This document shows positions 1-64,000 of a DNA stretch of 64,000 nt, in pieces. The position numbers and the translations under genes were made by a program. The notes beneath the pieces were generated by a model, which did no database searches, had not been told where the DNA came from, and saw nothing but the letters and a program-made list of their open reading frames with translations. Source of the stretch: Streptosporangium sp. NBC_01495 (lineage in GTDB: Bacteria > Actinomycetota > Actinomycetes > Streptosporangiales > Streptosporangiaceae); the NCBI RefSeq assembly GCF_036250735.1, contig NZ_CP109430.1:8494001-8558000 (forward strand), read 5' to 3'. Position 1 is the first letter of the stretch. Each line of letters starts with the position of its first letter.

Positions 1-323
1 CTCTCATGCCCTTCCGGATACCGAACACCCGGTCACGGCCCCGCCCCTCCCACACGCCTGACGCCCGCCGGCGTCCCCGCCCCTCCCGGTGCCGAACGCC
101 CGGTCCCGGTCCTCCTGCGGAGACCTCCCGCACCGGGCGGCGGTTGCCGGACCGGGGCCCGACACTTCAGATCTTCTAAAGCATACGGTCAAGCAAGTCT
201 CGATAGACGTAAATGCTTGCAGATGCATAAATTAGAGAAGTCACCCGGAACCCCCGCATCCGCGGGAAACCCACCCGGAACCCCCGAGGACCTCCCTCGG
301 ACCTCACCCGGCAGGAGCCGAAA
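1..323. other. Non-coding leader region with short direct repeats
   Basis: I see no convincing gene here. The first 150 bases are GC-rich with repeated fragments such as CCCGGTC and CCGAACGCCCGG. Bases 165-240 are clearly more AT-rich and contain CTTGCAGATGCATAAATT, a plausible promoter area for the small gene starting at 324. A 15-base direct repeat (CACCCGGAACCCCCG) occurs at about 242 and 272, just before that gene. Confidence 0.4.
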
Positions 324-524
324 ATGATCTGGTTTCTCCTCGTCCTCGCCGCCGTCGCCGTCCTCGCCCCGCTGATCGGAGCCGACACGCGCGACAGCCT
401 CGACTGGCATGGCGACGACCCCTCCCCCGACGAGGGCGTGCTCAGAACGACCGGTAGTCGCGCACGGGCATTCTCGGCCCGCGAGCGGGTGGCCGCACAC
501 CGCCCAACCCCAGCAGCCGGCTGA
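324..524 (+). CDS. Small single-span membrane protein, hypothetical
   Basis: This 66-residue ORF starts with ATG behind a good ribosome-binding site (AGGAGCCGAAA). Residues 1-20 form one hydrophobic helix (WFLLVLAAVAVLAPLIG), followed by a polar tail containing DTRDSLDW, so a membrane-anchored or secreted micro-protein is expected. Its last 83 bases overlap the 3' end of the convergent glycosylase gene, so the tail beyond residue 40 may be poorly conserved. Small actinobacterial proteins of this form exist as uncharacterised families; no function can be assigned. Confidence rests on the start signals and the hydrophobic N-terminus. Confidence 0.5.
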   Translation: MIWFLLVLAAVAVLAPLIGADTRDSLDWHGDDPSPDEGVLRTTGSRARAFSARERVAAHRPTPAAG

Positions 525-1398
525 CCCGGTGCCGGTGCCCCCGGTAGGGAGCGAGCAGCCGCAACATCCGCGCGTCGTCCGCCCGCTCACCGCTGAGCGA
601 CCAGCCGACCAGCGACGGCAGGTGGAAGTCGCCCACCGAGACGGCGTCCGCGTCGCCGTGCGAGCGCTGGCGCACCTCGGCGGACGTCCACACCCCGATC
701 CCGGGCAGCGCCCTCAGCAGCCGATCCGCGTCGGCGCTGCCCCCGGCCGCCTCCAGCTTCCCCGCGTGCCGGGCGGCGTTCGCGATCGTACGGGCCCGCA
801 CCGCCTCCGCCCCCGCGCGGTGCCAGTCCCACGACGGGATCGACCGCCACACCTCGGGCTCGGGAAAGACCCGCATCCCCTCGGGCGCGGGCCCCGGCGC
901 GGGCTCGCCGTAGCGGCCCAGCAGCCACCGCCACGCCCGCCACGCCTCGGTGGACACCACCTTCTGCTCCAGCACGGCCGGGACCAGGGCCTCCAGCACC
1001 CTCGACGTCCTGCCGATCCTGAGCCCCGGATAGCGTCTCGCCGCGTTCCGCAGCACCGTCGGCCAATCGTGTCCGGGAACGAACCCCGACACGTCGTCAC
1101 CGTCGCCCAGCAGCGCGGGAAGCGTCTCCAGCATCCACTCCGCCCCCGGCCCCCACGCGGCGGCCGTCACCCTGCTCCCCACCAGGCCGCCCGCCCCGCC
1201 GCCCGCCCTGCCACCCACCAGGGCCACGCGTAGCGTCCCCGGCCCGTCGGGCGTGCGCGAGGTCCGCCAGACGGCCCCGCCTGGCGCCGTCCTCAGGGTG
1301 GGGTCGCCGGTCCCGCGCCGGTGCGGGTCGAGCGCCAGCGCCAGGTCGATCGGCCACGGCGGGCACCACTCACGTTCCCTCACGAAGGTCCCCGCCAC
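442..1398 (-). CDS. DNA-3-methyladenine glycosylase family protein (HhH-GPD, AlkA-like)
   Basis: This 318-residue protein belongs to the helix-hairpin-helix base-excision glycosylases that remove alkylated bases. The HhH-GPD signature is visible near residues 230-260: LPGIGVWTSAEV followed by GDADAVSVGDFH, where the Asp after SVG is in the position of the catalytic aspartate. The N-terminal 150 residues match the AlkA-type accessory domain in size and hydrophobicity. It lies 13 bases downstream of the sugar nucleotidylyltransferase gene, so co-transcription is likely although the functions are unrelated. The GTG at 1398 has no strong Shine-Dalgarno; a second GTG at 1383 is an alternative. The 3' end overlaps the small convergent gene at 324-524. 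Confidence 0.82.
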   Translation of the reverse strand: MAGTFVREREWCPPWPIDLALALDPHRRGTGDPTLRTAPGGAVWRTSRTPDGPGTLRVALVGGRAGGGAGGLVGSRVTAAAWGPGAEWMLETLPALLGDGDDVSGFVPGHDWPTVLRNAARRYPGLRIGRTSRVLEALVPAVLEQKVVSTEAWRAWRWLLGRYGEPAPGPAPEGMRVFPEPEVWRSIPSWDWHRAGAEAVRARTIANAARHAGKLEAAGGSADADRLLRALPGIGVWTSAEVRQRSHGDADAVSVGDFHLPSLVGWSLSGERADDARMLRLLAPYRGHRHRVSRLLGLGGVRPPARGPRMPVRDYRSF

Positions 1399-1411
1399 GC
1401 GCCCCGGGCGG

Positions 1412-2506
1412 TCAGATGTCGCTGGAGAAGCGGATCGCGAACTCGGGAAGCACCACGCCCGGCCAGACCCGGCTGCCCGCGAGCAGCTCGTTCCCCGAAC
1501 CGACCACGGCGCCGTCGCCGAGGACCACGTCCCTCAGGATCGCCCCGGAGTTGACACGCGCGCCGATGCCGACCACCGAGTCGACCACGACCGCGCCCGA
1601 GTGCACGACGCAGTCGTCTCCGAGGACGCTGCCGCTGATCTGCGCTCCCGACTCCACGATCGCGCGGGCGCCGATCACGGAACCGCCGGAGACCTTGGCC
1701 TCCGGCGAGATCATGGCGCCGGGCAGGGCGAGGAAGTCGCCGGTGGGACCCGGCAGGGCGGGCGAGGCGAGACGGCCGAGGACCAGGTCGCGGGAGCCCT
1801 TCACGAAGGCCGCGGGCGTGCCCACGTCGAGCCAGTAGGACGCGTCGGCGTAGCCGAGCACCAGGGCGCCGTCCTCGATCAGGCCGGGGAAGGTCTCGCG
1901 CTCGACCGAGACGACCTCGCCCGCGGGGATCGTGTCGATCACCGAGCGGGTGAAGACGTAACATCCGGCGTTGATCCGGTTGGTGACCGGGTTGGGGGTC
2001 TTCTCCAGGAAGGCGGTCACCCGCCCCTCCTCGTCGGTCGGCACGCAGCCGAAGCGCGAGGGGTCCTCCACCTCGGTCAGGTGCAGGGTGACGGCGGCGC
2101 CCCTGGCGACGTGCGTCGCGACCTGCTCGCCGATGTCGTGACCGGAGAGGATGTCGCCGTTGAGCACCAGCACCGGATCATCGGGGCCGCAGGTCAGCGC
2201 CTCGGCGGCGTTGCGGATGGCCCCGCCGGTGCCGAGCGGGATCTCCTCCGTCATGTATTCGAGCGCGAGACCGAACGCCTCACCGTCCCCGAACGCCTCG
2301 GAGAACATCTCCGCCCGGTAGGAGGTGGCGAACACGATGCGCCGCACGCCGAAGGCCCTGGCCCTGGCGAGCTGGTGGGCGAGGAAGGGAACCCCGGCCG
2401 TGGGCAGCAGGGGTTTCGGGGTGCCGAGTGTCATCGGACGCAGGCGCGTCCCTCGTCCACCGACAAGGAGAATCGCCTCTAGATCGGGCAAGGGGGTCTC
2501 CATCAT
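1412..2506 (-). CDS. Sugar-1-phosphate nucleotidylyltransferase (mannose-1-phosphate guanylyltransferase-like)
   Basis: This 364-residue cytoplasmic enzyme joins a sugar-1-phosphate to an NTP, giving the NDP-sugar used by the glycosyltransferases around it. The N-terminal Rossmann-like domain carries GGRGTRLRPMTLGTPKPLLP (residues about 16-36) and the metal-binding LNGDILSG. From about residue 245 there are hexapeptide repeats of a left-handed beta-helix (SVIGARAIVESGAQISGSVLG), as in ManC/GlmU-like enzymes of the mycobacterial Rv3264c type. It begins 17 bases after the end of the glycosyltransferase at 2524-3645, indicating an operon. GDP-mannose is the likeliest product by family, but the sugar and nucleotide cannot be fixed from sequence. 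Confidence 0.85.
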   Translation of the reverse strand: MMETPLPDLEAILLVGGRGTRLRPMTLGTPKPLLPTAGVPFLAHQLARARAFGVRRIVFATSYRAEMFSEAFGDGEAFGLALEYMTEEIPLGTGGAIRNAAEALTCGPDDPVLVLNGDILSGHDIGEQVATHVARGAAVTLHLTEVEDPSRFGCVPTDEEGRVTAFLEKTPNPVTNRINAGCYVFTRSVIDTIPAGEVVSVERETFPGLIEDGALVLGYADASYWLDVGTPAAFVKGSRDLVLGRLASPALPGPTGDFLALPGAMISPEAKVSGGSVIGARAIVESGAQISGSVLGDDCVVHSGAVVVDSVVGIGARVNSGAILRDVVLGDGAVVGSGNELLAGSRVWPGVVLPEFAIRFSSDI

Positions 2507-2523
2507 TCCGCGAGGTTAGCTCA

Positions 2524-3645
2524 CTACTCGGCCGCACGCTGGTAGGAGAGCAGGTGCGCCTCGGCCGAGGCGTCCCAGGTGAACTCCTTGGCGCGGGCGA
2601 TCCCGGCCACGGACAGCACCCCCCTGCGCTCGGGCGACGAGAGCAGCGTGCGCAGCGCCTCGGCGATGCTCTCGGCGTCCGGTTCGGTGTAGGCGACCGC
2701 GTCGCCGCCCACCTCGGGCAGCGAGGTGCGGTGGGTGGTGAGCACCGGCGCGCCGCAGGCCATCGCCTCCAGCACCGGCAGCCCGAAGCCCTCGCCCCGC
2801 GACGGGAAGGCCGCGACCACCGCCCCGCCGAGGAAACCGCACAGGTCGGCGAACGACAGGAAGCCGGGACGCAGCACCCGCACGGTCGAGGGGACCTCCT
2901 CCACCGCGGCGTCCACCTCGACGTCGCGGATGCCCCCGGCGAGCACCAGGGCGGGCGGGTCCGGGATGTTCTCGACGGCCCGCACGAAGCCGCGGATCAG
3001 GTTTGGCACGTTCTTACGCGGCTCCAGCGGGCCCAGGAAGGCCACGTACGGGGTGCCGTGCAGGCCGAGCCGGTTGGAGGCGTGCGTGATCTCACGCTCG
3101 GACGGCGGGTGGAACAGCGCCGGGTCGACACCGTGGTAGGCGACGTCGATGCGGGTCGGGTCCGCCGAGAGGATCCTGATCAGCTCGTCCCTGGTCGCCT
3201 TGGAGGGCACGATCACCCGGGCGGCGTGCCGGACCGCCGTACGGGTCGCGGCGCGGAAGAACGCCGCCTTGACCGCGTCGTGCTGCAGGGGCTCGGTGAA
3301 GCAGGTGAGGTCGTGCACGGTCGCCACGGTGGGCAGACCCGGGCTCAGCGGTATCGAGTAGTAGGGGGCGTGGATGACCTGGGCGCCGACCTGCCGGGCC
3401 AGGAACGGGAGACCTGTCTGTTCCCACGTCAGGCGTGCGGCCCGGTTGGTGATCCCGTGAGGCCCCGGCACGATCCGTGCGGAGGGCGCTAGTCCGGCGT
3501 ATCGGGCGGCATCGGCGCGCTGGCAGACGACCGCGAGGTCAGCGCCCGCCCTGTCCAGTGCGGCGACGAGTCCATCGACGTACCTGATCAGCGCACCGCG
3601 ATCGGCCGGAACCGCGGCCGCGTCGACGAGCACTCTCGGCGTCAA
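2524..3645 (-). CDS. Glycosyltransferase family 4 (GT-B fold)
   Basis: This 373-residue protein is a cytoplasmic retaining glycosyltransferase. The C-terminal nucleotide-sugar domain shows YVAFLGPLEPRKNVPNLIRGF and the acidic/EX7E-like stretch SRGEGFGLPVLEAMACGAPVLTT, typical of GT4. The N-terminal half (VIHAPYYSIPL, VATVHDLTCF) binds the acceptor. A TTG start at 3645 is used because GGGGAG lies at a plausible distance upstream; no ATG precedes the conserved N-terminus. It is the first gene of a three-gene minus-strand run with the nucleotidylyltransferase and DNA glycosylase. The acceptor and donor are unknown; mannose is possible given the neighbour. Confidence 0.85.
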   Translation of the reverse strand: MTPRVLVDAAAVPADRGALIRYVDGLVAALDRAGADLAVVCQRADAARYAGLAPSARIVPGPHGITNRAARLTWEQTGLPFLARQVGAQVIHAPYYSIPLSPGLPTVATVHDLTCFTEPLQHDAVKAAFFRAATRTAVRHAARVIVPSKATRDELIRILSADPTRIDVAYHGVDPALFHPPSEREITHASNRLGLHGTPYVAFLGPLEPRKNVPNLIRGFVRAVENIPDPPALVLAGGIRDVEVDAAVEEVPSTVRVLRPGFLSFADLCGFLGGAVVAAFPSRGEGFGLPVLEAMACGAPVLTTHRTSLPEVGGDAVAYTEPDAESIAEALRTLLSSPERRGVLSVAGIARAKEFTWDASAEAHLLSYQRAAE

Positions 3646-3736
3646 GAAGGATCGCTCCCCTCATGATCCACATCGGGACGACCGTCCCCTTCCTCTGTTT
3701 ACTCTATTGCCAGACTCTCCGGAATCGTGGGGGAAA

Positions 3737-4696
3737 TCACACTGCTTTTCCCGAAGCGTGGTCCTTCCGGGAACCCTCGGCGCGGCGCGCGGCCAGACCG
3801 GCGAGACCCGCGCAGAGGAGATCGCCGAGAATGATCACGATCCGGGAGCAGAGCGCCGCCGCGATGGCCGATCCCTGGTCCAGGACCGGCGCCAGGACGG
3901 CCACCATCGCCACCTCACGCACCCCCGCTCCCGCCGGGACGACGAACGTCATGATCCCCAGGCACCACGACAGCGCGAACGCGCCGATCGAGAACAGGAC
4001 CGCCGAGAAGCCGGAGGACCCGAGGTCGTGGACGATCATCGCCAGGTGCAGCCCGTACGCGATCCAGCCGAGCAGCGCCCAGCCCAGCGCGGTGAGCATG
4101 CCCCGGCGGGTGAGCGGGCGCTCCAGCGGCTCGCGCCTCAGCTTCCGCAGCCCGAACCCGAGGACCGCGTTGACCACCCTCGGCTCGAAGGCCACCGCGA
4201 GCACCGGGATCAGCAGGAACACCCACGCGTACGGCGCCACCGACCCCGGCAGCGCCGCCAGCAGGGTCACCCCCGAGACCACCAGCCCGCTGCCGAGCTG
4301 CACCGGCAGCGTCAGGAAGAACGCCGCCGCGCTCCGCGACCGGGGCACCCCCAGCTCCCGGCCCATCTCCATCTGGGCGATCACCGGCCACAGCGAGCCC
4401 GGGATGTACTTGCCCAGCTGGCCCACGAAGAAGACCCTCGCCCCCGCGCGCAGGGGCAGCGGCGAGCCCAGGTCGGCCAGCAGCGCCCGCCACGTCATCA
4501 TCCCGCCGCACAGCGCGGCGAGCACCGCGACCAGCGACAGCGCGAGCGACGTCCACGACAGCCGGGCGAACCCCGCGCGGATCTCGGCCCACTGGCCCAC
4601 CACCACCCACGCGCCGAACCCGAGCGCGACGAGCAGGAAGCCGACGCGGGCCAGCCGCCTCAGGGTGGACGCCCCGGATCCGGCACGCGCGCTCAC
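3737..4696 (-). CDS. Lysylphosphatidylglycerol synthase TM-region family membrane protein (UPF0104/AglD-like)
   Basis: This 319-residue integral membrane protein has eight or so hydrophobic helices and the family signature VGQLGKYIPGSLWP near residues 85-98, followed by FVVPAGAGVREVAM near residue 260. It lacks the soluble synthetase domain of MprF, so it is the flippase-type membrane module alone. Such proteins are often encoded in polysaccharide loci and are suspected of moving lipid-linked intermediates. A clear paralog with the same motifs is encoded at 5852-6805. The GTG start at 4696 has only a weak Shine-Dalgarno. Confidence 0.8.
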   Translation of the reverse strand: MSARAGSGASTLRRLARVGFLLVALGFGAWVVVGQWAEIRAGFARLSWTSLALSLVAVLAALCGGMMTWRALLADLGSPLPLRAGARVFFVGQLGKYIPGSLWPVIAQMEMGRELGVPRSRSAAAFFLTLPVQLGSGLVVSGVTLLAALPGSVAPYAWVFLLIPVLAVAFEPRVVNAVLGFGLRKLRREPLERPLTRRGMLTALGWALLGWIAYGLHLAMIVHDLGSSGFSAVLFSIGAFALSWCLGIMTFVVPAGAGVREVAMVAVLAPVLDQGSAIAAALCSRIVIILGDLLCAGLAGLAARRAEGSRKDHASGKAV

Positions 4697-4820
4697 GGGA
4701 GACCCGCCGGGGGCGTACCGGCTCCGGCGGTCAGGGCGCGACCGGGTGAAGCCTCACCGGAGGCCCGTGGAGAGCTCACAGAGGGCGTACCGGCTCCGGT
4801 GATCACGGCTGCGGGAAGGC
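4697..4820 (-). repeat. Decayed copies of the methyltransferase 3' end
   Basis: On the minus strand the last 21 bases of the upstream methyltransferase gene, including its stop codon (4821-4841, encoding EPVRPL and stop), recur with two changes at 4776-4796, again ending in TGA. A third partial copy lies at 4711-4724. The segment separates the methyltransferase from the membrane-protein gene and has no gene of its own. The same kind of 3'-end duplication is seen at three other genes in the window. Confidence 0.6.
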
Positions 4821-5663
4821 TCACAGGGGACGTACCGGCTCTGGCGGCCGGGGCAGGGAGGGCCCGGCCGGGCGGCGGTCGCCTCTGGTCGCCACCCACA
4901 GGTAGGTGGGCACCACCGGCAGCAGGGCCCGCAGCACCGGGCGGGGCAGCCTCGACAGCACCCCGCCCGCCACCCGTCCCACCACGCCGGGGAAGAGCTC
5001 GTTCCCGGCGAACGCGGCCGGGGTGGCGAGCACGGGGAAGGTGTAGTCCCAAACCCGCAGGCCGCGCACCATCCTCCGCAGGCCGCGGCGGGTGCGGTAG
5101 CGCTCGTAGTAGCTGTCGGCCCGGCCGGAGAGCCGCACGTAGCGGTCGGCCAGCGCGGGCGGCAGGTAGGACAGGAACGGCAGCTTGTAGTGCGGCTCCA
5201 TCACCCCGAGCCGGTTGCCCAGCCCCAGGTAGAGGACGCCGTCGTCGGACAGCACCCGGCGCATCTCGGCCATGATCGCGTCCGGGTCGACCACGTGCTC
5301 GTAGATGTGGTTGAAGACCAGCACGTCGACCGAGCCGTCGGGAAAGGGCAGCGCGGTGCCGTCGGCGCACACGAACTCGACCCGCTCGCCGAACCTCTGG
5401 GACGCCTTGCGCAGGCCCGGCACGTCGATGTCGACGCCGAACGTGCGGCTCGCGCCCGCCGCGGCCAGCTCGTCGGCGATGAAGCCCGCCGAGCAGCCGA
5501 TGTCGGCGACCGTCAGACCGGCGAGGACGTCCTTGTCCCTGCCGAGGAAGTGCCCGAGCACCGCGACGATCTTCGCGGCCTTCCTGCGGCGCTTCTCCTC
5601 GTCCAGCATCGCCGCCTGGAACTCGGAGTACTCAAGCTGCGCGACCCGCTCGGCGCTCATCAC
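4821..5663 (-). CDS. Class I SAM-dependent methyltransferase
   Basis: This 280-residue enzyme shows the SAM-binding motif I VADIGCSAGFIADELAAAG (about residues 48-66), acidic motif II VDID, and a motif IV stretch VDVLVFNHIYEHV, the layout of methyltransferase_11/UbiE-like proteins. The C-terminal part (SYLPPALADRYVRLSGRADSYYERY) resembles methyltransferases found with glycosyltransferases, which often cap or modify surface glycans or glycolipids. It starts at GTG 5663 or ATG 5660 behind AGGAG. The substrate is not evident. It is the first gene of a minus-strand pair with the UPF0104-type membrane protein. Confidence 0.85.
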   Translation of the reverse strand: MMSAERVAQLEYSEFQAAMLDEEKRRRKAAKIVAVLGHFLGRDKDVLAGLTVADIGCSAGFIADELAAAGASRTFGVDIDVPGLRKASQRFGERVEFVCADGTALPFPDGSVDVLVFNHIYEHVVDPDAIMAEMRRVLSDDGVLYLGLGNRLGVMEPHYKLPFLSYLPPALADRYVRLSGRADSYYERYRTRRGLRRMVRGLRVWDYTFPVLATPAAFAGNELFPGVVGRVAGGVLSRLPRPVLRALLPVVPTYLWVATRGDRRPAGPSLPRPPEPVRPL

Positions 5664-5851
5664 TCGCTCACCGCTCCTCTTCTTCCCCTTCGCGCGGCGC
5701 CGGGACCTGCTTCTCCGGAGGCGCGTCCTTCGTACGGCGCCTTCCGCGGGATGCTCTCCGGATGGCGCCCGAGGCGCTCCACCACGCCGCCCAAGAGTAC
5801 CGGTGACCCGCGGCCCTACCGTCGGGTAATGGGCCGTCGTACCCTTGGCGG

Positions 5852-6805
5852 ATGCTCAGCCGACTGCGGTCAAGCCGCCTCCTCCGGGTGCTGCTCGCGC
5901 TGGTCGCGGTGGGTTTCCTCGGGTACGGCCTGGTCAGGAACCATGAGGAGACGGCGGCCGCGATCTCCCAGCTGTCGTGGTGGTCGCTCGGCGGGTCCTA
6001 CCTCTCGGTAATGGCCGGGATCGGCGTCATGGTGCTGGCCTGGCGGGCGGTGCTGGCCGGGATGGGCTCGCCGCTCCCCCTCGGGAGCACCGCGAGGGTG
6101 TTCTTCGTCGGCCAGCTCGGCAAGTACGTGCCGGGCAGCGTCTGGGCGTACGCCGCGATGATCGAGCTCGGCCGCGACCACGACGTCCCGCCCCGGCGCA
6201 TGTTCGGCTCCGTCTCCCTCGCCCTGCTGATCTCCCTGGGCTGCGCCCTCCTCGTCGCGGCGGTCACCCTGCGCGAGACCATGACCCAGGCCTGGTACCT
6301 GCTGGCGCTGATCCCCGTCATCGCCGTCTGCCTGCATCCGGCGGTGCTCACCTTCGGGCTCAACCTGGCCCTGCGGATCGCCCGCCAGGAGCCCCTCGGC
6401 CAGGGCCGGCTGCTCGGCGGCAGGGCCGTGCTCCTCGCGGTCGCCCTGACGGTCACCGGCTGGCTGCTGTACGGCCCCCACCTGCTGCTCCCCATGGCCG
6501 ACCTGGGCGCCTCGGGCGCCTCCCTCTATCCGGTGGCGGTCGGCGCCTACGCGCTGGCCTGGGCGACGGGCATCATCACGGTGATCGTCCCCGCCGGGAT
6601 CGGCGTCCGCGAGGGGGCGCTGGTGCTCGCGCTGGCACCGGTGCTCGACTCCCCCCGGGCGCTGGTGGCCGCGGTGGTGTCCAGGGTGATGTTCACCCTG
6701 GCCGACCTGAGCTGGGCCGGGATCGGCTTCCTCTGGGGACGCCTCTCCGGCCCCGCGGGTCAGCGCGAGGAGTCCGGGGAGCCGGAGACCAGCGTCTCGA
6801 CGTAG
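5852..6805 (+). CDS. Lysylphosphatidylglycerol synthase TM-region family membrane protein, paralog
   Basis: This 317-residue polytopic membrane protein is a paralog of the one at 3737-4696. It shares ARVFFVGQLGKYVPGSVWAYAAM (about residues 78-100) and VIVPAGIGVREGALVLALAPVLDSPRA near the C-terminus, and has no soluble catalytic domain. It is transcribed alone in the plus direction, and its last 46 bases overlap the convergent glycosyltransferase gene. A role in translocating or exporting a lipid-linked glycan is suggested by the setting only. The ATG start follows a weak GGCGG. Confidence 0.8.
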   Translation: MLSRLRSSRLLRVLLALVAVGFLGYGLVRNHEETAAAISQLSWWSLGGSYLSVMAGIGVMVLAWRAVLAGMGSPLPLGSTARVFFVGQLGKYVPGSVWAYAAMIELGRDHDVPPRRMFGSVSLALLISLGCALLVAAVTLRETMTQAWYLLALIPVIAVCLHPAVLTFGLNLALRIARQEPLGQGRLLGGRAVLLAVALTVTGWLLYGPHLLLPMADLGASGASLYPVAVGAYALAWATGIITVIVPAGIGVREGALVLALAPVLDSPRALVAAVVSRVMFTLADLSWAGIGFLWGRLSGPAGQREESGEPETSVST

Positions 6806-7875
6806 GAGGTCCAGTACGGCTCGGGGTCGACGGCCTTGACCCCGGCGCGCAGCCGCTCGGGCTCGCCCGGCCGGTAGAACGCGGCCAGCGCGTCGCGCAG
6901 CCCCTCCACCGAACCGGGCTCGACCAGCAGGCCGTCCACCCCGTCGGTGACGTGGTCGCCGAGCGTGCCCGCCCGGCTGGCGACGACCGGCACCCCGTGC
7001 TCGTGGCCGAGCCACACCTGCTGGCTGGCCGTCCCGCTCCGGTAGGGCAGGACCAGCGCGTCCACGTCCGCGAACAGCCCCGGCACGTCGGCCGAGGCCA
7101 CGTACCCCGGCCGCAGCTCCACCCGCCCGTCCAGGCCCAGCTCGGCGACGAGCGCCCTGGTCGTCTCCTCCAGGCCGCCCCAGAACTCCCCGGCGACCCG
7201 CAGCGACACGCCTTCGGGCAGCGCGCGGATCAGCAGGTCCAGCCCCTTGTACGGCCTGACGAGGCCGAAGAACAGCAGCCTGTCGTGCACACCCTCCGCC
7301 GGACCGTGCCCGCTGTGCCCGTCGCGCCCCCCGCGCCCGGCGGTCCCCGACGGGAGGTGCGGCGCCATCTCGGCCACCCGCACGGGCGCGGCGGCCAGGC
7401 CGCGGGCCTTCTCCGCCTGGCCCTCGGAGTGGACGAGCACCGCGTCCACCCGGCGCAGCAGCGCCTTCATCAGCGGCATGTCGTACGGCTTGCGCTCGTG
7501 CGGCAGGACGTTGTGGCAGAGCGCCACGACCCGGGTCCGGCGGCGCAGGCCGTACAGGACGCCCAGGTAGGGCGGAACCTGCACCGGACTGAGGACGGTG
7601 AGGACGACCAGGTCGGCGCTCCTGAGCCGCCGCCCGGCGCGGACCCAGCCATCCGGGCGGCGCCAGTCGAGGTCGCGCAGGACGTGCGGGAACGGCTCGC
7701 CGTCGGGCGTGTCGGCGGTCTGCTTCCCCGGATACAGGAAGGAGGGGTACTGCGCCCGCCACGACTCGATCACCACGTCGTGCCCGGCGGCCCGCAGCCG
7801 GTGGGCGAGCTCGGTGGTGTGCGCGGCCCCGCCGCCCTTGTAGGGATACGTCGGCCCGACGAGGGCGATCCGCAT
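6760..7875 (-). CDS. Glycosyltransferase family 4 (GT-B fold)
   Basis: This 371-residue GT4 enzyme begins MRIALVGPTYPYKGGGAAHTTEL, a characteristic N-terminus whose GGG loop contacts the donor. The C-terminal domain contains LLFFGLVRPYKGLDLLIRALP and LPYRSGTASQQVWLGHEHGVPVV, matching the donor-binding half. Its ATG follows immediately after the stop codon of the upstream GT2 gene and has AGGAG inside that gene's end, so the two are translationally coupled and probably act in one pathway. The 3' end overlaps the convergent membrane-protein gene by 46 bases. Confidence 0.87.
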   Translation of the reverse strand: MRIALVGPTYPYKGGGAAHTTELAHRLRAAGHDVVIESWRAQYPSFLYPGKQTADTPDGEPFPHVLRDLDWRRPDGWVRAGRRLRSADLVVLTVLSPVQVPPYLGVLYGLRRRTRVVALCHNVLPHERKPYDMPLMKALLRRVDAVLVHSEGQAEKARGLAAAPVRVAEMAPHLPSGTAGRGGRDGHSGHGPAEGVHDRLLFFGLVRPYKGLDLLIRALPEGVSLRVAGEFWGGLEETTRALVAELGLDGRVELRPGYVASADVPGLFADVDALVLPYRSGTASQQVWLGHEHGVPVVASRAGTLGDHVTDGVDGLLVEPGSVEGLRDALAAFYRPGEPERLRAGVKAVDPEPYWTSYVETLVSGSPDSSR

Positions 7876-8760
7876 CTACTCGCTCCTGGAGCGCACGATG
7901 AGGTCGGCCAACAACGCGAGCGAGCCGATGAGCAGGCCGGACAGGAAGATCACGATGGTGTTGCTAGCCAGGTAGAACGGCGTCTTGACGTTGTCGTAGA
8001 CGCCCTTGCCCACACCGATGCAGATCAGCCAGATGGCGGGGGGCATGAGGACCTTGAGCGGGTTGAAGTACATGATCATCCGCAGCACCTGGAGAATGTA
8101 GCGGTAGGCGTCGGAGACGAAACTGAACTTGGACTTGCCCGCCCGCTTGCTGTAGCCGATCGGCAGGTAGTAGACGTCGTGCTGGTTCGACAGGAACGAC
8201 AGCGTGATCGTCGTGACGCAGGAGAAGCCGGGCGGCAGCAGCCTCAGATAGGGCTTCGCGACCGACTTGCGAAACGCCCGCAGCCCGCTGTTGAGGTCGG
8301 GGATCTTCTGCCCGGCCAGCCGCTCGGCCACCTTGCGGATGAACCACTTGGCCGGGACCCGCAGAAACTTGTGCGAGCCCTCCTCGCTGGTCCGCGCGCC
8401 CACGACCTGGTCGATCGCCGGGTCCTTCTCCAGGATCTGGATGAGCTCGGGGATGCGCTCGTTCGGGTACGTCATGTCGGCGTCGGTCCACACGACGATC
8501 TCGCCGCGGGCCTCCTGCGTGCCGATCCTGCGCACCGTGCCGGAGCCGCCGTTGCGGTGGAAGGCCCTGATCCGCATGTTCGGGAACCTGGGCGCGGCCT
8601 CCTGCAGCCTGGCCAGGGTCTCGTCGGTGGAGAAGTCATCGACGGCCACGAGCTCGTAGGTGTATCCGCTGCGGTCCATGGCCTCGCAGATGCGCTCGAC
8701 CTCGGCGATGACGTGGTCCTGCTCGTTGTAACACGGCAGGACGATGGTCACGTACGGCAT
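7876..8760 (-). CDS. Glycosyltransferase family 2 (polyprenyl-phosphate sugar transferase-like)
   Basis: The protein, 294 residues from the ATG at 8760, begins MPYVTIVLPCYNEQDHV, the normal start of DPM1/GtrB-type GT2 enzymes; upstream in-frame sequence adds only low-quality residues. The DXD-type motif VVWTDADMTYPNERI is near residue 95. Two C-terminal hydrophobic helices (VLMPPAIWLICIGVG and FYLASNTIVIFLSGLLIGSLALLADLIV) anchor it in the membrane. This layout fits transfer of a sugar from an NDP donor to polyprenyl phosphate. It abuts the GT4 gene at 6760-7875 with no gap. Confidence 0.85.
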   Translation of the reverse strand: MPYVTIVLPCYNEQDHVIAEVERICEAMDRSGYTYELVAVDDFSTDETLARLQEAAPRFPNMRIRAFHRNGGSGTVRRIGTQEARGEIVVWTDADMTYPNERIPELIQILEKDPAIDQVVGARTSEEGSHKFLRVPAKWFIRKVAERLAGQKIPDLNSGLRAFRKSVAKPYLRLLPPGFSCVTTITLSFLSNQHDVYYLPIGYSKRAGKSKFSFVSDAYRYILQVLRMIMYFNPLKVLMPPAIWLICIGVGKGVYDNVKTPFYLASNTIVIFLSGLLIGSLALLADLIVRSRSE

Positions 8761-8854
8761 TGCGTCCACAGCTGATCCACTCTCGGGCTCTCGGGCATGC
8801 TCTCGACGGGCGAGGATACTCTGCCCCGCAGGCCACCGAGCGCACATCACGTTC

Positions 8855-9736
8855 TCAGGACAGCTTCCCCGAGCATTCACTGGCGACCCCCGGCCAGAAA
8901 CACCCTTCGTCCAGGCGCCCGGCCGATCCGACGCCCGCCATTCCCTTGACGGCGTCGAGAACCTCCGGAACGGCCCCCGGATCCGCGAGCTTGACGTAGT
9001 AGCTCTCGGGGAGGGGGGACCTGTCGGACTTCATTCCCCACGCGTACGCGAACACCCGGCGGGCGTGGGCGACGTCCTCGAAGTAGACGCTCTCGCTCTC
9101 CCTGAGGGCGAGGAGCCTGTCTCCGACGGCCTTCCGCTCCTTGACCGTGGCGGGCCCCCGCCCCTTGCAGGCGAAGATCGTCCCCTTGCGTCCGCACAGC
9201 GGGACGAAGACGTCGGCCTTGTCCTTCCAGAAGAACTCTCCGAAGGTCATGACGTTGGAGACGCCACGCGTCCTGTCCATGGCGGATCGGAACGGCGCGA
9301 TGTCGCGCCACCGATGGAGCCTGCCCCTGAACGACTCCGGCATGTCCTCCTGCTGTATGGCGGAGAGCAGGACCTCGTTGTCGGCGTTCTCCTCCGTGAA
9401 GTTCGCGTACGCCTCCTCCTGAGATTCGAACTCCACCTCCGTCACCCCGGGCATCGCCCGCAGCTTCGCCTCAAGCGCGCGTTTCTGCTTCGCCGTGATC
9501 GCCCGCTCGCGGCACCGCTTGAAGGCGTCCTGGTCACCGCAGATGAAAACGGTGAACGTGGCGCCCTGGGGCCAGTCGTCCGGCGGCGGGGACACCTTCT
9601 TGTTGCCGGGCCACGGCCCGCCGGGAGACGCGGCCCCCCAGGCGATGCCCTCCGCGAGAGGTGAGCCGAGGCTTCCCCCCGCCCCGAGCATCACGGCGGT
9701 GGCCACCACCCCGGCCAGCAGGCCACGACGGGCCAT
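8855..9736 (-). CDS. Secreted protein with two tandem FtsX-type extracellular domains
   Basis: From the ATG at 9736 (AGGGGTG just upstream) the 293-residue product has an N-terminal signal sequence or anchor (MARRGLLAGVVATAVMLGAG). Residues about 57-130 resemble the extracellular domain of FtsX: TVFICGDQDAF, then MPGVTEVEFESQEEAYANF and MPESFRGRL. Residues about 165-280 look like a second, more divergent copy (DVFVPLCGRK, ESVYFEDVAHARRVFAYAW, LPESYYVKLADP). In FtsX this domain contacts peptidoglycan-hydrolase partners; here the permease helices are missing altogether. Earlier in-frame starts exist at 9763 (ATG) and 9775 (GTG). A role in wall-hydrolase control is an inference. Confidence 0.65.
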   Translation of the reverse strand: MARRGLLAGVVATAVMLGAGGSLGSPLAEGIAWGAASPGGPWPGNKKVSPPPDDWPQGATFTVFICGDQDAFKRCRERAITAKQKRALEAKLRAMPGVTEVEFESQEEAYANFTEENADNEVLLSAIQQEDMPESFRGRLHRWRDIAPFRSAMDRTRGVSNVMTFGEFFWKDKADVFVPLCGRKGTIFACKGRGPATVKERKAVGDRLLALRESESVYFEDVAHARRVFAYAWGMKSDRSPLPESYYVKLADPGAVPEVLDAVKGMAGVGSAGRLDEGCFWPGVASECSGKLS

Positions 9737-9919
9737 GACACCCCTGTCGCCCGGTGCGTTCATTCTGTCACCCACTGTAATAATTCAATGGTTAGATCGA
9801 TATTCTGACAGAGACGACCGCTTTTTGATCATTGATGCTGAATATGGCAGGTCACGATGGACGCCCGGTCGCGCGATCCACGCTCCGGTCGCCGGAGGGT
9901 GACTCCTCGGCCCCGCCCC

Positions 9920-12079
9920 TCAGGTATCCGTGTGCCCTCGCGGGACGGTCATCCAGACGTCGGCGGCGAGGGACCAGGTGTTGTTGGGCGGGTCGACGAG
10001 GGAGCGGTCGTCCTGGCGGGTGCGGAGGTTCATGATGTGGACGGGGGTGCCGTATCCGGAGAGCTGGCGGGACTCGGCGGCGAGCAGGACCGGGGTGCGG
10101 CCCGCGGCGCGGACTCGGGCGGACAGGCGCCTGACGTCGGCGGCCCTGGGGACGTCGCCGCGGTAGACGGCGAGCCGGGCGGCGGGGAGGCCGCAGACGC
10201 CCCGGACGACCTGGGTGAAGCGGGCGGCGGTGACGCGCTCGACGACGAGCACCGAGGCGCGGGGCGGCAGGGCCGCGCACATGGTCTCGACCGCGGCGAG
10301 CTCGTCGCGGTCGACCGGGCTGAACGCCGTCCCCCCCGAGGTGATCACCGGGGGGACGAGGAAGAGGACCGCGCCGGCCGCGACGAGGCCCCGCCGCACG
10401 GCCGGGCCGTACCCCGACCTCCGCGCCCTGTCGCGCGCCCAGCGCAGGCCCCAGACGGCGAGCAGGATCAGGCCGGGGATGACGACGGGAACCAGCCGCC
10501 GGGCGGCCCACGGCTGGTCGGGGGTGATGCCGGGCCGGTACAGCGTGGTGACCGTGGTCCAGCCGATGACGGCCAGCGGCAGCAGCCAGCCGGGGGCCGT
10601 CCCCTTGACGAGCCTGCGCGCGAGCACGGCCGCGGCGATCGTGGCCATGATCGCCACGGGAAGCCCGACGTACCAGACCACCCAGTACGCCGAGTTCTCG
10701 TAGTAGAGCCGTGAGCCGTCGATCGGCAGGCGGTTGATCCGCTGGACCCCCTCGATGAACTGCGCGGTCACCCGGTCGTCCCGCGTGACGGGCGGCCGGA
10801 CCACGGTCTCCAGCCACGGCCGGGCGGCGAAGGCCGCCGCGACCAGCACGACCAGGCCGGCGGCGATCTCGGGCAGCCTGGGGATCCCGGCCACCCGCCG
10901 CAGCGGGACCGCGAGCCGCGGGGCGAGCGCCGCCGCCACCACGGTGAGGACCACGACCGCGCCACAGATGGCCAGCAGCGGGATCACCGAGTCCGACAGG
11001 TACTTCAGGTACGGCCTGGACAGCAGGTAGGCGGCGGCCAGGCCCAGCCCGGTCCCCGCCGCCAGCCCGCCGAGCAGCGGCACGCCCAGTCGTCCCCCGT
11101 CCCGGTCCCCCGCCCGGCTCAGGGCGATGAGCAGCCCGGCGTAGACGAGCACCGGGAGCACGTCGCGCAGCCCGTCGATCCTGACCAGGACGGCCAGCCC
11201 GAACACCAGCCCCGCCAGGGCGGCCCCCGCCCGCGCGAGGCTCTCACCGGAACCGGAACCGGAACCGGAACCGGAACCGGAACCGGAGGGCGTGGGCGGC
11301 GGATGGCCGACGCCGATGACACGGAGGCGAAGCCTGGCCTCGGCGTCGTGCAGCAGGGCGAGACCGCCGAAGAGCAGGACCAGGGACGGGATCTCGCTGA
11401 AGGTCGTCCGCGAGGTGTAGAGGATCGGCAGGCAGACGGCGAAGACCAGCGCGGCGAGAGGTGCCCAACGAGCCCCGGCGAGCCGGGCGACGACCCCCGC
11501 GAGGACGAGCACGGCCGCCGCCCCCAGCACCGGCGGCACCAGCAGCAGCCCCGCGACGTCACCCAACCAGGCGCCCACCACGTGCAGCATCGGCACCCCC
11601 GGCATGAACTGCGGCACGACCGCGCCGCCGGAGGCGTAGAAGCCCACGCTGTCGAAGTGGAGCGCCGGGTCGGTGCCGCCGAAGGCCCACTCCTGGAAGG
11701 GGATCGGCAGCGCGCCGTGCCGGGCCAGCCAGACGCCGTACTGCGCGTAGGTGGCGGGGTCACGGCGGACGATCAGCTGCTCGCCGTGGAGCAGGCCGTT
11801 GAAGATCCCGGAGGCCAGGGCTACGGCGACCACCCCGGTGACCTGCCAGGCGGTCGCCTCGACGGTCTCCGGCAGGCGGCGCAGGCCGTACCGGCACAGC
11901 AGCGCGACGGCCGCCAGCCCCAGCGGGACCGCGACGAGCGGCCGGAACCAGCCGAGCAGCAGCAGCGGCAGCCCGGCCAGCAGCCAGCCCGCCAGGACGA
12001 GCACGGGCACGACGGAGACCACGGCGAGCACCCTGCCCGCCGAGGGCCTGCGCGTACGGTCCAGCCAGCCGGTGGTCAT
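9920..12079 (-). CDS. Large polytopic membrane protein, GT39/GT-C-like glycosyltransferase
   Basis: This protein of about 719 residues has a dozen or more hydrophobic helices. After the second helix it contains RRDPATYAQYGVWLARHG, a loop motif seen in GT-C/PMT-like membrane glycosyltransferases that use polyprenyl-phosphate sugars. A soluble C-terminal region (about residues 580-719) ends in DVWMTVPRGHTDT. A (Gly-Ser)n linker near residue 265 is encoded by seven CCGGAA hexamers at about 11246-11288. The ATG at 12079 lacks a Shine-Dalgarno; a TTG at 12103 is an alternative. It is divergent from the gene at 12253. Confidence 0.7.
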   Translation of the reverse strand: MTTGWLDRTRRPSAGRVLAVVSVVPVLVLAGWLLAGLPLLLLGWFRPLVAVPLGLAAVALLCRYGLRRLPETVEATAWQVTGVVAVALASGIFNGLLHGEQLIVRRDPATYAQYGVWLARHGALPIPFQEWAFGGTDPALHFDSVGFYASGGAVVPQFMPGVPMLHVVGAWLGDVAGLLLVPPVLGAAAVLVLAGVVARLAGARWAPLAALVFAVCLPILYTSRTTFSEIPSLVLLFGGLALLHDAEARLRLRVIGVGHPPPTPSGSGSGSGSGSGSGESLARAGAALAGLVFGLAVLVRIDGLRDVLPVLVYAGLLIALSRAGDRDGGRLGVPLLGGLAAGTGLGLAAAYLLSRPYLKYLSDSVIPLLAICGAVVVLTVVAAALAPRLAVPLRRVAGIPRLPEIAAGLVVLVAAAFAARPWLETVVRPPVTRDDRVTAQFIEGVQRINRLPIDGSRLYYENSAYWVVWYVGLPVAIMATIAAAVLARRLVKGTAPGWLLPLAVIGWTTVTTLYRPGITPDQPWAARRLVPVVIPGLILLAVWGLRWARDRARRSGYGPAVRRGLVAAGAVLFLVPPVITSGGTAFSPVDRDELAAVETMCAALPPRASVLVVERVTAARFTQVVRGVCGLPAARLAVYRGDVPRAADVRRLSARVRAAGRTPVLLAAESRQLSGYGTPVHIMNLRTRQDDRSLVDPPNNTWSLAADVWMTVPRGHTDT
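11246..11290 (-). repeat. Hexanucleotide repeat encoding a (Gly-Ser)n linker
   Basis: About seven uninterrupted copies of CCGGAA (GGTTCC on the coding strand) lie inside the large membrane-protein gene. Because the unit is six bases long, gain or loss of a copy keeps the frame and changes only the Gly-Ser linker length. Confidence 0.9.
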
Positions 12080-12252
12080 GATGCGAACCGAGCGTAGTAC
12101 CAACCCCGGCCCGCGCCGGGCACGCCGGGCGCGGGTCCGGGCAGGCTGGAAGACCTGGGGGCAGGGGCCGGGGGCGCGGACACGGGCCCGGCGCGAACGC
12201 GGGGCCGGGTGGGAGCCGGTAGCGTACGCGCAGCGTGCGAGGAGGGGGACGA

Positions 12253-13710
12253 GTGATCGGGTGGGTGCGGCGGTATCGCGGTTTTCCCGGCGACCGCGAG
12301 TTTCCCGACCGCCGCGGGCTCCCGAGACACCGCCGGCTCCTGAACCACCGCTGGTTCCTGGCCGTGCTGGGCGCGGGGATCGCGCTGCGGGTGATCACCA
12401 TGCTCGGCTACCGGCCCGCGCTCTGGTTCCCCGACTCCTACACGTACGTCGTCACCGCGCTGAAACCCCGGCCCGACCTGGTCCGTCCCGCCGGCTACTC
12501 GATGTTCATGCGACTGCTCGAACCGTTCCACGAGTTCGCCGTCGTCGCGCTGGCCCAGCACCTGCTCGGGCTGCTGGTCGGCGTACTGGTCTATCTCACC
12601 GCGCGGCGGCTGCGGGCGCCCGGCTGGGCCGCGACGCTCGCGTCCGTCCCCTCCCTCCTGGACGCCTACCAGATCGAGCTGGAGCACCTGCTGGTCTCCG
12701 ACACCCTGTTCGCGGTCCTGGTCATGTCGGCTGCCTGCCTGGCCGTGCGCGTCTCCGTCGGATGGCGTACGGCGTGCGGGATCGGGCTGCTGCTCGCGGC
12801 GGCGACGCTGACCAGGACCGTCGGGCTGCCGCTGGTGGCGCTCTTCGCGGCCTGGCTGATCTTCAGGGAGCGGGGCCGGGTGTTCGCGGCGGGGGTGATG
12901 CTCGCCGCCGCGACGGTGCCCATCCTGGGGTACGGGGCCTGGTTCCACGCCACGTACCAGCGGATCGGCATCGTGGGCGCGAACGGCGTCTTCCTGTACG
13001 GCAAGACGATGACCTTCGCCGACTGCGGCGTGATGCGCCCGCCGCCGGACCTGGCGGTGCTCTGCGACCCCCGCCCGCCCGCTCAGCGGCCTCCCGCGCA
13101 GGAGTACGTCTGGGCGCAGGACTCCCCGCTGGTCAAGCTGCCCGGCATCACCTTCACCCGGACGAACGACGCGCTGGCCGGGCGGTTCGCGTCGCTCGCG
13201 ATCCTGAGCCAGCCGCTGGACTATCTCGGCTCGGTCGCCTCGGAACTGGCCCGATCGTTCACCGTGGGCCGCCCGGTCTATCCGGATCAGGAGGTCTTCG
13301 ACTACTACCAATTCCCCGCGACACCGCCCGCGCCACCGGGGCGCTATCCGGCGACGGTGGGCGCCGAGGCCGCGAAGCGCTACGAGCGGGGCCCGATCTC
13401 CACCCGGATCGTCGAACCGTACGCGGGCTGGATCCGTACCTATCAGGGAATCGCCGGACTGCCTGGCGCGGCGGTCCTGGTGATCCTGCTGCTACCGCCC
13501 GCGGCGGCGTGCGTCCGGCGCTTTCGCCCGGACTCCACGGCGTGGGCGCTGCCCTGGTCGGTGGCGGTGGTGCTGCTGGTGATGCCGCCGGCGGTGGCGG
13601 AGTTCGACTACCGGTACGTCCTGCCGGCCGTGCCGGCCGCCTGCCTGGCAGCGGCACTTGCCGTACGTAAACCTAATTTCAGTAACATTCCAACGAATGT
13701 CCGTATTTGA
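12253..13710 (+). CDS. Polytopic membrane protein, GT39/dolichyl-P-mannose mannosyltransferase-like
   Basis: The GTG at 12253 was chosen because GGAGGGGG lies five bases upstream; the product is about 485 residues. It has about ten hydrophobic helices. The first periplasmic loop has LWFPDSYTYVVTALKPRPDLVRPAGYSMFMRLLEP, whose acidic PDS motif is in the position of the catalytic aspartate in GT-C enzymes, followed by YQIELEHLLVSDTLF. These features suggest a polyprenyl-phosphate-dependent glycosyltransferase acting on the outer face of the membrane. It is divergently transcribed from the large membrane protein at 9920-12079 and precedes the LCP gene. The acceptor is unknown. Confidence 0.7.
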   Translation: MIGWVRRYRGFPGDREFPDRRGLPRHRRLLNHRWFLAVLGAGIALRVITMLGYRPALWFPDSYTYVVTALKPRPDLVRPAGYSMFMRLLEPFHEFAVVALAQHLLGLLVGVLVYLTARRLRAPGWAATLASVPSLLDAYQIELEHLLVSDTLFAVLVMSAACLAVRVSVGWRTACGIGLLLAAATLTRTVGLPLVALFAAWLIFRERGRVFAAGVMLAAATVPILGYGAWFHATYQRIGIVGANGVFLYGKTMTFADCGVMRPPPDLAVLCDPRPPAQRPPAQEYVWAQDSPLVKLPGITFTRTNDALAGRFASLAILSQPLDYLGSVASELARSFTVGRPVYPDQEVFDYYQFPATPPAPPGRYPATVGAEAAKRYERGPISTRIVEPYAGWIRTYQGIAGLPGAAVLVILLLPPAAACVRRFRPDSTAWALPWSVAVVLLVMPPAVAEFDYRYVLPAVPAACLAAALAVRKPNFSNIPTNVRI

Positions 13711-13866
13711 GTATGCTGGCCGCCGGATCATCATGGCGGTGTCAGGGGGCGGTCTTGGCCAAGTTCACATCATTACGACTCCCGGCGCGCACCTCGTGAT
13801 CTACCCTTTGGGCTCGATGATCGAGCACGAGCACCGGACGACGCCGCCCCCGAGCGGGAGAATCGC

Positions 13867-15486
13867 ATGAGCGACCACCGGCAGGCGGCTCTCAGAGACC
13901 GCCGGAGTGAACCCACCTCCCACGGCCGCCGGGGCGCGCGGCGCGCGGGAGGGGACGGCCCTCCTCCGGAGAGCCCGCCCGGAGACCTCCCGACGCAGCC
14001 GGGGGAGGCGACGCCGAGGGGTAAGAACCGCAAGCAGCGAAAGCTCACCGTCGGCGCCTGGGCCGGTATCGCGGCGACCGGCCTGCTGGTGCTCGGCACC
14101 CTCGGCGGCTACGGCGTCTACCGCAACACCTTCAGCAACATCAGCGGCCTCAAGATCGACGACAAGCTCGGCAACGACCGGCCGGCGGCCATCAAGGGCG
14201 CCCTCAACGTGCTGATCGTGGGCTCCGACACCCGCGAGGGCGACAACCTCAAGTACGGCCAGAAGATGGCCAACGCGGGCAAGCGCACCGACACGATCAT
14301 CCTCATGCACATCGCCCCCGACCGCGACAAGGCGACCTTCGTCAGCTTCCCCCGCGACTCGGTGGTCAACATGCCCGCCTGCGAGTCCGAGACGGGCGTA
14401 TCGGTGGCGCCCCGCACCGAGATGATCAACGCCGCCTACAACGAGGGCGGCATCACCTGCACGATCACCACGATCGAGGCGCTCACCGACATCCGCATCA
14501 ACCACTTCGTCGAGGTCGACTTCACCGGTTTCAAGAGCATCGTGGACGCCCTCGACGGCGTCAGCGTCTGCCTGACCAAGCCTGTCGACGACAAGAAGGC
14601 CAAGCTCAAGCTTGAGGCCGGCCGACACGTCCTGAAGGGCGAGCAGGCCCTGGGCTACGTCCGGCTGCGCAACTACGGCGACGGCAGCGACATCGGCCGC
14701 ATCGAACGCCAGCAGCGCTTCCTCAGCCAGGTGGTGAAGAAGGCCACCAGCAGCGAGCTGCTGACCGACCCCGCCAAGATGCTGAACTTCATCAACACCA
14801 CCGCCAAGTCCGTCCGGATGGACGACGAACTGGCCAAGGACACCGGCACCCTGTTCCAGATCGGGCAGAGCGCCCAGAAGCTGACCGCGGGCGGCGTCAA
14901 GCTGATCACCGTCCCGTGGATCCCCGACCCCAACGACAAGAACCGGGTCGTCTGGAATCAGCCGTACGCGAACCAGTTGTTCGCCGCGATCAAGAACGAC
15001 ACCGAGGTCACCCTGCCCCCGGACCCCAAGGCCAAGCCGGCCGTCAAGCGCGAGCAGGTCAGGCTCCAGGTGTTCAACGGCACGGACACGCCGAACAGGG
15101 CCAAGGATGTCGCCGCCGAGCTAGCGGAGCAGGGCTTCGTGATCACCCACGTCGGCAACGCCCGCCCGGCGACCGGCAACGTGCCCACCACCACGATCCG
15201 CTACGCCAAGAAGGACACCGTCGACGGCGTCCCGTACGGCGACGCGGTGGCCGCCAGGCTCTCCGGCGCCAAGCGCACCCCGGTCGCGGGCAAGGTCAAA
15301 CCGGTCACCGTCGAGAAGTACGTCCCGGCCGTGGCGCCCACGCCCACCCCGGGGGTCAAAGCACCGGCCGGTCCGGTCATCCAGCTGGTCATCGGCGCCG
15401 ACTGGCCGGGCGTCCGAGCCCTCTCCGTAATCTCCAACGCCCTGACGGACAAGGTCGTCGACAGCAAGACCAACCCCTGCACCTGA
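13867..15486 (+). CDS. LytR-CpsA-Psr (LCP) family protein with C-terminal LytR_C domain
   Basis: This 539-residue LCP protein is expected to transfer lipid-linked glycopolymers onto peptidoglycan at the outer membrane face. A basic, Pro/Gly-rich cytoplasmic tail (residues 1-58) precedes one membrane helix (AGIAATGLLVLGTLGGYGVY). The LCP core follows: NVLIVGSDTREGDN, KRTDTIILMHI, SFPRDSVVNMP, INAAYNEGG, ALGYVRLRNYGDGSDIGRIERQQRF, containing the conserved Asp and Arg residues. A LytR_C domain starts near residue 395 (VRLQVFNGTDTPNRAKDVAAEL), and a second, shorter tail follows. Start ATG 13867 follows GGGAGA. Its setting among glycosyltransferases matches a wall-polymer ligase, as for mycobacterial Lcp1. 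Confidence 0.92.
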   Translation: MSDHRQAALRDRRSEPTSHGRRGARRAGGDGPPPESPPGDLPTQPGEATPRGKNRKQRKLTVGAWAGIAATGLLVLGTLGGYGVYRNTFSNISGLKIDDKLGNDRPAAIKGALNVLIVGSDTREGDNLKYGQKMANAGKRTDTIILMHIAPDRDKATFVSFPRDSVVNMPACESETGVSVAPRTEMINAAYNEGGITCTITTIEALTDIRINHFVEVDFTGFKSIVDALDGVSVCLTKPVDDKKAKLKLEAGRHVLKGEQALGYVRLRNYGDGSDIGRIERQQRFLSQVVKKATSSELLTDPAKMLNFINTTAKSVRMDDELAKDTGTLFQIGQSAQKLTAGGVKLITVPWIPDPNDKNRVVWNQPYANQLFAAIKNDTEVTLPPDPKAKPAVKREQVRLQVFNGTDTPNRAKDVAAELAEQGFVITHVGNARPATGNVPTTTIRYAKKDTVDGVPYGDAVAARLSGAKRTPVAGKVKPVTVEKYVPAVAPTPTPGVKAPAGPVIQLVIGADWPGVRALSVISNALTDKVVDSKTNPCT

Positions 15487-16017
15487 CACTCCCCGCACGG
15501 CGGCCCGGCCGGCCCGGTGAGACGACCGGTCCGGCCACCGGACCGAACCGGTCCGCCGTGCATCGGAGCGGCCGCCGTGACCGTGCGACGGAGCGGAACC
15601 GGACCACTGTGCCACCGGGCGGAACCGGATCTCCGTACGACGGGCACCGGACCACCGTGCGACCGGCCGCCGTGGCCGGACATGGCCGTGCGACCCGACA
15701 GAACCTGGCCGCACGGACGGAGAAGACGGCAGAGGAAACGGCGGAACCCGTCGAATCGGACAACGCGCCCGGGTGACGGGGAGCCCTCGCCCGGGGAGGC
15801 GACGGGAACCGGCCGTTCACGGACACGTGGACAGTCACGATTACCCGAGAACCGCCCGAATCAGAGTGCGCGTGTGCGACAGAGGGCGCACAGTCGGTTT
15901 AGGGTTGGTCAAGGCGGCGAGGCGAACGCCCGCCCGCGTCCCCGGCCCGTCCCCGGGCACCCCGCACGTCTGCCCGACTACTCCCCGGTCTCCGACAGAT
16001 AGCTGAGCCTCCCCCTC
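15487..16017. other. Intergenic region with degenerate GC-rich repeats
   Basis: No gene is supported in these 531 bases. The first 200 bases are made of imperfect repeats built from ACCGGACCACCGTGCGACC-like units and contain the hairpin-prone ACCGGTCC/GGACCGGT. Bases 15835-15910 are less GC-rich and could hold the promoter of the acyltransferase gene. Confidence 0.4.
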
Positions 16018-18060
16018 GTGAGCGACATCCGATCCTTCCAGGTGCCGGCCCCCCAGGACGACGGCGGTTCCGACCCCGGCTCCGGCGGGTCCACCGGCGG
16101 GCAGGGCCGGAGGTCCGCCCCGTGGCCCGCGCCCGGCCGCGCGTCGGCGCCCGGCGGATCCCAGCCCTCGTGGCCGGAGCCGCCGGGTCCGGCCACCTCC
16201 GGCGGGACGTCCCGGCGCGACGCCGGGGACGCCCGCGAGGAGAGCCCCGGCGAGGTCACCGAGTGGGGGGCCTACCCGGCGTATCGCGAACCCCACCCGA
16301 GTGGGCCCCACTCCGGCGAGCCCCACCTCAGCGGCTCCCACCTCGGTGGACCCCACTCCAGCGGGTCCCACAGCTCTCACGACCCGCTCGACCTGTCCAA
16401 GCCCCTCACCCCCGAGCCGGTCCCCCAGGAGCCCTCGTGGAGCCGCGAGGAGCCCGCCTGGGCGCAGGACGGGCCGTCGTGGGCGCAGGAGTCGTGGGCA
16501 CGGGAGTCGCCCTGGGCACAGGAGGGGTCCACCCCTCAGGTGCCGTCGTGGGCGGCGGAGGCCCCCACCCCTCCGCAGGGCGCCCCCCAGGCGCCGTCCC
16601 CCCGGCCCGACTGGGCCCCGCCGCCGACGCCGCCGCGCGTCCCCCCGCCGGGAGGAGCCGCACCCCCTCAGGCCCCCGGCCGGACACCCGCCCCTGGACA
16701 ACCCCGGCCCCCCGAGGAGTCCGAGCTTCCCGGACGGCCCCGGCTCCCCGGAGAGCCCCAGGCTCCCGTGCGGTTCCCGGACACGGGCCGGCCGCCGTCC
16801 GCCCCGCGGCCCCGGCAGGAGCCGCGGCCCTCCGGTGAGCGCCCCTTCTCGTACTGGGAGAGGGAGAACACCAGCCGGGAGAGCGAGCCCTCGTTCTGGA
16901 ACCAGGGCCCGCAGGCCGAGCAGGAGCTGCGGGCGGAGCGCGAGCGCGAGCCGGTCGCCGAGGAGGAGTCCCCGGCCCCTCCGGCCAAGAAGAAGCGCGA
17001 GCCGTACCTCGACAACGTGAAATTCGTCCTGATCGCCCTGGTGGTGACGGGCCACTCGCTGGTCCCCACCCTGAAGGCGCACTCGGCGGAGTCCGCGTAC
17101 CTGTACATCTACATGTTCCACATGCCGGCGTTCGTGCTGATCAGCGGCTACCTGGGCCGCAACTTCTGGAACTCCAACGCGAAGATCAACAAGCTGGTCG
17201 ACACCCTGCTGATCCCGTACGTGGTCGTGGAGATCGGTTACGCGCTGCTCCGCTACGGGCTTGGCCAGAAGTGGACGCTGACGATAATTGATCCGGCCTG
17301 GCTGAACTGGTATCTGCTGGCCCTGGTCCTCTGGCGGATCTCCACGCCCATCTGGACGCGAATGCGGCAGCCCCTGCTGGTCGCGGTGGTCATCTACATG
17401 GCCGCGGGCTTCTCGGAGATCTCCGGCGACTTCAGCATCGACCGCTTCTTCGGCCTGCTGCCGTTCTACGTGCTCGGCCTGCTGCTCAAGCCGGAGCACT
17501 TCGACCTGCTCAAGCCCCTCTGGGTCAAGATCACTTCAGCGGTCGTCCTCGTCGGCGCCGCCGTGGTGGCGGTCGTCGTCGCACCCCGCGTCCCGCTCGA
17601 CCCGATCTACTTCCGCTACAGCTTCAAGGCCATGGACATGTCCTGGTGGCTGGGCTTCGGCGTGCGCGGCGCCGTGCTGGTCGCGGCGCTGGTCATGACG
17701 GTCGCGGTGCTCGCGCTGGTGCCCCGGGGCGAGACCTGGTTCTCCGACCTCGGCACCCGCACCCTGTACGCCTACCTGCTCCACGGCGTCGTGGTGGTCA
17801 TCGCCAAGGACCAGGGCTGGCTGAGCTTCCCCTGGCTGTACGGCCCGCTGGGCGTGGCGGCGATCGCGTCCAGCTCGCTGGCCCTGGCCATCGTGCTGTG
17901 CCTGCCGGAGACCCGCAGGCTCTTCAAGTGGATGCTCGAACCCCGCCTGGTCTGGCTCTACCGCCGACCGTCCCCGCCCGCCGACACCGCTGCCGCTACC
18001 ACCGCACCGGCCGACGCCGCACCCGCCGCCAAGGAGAGTTCAGCCTCAGTTACCCGGTAA
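16018..18060 (+). CDS. Membrane acyltransferase-3 family protein with long Pro-rich N-terminal extension
   Basis: The 680-residue product is bipartite. Residues 1-325 are low-complexity, rich in Pro, Ser, Gly, Glu and Trp, with repeats such as PHPSGPHSGEPHLSGSHLGG and SWAQE units. Residues about 330-650 are a polytopic acyltransferase: YLDNVKFVLIALVVTGHSL has the catalytic-type His, followed by MFHMPAFVLISGYLGRNF. This family adds acetyl or other acyl groups to sugars of surface polymers. The GTG start lacks a clear Shine-Dalgarno, so the true start may lie further in, but the Pro-rich reading frame is continuous. Its neighbours (LCP upstream, GT4 downstream 50 bases away) fit O-acylation of a wall glycan. 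Confidence 0.82.
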   Translation: MSDIRSFQVPAPQDDGGSDPGSGGSTGGQGRRSAPWPAPGRASAPGGSQPSWPEPPGPATSGGTSRRDAGDAREESPGEVTEWGAYPAYREPHPSGPHSGEPHLSGSHLGGPHSSGSHSSHDPLDLSKPLTPEPVPQEPSWSREEPAWAQDGPSWAQESWARESPWAQEGSTPQVPSWAAEAPTPPQGAPQAPSPRPDWAPPPTPPRVPPPGGAAPPQAPGRTPAPGQPRPPEESELPGRPRLPGEPQAPVRFPDTGRPPSAPRPRQEPRPSGERPFSYWERENTSRESEPSFWNQGPQAEQELRAEREREPVAEEESPAPPAKKKREPYLDNVKFVLIALVVTGHSLVPTLKAHSAESAYLYIYMFHMPAFVLISGYLGRNFWNSNAKINKLVDTLLIPYVVVEIGYALLRYGLGQKWTLTIIDPAWLNWYLLALVLWRISTPIWTRMRQPLLVAVVIYMAAGFSEISGDFSIDRFFGLLPFYVLGLLLKPEHFDLLKPLWVKITSAVVLVGAAVVAVVVAPRVPLDPIYFRYSFKAMDMSWWLGFGVRGAVLVAALVMTVAVLALVPRGETWFSDLGTRTLYAYLLHGVVVVIAKDQGWLSFPWLYGPLGVAAIASSSLALAIVLCLPETRRLFKWMLEPRLVWLYRRPSPPADTAAATTAPADAAPAAKESSASVTR

Positions 18061-18109
18061 TTAACGCAACACATCCGGTGATGACGGAACGAACACTCAG
18101 CATCGGGAT

Positions 18110-19237
18110 ATGAGGGTATGCGTCGCGACAATCGCTCATCACCCAGAGGACGCCCGGATCATGCATCGGCAGATCCGGTCGCTCCTCGACGCCGGGCATG
18201 AGATCACCTACGTCGCCCCCTTCACCGACTGCAACGTCACCCCGGATCCCGGGATCCGCGCGATCGACGTGCCCCGGGCGACCGCCAACCGTCGCGGACG
18301 CGCCCTGAAGGCCGCGCGGGGGGCTCTCAGGCGCGGGGTGGAGGGCGCGGACCTGCTGGTCGTGCACGACATGGAACTCCTGTTCCGCCTGCCCAGGCAG
18401 CGTCCCGTCACCGTGTGGGATGTGCGCGGGGACATCGGGACCGGCTGGGGCGCGGCCACGCTGGGCACCGGCCACCTGCGCCGCGCCCTGCCCGCGCTGG
18501 TACGCCGGGCCGAGGCCCGCGCGGAGCACCGCCTGCACCTCATCCTGGCCGATGACTCCTACCGGGAGCGGTTCTCCGGACCCCACCCGGTCGTGCCCAA
18601 CGCCGCCTACGTCCCCCCGCGCCCGCCCGCGCCGCCCGGCCGGAACCGGGTGGTCCACGTGGGCCACCTCTCCGAGGCCGGGGGCGTGGCCGAACTGGTC
18701 GAATCGGCCCGGCTGCTGCTCCCGCACGGGATCAGGCTCGACCTGATCGGCTCCACCGACATCCGGATCAGGCCGCTGCTGCGGGACGCGCAGCGGGAGG
18801 GCCTGCTCGACTGGTACGGCTACGTACCCAACCGGCACGCGCTGCGGATGGCCGAGGGGGCGATCGCCGGCCTGTCGCTTCCGCACGACGCGCCCGGCCC
18901 CCGGCCCGTACCCGCCAAGATCATCGACTACATGTCCCGGGGAGTCCCCGTGGTCACCACCCCCCTGCCCGCCGCCGCGTCCATGGTCGAGAGGACCGGG
19001 TGCGGTGTCGTCGTCCCCTTCCGGGACGCCGGGGCGGCGGTACGCGCGGTGCTGGCGCTGCGGGACGACCGGGAAGGGGCGGCCTCGATGGGGGTGCGCG
19101 GCCACGCCGAGGCCCTGGCCCACCACAACTGGCCGGACCACGCGGCCGCTTTCGTCGGGTGGCTGGAGGAATGGGCGGGCAAACCAGTGACGTCGGGCCG
19201 GGAGATTGGTGTACTGGAGGCATGGCACGCCATCTGA
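18110..19237 (+). CDS. Glycosyltransferase family 4
   Basis: This 375-residue GT-B enzyme starts MRVCVATIAHHPEDARIMHRQ and has a Rossmann acceptor domain with LLVVHDMELLF. The donor domain includes VVHVGHLSEAGGVAELVESARLL and a motif SLPHDAPGPRPVPAKIIDYMSRGVPVVTT, where the usual EX7E is not obvious although the GVPVV(T/A) hallmark is. It follows the acyltransferase by 50 bases and overlaps the next gene by 16 bases, so the three are probably one transcript. Donor and acceptor are unknown. Confidence 0.82.
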   Translation: MRVCVATIAHHPEDARIMHRQIRSLLDAGHEITYVAPFTDCNVTPDPGIRAIDVPRATANRRGRALKAARGALRRGVEGADLLVVHDMELLFRLPRQRPVTVWDVRGDIGTGWGAATLGTGHLRRALPALVRRAEARAEHRLHLILADDSYRERFSGPHPVVPNAAYVPPRPPAPPGRNRVVHVGHLSEAGGVAELVESARLLLPHGIRLDLIGSTDIRIRPLLRDAQREGLLDWYGYVPNRHALRMAEGAIAGLSLPHDAPGPRPVPAKIIDYMSRGVPVVTTPLPAAASMVERTGCGVVVPFRDAGAAVRAVLALRDDREGAASMGVRGHAEALAHHNWPDHAAAFVGWLEEWAGKPVTSGREIGVLEAWHAI

Positions 19238-19959
19238 TCCAGGGGCGCGAGATCACCATGCCGGTCCGCGTCCGCGACGTCATGGTCTGCAGCGCGTCCT
19301 ACCTGGTCCGGGCGGACGCCGCGCGGGCCGTGATCGCCTACTCGCACCTGGACGTCGCCGAGGTGTTACCCCGCAAGGCCCTGTGCACGCTGGTGTTCGC
19401 CGACTACCGCGACGGTGACCTGGACCGCTACCACGAGTTCGGCGTCGCCTTCCTGGCCAGGCCGCCCGGCGCGGGCCACGTTCCCGGCGGGGGGCTGCGC
19501 GCGAACCTGTCCGAGCTGCACCGCACCGGCGCCGGGGCGTTCGTCCACTGGCTCCCGGTCGACCGGGGCTTCACCATGGAGGCGGGCCGCGCCATCTGGG
19601 GTTTCCCCAAGGAGCTCGCCGACATCGACCTGCGGATGTCCTCCCCCTACAAACGGTGCGTCCTGCGCAAGGACGGCCGCCTGGTGCTGGACCTGCTGAT
19701 CAAACCCGGCGTCCCGGTGCCGGGCACCGGCATGATGACCGCCCTCGACGCCTACAGCCACCTGGACGGCGTCACCCGCCGCATCCCGTGGTCGATGTCC
19801 CCCCGGGGGATCCGCACGCGTCCCGGGGGCGCCCTCATCCGCCTGGGCAACCACCCGATCGCCAAGGAGCTGAGCGAGCTCGGCCTGCCCAAGCGCGCCC
19901 TGATGACGAGCACGATCTCCCACCTGGCCATGACCCTCGGCGAGGCCAAGGAACCCTAA
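19222..19959 (+). CDS. Acetoacetate decarboxylase (ADC) family protein
   Basis: The ATG at 19222 is preceded by CTGGAGGC and gives 245 residues, the usual ADC-fold length. Family features are EVLPRKALCTLVFADYRDGDLDRYHEFGVAFLAR, followed by WLPVDRGFTMEAGRAIWGFPKELADIDL, with the Schiff-base-type lysine in GFPK near residue 130. The second lysine that normally follows it (PKK) is Glu here, so classical acetoacetate decarboxylation is uncertain; several ADC-like proteins act as hydratases or aldolases instead. Its start lies inside the end of the glycosyltransferase gene, an unusual partner for this family. Confidence 0.75.
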   Translation: MARHLIQGREITMPVRVRDVMVCSASYLVRADAARAVIAYSHLDVAEVLPRKALCTLVFADYRDGDLDRYHEFGVAFLARPPGAGHVPGGGLRANLSELHRTGAGAFVHWLPVDRGFTMEAGRAIWGFPKELADIDLRMSSPYKRCVLRKDGRLVLDLLIKPGVPVPGTGMMTALDAYSHLDGVTRRIPWSMSPRGIRTRPGGALIRLGNHPIAKELSELGLPKRALMTSTISHLAMTLGEAKEP

Positions 19960-20143
19960 ACGAGAAGTTCCGAAGTAGCCGACGTGGCTGATGGTCGGCT
20001 GCGCCGGGTTGGCCGCTTGCGGCCCGCCCGTGGAGCGGATGCTTCGCCGGTGCGCCTGAAGCCCACCCCGGCCCGACCGGCCACGTCCCCCGGACATCGC
20101 AAAACCGGCCACCTAACAAGACGAGGGTGTCGAAGATCAGTTT

Positions 20144-20205
20144 GTGACAACCTGGACACCCTCTTGACCGCACTCTACGTGAAGATCGACGACAAGATCG
20201 CAGGA
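20144..20205 (+). pseudogene. N-terminal remnant of an IS982-type transposase
   Basis: The frame beginning at 20149 reads NLDTLLTALYVKIDDKIAGTRR, the conserved start of actinobacterial IS982-family transposases. The upstream GTGACAAC is in a different frame, consistent with a four-base deletion after the start codon. The similarity stops at about 20205, so only about 20 codons remain. Confidence 0.55.
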
Positions 20206-20214
20206 ACGCGACGC

Positions 20215-20310
20215 CTCGCCCACCAACTCCAAGCCCTCGGCACGGGCCTGGTCGACCAGCCGGCCGACCAGCTCTCGATCCGATACGTGGTCCTGCCCGG
20301 CAGTCCGCCG
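20215..20310 (-). pseudogene. N-terminal remnant of an IS256-type (mutator) transposase
   Basis: On the minus strand the frame reads VSDRELVGRLVDQARAEG then LELVGE, which matches the start of IS256-family transposases. The frame then runs straight into the reverse complement of the IS982 fragment, so this is a recombination scar, not a working element. Confidence 0.5.
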
Positions 20311-20329
20311 GGTGCGCCCTCGCCGGCTG

Positions 20330-21574
20330 TTATCGGTCTAGCCTGCCTGCCCTGTCTCGCAGGTAGCGCTGTTCGGGAAGGCTCGTGGTACGCCGGGCCG
20401 CCAGCCGGTAGTTCTCTTGCGCGGCAGTGTGCTCGCCGGCCAGCTCCTGCAGGTGGGCGCGCACGGCGTAGAGGCGGTGGTGACGAGTGATCCGGGGCTC
20501 GCCGTCCAGGCTTTCCAGCAGTTCGAGCCCGGCCTGGGGCCCGCGGGTCATCGCGACCGCGACGGCGTGGTTGAGCGTGACCATCGGGTTCGGCGCGATC
20601 CGAGTGAGGATTCCGTACAGGATGCGGATCTGTTCCCAGTCGGTGTCCTCGGCTCGCGGCGCCTGGACGTGCAGCGCGGCGATCGCCGCCTGAAGCTGGT
20701 AGGGGCCGAGGGGTGAGGCGGACATGGCGGCGGTGACCAGCGCGGCGCCCTCTTCGATCATGACGGCGTCCCACCGGTTCCGGTCCTGCTCGGCCAGTGG
20801 CACGAGGGCGCCGTCCGCGCCGATGCGGGCCGCGCGGCGGGCGTCGGTCAGCAGCATCAGCGCCACAAGCCCGGCGACCTCCCCGTCATCCGGCAAGGAC
20901 CGGTGCACCATCCGGGTGAGCCGGATCGCCTCCGTGGTGAGCTCGCCGCGATGCAGGTCGGGGCCGGAGCTGGCGGTGTAGCCCTCGTTGAAGATCAGGT
21001 AGAGCACGTGCAGGACGGCGTCCAGCCGTCCGGCCCACTCCTGGGCGCTCGGCATCTCGAACGAGGCGCCGACGGCTTTGATCCGTTGCTTGGCGCGGCT
21101 GATCCGCGGCGCCATGGTGGCCTCCGGCATGAGGAAGGCCCGCGCCACCTCGGCGGTGGTGAGGCCGCCGACGGCGCGCAGCGTGAGCGCCACCTGGGAG
21201 GCGGGCGTCAGCGCCGGGTGGCAGCACAGGAACAGCAGGGTGAGGGTGTCGTCGTGGTCGCCCGGGCCTTCGTCGCCAGGGGCTGGCGCGAGGCCGGCGT
21301 CCGGCGCCTCCCGTACCGCCGCGGTGCTCTCCCGGCGGCGGCGGGCGTGCTCGCTGCGTACCTGGTCGATCAGGCGGCGGGAGGCGACGGTCACCAGCCA
21401 GGACCGCGGGCTTTCCGGTACGCCCTGGGCAGGCCACTGCATCGCGGCGGCGAGCAACGCCTCCTGCACCGCGTCCTCGCACTCCTCGAACCCGCCGTAC
21501 CGGTGCAGGAGCACGCCGAGGACCTGCGGCGCCAGTTCGCGCAGCAGGTCCCCGAGGCGTTCGGACACGCTCAC
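20330..21574 (-). CDS. ECF42-type RNA polymerase sigma factor with C-terminal TPR-like extension
   Basis: This 414-residue protein has sigma region 2 (GFEECEDAVQEALLAAAMQW) and region 4 (LTTAEVARAFLMPEATMAPRISRAKQRI), then a C-terminal extension of more than 200 residues (WAGRLDAVLHVLYLIFNEGYTAS, LNHAVAVAMTRGPQAGLELL) that defines the DUF6596/ECF42 group. There is no anti-sigma gene; control is thought to work through this extension. Its GTG start overlaps the stop of the first DGPF/YCII gene by four bases, behind GGAGAT, and a second DGPF gene lies just upstream. This arrangement is the family's conserved context. Confidence 0.9.
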   Translation of the reverse strand: MSVSERLGDLLRELAPQVLGVLLHRYGGFEECEDAVQEALLAAAMQWPAQGVPESPRSWLVTVASRRLIDQVRSEHARRRRESTAAVREAPDAGLAPAPGDEGPGDHDDTLTLLFLCCHPALTPASQVALTLRAVGGLTTAEVARAFLMPEATMAPRISRAKQRIKAVGASFEMPSAQEWAGRLDAVLHVLYLIFNEGYTASSGPDLHRGELTTEAIRLTRMVHRSLPDDGEVAGLVALMLLTDARRAARIGADGALVPLAEQDRNRWDAVMIEEGAALVTAAMSASPLGPYQLQAAIAALHVQAPRAEDTDWEQIRILYGILTRIAPNPMVTLNHAVAVAMTRGPQAGLELLESLDGEPRITRHHRLYAVRAHLQELAGEHTAAQENYRLAARRTTSLPEQRYLRDRAGRLDR

Positions 21575-21909
21575 ATCTCCATCCCGGCCGAGTCCATCAG
21601 CGGCCGTACCTCCACGCCGCCGACCTGACCGCCCGGTATCAGGGTGGCCAGTTCCACGGCACGCTCCCGGCTCTCGCAGTCCACCACGTACTGGCCGGCG
21701 ACATGATCCGGGGTCTGCAGGTAGGGGCCCTCGGTCACCGTCACCACGCCGCCCCTGTCTCTGATGACGGCGCTGATGGAAGGATCGGCGAACGCGTGGG
21801 CACTGATCAGTTCCCCTGTTTGCCCGGCCGCGGCCAGGAAGTCCTCATGGTCGAACCCTTCCCCCGGCGGGTCCGCCGCGTTCAGGTAGAGATTCAGCAG
21901 GAACTTCAC
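21571..21909 (-). CDS. YCII/DGPF-domain protein
   Basis: This 112-residue protein has the YCII-related fold (MKFLLNLYLNAADPP, TEGPYLQTPDHVAGQYVVDCESRERAVELATLI, VEVRPL). Proteins of this type are encoded beside ECF42 sigma factors and are presumed targets or effectors, but their activity is unknown. It is smaller than its neighbour at 21917 and has TEGPY instead of TDGPY. It overlaps the sigma gene by four bases and starts seven bases after the other YCII gene, so one transcript is expected. Confidence 0.8.
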   Translation of the reverse strand: MKFLLNLYLNAADPPGEGFDHEDFLAAAGQTGELISAHAFADPSISAVIRDRGGVVTVTEGPYLQTPDHVAGQYVVDCESRERAVELATLIPGGQVGGVEVRPLMDSAGMEM

Positions 21910-21916
21910 CGTATGC

Positions 21917-22285
21917 TCAGTCGTCCGCCGTGCCCGCGTAGACCACCGGCCACACCTCGATGCTCAGCCCCTCGACGCCGGCGTCCGGAATGAGCGCGGC
22001 CAGCTCCAGGGCACGCTCCCTGCTGTCGCACTCCACCAGGTAGTAGCCGCCGAGGTACTCCTTGGCCTCGAGGTAGGGCCCGTCCGTCACCGCCGGGACG
22101 CCGCCCCGGACCCTGACCACGGTGCTCTGCGAGGGGTCGGCCAGCGCGGCGGTGCTGATCATCTCCCCGGACTTCCTGATGATGTCCATGAACGCGCCGT
22201 GGCCGCTCATCACCTCGCTGCGCTCCTCCTCGGTCAGCGCATCCCAGATCTGCGGGTTGCTGCGCATGATCAACAGAAATTTCAT
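21917..22285 (-). CDS. YCII/DGPF-domain protein
   Basis: This 122-residue protein starts at ATG 22285 behind GAAGGAGACGAC. It has the YCII features MKFLLIMRSNPQIWDALTEEE, the TDGPYLEAKEYLGGYYLVEC motif that gives the DGPF family its name, and the C-terminal IEVWPV strand. It is the first gene of the predicted three-gene operon with a second YCII gene and the ECF42 sigma factor. An enzymatic or ligand-binding role is assumed for the family, but none is established. Confidence 0.85.
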   Translation of the reverse strand: MKFLLIMRSNPQIWDALTEEERSEVMSGHGAFMDIIRKSGEMISTAALADPSQSTVVRVRGGVPAVTDGPYLEAKEYLGGYYLVECDSRERALELAALIPDAGVEGLSIEVWPVVYAGTADD

Positions 22286-22469
22286 GTCGTCTCCTTCGAT
22301 GGTCGGGCGGCACCCTCCAGGCGCCGTTCACCATGGAGTCGACGCCGGTGCCGCATCTTTGCGGTACCGGACCGCAAGGATCTCCCCGCTGTTCCGACTA
22401 CCTCCCCGAAAGGGCGCCCAGCCTGGGCGTTCCGTCAGAAGTTACTTGTCGGCTTCCCGAGGAGGATGC

Positions 22470-23114
22470 ATGTCGCAGCAGTTGAGGGTGCAGTGTTTCA
22501 ACGTGTCGCGGGACGGGTTCGGTAGCGGTGAGGGGCAGAGCCTGGATCGGCCCTTCGGCCACGCGGACCCCGCCCCCCTTTGGTCCTGGGCGGGCGCCAC
22601 CGCCAGCTGGGTGAACCGCACCGACCCCGGCGGCACCCGCGGCCTGGACGACTACCTGACCCGCGATCACACCCGCAACATAGGAGCGGAGATCATGGGG
22701 CGTAACAAATTCGGCCCCCAGCGTGGCCCCTGGGAGAACCACGAGTGGCGGGGATGGTGGGGAGACACCCCGCCGTTCCACACACCGGTCTTCGTGCTCA
22801 CCCACCACGAACGCCCGTCGTTCACCCTGGCCGACACCACCTTCCATTTCCTCGACGCGACACCGGCCGAGGCGCTGGCACGCGCGAGGCGGGCCGCCGA
22901 CGGCCGGGATGTGCGCCTCGGCGGGGGAGTCGCCACCGTCCGCGAGTTCATCGAGGCCGACCTGGTCGACACGATGCACATCGCCGTCGCGCCCGTCGAC
23001 CTCGGTCGAGGCGAACGGCTGTGGGAGAGCCACACCGACCTGCTCGACCGCTTCCACCTTGAGACAGTACCGAGCCCCAGCGGAGTCACTCACCTCCTGT
23101 TCTGGAGACGATGA
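22470..23114 (+). CDS. Dihydrofolate-reductase-like (RibD C-terminal) protein
   Basis: The ATG at 22470 follows AGGAGGATGC and gives 214 residues of the RibD_C/DHFR-like fold. Typical features are NVSRDGFGSGEGQSLDRPFG, IGAEIMGRNKFGPQRGPW near residues 75-90, and the nucleotide-binding DVRLGGGVATVREFIEADLVDTMHIAVAP. Members often reduce pteridine- or flavin-like substrates, though most actinobacterial paralogs are uncharacterised. It is divergent from the ECF42/YCII operon, with a 184-base shared upstream region, which makes it a candidate target of that sigma factor. Confidence 0.87.
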   Translation: MSQQLRVQCFNVSRDGFGSGEGQSLDRPFGHADPAPLWSWAGATASWVNRTDPGGTRGLDDYLTRDHTRNIGAEIMGRNKFGPQRGPWENHEWRGWWGDTPPFHTPVFVLTHHERPSFTLADTTFHFLDATPAEALARARRAADGRDVRLGGGVATVREFIEADLVDTMHIAVAPVDLGRGERLWESHTDLLDRFHLETVPSPSGVTHLLFWRR

Positions 23115-23291
23115 CCACTGACCCCGCACGATCGTACGCACATGCCGCGATGAGCGCGTACCTGCCCGTCGACCCCAGCACGGGCAGGTCATCAGTCCCG
23201 CTGGGCCACCCTGCCCGTGCGGGACTGTACGGTTTTCGGCTCTGTCTCTCTTTCGGTGGTGACGGAACGCCCCGATGCGTCACGGTGAGTC
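23115..23291. other. Intergenic region; possible left end of an ISL3 element
   Basis: Bases 23165-23225 contain an imperfect inverted repeat (ACCTGCCCGTCG, ACGGGCAGG) that could terminate the upstream gene. GGCTCTGTCTCTCTTTCGG at about 23239, about 50 bases before the transposase ATG, may be the left terminal repeat of the ISL3 remnant; no matching right end was seen. Confidence 0.35.
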
Positions 23292-23690
23292 ATGCATGAT
23301 GTCGACGAGCTGGTGAGTGTGGTGTTCGCGGGGTTATCGCCGCTGGTCGTGGAGAATGTGGTGGACGAGCGCGAACGGATTCGGGTACAGGCGCGAACCC
23401 CGGACGGCTCCGTCGCCTGCCCTGGCTGCGGTGCCGAGACCGCACGCGTGCACGGTTATCACGAGCGGAACGTGGCCGATGTCCCGATCGACGCACGCCG
23501 CGTGTTCGTGGCGGTGCGGATCCGCCGCCTGATATGCCCGACGCGAGGCTGCCGTCCCGACCCCAACCCCCGATATTCCGACATCGACCCCGCCACCCTC
23601 GCCGCCGTGACCATCCGGGTCCACCGCCGTGCCGATGCCCTGATCATCGATGTGTGGGACACCGACCCCACCCGACACCACGCCACCTGA
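23292..23690 (+). pseudogene. ISL3 transposase N-terminus fused to a foreign C-terminal fragment
   Basis: Residues 1-88 of this 132-residue frame are the start of an ISL3-family transposase: MHDVDELVSVVFAGLSPLVV, then the zinc-finger CPGCG and the second cysteine pair CPTRGC. After residue 88 (about base 23556) the ISL3 sequence stops. The remaining 44 residues (TLAAVTIRVHRRADALIIDVWDTDP) look like the middle of an RsbW-type HATPase protein. The join is in frame, so a chimeric ORF is open, but neither half is complete and the DDE domain is absent. Confidence 0.65.
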
Positions 23691-23702
23691 CCCCCACATG
23701 AG

Positions 23703-23867
23703 TGCCGTGGACGCCCGGTCAGCCATGATCCGGATCTGTACAAGGAGCGCAACACGGCAGAGCGTTGCATTAACCGGATCAAAGAGTGGCGTGGGCTGGC
23801 CTTCCGCTTCGACAAGACTCCCGCCAGCTACCTTGCCGGACTCCATTTACGCGGAGCTATTTTGTGA
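23703..23867 (+). pseudogene. C-terminal remnant of an IS5-type transposase
   Basis: The plus-strand frame through base 23727 reads DPDLYKERNTAERCINRIKEWRG and then FDKTPASYLAGLHLRG before a TGA at 23865-23867. This is the conserved C-terminus of IS5-family DDE transposases, including the YREK-like YKERN...ER...R region. Upstream of about 23700 the similarity ends at the ISL3 chimera, so the N-terminal two thirds are lost. Confidence 0.7.
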
Positions 23868-23933
23868 ATCCGAAGCCTTCAACCCGTCTGAAGATCTGAT
23901 GTCCGTGCAGGCCCGAGGTGCGCATCCAACCGA

Positions 23934-24437
23934 TCATTTCGTCGGCCAGGCGTACTCGAACTCGGGCAGTTCAAAACCCTGGGGGAAACGGCACATCCGC
24001 TCGTCCGTGCGGCGTGCGCCGTGTCGTTCGTAAAAGGCGATGGCGCGCGTGTTCGCACTGAGCACCTCCAGATAGATCTCCCTGCCGGGGTGCTCGTTCG
24101 CCGCCCACGTCAGCCCTCGCCGCAGCAATTGCGTTCCGATGCCTGAGCCAGTGCTCCCCGGCTGCACGTGGAGGTTGTCGAGCAGGATTCGCCCATCGGG
24201 AGCCGGAAGCAGGTAGACAAAGCCAAACAGCTCTCCGTCGTCGTCATGCGAGACGATCAGCCCCGATCCCCGCACTGGCGAAGACAGCCGTTCCTGCCAC
24301 AGCGCCAGCTGATCGTCGGTCAGGGGTCCGTTCAGGAAGCTGTCGGGCATGATCCCCGCATACGCCGAACGCCAACTGTCCACGTGCAGAGCAACGATAG
24401 AGACAACATCATCGATTTCGCCGTTTCTTGTCTGCAT
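23934..24437 (-). CDS. GNAT family N-acetyltransferase
   Basis: The product is 167 residues from ATG 24437 (four more residues from an ATG at 24449). The acetyl-CoA-binding motif A is LHVQPGSTGSGIGTQLLRRGLTWA (about residues 95-118), followed by LEVLSANTRAIAFYERHGARRTDE, the standard motif B end of the fold. The N-terminus (IVALHVDSWRSAYAGIMPDSFL) matches GNAT enzymes acting on small molecules or protein N-termini; the substrate is unknown. It lies just past the IS5 remnant and points toward it. Confidence 0.85.
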   Translation of the reverse strand: MQTRNGEIDDVVSIVALHVDSWRSAYAGIMPDSFLNGPLTDDQLALWQERLSSPVRGSGLIVSHDDDGELFGFVYLLPAPDGRILLDNLHVQPGSTGSGIGTQLLRRGLTWAANEHPGREIYLEVLSANTRAIAFYERHGARRTDERMCRFPQGFELPEFEYAWPTK

Positions 24438-24630
24438 GGCGCAGAGCATCCCATACGGGAACGGGCTGGGACGCGGGACGCCCTGACGTCCAGCGATGAC
24501 CTACCAAGCTGAGTAGTCCGCGCTGAACAACCTCATGATCTAAACCTCAGACAGGCCCTAGAGGCACCCGCGGACCGTACCGGGCACGCGGGTGGACCTC
24601 AGGCGCGGCACACCGGCCGGGCGGCCGAGG
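24438..24630. other. Intergenic region with no recognised gene
   Basis: Between the GNAT and sugar-kinase genes I see no ORF with coding character. The stretch at 24500-24560 is relatively AT-rich (TGAACAACCTCATGATCTAAACC), which may mark the edge of the IS-affected segment. Confidence 0.35.
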
Positions 24631-25506
24631 TCAGCTGTCGAGCTCCAGGAAGGGCAGCTCGGCCCTCGTCGGCAGGCCCTGCCAGTCGCTGGGCCCCGAC
24701 GAGGCGAAGGCCGCGAGCAGGCCGCCCCGGCGCAGCCGGTCGGCCGGGTGGAGACCTTCCAGCAGCGCGCTGAGATAGCCCGCGACGAAGGCGTCCCCGG
24801 AACCGTTGGGGTCGACCACGGGCGCGGAGAGGCTGGCGGCGTCGTGGCGGACTCCGTCGACCCGTACGCTCGCCCCCCGGGCGCCGCGCGTCACGATGAC
24901 CTCGCGGTCCCCGGTGAGCGCTGGCTTGACCAGGTCGAGCTCGGTCTGCCGGACGAACAGCACGTCGGCCGAGCAGGCCAGCACGCTGAGGATCTCCTCG
25001 GCCTCGCGCAGGTCGGGCCAGAGCTGGTCGTGGTAGTCGATCGCCACCGAGACCGCGACCCCGGCGGTCCGCGCGGCGCGTACGGCGGCGTGCATGGCGT
25101 CGCGCGCGCTCAGCGCGGCGGTGATCCCGCTGACGTGCAGGACGCGGGAGGCCGCGATCCGGTCCACCGGGACGTTCCCCTGGGCCAGCCTGACGCCGGT
25201 GCGGTAGTACGTGATCCTGGCCGCCTGGCCGAGTCTCGACTCCTTCAGGAGGATTCCGGTCGGGGACCCCTCGTCCACCCGTGCGTCGGAGACGTCCACG
25301 CCCTCGCCGCGCAGCGCGGTGAGGATCCTGGCCCCCAGTTCGTCGCCGCCGACCTTGCCCAGCCAGCCCACCCGGTGGCCGAGCCGGGACAGCCCGACCG
25401 CGACGGTGAACTCGGCTCCGGCGACGTCCAGCCTGGCCTCGTGCTCGTGGCGGATCCGGCCGCTGGTGACGACGCCGAACGCCTCACCGAGGGTGTAAAC
25501 GTCCAC
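24631..25506 (-). CDS. PfkB family carbohydrate kinase
   Basis: This 291-residue cytoplasmic kinase phosphorylates a sugar or polyol with ATP. The N-terminal glycine-rich motif is FTVAVGLSRLGHRVGWLGKVGGDELG, and the C-terminal signature DPNGSGDAFVAGYLSALLEG carries the catalytic Asp in GSGD (usually GAGD). It resembles 2-keto-3-deoxygluconate or ribokinase-type members. It starts 13 bases after the GT2 gene at 25520, at the end of the polyol-phosphate gene run, so it may supply or recycle a phosphorylated precursor for that module. The GTG start lacks a clear Shine-Dalgarno. Confidence 0.85.
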   Translation of the reverse strand: MDVYTLGEAFGVVTSGRIRHEHEARLDVAGAEFTVAVGLSRLGHRVGWLGKVGGDELGARILTALRGEGVDVSDARVDEGSPTGILLKESRLGQAARITYYRTGVRLAQGNVPVDRIAASRVLHVSGITAALSARDAMHAAVRAARTAGVAVSVAIDYHDQLWPDLREAEEILSVLACSADVLFVRQTELDLVKPALTGDREVIVTRGARGASVRVDGVRHDAASLSAPVVDPNGSGDAFVAGYLSALLEGLHPADRLRRGGLLAAFASSGPSDWQGLPTRAELPFLELDS

Positions 25507-25519
25507 GGCCGGTCGGGGG

Positions 25520-26431
25520 TCAGACGATCGGCGGGCGGCCGAGGCGGAGCATGCGCCAGGCGGTGTTCCATCCCATGGGACGACGCTCGCCCGCGGGCTC
25601 GCGGAGCCCCTCGGTGAAGCCCTTGAACCAGGCGCGCAGGGCCGGCCTGGAGCGCTCGCGGGCCAGGGTCAGCACGATCCAGTTGAGGAGGTAGAGCACC
25701 GCCAGCGCCCAGGGAAGGTTGCGGCGGGCCAGCCAGACCCGGTTGCGGGCGTTGAGGCGGTAGAAGTCGGTGTGCCGGGTCGGGGGGACCTGCGGGTGGT
25801 ACATGACCGTCTTGGCGTCGTACTCGATGCGGTAGCCCTCGCCGAGGAGCCGCCAGGCCAGGTCGGTCTCCTCGTGGGCGTAGAAGAAACGCTCGGGGAG
25901 CCCGCCGACCTGGAGGAAGGCCGAGCGGCGGATGGCGCACGCGCCGCCCAGGAAGGTGGTGACCGGGGAGGAGCGCTCGGGATCGCCCGCGCGCAGGCGG
26001 GGGACGTGGCGGCGCTGGCCGATGCCGCCCTCGGGATCCTTCACCCGGAAGGAGACGACCGCGAGGTCGTGCTCGGTGGAGAAGCGCTCCCGCAGGTGGG
26101 AGACGAGCCCGGTGTCGGCGTACCAGCCGTCGTCGTCGAGGAAGAGGACGACGTCGCCCGAGCACTCCTCGACGCCGCGGTTGCGGCCTGCGGGAATGCC
26201 CGCATTGTGGTTCAGCCGCACACTTCTGATCGAGGCCGAGGACCCCGAGGGCACAGTGGCCGACAGCTCGGGGACGTCCGCGCCGTTGCCGACGATGACC
26301 ACCTCGACGTCACCGTCGACCTGGTTCAGCGCGGACTCGACCGCCCGGTCCAGCTCGGGGACGCGGTTACCCATGGTGAGGATGACGCACGAGATCTTCA
26401 ACGGGTCATCGTCCTGACGCGTCGAGAGCAC
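25520..26431 (-). CDS. Glycosyltransferase family 2 (GT-A)
   Basis: This 303-residue GT2 protein contains ISCVILTMGNRVPELDRAVESAL, the DXD-like VVLFLDDDGWYADTGL, and the acceptor-side HEETDLAWRLLGEGYRI (an ED-type general-base motif). A single C-terminal hydrophobic stretch (LAVLYLLNWIVLTLA) suggests membrane association. It is similar to rhamnosyl/galactosyl transferases of wall polymers. It sits between the PfkB kinase and the CDP-alcohol phosphotransferase genes and is transcribed with them. Confidence 0.87.
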   Translation of the reverse strand: MLSTRQDDDPLKISCVILTMGNRVPELDRAVESALNQVDGDVEVVIVGNGADVPELSATVPSGSSASIRSVRLNHNAGIPAGRNRGVEECSGDVVLFLDDDGWYADTGLVSHLRERFSTEHDLAVVSFRVKDPEGGIGQRRHVPRLRAGDPERSSPVTTFLGGACAIRRSAFLQVGGLPERFFYAHEETDLAWRLLGEGYRIEYDAKTVMYHPQVPPTRHTDFYRLNARNRVWLARRNLPWALAVLYLLNWIVLTLARERSRPALRAWFKGFTEGLREPAGERRPMGWNTAWRMLRLGRPPIV

Positions 26432-26533
26432 GTACGGAGCATACTTTCATGATCACCGAGTCTGCTGGGTCGGGAATTCTGGCGGGGCAGGGGTTTCCTG
26501 GTATACCGGGGAACAAGCGTATCGGAACCGTCG

Positions 26534-26564
26534 GCGAACACCCACCAAACAACGGGGTGTTCGC
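26534..26564 (-). terminator. Hairpin downstream of the CDP-alcohol phosphotransferase gene
   Basis: A perfect 10-bp inverted repeat, GCGAACACCC and GGGTGTTCGC, with an 11-base loop lies 33 bases beyond the stop of the gene at 26597. There is no strong U-run, as is common for actinobacterial terminators. Confidence 0.5.
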
Positions 26565-26596
26565 ACCTACGACGCGCCCGGACGCCATCCGGTTCC

Positions 26597-27364
26597 TCAT
26601 GAAAGCCGCCTGGACGCCAGAATGCTGATCAGATGCAGGATCATCTGCAGCACGGCGACGATCACGCAGGCCACCACGAGGATCCTCGTCGCCGCCAGCC
26701 CGCCGTTGATCGCGTCCCAGATCGCGGCGACCACCACGAGGAGGGACAGCTCGACCGCCTGCACGATCCGGTGGAACTTCAGCGCCGCGGCCACCTTGCG
26801 CGCCATGCCCAGGCCACGTGACTGGAAGTGCTCGGCCGAGGCCTCGGTCGCCGCGACCAGCCCGGAGCGGGCGCGGGCCACGTCGACCAGGTCGGTCTCC
26901 GCCTTGATCAGGATGGCGCCGAGCGCGGCGGCGAACCCGATCACGGTGTACCAGTCGGGCAGGATCTCCGACGCCCGGAAGCCCAGCCCGATGAGGATGG
27001 CGGCCTCGGCGAAGTAGTGGCCGACCCGGTCGAGATAGACGCCGGTGATGGAGGTGCGGCCGGTCCAGCGGGCCAGCTCTCCGTCGGAGCAGTCGAGCAG
27101 CAGGTAGAGCTGGACCAGCAGGGCCGCGAGGACGGCCGCCCAGAGCGTGGGCAGCGCGAGCACGGCTCCGGCCAGCAGGCCGGTGAGGATCATCAGCCAG
27201 GTGGTCTGGTTGGGCGTGATCGGCGTCTTGGCGAGGAACCAGGTGACGTAGATCGACAGCTTGCGCATGTAGAGAGCACCGGCCCAGTGCTCGCCGCTGT
27301 TGCGGTCCATGGTCGTGTGCGGCTGGGCCACCGCACGGAGCTCAGCGACCGACGGCCCGGACAT
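26597..27364 (-). CDS. CDP-alcohol phosphatidyltransferase family membrane protein (Asp4 replaced by His)
   Basis: ATG 27364 is preceded by GGAGGATT and gives 255 residues with about six membrane helices. The family motif DxxDGxxAR(x8)GxxxDxxxD appears as DCSDGELAR, then G, YLD, and RVGH. The last aspartate, the presumed catalytic base, is His near residue 115. Members move a phospho-alcohol from a CDP-activated donor to an alcohol. The start overlaps the end of the dehydrogenase gene by 23 bases, so the two are translationally coupled. Given the partners, a polyol phosphotransferase is likelier than a phospholipid synthase, but the His makes activity uncertain. Confidence 0.8.
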   Translation of the reverse strand: MSGPSVAELRAVAQPHTTMDRNSGEHWAGALYMRKLSIYVTWFLAKTPITPNQTTWLMILTGLLAGAVLALPTLWAAVLAALLVQLYLLLDCSDGELARWTGRTSITGVYLDRVGHYFAEAAILIGLGFRASEILPDWYTVIGFAAALGAILIKAETDLVDVARARSGLVAATEASAEHFQSRGLGMARKVAAALKFHRIVQAVELSLLVVVAAIWDAINGGLAATRILVVACVIVAVLQMILHLISILASRRLS

Positions 27365-28400
27365 AATCCTCCACCCGATCGCGAATCTCCGGTTCCGACA
27401 GGCGCAGGTGCTCAAGAATCGTGTAGCGGCCGGGGCGCGTGGCCGGGGCCAGCATGACCGCCTCGGTGAACTGAGCCGATGACAGCCCCACGTCGATGGG
27501 GGTGACCGGCAGCTCGTGCCCGCGCAGGCAGTCGACGACCTGATTGAGCCTCCGCGAGTCCTCGCGGAGGAAAAAACAGAATGCGGCACCTATCCCGGCG
27601 AGCTCGCCGTGGTTGGAGGTGCCGGGAAAGAGCTGATCCACGGCATGCAGGATCTCATGGTCTCCGCCACTCGAAGGACGGGAGGAGCCGGCGACCACCA
27701 TCGACATGCCCGACAGGATGAGCGCCTCGGCCAGCACGGTCAGGAACGCGTCGGACTCGATCGAGTCCGATCTGCCGATCACCGCCTCCGCCGCGGTGCG
27801 GGCCATCGCGCAGGCCAGGCCGTCGATCGGCTCCCCGCGCTCGCTCGCGCCGAGCTGCCAGTCCTCGATCGCCGAGAGGTTGCTGACCACGTCGCCGACC
27901 CCGGATCGGACCAGCGAGGCGGGCGCGTCGTGCACGAAATCGAGATCGACCATGATGGCCAGCGGCATGGGCACACCGAAGGAACCCTTGCCGCCGTCGT
28001 GCGACAGCGAGGCCACCGGCGAGCAGATCCCGTCGTGCGACAGGTTGGTGGCCACCGCCACCATCGGGATCCCGGCCAGCGACGCGGCGTACTTGGTCAC
28101 GTCGATGGTCTTGCCGCCGCCGATGCCCACGACCGCCTCGTACGCCCCCTTGCGCAGGTCGGCGCCGAGCGAGATCGCCGCGTCGACCGAGCCGTCGGGC
28201 ACCCGGAAGACCTGGGCCTCGCCGAGCGAGGGAGTGATCACCGAGGCGATCCTGTCCCCCTGGCCCGCGCCCACGGCCACCGCCACCCGTCCGGAGGTCG
28301 CCACCCTGCTGTCGGCCAGCAACGAGCCCAGCTGGGCGACCGCGCCCCGGCGCACCTCCATGGACAGGGGGGCCGGGAGCATCCTGGCTAGTATCGGCAC
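27342..28400 (-). CDS. Glycerol-1-phosphate dehydrogenase-like (iron-containing ADH superfamily)
   Basis: From GTG 28400 (GGGAGATCGC upstream) the product is 352 residues. The NAD(P)-binding GIGGGKTIDVTKYAA is near residue 90, and VATNLSHDGICSPVASL matches the G1PDH/AraM substrate region; metal-ligand positions are in DHEILHAVDQLFPG and SNHGELAGIGA. G1PDH enzymes reduce dihydroxyacetone phosphate to sn-glycerol-1-phosphate, as in archaeal lipids and Bacillus AraM. It overlaps both neighbours, a cytidylyltransferase and a CDP-alcohol phosphotransferase, which suggests that its product is activated with CTP. Other polyol phosphates are possible. Confidence 0.8.
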   Translation of the reverse strand: MPILARMLPAPLSMEVRRGAVAQLGSLLADSRVATSGRVAVAVGAGQGDRIASVITPSLGEAQVFRVPDGSVDAAISLGADLRKGAYEAVVGIGGGKTIDVTKYAASLAGIPMVAVATNLSHDGICSPVASLSHDGGKGSFGVPMPLAIMVDLDFVHDAPASLVRSGVGDVVSNLSAIEDWQLGASERGEPIDGLACAMARTAAEAVIGRSDSIESDAFLTVLAEALILSGMSMVVAGSSRPSSGGDHEILHAVDQLFPGTSNHGELAGIGAAFCFFLREDSRRLNQVVDCLRGHELPVTPIDVGLSSAQFTEAVMLAPATRPGRYTILEHLRLSEPEIRDRVEDYVRAVGR

Positions 28401-29122
28401 GCGATCTCCCGCGCCTTGGCGAGGTCGTCGTGGTTGTCTACCTCGACCCACGGGACGTCGCCGATCGGGGCGACGGCGATCTTCTCGCCGCGGGCGACGA
28501 GCTCCTGGTAGCCGTCCTCGTAGTAGAGCTGCGGGTCACGCTCGAAGGTGGCCTGGAGGGCGTCGGCGAGACGGTCGCCGATGCCGGGACGGATGAGCGT
28601 GGCGCCGATGTACTCGCCGGCGGCGGCGGCCGGGTCCATCAACTTGGTGATCAGCCGCAGGTGGCGGTCGTCGTCGAGGGTGACCTTCATCTCCTCGTCG
28701 GCGAGCTTCTTGACGTCGTCGACCGCGAGCAGGATGTCGGTGGTCGCCGGCGCGGAGAGCAGCGTCTCCTCCACCGAGACGGGGTGCACCGTGTCGCCGT
28801 TGACCAGGAGCACGCCCTGGTCGAAGTAGTCGCGCGCGCACCACAGGGAGTAGGCGTTGTTCCACTCCTCGGCCTTGTCGTTGTGCACGAGGGTGAGCTT
28901 CACACCGTGCCGCCGTTCCAGCTCGGCCTTGCGCTCGTGTACCGCCTGCGCCTGGTAGCCGACGATGACCACGACGTCACGGAGATCGGCCGCCGCGAGG
29001 TTGCGCAGCGAGATGTCCATGATCGTGGTGTCGCCGTCGACCGGCACGAGCGCCTTGGGCAGCGTGTCCGTGTACGGCCGCAGGCGTCGTCCGGCCCCGG
29101 CGGCCAGCACCATTCCCAGCAA
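28388..29122 (-). CDS. CTP:phospho-polyol/phosphocholine-type cytidylyltransferase
   Basis: This 244-residue NTP-transferase has LAAGAGRRLRPYTDTLPKALVPV at the N-terminus, the metal-binding VLLVNGDTVHPVS, and a C-terminal DVPWVEVDNHDDLAKA, as in LicC-like and inositol-phosphate cytidylyltransferases. The TTG start is supported by GAGGAGTGCACG. Its stop overlaps the start of the dehydrogenase gene by 13 bases, so the two enzymes are probably made together: one forms a polyol phosphate, the other its CDP derivative. The nucleotide preference is inferred from family and context. Confidence 0.82.
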   Translation of the reverse strand: MLGMVLAAGAGRRLRPYTDTLPKALVPVDGDTTIMDISLRNLAAADLRDVVVIVGYQAQAVHERKAELERRHGVKLTLVHNDKAEEWNNAYSLWCARDYFDQGVLLVNGDTVHPVSVEETLLSAPATTDILLAVDDVKKLADEEMKVTLDDDRHLRLITKLMDPAAAAGEYIGATLIRPGIGDRLADALQATFERDPQLYYEDGYQELVARGEKIAVAPIGDVPWVEVDNHDDLAKAREIACRY

Positions 29123-29228
29123 CGTGCACTCCTCATTCGGGTGAGAGCCTCCCGGCGGGCACTCCTAGGCCCCAAAGATTAGTTGCCTTCAGGCCCTGAT
29201 CGTGTAATCGAGGGTTTGCCGGGCGTTC

Positions 29229-29852
29229 TCAATCGTGTGCGCCGAGGTCGGCCGCGTCCACCCCGAACCTCGGGGCGGCCAGCCAGCAGGTGACGCTCTC
29301 CCAGGAGAAGAGGCACCACAGGTAGAGCGAGAGCAGGGCGAACACCAGCGTGACCTGCCCGGCGAGCCCGCCCAGGGCGATCAGCAGCATCCGGCCGTCC
29401 CAGCCGAGGCCGGATGTGGCCAGCCAGGACGGCGGGTAGACCCGCTGCCTCAGCCGGTAGACGACGTCGTAGTGGTGGAAGGCCATCGCGCCGAGCAACA
29501 TGAAGATCAGCCACGGCGGCACGTCGTGCGCGAAGCCCACCGAGGCCACGAAGCCGTACTCGGTGAGGCGCAGGATCGGCGGCACCAGCCAGTCGAGCCG
29601 GCCGTCGTGCGGATGGGAGCTGCCCGGCCCGGCCAGCAGCAGCGCCACCGCGGGGGCGAACACCGCCAGCCCGTCGCTGCCGGCCACGCCGACCAGCAGC
29701 AGCACCCCGGTCACGAACATCCCGACGATCGCGGGCGGTAGCGGCGGGAGTTGCCCGGCCACCAGGGCGCCCATGCCCCTCGACAGCACCCCGTCGTCCC
29801 GGTAGGCGACCACGGCGCTCCGCGGCACCGGCGCCATGTGCACAGAAATCAT
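29229..29852 (-). CDS. DUF5941-like membrane protein
   Basis: This protein of about 207 residues (ATG 29852, AGGTGCG upstream) has four or five hydrophobic helices and motifs LTEYGFVASVGFAHDVPPWLIFMLLGAMAFHHYDVVYRLRQ and WDGRMLLIALGG. The sequence resembles the DUF5941 domain that elsewhere is joined to CDP-alcohol phosphotransferases, and it directly follows such a gene (29924-31708). Here the two appear as separate ORFs about 70 bases apart. No activity is known. A longer form starting at about 29928 is possible but would overlap the upstream stop. Confidence 0.65.
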   Translation of the reverse strand: MISVHMAPVPRSAVVAYRDDGVLSRGMGALVAGQLPPLPPAIVGMFVTGVLLLVGVAGSDGLAVFAPAVALLLAGPGSSHPHDGRLDWLVPPILRLTEYGFVASVGFAHDVPPWLIFMLLGAMAFHHYDVVYRLRQRVYPPSWLATSGLGWDGRMLLIALGGLAGQVTLVFALLSLYLWCLFSWESVTCWLAAPRFGVDAADLGAHD

Positions 29853-29923
29853 GATCGCACCTGCTTTTCCCCCTCGCCTGGCGGGAGATCCGTCCCGCCG
29901 GTCATGGACCCCGCCGCCTCCGG

Positions 29924-31708
<1,785 letters not shown>

Positions 31709-31863
31709 TCCGGGCTCCTTCGTATCCGACGGGATTACCGTACGAATCGGGGAGTGCGCACTCAGCGTAGCTAGATCTTGACGGGATAGCACGGGAGCAC
31801 GCCGGACGATCAAGTACGTACCCATTACGCTCGCCATATCCGAACTGTCAAAGGAATCTGATC
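31709..31863. promoter_or_regulatory. Divergent promoter region of the phosphopolyol genes
   Basis: With the TTG start at 31708, 155 bases separate the two divergent genes. The segment is less GC-rich, contains TTGACG at 31776 and several AT-rich hexamers, and ends with the Shine-Dalgarno AAAGGAA before the GTG at 31864. I cannot assign exact -10 boxes. Confidence 0.4.
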
Positions 31864-33435
31864 GTGGCCGAACGTGAACCGCGTCCCCGAACCGTCGGTG
31901 TGGTCCTGGCAGGCGGCGTCGGCCGGCGCGTCGGCCACGACACGCCCAAACAGCTGCTGGAGATAGCGGGCAGGACGATCCTCGAACACACCCTCGCCCT
32001 CTTCCAGGGGGCGCCGGAGATCGACGAGATCATGGTACTGATGGCGCCCGGCTTCACCGGGGAGGTCGAGCGGATCGTCGAGCGCAACGGCTTCACGAAG
32101 GTCGGCAGGATCCTGGAGGGTGGCGCGAGCCGCCCGGAGACCACCTGGCGGGCGCTGCGGGCCCTGGGCACGCGGGAGTGCCACGTGCTGCTGCACGACG
32201 CCGTACGGCCGCTGACGGAGCCCAGGATCATCGCCGACTGCGTCGAGGCGCTGCGGACCTTCTCCGCGGTCGAGGTGGCGATCCCGAGTTCCGACACGAT
32301 CGTGGTGACCTCACAGGGGCCGCACGGGGAGGTCGTCAGCGACGTCCCCGACCGCGCCGGCCTGCGCCGCGTCCAGACCCCGCAGTGCTTCCGGCTCTCG
32401 GTGATCCGCGAGGCGTACGAGCGCGCCTTCGCCGATCCCGGCTTCGGCGACCGGCCGCCCACCGACGACTGCGGCGTGGTGCTGCGCTACCTGCCCGACG
32501 TGCCGATCCACGTGGTGCCGGGCAGCGAGCGGAACATGAAGGTCACGCACCCGGTGGACCTCTTCGTCGCCGACGGGCTCCTCAGGCTCGCCGCGAGCGA
32601 CGTCCCCGCCCGCTCCGACGCCGCCCTGCGCGAGGCGCTGGAGGGCAGGACCGTGGTGGTCTTCCGCGCGGACGACGGCGCCGGCGCCGAGGTGGCGCGA
32701 CTGGCCGGGCACCACGGCGCCCGAGTGTTCCCCTTCTCCGGACTTTCCGGACTCTCCCGACTCTCCCGACTCCCCGGACCCTCCGGACCCTCCGGACCAC
32801 CGGGCCTCCCGCGGCCGGCGGACTCCCCCGGAACGCCGGGCTCCGCGAAAACGTCCGATTCCTCGAAAACGCCGGGTCTCCCAGGGGCGGCGGACTCCTT
32901 CGGAAGGCCGGGCTCCCCCGAGGCGCCGCGCCTTCCCGGCATCCCGGACGGGGTGCGCGTCGACGACCCCCGGGCGGTGGCCGACGCGCTCGCCCGGGTC
33001 GTGAAGGAGACGGGCGGGATCGACTACGTGGTCGGCGCGGCGGGCGCGCCGCCCCCGGGCAGGCTCGACGCGGTGGACGACGCCGCGATAGCCGGCACCG
33101 TGAACGCGGAGCACCTGGGCCCCGTCACCGTCGCCAGGGCGGCCCTCCCCCACCTTCGCGAGACGCGGGGACAGCTGCTGTTCCACTCCCCCCCACCCGC
33201 CCGGGACGGGGCGGGCGAGGGCCTGCGCTCCTTCGCGGGAGCCGCCGTGGCCGGCCTGACCCGGGCCCTCGCGGAGGAGTGGGCGGAGTACGGGGTGCGG
33301 GTCAACTGCGTGGATCCCGGGCGGGCCGGAGCCACGACGCCGCCGGGCCCGTCCTCCCCGTACACCGTCGCCCGCACCTCGCTGGACGTGCTCGCCTCCG
33401 GCGTCACCGGTCAGGTGGTCGACGCCCGTCCCTGA
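31864..33435 (+). CDS. TarI/Acs1-type cytidylyltransferase fused to a degenerate SDR domain
   Basis: This 523-residue protein starts at GTG behind AAAGGAA. Residues 1-235 are an intact IspD/TarI-type cytidylyltransferase (VVLAGGVGRRVGHDTPKQLLE, LLHDAVRPLTEP, NMKVTHPVDLFVAD). Residues 258-523 match the SDR reductase of bifunctional CDP-ribitol synthases (Bcs1/Acs1), including VRVNCVDPGRAGATTPPG and VTGQVVDARP. However, the YxxxK catalytic pair is replaced (RSFAG near residue 453), the Rossmann glycine motif is degraded (FRADDGAG), and a 70-residue Ser/Pro/Gly repeat interrupts the domain near 291-361. The transferase is probably active; the reductase is probably dead. Confidence 0.82.
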   Translation: MAEREPRPRTVGVVLAGGVGRRVGHDTPKQLLEIAGRTILEHTLALFQGAPEIDEIMVLMAPGFTGEVERIVERNGFTKVGRILEGGASRPETTWRALRALGTRECHVLLHDAVRPLTEPRIIADCVEALRTFSAVEVAIPSSDTIVVTSQGPHGEVVSDVPDRAGLRRVQTPQCFRLSVIREAYERAFADPGFGDRPPTDDCGVVLRYLPDVPIHVVPGSERNMKVTHPVDLFVADGLLRLAASDVPARSDAALREALEGRTVVVFRADDGAGAEVARLAGHHGARVFPFSGLSGLSRLSRLPGPSGPSGPPGLPRPADSPGTPGSAKTSDSSKTPGLPGAADSFGRPGSPEAPRLPGIPDGVRVDDPRAVADALARVVKETGGIDYVVGAAGAPPPGRLDAVDDAAIAGTVNAEHLGPVTVARAALPHLRETRGQLLFHSPPPARDGAGEGLRSFAGAAVAGLTRALAEEWAEYGVRVNCVDPGRAGATTPPGPSSPYTVARTSLDVLASGVTGQVVDARP

Positions 33436-33457
33436 CGGGTGAGCGTCCCCGGCGGGG

Positions 33458-34501
33458 TCAGCCGCCCGCGCGGCCGGGCTTGCCGAGTCTTCTCGGGCTG
33501 GTCAGGAAGCCCCAGCCCCACGACATGTGCATGGTGACGTAGACGAGCGGCAGCCGGACGAGCGCCGGGGCGGGCAGGCCGCTGCCGGTGATCGCGGAAC
33601 CGGCCAGGATCGCCACCAGGTAGCCGCCGGGGATCAGCAGTCCCGGCCAGAGGAACGGGGAGACCAGCAGGCCCGCCAGGATGGCCAGCACGGCCAGGGG
33701 AGGCGCCAGGTAGCGCAGGTTGATCGTGCCCTCGTGGGTGCGGGCGACCACCCTGCGCCAGCGGCCGTAGTGGAAGTACTGCTTGGCGAGGGCCCTGAGG
33801 TCGGGCCTCGGCCGGTAGGAGACGCGCATCCGGGGCTGGAACCAGACCAGGCCGCCCGTCTCGCGGATGCGGTGGTTCATCTCCCAGTCCTGGGCCCGCT
33901 GGAAGTGCTCGTCGTAGCCGCCGACCCGCTCCAGCGCGGCGCGGCGGAACACGCCGAGGTAGACCGTGTCGGCCGGGCCCGCGGTGCCGCCGGTGTGGAA
34001 CCGGGCGCCGCCGACGCCGATCTTGGACGTCATCGCGCGGGCCACGGCCTGCTCGAACGGCGTGACGCCCTCGGCCGCCATGACGCCGCCCACGTTGTCG
34101 GCGCCGGTCTCCTCAAGGGTCTCCACCGCGACCTGGAGGTAGTCGTCGGGGAGCATCGCGTGGCCGTCCACCCTGGCGATGATCGCGTTGCCGGACGCGG
34201 CGATGGCCGCGTTGAGCGCGTTGGGAGTGCGGCCGGTCGGGTTGGGGACGACGACCACGCGGGGGTCGTCGGCCGCGATCTCGTCGGCGACCTCCTGGGT
34301 ACGGTCGCGGGAGGGGCCGATCGCGAGCACGACCTCGATCGGTCCCGCGTACCGCTGCGACAGCACCTGACGCACCGCCTCCCGCAGATGGCGCTCCTCG
34401 TTCAGCACCGGGATGACGATGGAGATGGGGGGCCAGACACGCGTCTCGGAAGACGACGCCGGCGCGGGCGAGTCGGGGAACTGCTTCATGGCGTCGCTCA
34501 C
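33458..34501 (-). CDS. Glycosyltransferase family 2 (ExoA/succinoglycan-type)
   Basis: The 347-residue protein has ISIVIPVLNEERHLREAVRQVLSQ, the DXD-equivalent ARVDGHAMLPDDY, GGYDEHFQRAQDWEMNHRI (acceptor motif) and three C-terminal membrane helices (LAVLAILAGLLVSPFLWPGLL and following). This matches ExoA-like polymer glycosyltransferases. It ends 22 bases from the convergent cytidylyltransferase gene. It starts at GTG 34501 or ATG 34489, neither with a strong Shine-Dalgarno. It probably adds a sugar to a wall or exopolysaccharide chain. Confidence 0.86.
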   Translation of the reverse strand: MSDAMKQFPDSPAPASSSETRVWPPISIVIPVLNEERHLREAVRQVLSQRYAGPIEVVLAIGPSRDRTQEVADEIAADDPRVVVVPNPTGRTPNALNAAIAASGNAIIARVDGHAMLPDDYLQVAVETLEETGADNVGGVMAAEGVTPFEQAVARAMTSKIGVGGARFHTGGTAGPADTVYLGVFRRAALERVGGYDEHFQRAQDWEMNHRIRETGGLVWFQPRMRVSYRPRPDLRALAKQYFHYGRWRRVVARTHEGTINLRYLAPPLAVLAILAGLLVSPFLWPGLLIPGGYLVAILAGSAITGSGLPAPALVRLPLVYVTMHMSWGWGFLTSPRRLGKPGRAGG

Positions 34502-34555
34502 GCTACTGTACGAACGGGTACCTCATCGACCCAGCTGGAGCCTAGGGGGCCATGC

Positions 34556-36061
34556 ATGCGCGACCCGGAGGAGGATTCGGGTGTGCACGTGGGCGGTGAC
34601 GCCTACGGAAGCGTCCGGGTGGAACCGATGAACCCGAGGCGCGATCGCAGGTCGGCGAGGGGCGCCCGCACCAGGCGGCGTGGCCTCGTGATCGCCGGCG
34701 CGCTCTCCTGCCTGGTCCTGGGCAGCTCCGGGGTGACGTGGGCGCTGACCAACTACGCCACGACGAAGATCAAGGCGGTCGACGCCGGGGTCCCGGGGTC
34801 GCGGTCGAGCACCGGCGCCATGAACATCCTGGTGGTCGGCGTCGACAAGCGCGACGACCTCACCCGCAAGCAGCAGAACCAGCTCAAGCTGGGCCGCGAG
34901 AGCGGCGAGCGCACCGACACCATGATGGTGATCCACGTGTCGGAGGACCACCGCAGGGTCACCGTGGTCAGCCTCCCCCGCGACACCTGGACGACGGTCC
35001 CCGGCAAGGGCCTGCACAAGATCAACGCCGCCTACCAGCTCGGCGGCCCGAAACTCGCGACGCGCACGGTGCAGACCGCCACGGGCCTCACCCTCCACCA
35101 CTACGTCGAGGTCAACGTGCTGGGGTTCATCGAGGTGGTCGACGCGCTCGGCGGGATCTCGGTCTGCACACCGGTCCCGATCAACGACCCGAAGACCGCG
35201 CTCGACCTGGCGCCGGGCACCTACTCCTTCGACGGCGTCAAGGCCCTTGCCTACGCCCGCACCCGCGCCACCGCCCGCTCCGACCTCGACCGCATCGACC
35301 GCCAGCAGCAGGTGATCTCCGCGCTGCTGAACCAGGCGCTCAGCGGCGAGACGCTGACCAACCCGGTCAGGCTCGCCTCGTTCGTCGACACGACCCTCGA
35401 CACGATCCGGGTGGACGACGCGCTCCGCGGGGACCTGCTCGGCCTGGCCGACCAGCTCAAGGACGTCTCCACCGACGACGTGACCTTCGCCACGGTCCCG
35501 CTCGCGGACGTCGACTACAAGACGCCGACCGGCGAGTCCGCCGTGCTCTGGGACAAGGAGGCGGCCAAGGAGCTGTTCCGCAGGATCGCCGCCGACGAGA
35601 CGCTCGTCAAGCCCGCCAAACCCGCCAAGGCCACGCCCACCCCGACGGCCTCCCCCTCGGCTCCCGCGCTCACCGTCGCGCCCTCGCGGATCGCCCTCAC
35701 GGTGCTCAACGGCACCATGATCACGGGGCTGGGCGCGCAGACCAGGGCGGAGCTGCAGAGAGTCGGCTTCCTGGTGCCCGAGGTCGCCGGCAACACCCCG
35801 CAGAAGAACTTCGACAAGACCGTCATCCGGTACGGCCCCGGCCGCGAGGACTCGGCACGCACCGTCGCCGCCGCGCTGCCCGGGGCGGACCTGCGCCCGC
35901 TGGAGAGCCTCGGCGACAAGATCGAGGTGGTCGTCGGCCGGAAACACGCGCCGGCGAAGAAGGTCACCGTGAAGGAGACGGCCGCCTCTCCCACCCCGAC
36001 CGCTACCCCCGCCACAACTCCGACAGCAAGAACAGCAACGGACAATATCTGCAAAAAGTGA
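34556..36061 (+). CDS. LytR-CpsA-Psr (LCP) family protein with LytR_C domain
   Basis: ATG 34556 follows AGGGGG; a GTG at 34583 behind GGAGGAGG is an equally good alternative. The product (about 501 residues) has a basic tail, a membrane helix (GLVIAGALSCLVLGSSGVTWAL) and the LCP core: NILVVGVDKRDDL, ERTDTMMVIHV, SLPRDTWTTVPG, INAAYQLGG, ALAYARTRATARSDLDRIDRQQQ. A LytR_C domain starts near residue 380 (IALTVLNGTMITGLGAQTRAEL). It should attach a lipid-linked polymer to peptidoglycan and is the window's second LCP protein. It stands next to the phosphopolyol genes, whose product is a plausible substrate. Confidence 0.9.
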   Translation: MRDPEEDSGVHVGGDAYGSVRVEPMNPRRDRRSARGARTRRRGLVIAGALSCLVLGSSGVTWALTNYATTKIKAVDAGVPGSRSSTGAMNILVVGVDKRDDLTRKQQNQLKLGRESGERTDTMMVIHVSEDHRRVTVVSLPRDTWTTVPGKGLHKINAAYQLGGPKLATRTVQTATGLTLHHYVEVNVLGFIEVVDALGGISVCTPVPINDPKTALDLAPGTYSFDGVKALAYARTRATARSDLDRIDRQQQVISALLNQALSGETLTNPVRLASFVDTTLDTIRVDDALRGDLLGLADQLKDVSTDDVTFATVPLADVDYKTPTGESAVLWDKEAAKELFRRIAADETLVKPAKPAKATPTPTASPSAPALTVAPSRIALTVLNGTMITGLGAQTRAELQRVGFLVPEVAGNTPQKNFDKTVIRYGPGREDSARTVAAALPGADLRPLESLGDKIEVVVGRKHAPAKKVTVKETAASPTPTATPATTPTARTATDNICKK

Positions 36062-36118
36062 GCTACGTGCATAACAACCTTCTGTCAGGGCAACTGAAAA
36101 GGCACGGAGGTGATGATC

Positions 36119-36499
36119 GTGATCTCAACATTCGATGTTCGGACATGGCGCAGTGGCCCCTGTGTGGTCGTACGGGCGACGGGCGATCTCGACATGGCCG
36201 TGGCTCCCCGGTTGCGCGCGGAAATCGACCGCGCCCTCGACAGCGCCCTCGACGGCGCCGGAAACCCGAACCTGGTGATGGATCTGACGGGCGTGCCGTT
36301 CTGCGACTCGGTGGGGCTGGGAGTCCTCGTGGGCACGCTCACCCGGCTCAAGGAGGCCCACGGCCGCCTCATGCTGGTGGTGAGTCCCGGCATGATCACC
36401 CACCTGTTGACGATCACGAATCTCGACCGGCACTTCGAGACGCGGGACAGCCTGCGCGAAGCGCTCGACGCCATGGCCCCGAGCCACTCCCCGGGCTGA
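36119..36499 (+). CDS. STAS-domain anti-sigma factor antagonist
   Basis: The GTG at 36119 is favoured because a full consensus Shine-Dalgarno, GGAGGTGAT, lies at 36106-36114; GTG 36110 and ATG 36113 overlap it. The 126-residue product is a SpoIIAA-like STAS domain: VVVRATGDLDMAVAPRLRAEIDRAL, then VMDLTGVPFCDSVGLGVLVG with the phosphorylatable Ser in CDSVGL. Such proteins bind RsbW-type kinases and so free stress sigma factors. No cognate kinase or sigma gene is adjacent. A second STAS gene follows 342 bases downstream. Confidence 0.9.
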   Translation: MISTFDVRTWRSGPCVVVRATGDLDMAVAPRLRAEIDRALDSALDGAGNPNLVMDLTGVPFCDSVGLGVLVGTLTRLKEAHGRLMLVVSPGMITHLLTITNLDRHFETRDSLREALDAMAPSHSPG

Positions 36500-36841
36500 C
36501 CCCGCCCAGTTCAGACCCGCTTTCCCACCCGGCTCAGCACCCTCTTCCCTCACCGGGGAACCACCCTCACCACACCCTCGCGGCCCGCCGGGGACACGGC
36601 TACAAAGCTGTTTCCTGGAATAGCTGGCACATATCCAAGTTGGCATCTACACTTCGCTTCGAAGCTACACGATCACGGAAAGCGATGGTTCGCACCGTTA
36701 GGGAGTATCGTGGCTTCAGGTCGTCCACCCCCTTCGTGCCCGTACGGCGCGACCAGGGAGGCGACGAGCTGAGGCCAGGCGTCCGAGCGACACCCCCTGG
36801 CCGGATACGTACATTCACGTGAGCCTGCAGGGAAGTGGGCG
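36500..36841. other. Intergenic region between the two STAS genes
   Basis: These 342 bases contain no convincing gene. The middle part (36600-36720) is AT-richer than its surroundings, contains the small hairpin CTTCGCTTCGAAG and a GGGAGTATCG box, and probably carries the promoter of the second STAS gene. Confidence 0.4.
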
Positions 36842-37237
36842 ATGAACGCACTTCAACTCACGAGCGAGCACGCGAACGACTTCGCGGTCATCACGGTGGC
36901 CGGTGAGCTCGACCTCGCCACCAGGCCGGACCTGTCGGCCTTCACCCGGGACGTCATCGACGCCCGCCCCGGCACGGTCATCATCGACCTCGCCGGTGTC
37001 ACCTTCATCGACGCATGCGGCCTGAGCGCGCTGATCGCCGTCAAACGGCACGCGCGCGAACAGGGCACGCCCCTGCTCCTCGCCGGAGCCCCACCCGTGG
37101 TGCTCAAGCTGCTGAGACTCACCAACCTCGACGCGTCCTTCACCGTGATCTCCCGCTCGGGAGCGATGAGCCCTCCGCCGGGCTGTTCCGAGGCCGCCTC
37201 ACACGTCCAGGCGGCCTCCCCTCTCGCCGACCGTTAG
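36842..37237 (+). CDS. STAS-domain anti-sigma factor antagonist
   Basis: This 131-residue STAS protein (ATG with GGGAAGTGGGCG upstream) has ITVAGELDLATRPDLSAFTRDVI and VIIDLAGVTFIDACGLSALIAVKR. At the regulatory site the phosphorylatable Ser is replaced: the loop reads IDACGL where ID(S/T)xGL is usual, so Ala-Cys occupies the Ser/Thr position and regulation by kinase phosphorylation is doubtful. The last 15 codons are duplicated immediately after the stop. No partner kinase is nearby. Confidence 0.85.
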   Translation: MNALQLTSEHANDFAVITVAGELDLATRPDLSAFTRDVIDARPGTVIIDLAGVTFIDACGLSALIAVKRHAREQGTPLLLAGAPPVVLKLLRLTNLDASFTVISRSGAMSPPPGCSEAASHVQAASPLADR

Positions 37238-37291
37238 AAGTCCGCCTCACACGTCCAGGCGGCCTCCCCCCCTCGCCGACCGTTAGAAGTC
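37195..37291 (+). repeat. 48/49-bp tandem duplication across the STAS stop codon
   Basis: Unit 1 (37195-37242) includes the last codons and stop of the STAS gene; unit 2 (37243-37291) repeats it with one extra C in the C-run. Both begin CGCCTCACACGTCCAGG and contain GACCGTTAGAAGTC. Confidence 0.9.
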
Positions 37292-37347
37292 CGCCCCCAC
37301 ACCCCGCCGCCCGGCCCCACGGAGACCACGTCCGGGGGCCGCCCGGA

Positions 37348-38397
37348 TCAGGCCGACTCCCTGATCATCAGGGTCGGCTCGAAGATCCGTGAGGTCACCG
37401 GATGGTCCGGGTGCTCGATGTGGGTCAGCAGCAGCCGTCCCATCTCCGCGGCCATGTCCTCGACGGGATGGCGGACGGTGGTGAGCGGCGGGCGGCAGGC
37501 CAGCGCCGCACTGCTGTCGTCGAAGCCCACCATGGCCACGTCGCCGGGCACGCTGCGCCCGTGCTGGCGCAGCACCAGCAGGGCCCCCTGGGCCATCAGG
37601 TCGTTGGCCGCGAAGACGCCGTCGATGTCGGGGTGCTCGGCGAGCAGCCGTTCCATCGCCACCTCGCCACTGGGGAGGGTGAAGTTGCCCTCGGCGCAGG
37701 GGATGTAGGGATGGCCGTGGACGGCCATCGCCTCCTGGAAGCCCGCCAGGCGGTCCTGGCTGGCCGGGACGTCGAGCGGGCCGGAGATGGTCGCCAGCCT
37801 GCGGCAGCCCCGGGCGACGAGATGGTCGGCGGCCAGCTTGCCCCCGGCCCGGTGCCCGACGTCGACGTAGCTGATCGGGATCGGCCTGGCCGGTCTGGCG
37901 AAGAGCACGGCGGGCAGCGAGGCGTCGGCGAGCAGCTTGGGCAGCGTGTCCTCGGTGCTGATGGAGACCAGGATGGCCCCGTCGACGTTGCCCCGGCGCA
38001 GGTAGGTGATGACCTGGTCGCGGGTCTCCGGGGTGTCGGCGAACATCAGGATCGGATAGATGCCCAGCGGGCGCAGGAAACCGACGACGCCCCCGGCCAC
38101 GCGCCCGAAGAACGGATCGGCGAAGACGTGGCCGGGAAACGGGCTCTCCTCGCTGCTGCCCGCCCCGGAGACGATCAGGGCGATCGTCCCCGTGCGACGG
38201 GTGACCAGTGACCGCGCGGCCTGGTTGGGAACGTAGCCGGTGAGGGCGATCGCCTGCTTGACCTTCTCCTGGATCGCGAGATCGACATTGCGAATCCCGT
38301 TGATCACACGCGAGACCGTGGCGCGGGAGACTCCCGCCGCCCGCGCCACATCCTCCAAGGTGGGGGGTGCCGACACTCGCGGTAGGCCTTCGCTCAT
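37348..38397 (-). CDS. LacI family transcriptional regulator
   Basis: This 349-residue repressor has an N-terminal helix-turn-helix (TLEDVARAAGVSRATVSRVINGIRN, residues 13-37), the hinge helix NQAARSLVTRRTGTIAL, and a periplasmic-binding-protein-like effector domain (VAMVGFDDSSAALACRPPLTTVRHP). A TATAAA box ends six bases before the ATG, so the mRNA is probably leaderless. The palindrome GAGAGCGCTCTC at 38419-38430 sits just upstream of that box, predicting autoregulation. The same palindrome precedes the GH3 gene and the two CBM32 genes, making this the likely regulator of all of them; the inducing sugar is unknown. Confidence 0.92.
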   Translation of the reverse strand: MSEGLPRVSAPPTLEDVARAAGVSRATVSRVINGIRNVDLAIQEKVKQAIALTGYVPNQAARSLVTRRTGTIALIVSGAGSSEESPFPGHVFADPFFGRVAGGVVGFLRPLGIYPILMFADTPETRDQVITYLRRGNVDGAILVSISTEDTLPKLLADASLPAVLFARPARPIPISYVDVGHRAGGKLAADHLVARGCRRLATISGPLDVPASQDRLAGFQEAMAVHGHPYIPCAEGNFTLPSGEVAMERLLAEHPDIDGVFAANDLMAQGALLVLRQHGRSVPGDVAMVGFDDSSAALACRPPLTTVRHPVEDMAAEMGRLLLTHIEHPDHPVTSRIFEPTLMIRESA

Positions 38398-38403
38398 AGG
38401 GCT

Positions 38404-38409
38404 TTTATA
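38404..38409 (-). promoter_or_regulatory. -10 box of lacI-type gene, leaderless
   Basis: TATAAA on the minus strand is followed by six bases and then the ATG at 38397, the spacing of leaderless actinobacterial transcripts. The box overlaps the stop codon of the GH3 gene, so the promoter lies within the 3' end of that gene. Confidence 0.6.
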
Positions 38410-40888
38410 GCACAGCGAGAGAGCGCTCTCCCGAGGCTTCTCGCGGGGTCGGCGGCTCCGTACCGAGAAGCACCGCGGCGCTCAGCGGCAGGTCGGCGGC
38501 CGAACGTCCGGCCAGCACCGTGAAGGCGCCCTCCTCGGCCCGCCAGGCGTGATCCTCGGCCGACCAGTGCTGGAAGGCCCGTGCCGGGACGTCCACTGTG
38601 ACCTCGACGACCTCGCCAGGCCCCGCGTCGGCGAGGGCGTAGCCGGCCAGCCAGCGCGCGGGACGGGCCACGCCCGTCTCCGGCCGGGACAGGTAGACCT
38701 GGACGACCTCGCGCCCGGCGCGCTCACCGGTGTTGCGCAGCCGTACCCGGACGGACGGCGAGCTCTCCGGAGAGACCTCCCAGGGCACCGAGATGTCCTC
38801 GTAGGACCAGGACGTGTATCCGAGCCCGTGCCCGAACCAGTACGCGGGCGGCGCGGGCCGCCGCAGCCAGGCGCGGTAGCCGATGTCGAGACCCTCGGAG
38901 TAGGCGAGCGTCCCGTCCTCGGGGACGGTGGAGACGAGCGCCCTGTCGGCCCAGGTCGTGGGCAGCCGGCCACCGGGCTCGGCACGGCCGAACAGGACGT
39001 CGGCGAGGCCGTGCCCCGCCTCCTGCCCGGGGAACCAGCTCAGGAGCACGGCCGGCACCTCCTCGCGCCACGGCAGGACCATGGGGCCCCCGGAGTTGAC
39101 GACCACGACGGTCGCCGGGTTGGCCGCGGCCACCGCGCGGACCAGCTCGTCCTGGCGTCCCGGCAGGTCCAGGTGCGTACGGTCGGCACCCTCGTTCTCG
39201 ATCTCCTCCGTGGAGCCGACCACGACGATGACGGCGTCGCAGGTACGGGCGAGCTCGACCGCGGCGGCCAGCTCCGCCTCGTCGGCGCGCCGGGGCGGGT
39301 CCGCGGCCAGGACCGAGGCGATCCCGCTGTCGGGATCGAGCCGCCGCCGGGAGACGAGCTCCACGTCCCGGCCCGCCGTCACGGGGAACCGGGCGCGCCG
39401 GTAGGGCGGGGACAGGTGCACGGTGGCGGGGTCGTCGGTGTCACGCTCCACCTCCTCGTCGACCAGGACACGGCCGTCCGCCTCCAGGAGGACGTGCCCC
39501 CATCCGGCGACGGCCAGCTCCCAGAGGCCGTCCACCTCCGGGCTCAGCAGGGCCCGGATCTCGACGACGGCGGCGACGTCGATCCGCGCGGGTTCCAGGA
39601 TGCGGCCGGTCAGCCGATGCTCTGCGTGGATCTCCGCCCCGGTGGCGTCCAGCAGCCGGACCAGGACTCCGGGTTCGCCGGTCAGGGGGTTGCGGGCGTT
39701 GTCCGTGCCCAGCGGGGTCGGCCGGTCGTCGAGGTGCGGGCCGGGGCTGTGGAACACCTCCGCCGTACCGGACAGCGCCTCTCGGATGCCGTCGAGAGGG
39801 GACACGACAGACATGGGGTACACGCCCGCGCTGCCGCCCCCCTGGATCCGGGCGGCGGCGGCGTTCGGCCCGAGCACGGCGACCCTGCGCAGGCGCGAGG
39901 GATCGAGGGGAAGCAACGAGTCCTCGTTGCGCAGGAGCACGGTGCTCGCGGCGACGGCCCGGCGCAACAGCGCGCGGGCGGAGCCGTGCTCCTGCGGCCC
40001 GGCGTCGCCTTCCCGTTCGGCGGAGCCCGCGAGGTCCAGCGCGCCGACCCGGGAGGCCAGCCTGAGCAGGCGCCGGACCTTGTCGTCGATCGCGGCCTCC
40101 GGCACCTCGCCCGCGCGCACCGCGGCGACCAGCGCCTCTCCCCAGGCGCCCTCCGGTCCCGGCATCGCGAGGTCCTGCGCGGCGCGGGCGGCGGGAGCGG
40201 TGGAGCGGACGCCTCCCCAGTCCGACACGACCACCCCGTCGAACCCCCACGCCTCCTTGAGCGGGTCGGCCAGGAGAGGGCTCTCCGACATCGTGGCCCC
40301 GTTCACCCCGTTGTAGGCGGACATGACGACCCAGACGCCCGCCTCCACCACGGCCTCGAACGGCGCCAGGTACAGCTCGCGCAGGGTCCGCTCGTCGACG
40401 CGGGCGTCGAGGGTGAGCCGCTCGGTCTCGGAGTCGTTGGCGACGTAGTGCTTGGCGGTGGCCGCCACCCCGCCCGCCTGGATGCCGCGGACGCAGGCGA
40501 CGCCGATCCTGCCGGTCAGCAGGGGGTCCTCGGAGTAGCACTCGAAGTGGCGCCCGCCGAGCGGCGAGCGGTGCAGGTTGAGCGTCGGGGCGAGCAGGAC
40601 GTCCACGCCCTTGCGCCGCGCCTCGGCGGCGAGCAGCCCGCCCAGCAGCTCCACCAGGTCGTCGTCCCAGGTCGCGGCGAGTGCGGTCGCGGAGGGCAGG
40701 GTCAGGGAGGTGCTCCGCTCGTCCCAGCCCTCCCCGCGCACGCCGACCGGGCCGTCGGAGGTGACCATGGCCCGCAGCCCGATGCCCGGCTCGGCGTAGG
40801 TGGACCACACGGTCGCCCCGGTGAGCAGCCGCACCTTACGCTCCAGGTCCAGCTTCTCCACCAATCGGTCGAGCTCGTCGATGCTCAC
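38405..40888 (-). CDS. Beta-glucosidase, glycoside hydrolase family 3 (with PA14 and Fn3-like domains)
   Basis: This 827-residue protein has a GH3 N-terminal barrel (TLNLHRSPLGGRHFECYSEDPLLTG, AKHYVANDSE) with the nucleophile in VVSDWGGVRS near residue 222. The C-terminal alpha/beta sandwich starts near 300 (STVLLRNEDSLLPLDP), a PA14-type insert lies around 400-520, and an Fn3-like domain at 715-800 (RVRLRNTGERAGREVVQVYLS). No signal peptide is seen, so it probably acts inside the cell on imported oligosaccharides. It is preceded by TTGACA-N17-CGTACT and the operator palindrome, and sits beside the LacI gene. Confidence 0.93.
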   Translation of the reverse strand: MSIDELDRLVEKLDLERKVRLLTGATVWSTYAEPGIGLRAMVTSDGPVGVRGEGWDERSTSLTLPSATALAATWDDDLVELLGGLLAAEARRKGVDVLLAPTLNLHRSPLGGRHFECYSEDPLLTGRIGVACVRGIQAGGVAATAKHYVANDSETERLTLDARVDERTLRELYLAPFEAVVEAGVWVVMSAYNGVNGATMSESPLLADPLKEAWGFDGVVVSDWGGVRSTAPAARAAQDLAMPGPEGAWGEALVAAVRAGEVPEAAIDDKVRRLLRLASRVGALDLAGSAEREGDAGPQEHGSARALLRRAVAASTVLLRNEDSLLPLDPSRLRRVAVLGPNAAAARIQGGGSAGVYPMSVVSPLDGIREALSGTAEVFHSPGPHLDDRPTPLGTDNARNPLTGEPGVLVRLLDATGAEIHAEHRLTGRILEPARIDVAAVVEIRALLSPEVDGLWELAVAGWGHVLLEADGRVLVDEEVERDTDDPATVHLSPPYRRARFPVTAGRDVELVSRRRLDPDSGIASVLAADPPRRADEAELAAAVELARTCDAVIVVVGSTEEIENEGADRTHLDLPGRQDELVRAVAAANPATVVVVNSGGPMVLPWREEVPAVLLSWFPGQEAGHGLADVLFGRAEPGGRLPTTWADRALVSTVPEDGTLAYSEGLDIGYRAWLRRPAPPAYWFGHGLGYTSWSYEDISVPWEVSPESSPSVRVRLRNTGERAGREVVQVYLSRPETGVARPARWLAGYALADAGPGEVVEVTVDVPARAFQHWSAEDHAWRAEEGAFTVLAGRSAADLPLSAAVLLGTEPPTPREASGERSLAVL
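38419..38430. promoter_or_regulatory. LacI-family operator, copy 1 (upstream of the regulator gene)
   Basis: The perfect palindrome GAGAGCGCTCTC (central CG as in LacI-type operators) lies nine bases upstream of the regulator's -10 box, inside the last codons of the GH3 gene. This placement would block the regulator's own promoter. Confidence 0.75.
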
Positions 40889-40908
40889 GTGGTTTCCCTT
40901 CGCTGTCG

Positions 40909-40920
40909 GAGAGCGCTCTC
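40909..40920. promoter_or_regulatory. LacI-family operator, copy 2 (GH3 promoter)
   Basis: GAGAGCGCTCTC lies directly downstream of a TTGACA (40945-40950) - 17 bases - CGTACT (40922-40927) promoter on the minus strand, at the expected transcription start, 20 bases before the GH3 start codon. Confidence 0.78.
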
Positions 40921-41086
40921 CAGTACGTCACGGCGGCCCCGCGCTGTCAATGTCCGGGAAATGGCCGGGTGCGGACACACCGGGGCCGTGCCGATGAAAG
41001 CACGTGCCCGGGAAAAGCACGTGCCCGGCCCCGGCCCGCGGGTGCCGGAGTCCGGGGCACCCGAGGCCGGAGCCGGGCACATGCGG

Positions 41087-42436
41087 TCAGGGAAGCTCGA
41101 AGTTCTCGGTGAGGGCGGCGCCGCGGTGCGGCTTGTACAGGTCGTAGCCGCGCGGGTTGCACTGGAGTCCACCGTTGATGCAGTGGGTCACCAGGGCGTC
41201 GAGGATGGCGGGGTTGTCCCAGGCGTTGAAGAAGTCGTAGTGCCAGGTGTAACCGCGCCCGCTGGCCAGCCGCGCCTGTGACAGGTCACCGCTGGCGGGG
41301 AAGGCGATCTTGAACTCCAGCATCGGCACCGCCACCGGGTGACTGGCCGGGCAGTAGCCGCCGACGGGGTAGGCCATGTGGCTCTTGTGGTTGGCGCTGT
41401 CGAGGTTGACGCCGTCCCAGCAGCTCGGCGCCTGGTAGCGGACGTTCACCTGGCTGCCCGCCACGCAGGACGTCGGGATGTCCCAGCTCTTGGAGATGTC
41501 GCCGCACTCGAAGCCCTCGACGGCGCCGGGGGAGTCACGGAACTCGGCCAGCGTCGCGGTCGGGCTGCCGACGACGAAGCGCAGGCTCTGCGGGAAGGGC
41601 TGCACCTCCCAGTAGTTGAGGATGCCGGACTTGTAGTAGATGACCTGGTTGCCGGTCGGCTCGATCAGCTGGTTGCCCTTGTAGAAGCTCGGGAACCAGT
41701 AGGCCGACCTGTCGTGCGGGTTGGTGCACGAGGTGCCGCCGCCGAGGAGCGAGGACGCCGTGCTGCTCGCGTTGGTCGTCCTGTTGCCGACGAAGGTGTG
41801 CATGTGCGAGGCGCCGGGCAGTCCCGGGTAGATGATCGGGTCGTCGGGCCGGTTCGCCGTCGGGGAGCAGTTGGCCTGGAACTCGTGGTGCGTGACCTCG
41901 TCGGTGAACGTCGGCCTCGGCCTCGGGGTGTTCCCGGCGCCGCCGGTGCCGTACACCTTGAACTCCCACAGCGAGTAGCCGTAGCCGGTGCCCCTGGCGG
42001 TGCCGTACATCCGCACGTACCGGCCGGAGCCCGAGACGTTGAGGGTCTGGGTGCCGCCGGTGCCGGTGGTGGTGGAGTAGACGTCGGTCCAGGAGGAGGC
42101 GTCGGCCGAGGTCTGGATCTTGAACGCCTTGCCGTACGCGCCTTCCCAGTTGAGGGCGACCTGGGAGACCGTCGCGGTGGCGCCCAGGTCGACCTGGATC
42201 CACTGGGGATCGGCGGCGGCACTGGACCACCGGGTCCCGGTGCTGCCGTCGAAGGCGGCTCCGGCGCCGTACCCGCCTCCCTCCGAGGAGGAGGCGGTCG
42301 CGGGCCGGCTCTGGGAGATCAGGCCGTCCGCCGCGCTGGCCGGGGAGATGATCGCCAGGCCGGCCGCGACCAGCGCGGTGAGTGTGGCGGCGACCAGTCC
42401 CAGGCGGAATCTGACGGGACTTCGGGATGGGCGCAT
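41087..42436 (-). CDS. Secreted CBM32 (F5/8 type C) plus DUF1996 protein
   Basis: ATG 42436 follows GAAGGAGAGGCA. The 449-residue product has a signal peptide (FRLGLVAATLTALVAAGLAIISPASA, ending near residue 36), a CBM32 galactose-binding-like domain at 36-165 (GTRWSSAAADPQWIQVDLG) and a DUF1996 domain at about 175-440 (EFQANCSPTANRPDDPIIYP, ASHMHTFVGNRTTN, CWDGVNLDSANHKSHMAYP). DUF1996 is common in fungal and actinobacterial secreted proteins, and a carbohydrate-active role is suspected but unproven. The CBM32 is almost identical to that of the divergent hydrolase. Operator copy 3 and a TTGACA precede it. Confidence 0.85.
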   Translation of the reverse strand: MRPSRSPVRFRLGLVAATLTALVAAGLAIISPASAADGLISQSRPATASSSEGGGYGAGAAFDGSTGTRWSSAAADPQWIQVDLGATATVSQVALNWEGAYGKAFKIQTSADASSWTDVYSTTTGTGGTQTLNVSGSGRYVRMYGTARGTGYGYSLWEFKVYGTGGAGNTPRPRPTFTDEVTHHEFQANCSPTANRPDDPIIYPGLPGASHMHTFVGNRTTNASSTASSLLGGGTSCTNPHDRSAYWFPSFYKGNQLIEPTGNQVIYYKSGILNYWEVQPFPQSLRFVVGSPTATLAEFRDSPGAVEGFECGDISKSWDIPTSCVAGSQVNVRYQAPSCWDGVNLDSANHKSHMAYPVGGYCPASHPVAVPMLEFKIAFPASGDLSQARLASGRGYTWHYDFFNAWDNPAILDALVTHCINGGLQCNPRGYDLYKPHRGAALTENFELP

Positions 42437-42479
42437 TGCCTCTCCTTCAGTGGGGGGTGGCCGTTGGGAACGGCACAGG

Positions 42480-42491
42480 GAGAGCGCTCTC
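42480..42491. promoter_or_regulatory. LacI-family operator, copy 3 (DUF1996 gene)
   Basis: GAGAGCGCTCTC is 44 bases upstream of the DUF1996 gene start and about 30 bases downstream of its TTGACA box, a repressing position matching the GH3 site. Confidence 0.75.
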
Positions 42492-42744
42492 CTATGAGGT
42501 TGATCCTCCCTGTTGCGAATTGTCAAGACGGCAGCCAACCCAATCTGAAACCCGCCGTTCACGTCACCGATACAGAGACGCGCCCCCTCCCCTACCGCCC
42601 ACGCGTCAGCGGACGTGCGAGAAGATGGGCTTTGAAGGGATATGTCCGCTGGGAAGAAGTTTCCGGTGCGTGAGCAGCGCGTTTCGACCTCGGGCAAAGA
42701 AGGGCCTTGACACCGCTCGATCTCCGGGAGCACCCTCGGTTACG

Positions 42745-42756
42745 GAGAGCGCTCTC
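42745..42756. promoter_or_regulatory. LacI-family operator, copy 4 (GH16/TIM-barrel gene)
   Basis: GAGAGCGCTCTC is 46 bases upstream of the GTG at 42803, downstream of TTGACA at 42707-42712, mirroring copy 3. Confidence 0.75.
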
Positions 42757-42802
42757 CCCCCTCGCCGTCCCCTGGCGGGCATCCCCCTTTCGAGGAGAGA
42801 TC

Positions 42803-45800
42803 GTGTATCCAGCTCGTAGTTCGGGCCGCTTCCGGTTAGGCCTGGTCATCGCCGCTCTGGCGGCACTGGTCCTTTCCGGGCTGGCACTCACCAGCCCCGC
42901 GTCCGCGGCCGACGGCCTGCTGTCCCAGGGCAAGACGGCGACGACCTCGTCATCCGAGGGCGCCGGCTACGTCGCGTCGTTGGCGGTCGACGGAAACCTG
43001 ACGGGAACCCGGTGGGCCAGCACGTTCAGCGACCCGCAGTGGCTCCAGGTGGACCTCGGCGAGACGGCCACGATCAGCCGGGTGGTGCTGACCTGGGAGG
43101 CCGCGTACGGCAGGGCCTTCAAGATCCAGACCTCGGCCGACGCCTCCTCCTGGACCGACGTCTACTCCACCACCACCGGCACCGGCGGCACCCAGACCCT
43201 GGACGTGACCGGCTCCGGCCGGTACGTGCGGATGCACGGCACCACCCGGGGCACCGGCTACGGCTACTCGCTGTGGGAGTTCCAGGTCTACGGCAGCACG
43301 GGCGGCCCCCAGGAACCGGAGGAGCCCGAGGAGCCCGGCACCTGGACCGAGGTGTGGAAGGACGACTTCAACGGTTCGGCCGGCACCTCCCCCTCGGCCG
43401 CCGACTGGATCCTGCGCACCGGCACCTCCTACCCCGGCGGTGCCGCGAACTGGGGCACCGGCGAGGTCGAGACCATGAGCGCCTCGACGGCGAACGTCTA
43501 CCTCGACGGCACCGGCAACCTGAACATCAAGGCGATCAAGGACGGCGCGGGCAACTGGACCTCCGGCCGGATCGAGACCCAGCGCACCGACTTCGCGCCG
43601 CAGCCGGGCGAGCTGCTCAGGTTCAGCGCCCGGCTCAAGCAGCCCGACGTCGCGAACGCCCTGGGCTACTGGCCCGGCTTCCGCGCGACCGGCGCCGCCT
43701 ACCGGGGCAACTACAACAACTGGCCGTCGGTCGGCGAGACCGACATCATGACCGGCGTCAACGGCCGCAACCAGCTGGCCAACACCCTGCACTGCGGCAC
43801 CGCGCCCGAGGGTGTGTGCAACGAGTACAACGGCCGCACCAGCGGTTTCGCCACCTGTGACGGCTGCCAGACCGGCTACCACGAGTACGCCCAGGTCATC
43901 GACCGCACCAAGACCGACGAGGAGATCCGCTTCTACCTCGACGGCAGGCAGACCTGGGTCGTCCGCCAGAGCCAGGTCGGCGTCACGGCGTGGAGGGCTG
44001 CCCTGCACCACGGCTTCTACCTCCGCCTCGACCTGGCCATCGGCGGCTCGCTGCCCAACGCGCTCGCGGGAACCACGACGCCGACCGCCGCCACCACCTC
44101 CGGCGGCGTGCTGAGCGTGGACCGGATCTCGGTCGCCAGGCAGGCCGGTACCGTCCCCGCCGCGATGACCGACCCGGCGACCCCGGCCGGGCCGAGCATC
44201 GTCAGGGTGACCGGTTCACAGGGCAACTGGCAGCTCCAGGTCAACGGCGCCCCGTACCAGCTCAAGGGCCTGACCTACGGCCCGCCGCAGGCCGCGGCCG
44301 ACGGCTACATGCGCGACCTCAAGAACATGGGCGTCAACACGATCCGCACCTGGGGTGTCGACGACGTCAACACCCCGGTGCTGCTCGACAGGGCCGCCCA
44401 GCAGGGCATCAAGGTCGTCGTCGGGCACTGGCTCAACCAGGGCGCCGACTACGTCAACGACACCGCGTACAAGACCAGCGTGAAGAACGAGATCGTCGCC
44501 CGCGTCAACGCCCTCAAGAACCGCCAGGGCGTGCTCATGTGGGACGTCGGCAACGAGGTCATCCTCACCATGCAGGACCACGGCCTGCCGGCCGACGTGG
44601 TCGAGCAGCGGCGGGTGGCGTACGCGAAGTTCGTCAACGAGGTCGCGCAGGCGATCCACGCCGCCGACCCCAACCACCCGGTCACCTCCACCGACGCCTA
44701 CACCCAAGCATGGACCTACTACAAGGCCCACTCCCCCGCCCTCGACCTGCTCGCGGTCAACTCCTACGGCGCCATCCACACGGTCAAGCAGGACTGGATC
44801 AACGGCGGGTACACCAAGCCGTACATCGTCACCGAGGCCGGGCCCGACGGCGAGTGGGAGGTGCCCAACGACGTCAACGGCGTCCCCACCGAGCCGACCG
44901 ACCTGCAGAAGCGGGACCAGTACACCGCCAGCTGGAACGCGATCAAGGGTCACACCGGTGTCGCGCTCGGCGCGACCGAGTTCCACTACGGCCTGGAGAA
45001 CGACTTCGGCGGGGTGTGGCTCAACACCACCACCGGCGGCTGGCGCAGGCACGGCTACCACTCGCTCAAGGCGGCCTACACCGGACAGCCCTCCGCGAAC
45101 ACCCCCCCGGAGATCACCTCGATGACGGTCGGCTCGCAGACCGCCGTCCAGGCCGGGAAGACCTTCACCGTCGAGGTCGCCGCGACCGACCCGAACAGCG
45201 ACCTGATCCGCTACAACCTGATGTTCAGCAACAAGCACATCAACGGCAACCGCGGCTTCGACAACGTCAGGTTCACCCAGACCGGCCCCGGCAGGTTCAC
45301 GGTGACCGCACCGGAGCAGATGGGCGTGTGGAAGGTGTACGTGTACGCCTTCGACGGGCACGGCAACGCGGGCATCGAGCAGCGGTCGTTCCGCGTCGTC
45401 CCGCCGACGGTCGCCGGGACCAACGTGGCGCTCGGCAAGCCGACCACCGCCTCCTCCTACCAGGCGACCGGCGACGGCGGCCCGTTCACCCCCGGCCGGG
45501 CCACCGACGGCAGCTTCACCTCCCGCTGGGCCAGCGAGTGGGCCGACCCGCAGTGGATCCAGGTGGACCTCGGCGCGACCACCGCGATCAGGCACGTCCA
45601 GCTCGGCTGGGAGGCCGCGTACGGCAGGGCGTACCAGATCCAGACCTCGACCAACGGCACGACCTGGACCAACGTCCACACGACCACGACCGGCGACGGC
45701 GGGTTCGACTCCGTCGACCTCAACGCGTCGGCCAGGTACGTCCGGGTGAACCTCACCCAGCGCGGCACGGCGTACGGCTACTCCCTCTGGGAGTTCGGCG

Positions 45801-45811
45801 TCTACAGCTAG
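42803..45811 (+). CDS. Secreted multidomain glycosidase: CBM32, GH16-like, TIM-barrel hydrolase, Ig-like, CBM32
   Basis: GTG 42803 follows GAGGAGAG and gives about 1002 residues. In order: signal peptide (to about 38), CBM32 (38-170), a Pro/Glu linker, a GH16-like domain (about 190-430), a GH2/GH5-like TIM barrel (470-770), an Ig-like domain (770-870) and a C-terminal CBM32 (873-1002). The GH16 catalytic motif ExDxxE reads ETDIMT near residue 311, so the second Glu, the acid/base, is missing. The barrel keeps WDVGNEV (acid/base near 582) and VTEAG (nucleophile near 675) and is probably the active module. The substrate may be a beta-glucan. Confidence 0.85.
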   Translation: MYPARSSGRFRLGLVIAALAALVLSGLALTSPASAADGLLSQGKTATTSSSEGAGYVASLAVDGNLTGTRWASTFSDPQWLQVDLGETATISRVVLTWEAAYGRAFKIQTSADASSWTDVYSTTTGTGGTQTLDVTGSGRYVRMHGTTRGTGYGYSLWEFQVYGSTGGPQEPEEPEEPGTWTEVWKDDFNGSAGTSPSAADWILRTGTSYPGGAANWGTGEVETMSASTANVYLDGTGNLNIKAIKDGAGNWTSGRIETQRTDFAPQPGELLRFSARLKQPDVANALGYWPGFRATGAAYRGNYNNWPSVGETDIMTGVNGRNQLANTLHCGTAPEGVCNEYNGRTSGFATCDGCQTGYHEYAQVIDRTKTDEEIRFYLDGRQTWVVRQSQVGVTAWRAALHHGFYLRLDLAIGGSLPNALAGTTTPTAATTSGGVLSVDRISVARQAGTVPAAMTDPATPAGPSIVRVTGSQGNWQLQVNGAPYQLKGLTYGPPQAAADGYMRDLKNMGVNTIRTWGVDDVNTPVLLDRAAQQGIKVVVGHWLNQGADYVNDTAYKTSVKNEIVARVNALKNRQGVLMWDVGNEVILTMQDHGLPADVVEQRRVAYAKFVNEVAQAIHAADPNHPVTSTDAYTQAWTYYKAHSPALDLLAVNSYGAIHTVKQDWINGGYTKPYIVTEAGPDGEWEVPNDVNGVPTEPTDLQKRDQYTASWNAIKGHTGVALGATEFHYGLENDFGGVWLNTTTGGWRRHGYHSLKAAYTGQPSANTPPEITSMTVGSQTAVQAGKTFTVEVAATDPNSDLIRYNLMFSNKHINGNRGFDNVRFTQTGPGRFTVTAPEQMGVWKVYVYAFDGHGNAGIEQRSFRVVPPTVAGTNVALGKPTTASSYQATGDGGPFTPGRATDGSFTSRWASEWADPQWIQVDLGATTAIRHVQLGWEAAYGRAYQIQTSTNGTTWTNVHTTTTGDGGFDSVDLNASARYVRVNLTQRGTAYGYSLWEFGVYS

Positions 45812-45900
45812 TTCCTCGTGTGAACCCGATCGACGGTACTGCTCTCACGGCGTCCGGCCCGCAACGGAGCCGCAGGTGCGAGTGACAGCCCGTTCTGGGA

Positions 45901-45936
45901 ACACGCCGCCCGGGTCAATTGACCCGGGCGGCGTGT
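45901..45936. terminator. Perfect 36-bp palindrome, bidirectional terminator
   Basis: Bases 45901-45936 equal their own reverse complement. The centre is AATT, flanked by GACCCGGGCGGCGTGT and its complement, which folds into a 16-bp stem with a four-base loop. It lies between convergent genes (ending at 45811 and 46016), so it can end transcription in both directions. Two CCTCCCGRAAGCCCTTCGGAG repeats follow at 45946-45995. Confidence 0.8.
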
Positions 45937-46015
45937 AACCGACCTCCTCCCGGAAGCCCTTCGGAGCTCCTCCCGAAAGCCCTTCGGAGGCTGTCAAGCC
46001 CTGAATCCCCGACCG

Positions 46016-46807
46016 TCAGGCAACGCGGGAGGAGGGCACCGCCCAGGTCTTGCAGGAGCCGGGGTCGCCGCTCCTGAAACCGCGGTCGAGCCAGTAGACG
46101 ATGTTCTTGCCCCTGGCGGACCGGCGGTCCTTCCTGGAGTTGTAGTCGCCGTTCTTCTTCACGAGCTCCAGCAGCGCGGGCCAGCCCTCGCTGTCCTGCC
46201 CCGCGCTCTTCCAGACGCTTCCCAGGAAGACTCCTCCCAGGCAGTCCGCCTGCAGGATCCCGCGCCGGGCCTGTTCGAGACGCTCGGCCTGGCTTTTGTA
46301 CGACAACGCGACGTGACCGTTGGTGATGCCGGTGAGGGACTGCAGATGACGGCCGTACATCCCGGCGACGTACTGGAAGTGGTAGATCACGCGGGTCCGC
46401 AGGTAGTAATCCTCACCCACCAGTATCGCCGATGTCCTCGTCGCGTAGCAGTGACGGGCGTTGACGCCCTTCTTCCACTTCTGCCCGCAGAACCGCGCCG
46501 GCTTGGTGAGGACGACGAGCTTGGCGGACGCGAACGGCAGCTTGGCACGCTTGAAGTGGGCCGACCAGGAGGCGTTCAGGCAGCTCCACAACCCGACGAG
46601 GGTGCGCTTGGCGTCCGCGGCGTTCTGGGTGCTGAGCGCACCGTCAGGACATTCCGATGACTTGATCTTGCCGCTGCGGTAGAGGCCGTTGTCGGTCAGG
46701 ACCGGCACGTCCCTGACAGGAGAGACGAGAGCCTCGGCACTGCCGGAGATGGAGACGAGGAGGACGCAGAGGAGGGCCGAGGCCAGCAGTGCGGGGGGTC
46801 TGAACAT
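46016..46807 (-). CDS. Secreted neutral zinc metallopeptidase homolog lacking HExxH
   Basis: This 263-residue protein has a signal peptide (LLASALLCVLLVSISGSAEA). It aligns by pattern with YpfJ-type putative neutral zinc metallopeptidases: VVLTKPARFCGQKWKK, YYLRTRVIYHFQYVAGMYGRHLQSLTGI, ERLEQARRGILQADCLGGVFLGS. Where the family has HE(Y/F)GHH, this protein has GMYGRH near residue 154, so both HExxH metal-binding and catalytic residues are lost, while the downstream LQADC helix is kept. It is probably a non-catalytic secreted binding protein. The ATG start gives a good signal peptide. Confidence 0.75.
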   Translation of the reverse strand: MFRPPALLASALLCVLLVSISGSAEALVSPVRDVPVLTDNGLYRSGKIKSSECPDGALSTQNAADAKRTLVGLWSCLNASWSAHFKRAKLPFASAKLVVLTKPARFCGQKWKKGVNARHCYATRTSAILVGEDYYLRTRVIYHFQYVAGMYGRHLQSLTGITNGHVALSYKSQAERLEQARRGILQADCLGGVFLGSVWKSAGQDSEGWPALLELVKKNGDYNSRKDRRSARGKNIVYWLDRGFRSGDPGSCKTWAVPSSRVA

Positions 46808-46906
46808 GAGAGAACACGTTAGGGCAGAACACCGTCGACAATGAGGTCCAGAGCCGTCATGGAGATCGTTCCGAGGCCGGAGAGATCGGGAAACGATCCA
46901 TCCGTC

Positions 46907-47242
46907 TCAGGATGAGCTTCGAGAGCCCGCGGCCACCAGCAGCCGCGCGGCGGCCTCCGCTCCGTCGGTGCGCACGGCGCCGGCGAGAGACCCGGCACGG
47001 GCCGCCACGTCCGGCTGGAGAGCGCGGCCGAGAGCCTCGGTCAGCGAGCCGGTGGTCGGCGCGCCGGGCGGGTGCGCGGCTCCGGCTCCGAGGTCGCCGA
47101 CCCGTCGTGCCCAGTAGTGCTGGTCGAAGTGCTGGGGGATGACGACCTGGGGTGCCCCGGCTCGCGCGGCCGCGGTGGTGGTGCCCGCGCCACCGTGGTG
47201 CACGACGGCGGCGACCCGCCGGAAGAGCGCCTGCTGGTTCAC
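46907..47242 (-). pseudogene. Truncated GT1/GT28-type glycosyltransferase (C-terminal third)
   Basis: The 111-codon frame contains NQQALFRRVAAVVHHGGAGTTTAAARAGAPQVVIPQHFDQ, the donor-binding C-terminus of UDP-glucuronosyl/sterol-glucosyl-like transferases with the HHGGAGTT signature. About 300 N-terminal residues are missing, and the sequence before 47242 shows no similarity. It is therefore a gene fragment, not an expressed enzyme. Confidence 0.75.
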
Positions 47243-47302
47243 GAGAATCCGGCGTGACCGCCGCAGCCATGACGTGGTGAAACAACATTCTCAGAGCGGT
47301 TG

Positions 47303-47743
47303 TCAGAGCGTCCCGACGTACACCCAGTCGCCCCCGTGCCGGGCGAAACGGCTGTGCTCCTCCATGTGCCCCTCCTCGCCGCGCTCGACGTAGTGGGCGC
47401 GGAAGCGGACGGTGCCCTCGGTGTGGAAGGCGCTGCCGCCGGTCGTCTCCAGCACCTCCAGTCGCGTCCACCGGAGCCCGCCGCCGAGGTCGACGCCGGG
47501 CGGGCGCGTCAACGGGTGCCAGGTGCGCAGGAGATACCCGGCGTCACCGACGCTGAAGGCGCTGAACCGCGACCGCATCAGCGCCTCGGCCGTCGTCGCG
47601 GACGCCTCCCCCCGGTGCAGCCGCCCGCAGCAGTCCCCGTACGGCGCGGGGAGCCCGCACGGACACGAGGCGGTGGGCGCGGAACGAACTCGGGACCGTG
47701 GATCACGTCGTGGCACGTCCCCCAGTATGCCCGCGCGCTCCAC
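47303..47743 (-). CDS. YchJ family (UPF0225) protein with SEC-C-type zinc motif
   Basis: The 146-residue product (GTG 47743; a shorter GTG at 47716 after GGGGG is possible) starts its conserved part with CPCGLPAPYGDCCGRLHRGE, a zinc-binding cysteine cluster of the SEC-C type. It continues with the YchJ core ALMRSRFSAFSVGDAGYLLRTWHP, then TVRFRAHYVERGEEGHMEEHSRFARHGGDWVYV. YchJ-like proteins have an NTF2-like fold and unknown function. It lies in a stretch of pseudogenes but appears intact. Confidence 0.8.
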   Translation of the reverse strand: MERAGILGDVPRRDPRSRVRSAPTASCPCGLPAPYGDCCGRLHRGEASATTAEALMRSRFSAFSVGDAGYLLRTWHPLTRPPGVDLGGGLRWTRLEVLETTGGSAFHTEGTVRFRAHYVERGEEGHMEEHSRFARHGGDWVYVGTL

Positions 47744-47897
47744 CGGGCCCGTTCCCGGCGCCTGCCTCGGCCCGGTGACCTATGAGGTTCGTTCCCGGGA
47801 CTCGCCGAGCGGGCATGGGAGCGCAGATCGTCGCATGGCGGCGGAACGAGGCATCGCCGGACCATGCCGCGACCGCCACCGTCGGCACCTCCGTTTC
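47744..47897. other. Intergenic sequence upstream of the YchJ gene
   Basis: No gene is supported here. The sequence lies between the YchJ gene and the LOG-like remnant and may be leftover coding DNA from a deleted gene. Confidence 0.3.
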
Positions 47898-48114
47898 TCA
47901 GCCCCCCGGCCGATGGCCAGGCCAGAGCCCCGTGGCCGCCAGCGCCTCCTCCGGGGACGAGACATGCCTGACACCGGGAACCGGGTGCCCCTCGTGGTCG
48001 AGGAGCCGCCAGCCACCGAGCTGGATCACGGGGACACGGCCGCGGCGCATCGCGAGCGTTGGACTCGTCCTCGCCCGTGCAGTCGCGCGGCCCGCACACC
48101 GACACCTGAATCAT
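47898..48114 (-). pseudogene. Internally deleted TIGR00725/LOG-like (SLOG) gene
   Basis: The ATG at 48114 opens MIQVSVCGPRDCTGEDESNAR, the N-terminus of TIGR00725-type LOG-like proteins. After a frame change the minus strand reads VIQLGGWRLLDHEGHPVPG and then VRHVSSPEEALAATGLW before TGA at 47898-47900, which matches the family's C-terminus. About 100 central codons, including the GGG(x)GxM nucleotide loop, are gone. Confidence 0.65.
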
Positions 48115-48350
48115 CACGGTGAGATCCTGCCCACGAGCGACGACCACCGATCAGGGGTCTCCAGGGTGACCACGGAAAGCGCGGCACAGCCATCGTGAGC
48201 CGGCATCTCGCGTACCGCGTGTCTGTCGCGGAAGATCACCGCCTGCTGGATCAGCGCGGCGGAGATGTTCCGCGCACCGGGATGCTCCTGTCCGGTGTCG
48301 GTTTCCCGGCCGGACCGCTCGATCAGCTTCCAGAAGGCGTCCGTATCCAT
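48114..48350 (-). pseudogene. DUF4240 N-terminal fragment joined to another gene's C-terminus
   Basis: From ATG 48350 the frame reads MDTDAFWKLIERSGRETD and then TGQE, the conserved start of DUF4240 proteins. Then it changes to unrelated residues (NISAALIQQAVIFRDRHAVRE, ending SSLVGRISP). Its stop overlaps the ATG of the LOG-like remnant (TGATG), suggesting that the second part is the end of a gene once coupled to it. A second DUF4240 fragment with the same ERSGRETDTGQE stretch lies at 51232-51400. Confidence 0.55.
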
Positions 48351-48564
48351 GAGACGTGATCGTGGCATTCACCGGCATTCGTGTACACCGCGTTCACGGG
48401 CGTCCACCATTGTCACGTGCTTGCTCAACGGCCTCCCGGCGTGATCGGTTTTCAGGGCGTACACCAGGCGTCCAGGGATGTTGTGAGCACCGGCCCGGCA
48501 GGACCCACAGGATCGTGACCATCGCGGGGCGGCATGCCAACGCTGTCGCACGGAAGGAACCGAC
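48351..48564. other. Upstream region of the 529-residue protein gene
   Basis: These 214 bases have no gene and are less GC-rich than the backbone. GGAAGGAACCGAC at the end is the Shine-Dalgarno of the following gene. Confidence 0.35.
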
Positions 48565-50154
48565 ATGTTGAATCCGCGGCGGAAGAGTGACCGCCTCAAG
48601 CCGACCGGCGGCACCGGCCCCGGCCCCGGCCCCGGCTCCGTCCCCTCGAACCCCTCCCAGCCCCGGCCCGGATCGGCCGACCCCACGCTCGCGACACCGA
48701 CCGACGACTCCCCCGTACGGTCCCCGTCCTCCGGCGGGACGCTCCATCCCGACCCCTCGACGCCGGAGAGCCCAGCCCGGCCGGAGAGCCTGGGCGGCAC
48801 GGTGGAGGAGAAGGCCAAGCGGCCCTCCGACACGGCACCACCGTCCCGCCTGGCCAAGACCAAGCGGAACGACGGCGCGACATCCCTCGGCCAGTCCACG
48901 GCGAGCGAGCCCGCCTCGATCAGAGTGCTGAAAGGGATCATCAAAGAGTTCGAGAAGACCCCCACCTCATTCGCGATCAAGCGCCTGTTCGGCAACGAGA
49001 ACATCGCTCTCCAAAGCCGGAAAAACGACATGGGCGACGTCGCCTACCAGGACGCGAAGAGGAGGCTCAAGCAGGAGTTGCTGACCGTCGGGAAACTGGC
49101 GAGCTACAGTCGCACGGCGCTCCGGCTGCGTCCGCTGGAGAAGCGCCGCATCCTCGACCTGCTGCTGAGCACCAGCAGGAGCGAGGATTTCATCACCGAC
49201 GCCCAGGAAGTGATGCTGGAATACGCCATCGAGGACATGGACGACTCCTGGTCCGCCGTGGAGATGATCATCTTCTACGGTACCGACGGCCTGAGCCTTT
49301 CGGAGAAGCAGCGACTGATCGCTCGTATCATCGCCGGCTCCACCACACTGGACCCCGACGCCGGCGCCGCCCTGGGCACGCTGTACCTGTCGGCCGGCCT
49401 CGCTCCGGACTTCACCCGGCACGACCACGAGATCCGGACCCGGGTCCTGACAAGGCTGAAGACGGAGCTCATGGACGAGTGCCGGAGGTGGCCCACTCTG
49501 AGCCTGGACCAGAGGCTCGAAGCCCTGAAGAGGGTCCGCGACATCCAGTGCGCCGAAATGGGCATCGGCCACCAGAGTCCGGAAATCCTCCCGGTGAAGG
49601 ACCTGGGGTGGTTCACGCCGAACGGATGGGTCCCCTGCAGCGGACTCTTCATCCCCAGGGAGAACGTCATCAGGATGAACACGAGCTACCCCGGCTGGGA
49701 CGACTTCGACGAGGTGATCGACACTCTCGTACACGAGAACACACACAACTACCAGAAATGGCTGGTCTCCCAGCTGTACGCCGACCAGCCGATGGACGAG
49801 AGCGACCCGCGCCACCTTCAGGCCACCCTGTTCGCGCTGAACCAGGGGCACGGATACCTGATCCTCGATGAGGCCCACCTCGACAAGGACCTGGCCAACC
49901 AGATCTACAAGAGCCAGCCTAAAGAGAGACACGCCTTCCTGGCCGGAGGCGAGGCCAAGGTCGCGTTCCGGGCCGACGCGAAGAAGGAGGCGCAGAGCGT
50001 ACTCGGCCAGGTGCGGGAGGCCCTGGTACAGAGTCCAGGGGACAGCAAGCTGGAGCTCCTGGACAAGATGCTGTCCCACGCGATCGCCAACCAGAACCTG
50101 TCGTCGACCAGGATCTACGGGATCGTGGACACCGCTCTGAAGTCCCTGACCTGA
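48565..50154 (+). CDS. Uncharacterised 529-residue protein with an HExxH motif
   Basis: I do not recognise the family. Residues 1-115 are disordered, rich in Pro, Gly and Ser (GTGPGPGPGSVPSNPSQPRPG). The rest is mostly helical and charged. Near residue 390, VIDTLVHENTHNYQKWLVSQ contains HENTH, an HExxH zinc-peptidase signature, within a predicted helix; KERHAFLAGGEAKVAF some 60 residues later could supply a third ligand. There is no signal peptide. The protein has lower GC than its neighbours, stands among gene remnants, and starts at ATG behind GGAAGGA. A toxin-like or effector peptidase is possible but unproven. Confidence 0.7.
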   Translation: MLNPRRKSDRLKPTGGTGPGPGPGSVPSNPSQPRPGSADPTLATPTDDSPVRSPSSGGTLHPDPSTPESPARPESLGGTVEEKAKRPSDTAPPSRLAKTKRNDGATSLGQSTASEPASIRVLKGIIKEFEKTPTSFAIKRLFGNENIALQSRKNDMGDVAYQDAKRRLKQELLTVGKLASYSRTALRLRPLEKRRILDLLLSTSRSEDFITDAQEVMLEYAIEDMDDSWSAVEMIIFYGTDGLSLSEKQRLIARIIAGSTTLDPDAGAALGTLYLSAGLAPDFTRHDHEIRTRVLTRLKTELMDECRRWPTLSLDQRLEALKRVRDIQCAEMGIGHQSPEILPVKDLGWFTPNGWVPCSGLFIPRENVIRMNTSYPGWDDFDEVIDTLVHENTHNYQKWLVSQLYADQPMDESDPRHLQATLFALNQGHGYLILDEAHLDKDLANQIYKSQPKERHAFLAGGEAKVAFRADAKKEAQSVLGQVREALVQSPGDSKLELLDKMLSHAIANQNLSSTRIYGIVDTALKSLT

Positions 50155-50512
50155 GCGGCCTAAGCGCCTATCGGGAGGTTCCGCCCGTGGACGGGCGTGG
50201 GATCGCCGGGAGCTTGTTCCGCGTCGGCGGACACCGTTGGCGCGGCGCCCAGGCGGCCGGGGCGGCCGGGGTGGTCAGGGTGGTCAGGGTGGTCAGGGTG
50301 GTCAGGGTGGTCAGGGTGGTCAGGGTGGTCAGGGTGGTCAGGGTGGTCAGGGTGGTCAGGGTGGTCAGGGTGGTCTGGATGGCCTCGTGGCCATCGGGTC
50401 TCACGTGACCGAGACCGCTGACGGAACCGGAGCCTTTTCCAAGATCCACCCACCACATGCCGAAACCCGGCCCGCGGGCATGATCCGGACCGGGTTTCCG
50501 CTGGTCGACGGC
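50155..50512. other. Intergenic stretch with minisatellite and start of duplicated segment
   Basis: It contains the 9-bp repeat array (listed separately) and, from about 50421, the left copy of the segment duplicated from downstream of the acyl-CoA dehydrogenase gene. Open frames across the array are artefacts of the repeat. Confidence 0.6.
50271..50378. repeat. 9-bp minisatellite, 11 perfect copies plus one variant
   Basis: GTGGTCAGG repeats head-to-tail from 50271 to 50369, with a final GTGGTCTGG at 50370-50378. Being a multiple of three, the array opens several reading frames (for example GGQ or DHP tripeptides), but none has a start signal or a recognisable flank. Confidence 0.95.
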
Positions 50513-50584
50513 CTACTTCAGGAGCCGCCGAACCATCACCACGCGCTGGATCTGGTTGGTGCCCTCGTAGATCCGGGTGATCTC
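50513..50584 (-). pseudogene. Duplicated 3' end of the acyl-CoA dehydrogenase gene
   Basis: The minus strand reads EITRIYEGTNQIQRVVMVRR and then LLK and stop, the last 23 codons of an acyl-CoA dehydrogenase, nearly identical to the end of the intact gene at 51549. Similarity continues beyond the stop to about 50421, matching 51458-51548, with small indels. The copy is cut off at its 5' side. Confidence 0.85.
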
Positions 50585-50728
50585 CGATGCCGCAACGGGG
50601 CACCTGGGAAAACATCTCGATCATGGGATGAGCAGCGGTTATTCTTGTGGACGTCTCGTGTCACTTCTCGCTGCTTCTGGTGCTCCCACGGAACGGCGAC
50701 GGAACAGAGCAGAAGCTTGGAGGTGCCC
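50585..50728. other. Upstream region of the small plus-strand gene
   Basis: These bases follow the break of the duplicated segment and hold no gene. TTGGAGGTGCCC at the end is the Shine-Dalgarno for the gene at 50729. Confidence 0.35.
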
Positions 50729-51199
50729 ATGGCGATGCCCAGGAAGGGCTCACGGCTCATCAGCGTCGACGGCACCGCCTTCCGCTGGCGGATCAGGCAC
50801 AAGCCCACCTACCACCAGGGAAACAGCTGGACTCCCCTCACCGTCACCGTTGAGCGGACCGAGGAGCCGAGGCGTGTTCTCGTGGTGTCACTTCCCTGCG
50901 CCCGGCCGGACAACTGGCTCGGAGAACGGACGATCGCGGTCCGCCCCGCCCTCGTCGCCGGATGCATCCGGCGAGCCATCGAACAGGGATGGAACCCCGG
51001 GCAACCGGGCCCGGCGTTCACCCTCACCGTCACCGAGGACGAACTGACCGTGCTCTTGGGCGAACCGCCTCAGTACCTGATCCCCTTCCTCTGGGGCATG
51101 ATCCCTGAAGGCGGAGGCATCGAGGACCTCCCCCGATGCACCGAAATCTGGAGCCGGGACAAACAGCGCACCGGCCAGGCACCTTCTGACGCTCCGTAG
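50729..51199 (+). CDS. Hypothetical protein, 156 residues
   Basis: ATG 50729 has GGAGG five bases upstream. The product is a soluble protein with features KGSRLISVDGTAFRWRIRHKPTY, LTVTVERTEEPRRVLVVSLP, PDNWLG and AGCIRRAIEQGWNPGQPGPAFTLTV. Similar small proteins are found scattered in actinobacteria and planctomycetes without known function. It sits inside the segment bounded by the two copies of the acyl-CoA dehydrogenase 3' end, which marks it as inserted or retained DNA in the accessory island. Confidence 0.7.
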   Translation: MAMPRKGSRLISVDGTAFRWRIRHKPTYHQGNSWTPLTVTVERTEEPRRVLVVSLPCARPDNWLGERTIAVRPALVAGCIRRAIEQGWNPGQPGPAFTLTVTEDELTVLLGEPPQYLIPFLWGMIPEGGGIEDLPRCTEIWSRDKQRTGQAPSDAP

Positions 51200-51231
51200 G
51201 CAGGTGAACCGCGCCGGGTTTTGACGTACCC

Positions 51232-51400
51232 CGAGCTCGCTGGAGCCGGCCCGTCGCGGAGTCCCACCACATCTCGAAGTCGACGATCTCCCCAGCCGAG
51301 CGCCCGAAAGGTCGCCGTCCAGCCAGGCAAGGCGCTCCTGTCCGGTGTCGGTCTCTCGGCCGGACCGCTCGATCAGTTCCCAGAAGGCATCCGCGAACAT
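51232..51400 (-). pseudogene. Frameshifted DUF4240 fragment
   Basis: From ATG 51400 the frame reads MFADAFWELIERSGRETD and then TGQERLAWLDGDLSG, the start of a DUF4240 protein. The next conserved part (SAGEIVDFEMWWD) is in another frame, so a frameshift near 51300 splits it. The sequence stops resembling the family soon after, so this is a truncated relic. Confidence 0.65.
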
Positions 51401-51548
51401 TCCTGTACAGATCACGACCGTCCTCGTCCGCAGTCCGTGAAGCTCTCACGGAACAGAGACGGAACAGGGCCTCTTCCAAGATCCACCCACCACATGCGAA
51501 ACCCGGCCCGCAGGCATGATCCGGACCGGGTTTCCGCTGGTCGACGGC

Positions 51549-52712
51549 CTACTTCAGGAGCTGGCGAGCCATCACCACGCGCTGGATCTGGTTCGTCCCC
51601 TCGTAGATCTGAGTGATCTTCGCGTCGCGCATCATGCGCTCGACCGGGTAGTCGCTGGTGTAGCCGTACCCGCCCAGGAGCTGGACGGCGTCGGTGGTGA
51701 TCTCCATGGCGGCGTCGGAGGCGGCGCACTTGGCGGCGCTGGAGAGGAAGGTGAGGTCCTTCTGCGGCTCGCCGTGCATGGCCAGCTCGGACCTGGCCGC
51801 GGCGGCGTAGGTGAGCTGGCGGGCGGCCTCCAGCTTCATGGCCATGTCGGCGACCATGAACTGGACGCCCTGGAAGTCGGCGACGGCCTTGCCGAACTGC
51901 CTGCGCTCCTTGACGTAGCCGATCGCGTAGTCCAGCGCGCCCTGAGCGATGCCGAGCGCCTGGGCGGCGATGGTGATGCGGGTGTGGTCCAGGGTGGCCA
52001 GGGCGGTCTTGAAACCGGTGCCCGGCTCGCCGATCATCCGGGACGCGGGGATCCGGACGTTCTCCAGGATGACCTGGCGGGTCGGGGAGCCCTTGATGCC
52101 GAGCTTGCGCTCCTTGGCCCCGAAACTGACGCCCTCGTCACCCTTCTCCACGACGAACGCGGAGATGCCCCTGGCCCCGACGCCCGGCTCGGTGACGGCC
52201 ATCACCGTGTAGTACTCCGACACCCCGGCGTTGGTGATCCACATCTTGGCGCCGTTGAGCACGTAGTGGTCGCCGTCGAGGACCGCGCGGGTCTTCATGG
52301 CGGCGGCGTCGCTGCCCGCCTCGGCCTCGGAGAGGGCGTACGAGAACATCGCGTCACCCCGCGCGACCGGCGTGAGATAGTTCCGCTTGAGCTCCTCGGA
52401 AGCCGTGAGCAGCAGCGGAACGGTGCCGAGCTTGTTGACGGCCGGGATCAGCGAGGACGAGGCGCAGGCCCGCGCCACCTCCTCGATGACGATCACCGTC
52501 GCGAGGGCGTCGGCACCGGCGCCCCCGTACTCCTCGGGAAGATGCACGGCATGCAGGTCCGCCGCGACGAGCGCCTTGTAGACGTCCCAGGGAAACTCCC
52601 CGGTCTCGTCGGCCTCGGCGGCGCGAGGGGCGATCTTCTCGTCGGCGAGAGCGCGGACCGTCTCGCGGAGCATCTCGTGCTCCTCGGGCAGTGCGTAGAG
52701 AGGGTAGCTCAT
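51549..52712 (-). CDS. Acyl-CoA dehydrogenase (FadE25-like)
   Basis: The 387-residue flavoenzyme introduces a 2,3-double bond into an acyl-CoA thioester. It has MFSYALSEAEAGSDAAAM and KMWITNAG (FAD/substrate loop), RQFGKAVADFQGVQFMVADMA, and the catalytic-base region QIYEGTNQIQRVV near residue 367. ATG 52712 has no Shine-Dalgarno; TACTAT ends six bases before it, indicating a leaderless transcript. The gene diverges from UDP-glucose dehydrogenase. Its last 70 bases and downstream flank are copied at 50421-50584. In mycobacteria the fadE25 gene is a neighbour of purE/purK. Confidence 0.93.
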   Translation of the reverse strand: MSYPLYALPEEHEMLRETVRALADEKIAPRAAEADETGEFPWDVYKALVAADLHAVHLPEEYGGAGADALATVIVIEEVARACASSSLIPAVNKLGTVPLLLTASEELKRNYLTPVARGDAMFSYALSEAEAGSDAAAMKTRAVLDGDHYVLNGAKMWITNAGVSEYYTVMAVTEPGVGARGISAFVVEKGDEGVSFGAKERKLGIKGSPTRQVILENVRIPASRMIGEPGTGFKTALATLDHTRITIAAQALGIAQGALDYAIGYVKERRQFGKAVADFQGVQFMVADMAMKLEAARQLTYAAAARSELAMHGEPQKDLTFLSSAAKCAASDAAMEITTDAVQLLGGYGYTSDYPVERMMRDAKITQIYEGTNQIQRVVMARQLLK

Positions 52713-52856
52713 GGGCAAATAGTAGGACGTCCAACAAAACATGGAGCGCTCCACCCCAGGTGATATGTACCCCGGCGTTTGCGCAGGTGGCAAAGTAGAA
52801 GCGCCAGATGCCGGTACCCTGTCGGCAAAGATTGGGCAGAACCGAAAGGAGCACCA

Positions 52857-54176
52857 GTGGCCTACCGCCTGACGATGGTGGGAACCGGATACCTCGGTGC
52901 GACGACGTCCGCATGCATGGCCGAGCTGGGCTTCGAGGTCCTCAGCCTGGACGTGGACGCGGAGAAGATCGCCCGCCTGCAGGCCGGCGATCTGCCCATC
53001 TACGAGCCGGGCCTGCAAGAGGTCCTGCGCCGCAACCTGGCCAACGGCCGGTTGCGCTTCACCACCTCGTACGAGGAGGCCGCGGCCTTCGGAGACGTGC
53101 ACTTCCTGTGCCTGGGCACCCCCCAGAAGCCGGGAGAGTACGCCGCGGACGTGTCCTATCTGGACGCCGCGATCGAGTCGCTCGCCCCCCACCTCGACCG
53201 CGAGTGCCTGATCGTCGGCAAGTCCACCGTCCCGGTCGGCACCGCACAGCGTCTCGCCGACAAGCTGGCCCGGCTGGCCCCCATCGGCGCGGGCGCCGAG
53301 CTGGCGTGGAACCCCGAGTTCCTCCGCGAGGGCTTCGCGGTGAAGGACACCCTGCACCCCGACCGGATCGTGCTCGGTGTCGCCTCCGACAGGGCCGAGA
53401 AGATCATGCGGGAGGTGTACGCCCCCATGCTGGAGATGGGCACCCCGATCGTGATCACCGACTACCCCACGGCCGAGCTGGTCAAGGTGGCCGCGAACGC
53501 CTTCCTCGCCACGAAGATCTCCTTCATCAACGCGATGGCCGAGGTCTGCGAGGCCGCCCACGCCGACGTCAAGCAGCTGTCCCTGGCGCTCTCCTTCGAC
53601 GACCGCATCGGCGGCAAGTTCCTCAACCCCGGGCTCGGCTTCGGCGGCGGCTGCCTGCCCAAGGACATCCGCGCCTTCATGGCCAGGGCCGGTGAGCTCG
53701 GCGCCGACCAGGCGCTGACCTTCCTGCGGGAGGTCGACGCGATCAACATGCGCCGTCGCGCCCGTATGGTCGACCTGGCCCGCGAGCTGGCCGGGGGTTC
53801 CTTCCGAGGCTGCACAGTCGCGGTGCTCGGCGCCGCGTTCAAGCCCAACTCCGACGACATCCGCGACTCGCCCGCCCTGGACGTCGCCGTCAAGATCAGC
53901 GAGCAGGGTGGCCGGGTCACCGTCTACGATCCCGTCGCCCAGGAGAACGCCCGCAAGGCCCACCCCGGGCTCTCCTACGGCGCCTCCGCCCTCGACGCGG
54001 CCAAGGGCGCCCACGTCGTGCTGCTGCTGACCGAGTGGCAGGAGTTCATCGCCATGGATCCCGAGGAGCTGGGTTCCGTCGTCGCCTCCCGCAAGATCGT
54101 CGACGGCCGCAACGCCCTCGACGCCGAGACCTGGCGGGCCTCCGGCTGGCACTACCGCGCCCTGGGCCGCCCCTGA
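52857..54176 (+). CDS. ugd: UDP-glucose 6-dehydrogenase
   Basis: GTG 52857 follows AAAGGAGCACC. The 439-residue enzyme oxidises UDP-glucose twice to UDP-glucuronate using NAD. It has the Rossmann motif MVGTGYLGATTSACMAELG, KSTVPVGTAQ, WNPEFLREGFAVKDTLHPDRIV, the catalytic cysteine in FGGGCLPKD near residue 265, and the C-terminal domain VLGAAFKPNSDDIRDSPALDV. UDP-glucuronate would serve the glycosyltransferases in this window. It is transcribed away from the acyl-CoA dehydrogenase. Confidence 0.94.
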   Translation: MAYRLTMVGTGYLGATTSACMAELGFEVLSLDVDAEKIARLQAGDLPIYEPGLQEVLRRNLANGRLRFTTSYEEAAAFGDVHFLCLGTPQKPGEYAADVSYLDAAIESLAPHLDRECLIVGKSTVPVGTAQRLADKLARLAPIGAGAELAWNPEFLREGFAVKDTLHPDRIVLGVASDRAEKIMREVYAPMLEMGTPIVITDYPTAELVKVAANAFLATKISFINAMAEVCEAAHADVKQLSLALSFDDRIGGKFLNPGLGFGGGCLPKDIRAFMARAGELGADQALTFLREVDAINMRRRARMVDLARELAGGSFRGCTVAVLGAAFKPNSDDIRDSPALDVAVKISEQGGRVTVYDPVAQENARKAHPGLSYGASALDAAKGAHVVLLLTEWQEFIAMDPEELGSVVASRKIVDGRNALDAETWRASGWHYRALGRP

Positions 54177-54378
54177 GTCCAGCTGAGTCCGGCTAAGTCC
54201 GGCGCTGGGTTCGGCGCGCCCACCCCGCACCGGCCCCTTTCTTCCGCCACGGCCCGTTTCTCCGGTACGCGGAGCGGATCATCCCGGGCATGACAGCGGG
54301 TTCCCGGCCTGTGCCGGGAACCCGCCGGGTAAGCGTCGACCTCTCAGACATCGCATCGGTCGCCATGACCTTCTCGCA

Positions 54379-54501
54379 TCACCAGCCCCAATAATCCCAG
54401 CGGCGCCAGCGACGCCAGCGGCGCCAGCGACGGCGGCGGCGACGACGCCAGTACGGATCGTGGGCAGGCCAGGCGCCTCCCGGGAACATCGTGATACCCA
54501 T
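54379..54501 (-). CDS. 40-residue Arg/Trp-rich peptide (novel small ORF)
   Basis: ATG 54501 follows AAGAGGTGTCCCG on the minus strand. The 40-residue product is MGITMFPGGAWPAHDPYW, then seven Arg, then three WRR units, ending WDYWGW. It has 15 Arg and 8 Trp residues and would be strongly cationic and amphipathic. Codons for Arg vary (CGT, CGC), so this is not a simple DNA repeat. The composition resembles Trp/Arg antimicrobial or nucleic-acid-binding peptides. It is preceded by a long AT-rich leader with an inverted repeat. No homolog is known to me; a spurious ORF remains possible. Confidence 0.55.
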   Translation of the reverse strand: MGITMFPGGAWPAHDPYWRRRRRRRWRRWRRWRRWDYWGW

Positions 54502-54875
54502 CGGGACACCTCTTTTCGTAGTAATCCCTCGGACATGACAATTACTACGATATGCGGCATTTCATCACAAAATACACCAAATCGCCCCCAAGTTAACTCT
54601 GGAACGCTTTTGATCGGCATTACAGTAAAACCACTCGCGTCACAACAAAACGAATCGCCTCATAAAACCACTTCTTCCTGCGCGTTCGACAAAAGGACCT
54701 TTACCCTGGCGGGAAAACGGCCGCCGAGGGCGCGAGCCCCGTGGGTGCCGCGCCTTTCGCCAGGTCACCCCGGCAGGCGGCCCGATCGCGACGACCGGGA
54801 AAGGCCACCGGGAGCACGCAGCGAGAAGGCCCCCGTCACCGACGAGGGCCTTCTGTCCGTCCCGGTCCTGCCCGG
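54502..54875. promoter_or_regulatory. AT-rich leader region with candidate promoter
   Basis: The stretch from about 54515 to 54700 is far more AT-rich than the rest of the window. On the minus strand TTGTTG, 18 bases and TGTAAT (about 54620-54655) form a plausible promoter, followed by a 120-base leader to the small peptide gene. Bases 54700-54875 carry no recognisable gene. Confidence 0.5.
54518..54548. repeat. Inverted repeat before the small peptide's ribosome-binding site
   Basis: GTAGTAAT (54518-54525) and ATTACTAC (54541-54548) are exact inverted arms with a 15-base loop. The hairpin ends five bases from the Shine-Dalgarno of the peptide gene, a position suited to an operator or translational control. 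Confidence 0.65.
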
Positions 54876-55112
54876 TCAGTTGTCGAACTCGCCGAGCTTC
54901 ACACCCCCGACGAAGGCGTCCCACTCCGAGCGGGTGAAGAACAGCTTCGGCCCGTCGGGATTCTTGGAATCGCGCAATACGTAAAGAGAACCTGACCCGG
55001 CCTTGTGGCCCTCTTCGGGGGCGTCGACAACGGCCACCTCGACGCAGTTACCGCCGTCGTCCCCCTCCGGGACCGCCTTGCGCCAGACGGCCTTGCTGAG
55101 GTCTGCTTCCAC
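54876..55112 (-). CDS. DUF397 domain protein
   Basis: This 78-residue protein (GTG 55112, AGGTGAT upstream) has the DUF397 features AVWRKAVPEGDDGGNCVEVAV, VLRDSKNPDGPKLFFTRSEWDAFVGGVKLGEF. DUF397 proteins are actinobacterial small proteins usually paired with a helix-turn-helix regulator, as in the BldB-like and AbaA-like families; their mode of action is unclear. Here no HTH gene is seen upstream on the same strand, so this is an orphan copy. Confidence 0.9.
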   Translation of the reverse strand: MEADLSKAVWRKAVPEGDDGGNCVEVAVVDAPEEGHKAGSGSLYVLRDSKNPDGPKLFFTRSEWDAFVGGVKLGEFDN

Positions 55113-55519
55113 GTCGTCATCACCTTCGCTATGTCGGCGGTCGCCCAGCGGGCGGAGTCATTCGAGCGGATCGCCCCGTAACGCCGGCATGCCTCCGTCA
55201 CGCCCCGGGGATGATCCGTGACGTGCCCTCCGGCGACGGCTCCGCGAACGGCGGCGGGCTCCACGCACACAGTATCCGGGCCGCCCCCGGCACTCGCAAC
55301 GAACACGGACACCGAGCGGGCGCGCTTCCTCGGGCCGGCCCCGCCGCGTCACGGGGAGCGACGTCTCGCCCGGCCGTGCGTCGTCGAGGGGACGACGTGA
55401 CACCCGGCGCGGCGCATGCCGATGGCCGTATCGCGCGAGCCGGCCGGGTAGACCCTCGCCAGGAGACCGTCGAAGAGTCGGCGCAGGTCAGCGCCACTTT
55501 CAGCCCGAAGGAGACCAAG
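55113..55519. other. Intergenic region upstream of DUF397 and HD genes
   Basis: I see no intact gene in 407 bases. Divergent promoters for DUF397 and the HD-domain gene must lie here. GAAGGAGACCAAG at the right end is the Shine-Dalgarno of the HD gene. Confidence 0.35.
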
Positions 55520-56158
55520 ATGACCGTTCGTATCGCGGACGTGGAGATTCCCGACAGCGCCCTGGCGCGGGCGGCCACCGAGCTCGTCCGGGCGGCGGCC
55601 GAGCCGCTGGTGTACGACCACTCCCGGCGGGTCTTCCTGTTCGGCGCGTTCGTGGGCGACCGCGAGGAGCTCGCCTACGACCCCGAGTTGCTGTACGTCG
55701 GCGCGATGTTCCACGATCTCGGCCTGACCCGGACCTACCGGACCTCCGACCAGCGCTTCGAGATCGACGGCGCGGACGAGGCCCGCCGGTTCCTGAGGGA
55801 GCACGGCGTGTCCGAGGAGAGCTCACGTGTCGTGTGGGAGGCGATCGCGCTGCACACCACACCGGAGATACCGCACCACATGGCCCCGGAGATCGCCCTG
55901 GTCACCACGGGCGTGGAGGCCGACGTGCTGGGGATCGGCCTGGACGCCATCCCCGACGAGGCCCGCGCGGAGATCGTGGCCGCCCATCCCCGCCCCGACT
56001 TCAAGCGCCGCATCCTGGCCGCGTTCACCGACGGCATCGCCCACCGCCCGCAGACGACCTTCGGCAACGTGAAGGCCGACGTCCTGGAGCGCTTCGTTCC
56101 GGGGTACGTCCGTACCAACTTCGTCGACGTCATCGAGAACTCCGCCTGGCCCGAATGA
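55520..56158 (+). CDS. HD-domain hydrolase family protein
   Basis: The 212-residue protein has a conserved HD-type metal-binding order: PLVYDHSRRVFLFGA (His near residue 33), MFHDLGLTRTY (HD near 65), AIALHTTPEIPHHMAPE (His near 112-120), VEADVLGIGLDAIP (Asp). Such proteins, related to cyanamide hydratase and HD phosphohydrolases, act on small molecules or nucleotides; the substrate here is unknown. It stands alone between DUF397 and the small membrane peptide gene. The ATG start follows GAAGGAG. Confidence 0.85.
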   Translation: MTVRIADVEIPDSALARAATELVRAAAEPLVYDHSRRVFLFGAFVGDREELAYDPELLYVGAMFHDLGLTRTYRTSDQRFEIDGADEARRFLREHGVSEESSRVVWEAIALHTTPEIPHHMAPEIALVTTGVEADVLGIGLDAIPDEARAEIVAAHPRPDFKRRILAAFTDGIAHRPQTTFGNVKADVLERFVPGYVRTNFVDVIENSAWPE

Positions 56159-56194
56159 CGCGTTCCCTGAGATTCCAGGCGAGGCCGGCAGGGG

Positions 56195-56320
56195 CTAGCG
56201 CGTCGACACGGAACTCACGGCGGAGTCGACGGGCTTCCGGCTCTCACCGGTGCCCAGACTTCCGAACAGCGCCAGCACCGCCATCGTGAGTCCGAGGAGG
56301 GCGCGGATGGCGTTCCTCAT
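56195..56320 (-). CDS. 41-residue membrane or secreted peptide, hypothetical
   Basis: ATG 56320 follows TTGGAGGTTGAGCATC on the minus strand. The product begins MRNAIRALLGLTMAVLALFG, a short hydrophobic helix with a positive N-terminus, then a polar tail (ESRKPVDSAVSSVSTR). It looks like a small membrane protein or signal-anchored peptide. The strong ribosome-binding site and an AT-rich 5' side (TCAAAATATTTGAAG) support expression. No family is recognised; it is shorter than most gene finders accept. Confidence 0.5.
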   Translation of the reverse strand: MRNAIRALLGLTMAVLALFGSLGTGESRKPVDSAVSSVSTR

Positions 56321-56416
56321 GATGCTCAACCTCCAAAATATTTGAAGATCTGCTCCTTCCCCCCGCTTCCTCATCTATCCATCATGTTGTCAAGTTATCG
56401 GTCAAAGGCGGCGATA

Positions 56417-56920
56417 TCAGGCGCCGAGCTGGGCGGCTTCAGCCCGAAGTTTCGCGCCCTTGGCGTGGGCTTGATCCTTGAGAGCGAGCTGGAAGGCCTC
56501 CATCCTCGCCCGCAGGCCCTCGTCCGCGGCGGCGAGGATCCGTACGGCCAGCAGGCCCGCGTTGCGGGCGCCCCCGACGGCGACGGTCGCGACGGGAACC
56601 CCCGCGGGCATCTGCACGATCGAGAGGAGGGAGTCGAGGCCGTCGAGATACTTCAGCGGGACGGGGACACCGATCACCGGCAGCGGGGTCACCGACGCGA
56701 GCATCCCCGGCAGATGGGCGGCTCCCCCGGCACCCGCGATGATCACCTTCAGGCCGCGCCCGGCCGCCCCCGCGCCGTACGCGATCATCTCCTCGGGCAT
56801 GCGGTGCGCGGAGACCACGTCGGCCTCGAACGCCACTTCGAACTCGGCCAGCGCCTCCGCGGCGAGTTTCATCACCGGCCAGTCGGAGTCGCTGCCCATG
56901 ACGATGCCGACGGTGGTCAT
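56417..56920 (-). CDS. purE: N5-carboxyaminoimidazole ribonucleotide mutase
   Basis: The 167-residue enzyme converts N5-CAIR to CAIR in purine synthesis. It has the class I PurE signature [21 protein letters not shown], the active-site [11 protein letters not shown], and [29 protein letters not shown] 56920 has AAGGAGAAGTG upstream. It is downstream of purK in the same direction, but the two are separated by 360 bases of imperfect repeats instead of the usual short gap. Confidence 0.95.
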
Positions 56921-57280
56921 CACTTCTCCTTGCCTCGCGGCCCGGAGGCCGCGTGCGCTCGCGGTGGTGCCGTGGTCCGCGCCGGTGCGGCGCTTTCGGC
57001 GGTACGGGACTCCGGGTGATCCCGAAGTCCCTCGGTGGTGCAGAACTCCGGACGATCCCGGCGTCCCTCGGTGGTACGAGCCCCCGGACGATCCCGGCGC
57101 CCTTCGCTTCGGTGGTACTGCAGGCGTCCGTCCTTCGCCGACACGGATCTCCAGACCGTCCCGGCGCCCTTCGACGGTGCGAGGATTCCGGACGGTCCGG
57201 GCGCCTTCCGGTGCCACGAGGACCTCCGGCGGCCCGGCGCCCCTGAAGCGCCGGAAGAGCGGGCCGACCGGCTCACCGGC
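56921..57280 (-). repeat. Degenerate ~42-bp repeats between purK and purE
   Basis: The 360-base spacer is built from imperfect units such as CGGACGATCCCGGCGTCCCT and GGTGGTACGAG repeated four or five times at 57000-57200. On the minus strand it has no stop in one frame, but no domain is visible, so it is regarded as non-coding. Confidence 0.6.
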
Positions 57281-58438
57281 TCAGGTGTATCTTCCCTCGG
57301 TGAGGTAGACGGCCGCGTGCCGGGCACGCGCGCGGACCTCGTCGAGGTCGGTGCCCATCGCGGTGACGTGGCCGATCTTGCGCCCCGGCCGCACCTCCTT
57401 GCCGTAGAAGTGGACCTTGATTCCCGGGTCGTGGGCCATCACGTGCTCGTACCGGGAGAAGATGTCGGGGTCGTCGCCGCCCAGGAGGTTGGCCATCACC
57501 ACCACGGGGGCGGTCGGCGCGGGCGACCCGAGCGGGAGGTCGAGGACCGCGCGCAGGTGCTGCTCGTACTGGGAGGTGCGGGCCCCGTCGATCGTCCAGT
57601 GGCCGCTGTTGTGCGGGCGCATGGCCAGCTCGTTCACCACCAGCCCCGAGGAGGTGGCGAACATCTCCACGGCCAGCAGCCCGGTCACGCCCAGCTCCTT
57701 GGCGATGGTCAGGGCGATCCGCTGGGCCACCGCGGCCCACTCGGGGTCGAGACCGGGGGCGGGAGCGAGCACCTCGACGCAGATGCCGTCGCGCTGGACG
57801 GTCTCCACCACCGGGTAGCTGACGCCCTGCCCGTGCGGCGACCTGGCGACCAGCACGGCGAGCTCCCGCTCGAACGGCACGAACCCCTCGGCCATCAGCG
57901 GTACGCCGGAGGCCAGGACCTCGGTCGCGTCGTCCGCGGAGCGGCAGACCCAGACGCCGCGCCCGTCGTAGCCGCCCCGGACCGCCTTGAGCACGACCGG
58001 CCAGCCGTTCTCCGCGGCGAACCCCTCGACGTCGGCGGCCGTCTCGACCCGCCGCCAGGGCGGGCAGGGAACGCCGATCGCGGTGAGCCGCTCGCGCATC
58101 ACGGCCTTGTCCTGGGCGTGGACGAGCGCGTCGGCACCGGGGTGCACGGCGAAACCGTCCTCGGCCAGGGCGCGGACGTGCTCGGTGGGCACGTGCTCGT
58201 GGTCGAACGTGACCGCGTCACATCCCTTGGCGAAGTCGCGCAGGTCCGCCAGGGACCGGTAGTCGCCCAGGCGCACGTCGGCGATCACGCGGGCGGCGCT
58301 CTCGTCTGGCGAGTTGGCCAGGACCCGCAGTTCGATGCCGAGGGCGATGGCCGCCTGCTGTGTCATCCGGGCCAGCTGGCCCGCTCCGATCACGCCGACG
58401 ACGGGTCCGATGGGACTGGCCAAAGAAGGGCTGCTCAC
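57281..58438 (-). CDS. purK: N5-carboxyaminoimidazole ribonucleotide synthase
   Basis: The 385-residue ATP-grasp enzyme makes N5-CAIR from AIR, bicarbonate and ATP. It has VVGVIGAGQLARMTQQAAIALG, VTFDHEHVPTEHV, LKAVRGGYDGRGVWV (glycine-rich loop) and VNELAMRPHNSGHWTIDGARTSQYEQHLRAV. The GTG start has no Shine-Dalgarno; TAAACT lies about 13 bases upstream, so the mRNA may be leaderless. It feeds PurE downstream. Confidence 0.95.
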   Translation of the reverse strand: MSSPSLASPIGPVVGVIGAGQLARMTQQAAIALGIELRVLANSPDESAARVIADVRLGDYRSLADLRDFAKGCDAVTFDHEHVPTEHVRALAEDGFAVHPGADALVHAQDKAVMRERLTAIGVPCPPWRRVETAADVEGFAAENGWPVVLKAVRGGYDGRGVWVCRSADDATEVLASGVPLMAEGFVPFERELAVLVARSPHGQGVSYPVVETVQRDGICVEVLAPAPGLDPEWAAVAQRIALTIAKELGVTGLLAVEMFATSSGLVVNELAMRPHNSGHWTIDGARTSQYEQHLRAVLDLPLGSPAPTAPVVVMANLLGGDDPDIFSRYEHVMAHDPGIKVHFYGKEVRPGRKIGHVTAMGTDLDEVRARARHAAVYLTEGRYT

Positions 58439-58540
58439 AGCGGTTAAGTTTACTGTCGCGCGGTACACGACCAGGCAGCGGGCAGATGCCGGCCGGTTGG
58501 CGGACACCGTGACAGGAACCGGGAACGGCCCTTCAAGGCG

Positions 58541-58686
58541 CTCGGCCCGCCGTGAGGGCCGCTCATCGCCCACGGCACTCACCCTCCGTAGAGGTCACCG
58601 GCCATAAGTCATCGCCGACCACAAGCTCGGTCCACCGTGAGGGCCGCTCGCCGCCGCGGGATCAGTCCGCCGTGAGGGTGGCGAGG
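58541..58686. repeat. Repeated 3' end of the lipoprotein gene
   Basis: The authentic end at 58661-58686 (CCGCCGTGAGGGTGGCG) recurs with changes at 58626-58651 and 58541-58566 (both CCGTGAGGGCCGCTC). The copies lie in the spacer after the stop codon of the lipoprotein gene. Confidence 0.55.
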
Positions 58687-59606
58687 CCGCGGCGCAGGCC
58701 GACCGTGGTGAGCTTGGAACCGCTGCCGACGATCTCGGTGGCGACGAGCACGACCTCGATCCCGGTGAGCCCGGCGGTTCTGCTCCTGCCGGTGAAACCT
58801 CGCAGGTCGGCCCTGCCGTAGATGGGACGGGCCAGGGAGGAGCGGCCCTGACGGGCTTTCTGCCGGTATTCGATCTCCAGGGCGTGGATGACCAGGGCGC
58901 CGCCGTCGGGCAGCAGCAGCGCGCGCTGCGGGCCGACGAGCAGGCGGACGTCGGTGGTGAGGCGGTCGGGCCTCACGTTCGGCGGGCGCCTGACCAGCTC
59001 GCCGAAGAGATCCCGGGCCGGGTCGCCCTTGGGGAAGGTCACCCCGCTCACCCCCGCCGGGTCGGTCAGGTAGGCCAGGTAGCGCTGCGGCACGAGACGG
59101 GCCTTGACCCCCGCACCGGGATCGTCGGTGGGCACCGCGCCCTCGGTCGGCTCGCGGACCTCGCCCCGGATCGGGATGGGCCCGGCGCCGAGCCGCCACT
59201 CGCCGGCCTCCTGGACGAACAGGAAGTAGGCCGGGTCAGGCTCGCGGGCCAGGGCGACGAACCAGCGGTCCTGGTCGGCGATGCCGGGCAGGTAGAACTC
59301 CGCCTCGTTGTAGGACTTCCTGACGGGGGCTGGGCGGCCGTTCCGGGTTGCCTCGCAGGCACGACCGCCCAGCGCTTTCTCCGCCCAGGTGGTGAGCTTC
59401 CCGACGGTCGCGCAGTCCCGGTCGCGCCAGGCGTCGTCGAGCCTTCTCAGCAGTGTGAAGGCCTCGCTCGCCTCGGCGAGCTCCACCCCGGCGGACGCCT
59501 CGCGTGACGGGCCGGTCCCGGGGGCGGTGACCCGCGTCTCGCTCCGCGCGCCGCAGCCGGTCATCATCGACAGACCCAGGATCAAGGCGAGGAGTCGGCG
59601 GCGCAA
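58662..59606 (-). CDS. Putative lipoprotein, hypothetical
   Basis: The product (about 314 residues from TTG 59606) starts MRRRLLALILGLSMMTGCGA, a signal peptide with a lipobox ending in Cys18. The rest is a soluble, mostly beta protein with KSYNEAEFYLPGIADQDRWFVALAREP and LVPQRYLAYLTDPAG. The family is not recognised, but similar secreted lipoproteins are common in actinobacteria. The start codon has no clear Shine-Dalgarno. It is convergent with nothing; it lies upstream of purK on the same strand and shares no obvious function. Confidence 0.75.
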   Translation of the reverse strand: MRRRLLALILGLSMMTGCGARSETRVTAPGTGPSREASAGVELAEASEAFTLLRRLDDAWRDRDCATVGKLTTWAEKALGGRACEATRNGRPAPVRKSYNEAEFYLPGIADQDRWFVALAREPDPAYFLFVQEAGEWRLGAGPIPIRGEVREPTEGAVPTDDPGAGVKARLVPQRYLAYLTDPAGVSGVTFPKGDPARDLFGELVRRPPNVRPDRLTTDVRLLVGPQRALLLPDGGALVIHALEIEYRQKARQGRSSLARPIYGRADLRGFTGRSRTAGLTGIEVVLVATEIVGSGSKLTTVGLRRGLATLTAD

Positions 59607-59899
59607 GGGTTGATCCCAGGGTAGTGGCCGTCGCGTGCGGCAGTCCGTCTGGACCGACCACGGAAGGCGGAGGTTCCGGAGGCTTCCCGTGATCTACGGG
59701 ACCAGCGTAACGTCAGCACCCTCTTTTATCCGGTGTTATGCGACATTTGTTGAAAAAGCGCCTGCTGACGGCTATGGACATCAACGGGTCAACCTCGCGC
59801 GGATCACTCCTCCTCACCGGTAGCCTGGCCCGAAGAGTGTTCGAGGTCCTCCGATGCGGCGGATCAGCAGCCGACCCCCGAAAGGACCGTGCAGGAAAC
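59607..59899. other. Divergent promoter region of lipoprotein and GtrA genes
   Basis: These 293 bases separate two divergent genes. AT-richer DNA at 59690-59780 (TTTTATCCGGTGTTATGCGACATTTG) probably carries promoter elements. An in-frame upstream extension of the GtrA gene exists but has no ribosome-binding site. Confidence 0.45.
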
Positions 59900-60457
59900 G
59901 TGGAGTTTCTCCGACACGCCTACCGGCGGCTCGCCGAGCTGGCGCGAGAGCTGGCGAAGTTCGGGACGGTCGGCGCGGTCGCCTTCGTGATCGACTACGG
60001 CGGCACCAACCTGCTCCGGTTCGGCCTCGACCAGGGACCGCTCTCCTCCAAGGTCATCGCCACGATCGTCGCGGCCACCCTGGCCTACATCGGCAACCGC
60101 TACTGGACGTTCAGGCACCGCGAGCAGAGCGGCCTCGCCCGCGAATACTTCCTGTTCTTCGTCCTCAACGGCATCGGCCTGCTGATCTCGCTGCTGATGC
60201 TCGGCTTCGTGACCTACACCCTGGGTCTGCAGGACGCGCTGAGTTACAACATCGCCCTGATCGTGAGCACCGGCCTCGGGACCCTGTTCAGGTTCTGGTC
60301 GTACAAGAAGTGGGTCTTCCTGCCCGGCACGCCGCCGGACGGGCCGGCGGAGACCGTCCCCGGTACGCCGACGGCACCGAACAGCCAGATCAACGGCCAC
60401 GTATATCTCCTGGGCAAGACGTCGGAAGAGAGCTCGCCCCCCACCGGCCCGCGCTAG
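59900..60457 (+). CDS. GtrA family membrane protein
   Basis: GTG 59900 follows GCAGGAAAC and gives 185 residues with four membrane helices: KFGTVGAVAFVIDYGGTNLLRF, IVAATLAYIGNRYWTFRH (the family signature), YFLFFVLNGIGLLISLLMLGFV and NIALIVSTGLGTLFRFWSYKKWVF. GtrA-type proteins help flip undecaprenyl-phosphate-linked sugars across the membrane. In mycobacteria the Rv3277 GtrA-like gene lies next to purK, as here. The 32-base gap to the kinase gene suggests convergent transcription ends. Confidence 0.9.
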   Translation: MEFLRHAYRRLAELARELAKFGTVGAVAFVIDYGGTNLLRFGLDQGPLSSKVIATIVAATLAYIGNRYWTFRHREQSGLAREYFLFFVLNGIGLLISLLMLGFVTYTLGLQDALSYNIALIVSTGLGTLFRFWSYKKWVFLPGTPPDGPAETVPGTPTAPNSQINGHVYLLGKTSEESSPPTGPR

Positions 60458-60488
60458 TACGCGCCCTGCCCCGACCGGGGCACGGCGC

Positions 60489-61766
60489 TCAGGCGGGCCC
60501 GCGGACGACGCGGTTCCTGCCCGTGTCGCCCACCTGGCGCAGGAAGAACGCGAACGCCGCGGGACGCGCCCGTACGAGCTCCAGGCGGCCCCCGTCCGCC
60601 GCGGCGAGTGCCCTCGCGAGGGGCAGGCCGAGCCCCGTGCTGCCTCCCCCGCTCACGTTCCGCTCGAAGACCCGCGGGGCCAGGTCGTCGGTGATGCCCT
60701 TGCCCTCGTCCGCCACCTCGATGACGATGGACCTGTCCCTGGCGCAGGTGGTCACGGTCACCGTGCCGTCGCCGTGCTTCAGCGAGTTCTCCAGCAGGGT
60801 GGAGATCACCTGGCCGATGCCGCCACCGGTGCCCAGCGCCTGAAGCCCGCGCGAGCCGACCAGGCTCAGCCGCCGCCCGGCCCTGCGGAACGCCGGGCCC
60901 CACTCGATGAGCTGCTGGTCGAGCAGCACGTCGAGCTCGACGACCTCGGACTGCGCCTGACGCTGCCGTCTGGCGGTGGCCAGCAGCTCGTCGATCACGG
61001 CGGTGAGCCGCTCGGCCTGCACGATGGCGGCCTCGCCCTCCTCCTTGACGATCCCCGGCTCGTCGGCGGCGGCGACGATCTCCTCAAGTCTCATGGTCAG
61101 GCCGGTGAGCGGGGTGCGGAGCTGGTGGGAGGCGTCGGTCGCGAACTCCCGCTCCCTGGCCAGGAGGTCGGAGATGCGGGTCGCGCTGCGGTCGAGCACC
61201 TCGGCCACCCGATCGAGCTCCTGGATGCCGTAGCGGTGCTTGCTCGGTCTGGCGTCACCGGAGCCGAGCCGCTCAGCGATCATCGCAAGGTCGCTGAGCG
61301 GTAGGGTCAGGCGGCGCGACTGCACGATGGCGAGCCCGACCGCGACCGCGAGGGCAGCCGCGGCGAGTCCCAGGATGAGGAACAACCACGCGCGGACCTC
61401 ACGCTCCACTCCCGTCTTGTCCCGGCTGACCGCGACGTACACGCCGTTCTCCGACTGCGCGTCCTCGGTCATCTTCTGGCTCTCGGGGGGCTCGGTGCCC
61501 ACCGTTATCACCTGGGGAGGCGTCCCTTTTGCGTAAATCTGAATGTAGAGATCGGAATACTTGCGTTCCAGCTGCTGCTCGTCGACGGGCTGATCCTGGA
61601 TCCGGGCGTACTCGACCTCCCCCAGCAGGCTTTTGGCGTGTGAGGAGAGTTCCTGGGTCGCCTCCTCCTCGATGAGCCGGTTGACCGCCACACCGAGGGG
61701 GATGCCGAGCAGCAACACCCCGATGACCGCGACGAGGAGGGTTGAGGAGAGAAGGCGGCGGCGCAT
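60489..61766 (-). CDS. Sensor histidine kinase
   Basis: The 425-residue membrane kinase has two helices (residues 5-28 and 132-155) around a sensor loop, a HAMP region, the H-box ATDASHQLRTPLTGLTMRLEEI with the phospho-His, an N-box ISTLLENSLKHGDGTVTV and G-boxes DEGKGI and GSTGLGLPLARALAAADGG. It follows the response regulator by three bases, so the pair is one operon. The stimulus is unknown. Confidence 0.94.
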   Translation of the reverse strand: MRRRLLSSTLLVAVIGVLLLGIPLGVAVNRLIEEEATQELSSHAKSLLGEVEYARIQDQPVDEQQLERKYSDLYIQIYAKGTPPQVITVGTEPPESQKMTEDAQSENGVYVAVSRDKTGVEREVRAWLFLILGLAAAALAVAVGLAIVQSRRLTLPLSDLAMIAERLGSGDARPSKHRYGIQELDRVAEVLDRSATRISDLLAREREFATDASHQLRTPLTGLTMRLEEIVAAADEPGIVKEEGEAAIVQAERLTAVIDELLATARRQRQAQSEVVELDVLLDQQLIEWGPAFRRAGRRLSLVGSRGLQALGTGGGIGQVISTLLENSLKHGDGTVTVTTCARDRSIVIEVADEGKGITDDLAPRVFERNVSGGGSTGLGLPLARALAAADGGRLELVRARPAAFAFFLRQVGDTGRNRVVRGPA

Positions 61767-61769
61767 CTC

Positions 61770-62438
61770 CTACTCGCGCTCGAACCTGAAGCCGACTCCT
61801 CGAACGGTCGTGATGTATCGGGGCTTGGCGGCGTCGTCACCGAGTTTCCGGCGTAGCCACGAGATGTGCATGTCCAGGGTCTTGGTCGAACCCCACCAGT
61901 TGGTGTCCCACACCTCGCGCATGATCTGCTCTCGGGTGACCACCTTTCCGGCGTCGCGGACCAGGACCCTCAGCAGATCGAATTCCTTGGTGGTCAGATG
62001 CAGCTCCTTGTCTCCCATCCACGCGCGACGGGAGTCGGCGTCGATGCGCACGCCCTGGACCACGGGCGTCTCGGACGTGCCGCGCCGCAGGAGCGCGCGG
62101 ACGCGCGCCAGCAGCTCGGCCAGGCGGAACGGCTTGGTCACGTAGTCGTCGGCCCCGGCGTCGAGGCCCACCACCGTGTCGACCTCGTCGACGCGGGCGG
62201 TGAGGATCAGCACAGGAGTCCCATGGCCCTCGGCGCGGATGCGCCGGGCCACCTCCAAGCCGTCCATCTCGGGCAGGCCCAGGTCGAGAACGATCAGGTC
62301 GATGCCACCCGATAGAGCCCGCTCCAGAGCCTGCGGGCCGTCAGGGCTCACCTCTACTTGATAACCCTCGCGGCGCAGGGCTCGCGCCAGTGGCTCGGAA
62401 ATCGAGGTGTCATCCTCGGCGAGTAGTACACAGGTCAT
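61770..62438 (-). CDS. OmpR/PhoB-family response regulator
   Basis: The 222-residue regulator has a receiver domain with acidic LLAEDDTS, the phospho-acceptor Asp in DLIVLDLGLPEMDG, and the Lys of DYVTKPFRL, then a winged-helix DNA-binding domain (LHLTTKEFDLLRVLVRDAGKVVTREQIMREVWD, SWLRRKLGD). It is co-transcribed with the sensor kinase. Its targets cannot be predicted from this window. Confidence 0.95.
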   Translation of the reverse strand: MTCVLLAEDDTSISEPLARALRREGYQVEVSPDGPQALERALSGGIDLIVLDLGLPEMDGLEVARRIRAEGHGTPVLILTARVDEVDTVVGLDAGADDYVTKPFRLAELLARVRALLRRGTSETPVVQGVRIDADSRRAWMGDKELHLTTKEFDLLRVLVRDAGKVVTREQIMREVWDTNWWGSTKTLDMHISWLRRKLGDDAAKPRYITTVRGVGFRFERE

Positions 62439-62632
62439 GTTGCGATCGTAGGACCTTAGGGGATCGTTTCCCGGGTACAGCGCGCGGTTTGACTCGTCGT
62501 TGACCTATCCATTGACCTGGGCAAACACTGATAAATCCCGGATAGTCATCCCGCAACGGCCGAGGGCCAGGGAGTAGGTCTCCCGCATTGGAAGTCCCTC
62601 GAAAGCACAGGCTCCCCAAAGGATCGACCGAC

Positions 62633-62685
62633 AAAGCAGAACACGCCCTACCAGAGGGGATCTGGTGGGCGTGTTCTGCTTTATT
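62633..62685 (-). terminator. Strong hairpin terminator of the bacterioferritin operon
   Basis: AAAGCAGAACACGCCC and its exact complement GGGCGTGTTCTGCTTT frame an inner ACCAG/CTGGT stem. The hairpin follows the bacterioferritin stop at 62690 by five bases, and the T-rich 3' side of the minus strand fits an intrinsic terminator. Confidence 0.85.
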
Positions 62686-62689
62686 CACC

Positions 62690-63172
62690 TCAAGACGCCG
62701 ACGGCGGCTCGGCGTAGCGGGCGAGGTAGAGCTGCTCCCCGAGGCTCCCGATGAGACCCAGCTCGGTCTCCAGGTAGTCGACGTGGCGCTCCTCGTCCTC
62801 CAGGATCTCCTCGAAGATCCGGGCCGAGGTGGCGTCGCCCTTCTCGCGCATCAGGATGATGGCGGGCCGGAGGCGGGTGACCACCTCCAGCTCGACGTCC
62901 AGGTCGGCGCGGAGCTGCTCGGCGACGGTCTGGCCGATGTGCAGGGTGCCCAGCTTCTGGTAGTTGGGCAGGCCTTCGAGGAAGAGGATGCGGTCGGTGA
63001 GCTTCTCCGCGTGGCGCATCTCGTCGATGGACTCTTCGCGGGTGTATTTGGCCAGCCTGGTATATCCCCAGTTTTCCTGCATCTTGGCGTGCAGGAAGTA
63101 CTGGTTGATCGCGGTCAGCTCCGCGGTCAGCTGCTCGTTGAGCAGTTCGATGATTTTCTTGTCGCCCTGCAT
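62690..63172 (-). CDS. bfr: Bacterioferritin
   Basis: This 160-residue ferritin-fold protein stores iron as ferric mineral in a 24-mer with bound heme. It has EQLTAELTAINQYFLHAKM (ferroxidase Glu18), ESIDEMRHAEKLTDRILFLEG (Glu51, heme-ligand Met52, His54), DVELEVVTRL (Glu94) and EDEERHVDYLETELGLIG (Glu127, His130). It is 15 bases downstream of its ferredoxin partner and ends with a strong terminator. DtxR/IdeR-like boxes precede the pair. Confidence 0.96.
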   Translation of the reverse strand: MQGDKKIIELLNEQLTAELTAINQYFLHAKMQENWGYTRLAKYTREESIDEMRHAEKLTDRILFLEGLPNYQKLGTLHIGQTVAEQLRADLDVELEVVTRLRPAIILMREKGDATSARIFEEILEDEERHVDYLETELGLIGSLGEQLYLARYAEPPSAS

Positions 63173-63187
63173 GGCGGGCTCCTCGTG

Positions 63188-63367
63188 CTATGCGGTCGGC
63201 ATCAAATCTTCAGACCGCTTTAGGATCGCACAGATTTTTCGCACGCAAGAAGCACAGTCGCCGCCGGCCCCCGTGGCGTCGCGGATCTGGCGCGCGCTCT
63301 TGGCCCCTGCCGAGATGCAGTCGTGCACCTCATTTTCGGTGACCGCACGGCAGACGCACACGTACAC
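63188..63367 (-). CDS. bfd: Bacterioferritin-associated [2Fe-2S] ferredoxin
   Basis: The GTG at 63367 follows AGAGAGG with proper spacing; a TTG at 63376 is too close. The 59-residue protein has the BFD-like cysteine pattern CVC near the start and CASC after GAGGD, which bind a [2Fe-2S] cluster. Bfd reduces ferric iron in bacterioferritin so that it can leave the core. It is encoded just upstream of bfr. Confidence 0.9.
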   Translation of the reverse strand: MYVCVCRAVTENEVHDCISAGAKSARQIRDATGAGGDCASCVRKICAILKRSEDLMPTA

Positions 63368-63393
63368 GGGGTGCAACCTCTCTGGAGACTACC

Positions 63394-63412
63394 ATAGGTT
63401 AGGCACACCTAA
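63394..63412 (-). promoter_or_regulatory. DtxR/IdeR-like iron box 1
   Basis: ATAGGTTAGGCACACCTAA matches the 19-base consensus TTAGGTTAGGCTAACCTAA at 16 positions and lies about 27 bases upstream of the ferredoxin start. Confidence 0.75.
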
Positions 63413-63421
63413 GCTAGCTCA

Positions 63422-63440
63422 TTCGGTTAGGCTTGCCTAC
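63422..63440 (-). promoter_or_regulatory. DtxR/IdeR-like iron box 2
   Basis: TTCGGTTAGGCTTGCCTAC matches the same consensus at 15 positions. It is 28 bases, centre to centre, from box 1. Confidence 0.65.
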
Positions 63441-63657
63441 GTGAGTTAGAACACACGACCTTAATATCGCTGTCATCAATCCGGCGTTCCCATTCGGAGG
63501 CCCATCGGCCGACGTGCGAAAACGCCTCCGGGATACGAGCCGCCTCCCGCGCGGGTTCGCGAAAACGCCCCGCCGAAACCCCGGAAAACGTCTCACGAGA
63601 ACCACGGGCACACCACCGCGTACGGAGCGCCGCGTACGGAGCGCCGGGACACGCGAA

Positions 63658-63683
63658 CGCGCCCCGGCAAAGGCCGGGGCGCG
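63658..63683 (-). terminator. Hairpin terminator of the MBL hydrolase gene
   Basis: CGCGCCCCGGC and GCCGGGGCGCG form an 11-bp perfect stem with the loop AAAG, 29 bases after the hydrolase stop codon. Confidence 0.7.
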
Positions 63684-63712
63684 TGAGCGGGCCGAGCGCG
63701 GGGAGACGCCGG

Positions 63713-64000
63713 TCAGTGGCCTCTGGCCAGCCATTCCTCCAGGTGCCCCGCCTCCGCGCCGATGGAGGTGGACACGCCGTGACCGGTGTGCACGGCCGTC
63801 CCCGGCGGCAGGTCCAGCAGCTTCTCCCTGATCGACTCGATGATCGTGCCGAAGGAGGAGAAGGACCTCCCCGTCGCGCCGGGACCGCCGTTGAACAGGG
63901 TGTCACCGGTGAAGACCGCGCCGATGTCCGCCCCGTACAGACAGACCGCGCCCGGAGCGTGGCCCGGTGTGTGCAGCACGGTCAGCTCGATCCCCCCGGC
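63713..64000 (-). CDS. MBL-fold metallo-hydrolase, C-terminal part (runs off the window)
   Basis: Only the last 95 codons lie in the window. They contain LHTPGHAPGAVCLYG, VFTGDTLFNGGPGATGRS and VHTGHGVSTSIG, the metal-binding His/Asp pattern of glyoxalase-II-like hydrolases in the metallo-beta-lactamase superfamily. The N-terminus with the HxHxDH motif is beyond base 64000. The function is likely thioester or related hydrolysis. Confidence 0.85.
   Translation of the reverse strand, partial: AGGIELTVLHTPGHAPGAVCLYGADIGAVFTGDTLFNGGPGATGRSFSSFGTIIESIREKLLDLPPGTAVHTGHGVSTSIGAEAGHLEEWLARGH

Follow-up and report, generated by a model that had tools for sequence, protein, structure and literature searches.

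The window, a 64,000-nt stretch of the 11.1-Mb genome of Streptosporangium sp. NBC_01495 (G000), carries a gene for a small peptide rich in Arg and Trp that belongs to a family of exporter-linked cationic peptides defined in the present analysis. By sequence comparison the window gene is an orphan, pump-less paralog of this family, because the exporter and its own peptide (MTFKQLFPTGRYLDWGGGWGCCRRRRRCGCGGGGWWW) lie 2.2 Mb away, at locus L114. The reading that we favor, and to which we give an even chance, is that these peptides are leaderless, cationic and exported by their partner ABC pump, the window copy being a faster-evolving paralog without a pump. Its short ORF, positive charge, N-terminal motif and profile similarity place the window peptide in the family; it has no adjoining ABC exporter and is flanked by a convergent UDP-glucose dehydrogenase gene and a DUF397 gene.

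A short coding gene on the minus strand

The small ORF singled out in a preliminary description of this DNA is real: the frame is kept in relatives, and changes fall mostly on third positions (11, 12 and 27 differences at codon positions 1, 2 and 3, summed over two orphan pairs). The peptide has a net charge of +11, with eight Trp among its 40 residues, and the plus-strand frame of 54379-54501 encodes no such peptide. The features of the locus are collected in Table 1. Reading of the codons confirmed the mixed use of Arg codons that had been noted, and the ribosome-binding site, described as good, lies where expected ahead of the ATG. The AT-rich pocket also held up, with a GC content of ~0.56 in windows over 54350-54799 vs 0.62-0.74 elsewhere within 50000-58000; the stretch upstream of the peptide is AT-rich for this genome.

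Table 1. Position and strand of the peptide gene, its candidate signals and its neighbors in the window.
Feature	Position	Strand	Remarks
Coding sequence of the 40-aa Arg/Trp-rich peptide MGITMFPGGAWPAHDPYWRRRRRRRWRRWRRWRRWDYWGW	54379..54501	-	homologs, third-position bias
Ribosome-binding site AAAAGAGG	54509..54516	-	7 nt 5' of the ATG (54501)
Perfect 10-bp inverted repeat	54516..54550	-	arms 54516-54525 / 54541-54550, 15-nt spacer
Candidate -10 region GCATATCGTAGTAATTGTCATG (weak)	54534..54555	-	by-eye likeness to GGGTATGAGTGCTAATGTCATG, upstream of the exporter-linked peptide of G010
Perfect 13-bp hairpin, terminator-like, without T-run	54296..54325	-	53 nt 3' of the peptide stop codon
Interval of 702 nt between the DUF397 and dehydrogenase stops, holding the peptide gene	54174..54875	-	GC 0.64; includes the dehydrogenase stop codon
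UDP-glucose 6-dehydrogenase, convergent neighbor	52869..54176	+
DUF397 protein, same-strand upstream neighbor	54876..55112	-

The regulatory signals fared less well. A promoter of its own had been proposed for the gene; it is not supported, because a sigma-70 consensus scan found no promoter-like site, the candidate -10 region included. The inverted repeat near the start exists, and its arms have a single match genome-wide at a spacing of 5-25 nt, yet the regulatory role ascribed to it is not supported: the repeat is missing at the equivalent place in the two relatives that carry the gene at this locus (G003 and G008). We therefore dropped the operator, and with it the reading of the gene as a lone antimicrobial peptide under operator control. 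Downstream, a terminator scan found no T-tailed terminator and did not report the 13-bp hairpin; similar hairpins lie 3' of the gene in both relatives. There is no same-strand gene directly 3' of the peptide gene, the next gene being convergent, and Rfam models at gathering score matched nothing in the window.

Could the ORF have arisen by chance from a GC-rich tandem repeat? Its R/W block indeed consists of a 9/18-bp tandem repeat. In-frame conservation, third-position bias and the family-wide exporter linkage described below speak against this, and we regard a chance origin as hardly credible.

Conservation and rate of change at the locus

The dehydrogenase ortholog is present in 15 of 16 genomes of the genus, in which G000 is placed together with G008 (S. 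amethystogenes NRRL B-2639). The peptide lies between the dehydrogenase and DUF397 genes in G000, G003 and G008, and in none of the other 12. The preliminary description had looked to close relatives for conservation of the frame: where the gene occurs the frame is kept, yet it occurs at this locus in just 3 of the 15 genomes. In a dehydrogenase tree the three carriers fall on one side of a branch (support 89/91, recovered in 86% of bootstrap trees), and a single gain of the peptide at this locus would thus be the simplest reading. The gap between dehydrogenase and DUF397 measures 702-814 nt in the carriers vs 61-81 nt in G010, G014 and G005, which have no peptide there; G009, G004 and G015 also have a long gap (926-1262 nt), without such an ORF.

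Substitution rates are consistent with a coding gene that changes fast. For the G003-G008 pair of orphans, dN is 0.067 and dS 0.56, giving a dN/dS of ~0.12. The G000 orphan is more diverged (pN 0.26-0.27, pS 0.70-0.76), an estimate that is rough because the alignment runs across a repeat. Exporter-linked copies of the same genomes change mainly at synonymous sites: between G003 and G008 pN is 0.064 in the orphans vs 0 in the linked copies, and between G000 and G003 it is 0.26 vs 0.07. Nor is orphan pN low beside the dehydrogenase pS of 0.10 (G003-G008) and 0.18 (G000-G003). From these comparisons the window orphan is a coding gene that has kept its motif and charge; since its pN is high against the linked copies and not low against dehydrogenase pS, partial relaxation, or a relic state, of the orphans is possible. 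We saw no sign of constraint on synonymous sites within the peptide gene.

An exporter-linked peptide family

An alignment of two rows that included the window peptide found relatives in G003 and in G274, a genome of another genus; with four rows, one relative was found in each of the five genomes of that second genus, in all five directly upstream of an ABC exporter. The exporter is a single-chain ABC protein (ABC_membrane + ABC_tran). Counted at E <= 1e-110, it is present in 13 of 16 Streptosporangium genomes, and each of the 13 has such a peptide upstream of it. These linked peptides have an M-x-h-x-x-h-F-P start, a tail of Cys, Gly, Arg and Trp and mostly a W-W end.

A second, separate orphan occurs in G015, where an intact peptide is followed by a hairpin and then, by eye, by ~20 codons of a broken-off exporter start. 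It lies around 7545-7664 of L161 (G015:C1:373544-373663), and at 1501-1620 of L158. The peptide is identical to P0002, Streptosporangium becharense FHS43_001862, annotated by NCBI as 'hypothetical protein'; this direct family member is richer in Cys and Gly than the window peptide and is followed by the apparently truncated exporter start.

Linkage extends beyond Streptosporangiaceae. At a threshold of E <= 1e-120, 394 genomes of the class gave at least 24 matches to the exporter, spread over 21 genomes and 7 families; three candidates were scored per genome, so this count may be incomplete. All 24 exporters have a small ORF next to them, mostly a basic one, on the same strand in 23 and divergent in one (G502). 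We then applied one fixed set of criteria (an ATG, an SD-like site, a length of 28-75 aa, a net charge >= +6 and a basic fraction >= 0.2); 37 of 46 exporter loci pass, compared with 6 of 56 dehydrogenase-family flanks and 5.2% of positions drawn at random from the window. Since some genomes contribute two loci and many are close relatives, the 46 are not independent; they exclude L119 and L120, which repeat L114 and L101, and L138, which was examined separately. One of the 37, L127, passed on account of a different ORF. Of the nine loci without an ATG candidate, eight have a same-strand peptide by eye, below the cut or GTG-started, and the ninth is that of G502, whose peptide was found when the opposite strand was examined after the first had given none. 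In G502 (L135, 1-1500) a small His/Arg/Lys-rich ORF (MSHHHGRRHRRPKKKP...) with its own SD-like site diverges from the ABC exporter; among 12 genomes of that family a divergent copy was found in G502 itself and in no other. G459 carries tandem peptide copies.

A constant start and a switching tail

The 51 peptides collected are 30-68 aa long and carry a net positive charge in nearly all cases. Charges span 0 to +15; unless His is counted, the peptides G671b (0), G019 (+1) and G502 (+3) fit the family only weakly in this respect. The N-terminal motif M-x3-5-h-[FLAIT]-P occurs in 42 of the 51, compared with a mean of 0.39 and a maximum of 4 in 2000 shuffles. As the motif was chosen post hoc and many rows are related, the shuffles show that the start is non-random and do not provide independent counts. 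The window peptide begins MGITMFP, which fits the motif, yet is one residue shorter than usual.

Behind this start the composition switches between lineages: Trp/Arg/Cys/Gly in the window's family, Lys/Ala/Pro or His/Arg or Gly/Arg in f20, Pro/Lys/Arg in f19 and His/Arg in f15. Tails outside the window's family lack Trp in 16 of 22 peptides and Cys in 20 of 22. Linked peptides at L129, L130, L132, L134, L137 and L138 are rich in Pro, Lys and Arg, e.g. MPLKKILPPPPKPKRPRRPHPRPLPRKPSHG, and in this respect resemble animal proline-rich antimicrobial peptides.

Two rival readings bear on this pattern. The peptide could be a non-exported small protein, cytoplasmic or at the membrane periphery, that associates with the ABC pump and modulates it, or a nucleic-acid binder. 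Strong positive charge and a C-terminal Trp would suit an anionic lipid or nucleic acid, and the peptide adjoins one transporter lineage in 7 families. However, the body of the peptide shifts its composition between lineages, which would not be expected of a subunit constrained by a conserved surface, and orphans persist with no adjoining pump, though the same genomes carry the pump elsewhere; we consider such a role improbable. Less probable by far is a RiPP precursor, for example one cross-linked through Trp or Tyr at its aromatic C-terminus by enzymes encoded elsewhere. An aromatic C-terminus and Cys pairs are conserved in the Streptosporangiaceae peptides and would fit a precursor, but most tails in other families lack Trp and most lack Cys, in the proportions given above, and the two neighbors of the window peptide are the dehydrogenase and DUF397. 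In addition, 15 of the 37 ORFs of >= 130 aa around L114 (in L162) were scanned besides the pump, and they included no modification enzyme or peptidase (six belong to housekeeping-type families, nine had no match).

The hairpin between peptide and pump

In the Streptosporangiaceae loci the order is small ORF, hairpin, ABC gene, an order that also suits regulation: the linked copies might be leader peptides, in which stalling in the small ORF would alter the downstream hairpin and allow expression of the ABC gene, with the window copy as a detached relic. A same-strand ORF lies upstream of the pump in 23 of the 24 class-wide matches; the window copy lacks this arrangement. In 21 of 23 loci the frame of the ABC gene is open across the hairpin. 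Its offset from the peptide frame is 2 in 18 of 23, and GTG codons in that frame overlap the Trp-rich end of the peptide. To judge from its layout, the arrangement looks like translational coupling, which would suit attenuation. A programmed frameshift fusing peptide and pump was set aside because the offsets differ (18, 3 and 2 of 23) and certain pump genes carry a start of their own. In 19 of the 23 loci (all but G023 L099, G042 L100, G014 L111 and G010 L115), the hairpin reads as variants of NESRRVTRRLSF in the ABC frame; paired S-to-N and L-to-F changes in hairpins of this type keep the stem.

Covariation gave a mixed picture. The set comprised 15 chosen hairpins of equal length (29 nt), identical and longer ones being left out, and 97.8% of its cells pair. 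Nine cells changed on both sides and the covariation score was 0.210, and in neither measure was any of 500 shuffles as high; however, 79 of 500 shuffles were as high in double-change pairs and 344 of 500 in further pair types.

Several observations run counter to regulation by a leader. The ORF has been kept in orphans of two separate origins, neither with a same-strand target directly 3', and in G502, a single case, the ORF is divergent from the pump; if the peptides were leaders, these orphans and this divergent copy would need explaining. Ribosome stalling usually depends on later residues of a leader, but here it is the N-terminus that persists. The tails share no codon type, Trp being absent from most peptides outside the window's family, and peptide pS exceeds pump pS in 6 of 7 linked pairs. 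By contrast, the faster change of the orphans compared with linked copies agrees with the leader reading. BmrB, the leader peptide of the bmrCD ABC transporter of Bacillus subtilis (PMC4191407), offers a precedent in that, in the passages concerned, a small ORF and stem-loops lie immediately upstream of an ABC transporter gene. Unlike that system as described there, the present family has persisting orphans, one divergent copy and an N-terminus as its lasting part. On balance we think it unlikely that the linked copies are leaders, although export of the peptide and attenuation of the pump are not mutually exclusive.

Proposed export by the partner pump

Export of leaderless peptides, the reading that we favor, fits a fixed start with a free tail, the lack of an exporter peptidase and of a modification enzyme in the ORFs scanned, and the tandem and orphan copies. 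The peptides are short, apparently unmodified and mostly strongly cationic, and would be made beside a dedicated exporter. The conserved N-terminal M-x-h-x-x-h-h-P segment may serve as the tag that the exporter recognizes, and the hypervariable tail as the active part outside the cell, where, much like a leaderless bacteriocin, it could act on competing or kindred cells at their membranes, ribosomes or other anionic targets. The window copy might be exported by the pump encoded at L114, or act alone.

The cargo of the exporter is not fixed by homology. Among the matches listed, the solved structures nearest to the exporter are those of ABCB multidrug and lipid pumps; the yeast a-factor pump ranks lower. 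No peptidase domain was found in the three exporters scanned; with such nearest structures and no peptidase domain, a non-peptide cargo is possible. The antimicrobial or nucleic-acid-binding activity put forward in the preliminary description remains a guess from composition. An exported peptide is a better guess, because the family is linked to an ABC exporter, and the family's role may be that of a secreted antimicrobial or of a signal.

More tentatively, and with a probability that we put well short of even, the loci could represent one class-wide two-gene system, in which a single exporter lineage and a conserved N-terminal tag would be combined with a tail that was repeatedly replaced (Trp/Arg/Cys, Pro/Lys/Arg, His/Arg, Gly/Arg). 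Such a system would be a bacterial counterpart of the cationic antimicrobial repertoire of animals, and the pump-less orphans would supply this pump with further peptides to secrete. Provided that the peptides do leave the cell and are active, antibiotic-producing bacteria harbor a simple class of cationic peptides that went unnoticed, its genes being tiny, of low complexity and hard to find by homology. The exporter provides a handle for finding this class, and the design of constant start and variable tail makes export testable.

Relation to known peptides

In composition, the family resembles the Trp/Arg-rich and Pro-rich antimicrobial peptides of animals, the indolicidin and Bac7 class. 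The likeness is one of composition only (R/W repeats in the window peptide, K/R/P/H repeats in the f19 relatives), and no homology is expected.

Leaderless bacteriocins of the aureocin A53 / lacticin Q type, with the Actinomycetota examples arachnicin and arcanocin (PMC11580447), are, like the family described here, short, cationic and Trp-containing and have no leader peptide; in the window peptide, which is likewise short, cationic and Trp-rich, absence of a leader was judged by inspection. ABC transporter-like machinery is described for aureocin A53 in the same source. That peptide has five Trp in 51 residues vs eight in 40 in the window peptide, whose Arg content is higher too. The passages of PMC11580447 concerned describe neither an N-terminal motif of this kind nor a tail that switches, and neither Streptosporangium nor Nonomuraea occurs in its main text. 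NCBIfam models matched neither the window peptide nor two relatives, and Pfam models matched neither of the two relatives. Actinomycete leaderless bacteriocins are thus already known; exporter-linked small cationic peptides with a constant start and a switching tail are an unusual design, and no description of the peptide-pump pair was found among the literature matches listed.

Similarity searches and repeats in the window

Detection depended strongly on the query. A search with the single sequence matched 95 of 100 genomes at E <= 1, mostly noise, and the G003 and G008 copies were absent among the matches listed. The two-row alignment matched 9 of 341 genomes of the taxonomic family, of which we judged four real (G000, G008, G003 and G274) and five noise; it missed the four congeners of G274 that the four-row alignment recovered. 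With four rows, the class-wide search matched 13 of 394 genomes, the window's own and 12 judged to be noise, and the search of the genus gave three real genomes and four with weak matches only. A 13-row profile matched 19 of 26 chosen genomes and missed known copies in G010, G018, G237 and G274, so further orphans may be missed as well. The protein database returned nothing with the window peptide or the two-row alignment; with 13 rows it gave P0002 clearly (E 1e-6) and P0003 weakly (E 1.5). Two PLSDB records were matched, both without annotation.

Three further repeats were seen elsewhere in the window. A perfect 9-bp tandem repeat, GGGTGGTCA, runs for 11.9 copies at 50269-50375, inside overlapping ORFs. 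A direct repeat of ~150 nt, 85-93% identical, occurs at 50432-50586 and 51469-51622, with a spacing of ~1036 nt, and a 49-bp tandem repeat of 2.1 copies with 96% matches lies at 37194-37295.
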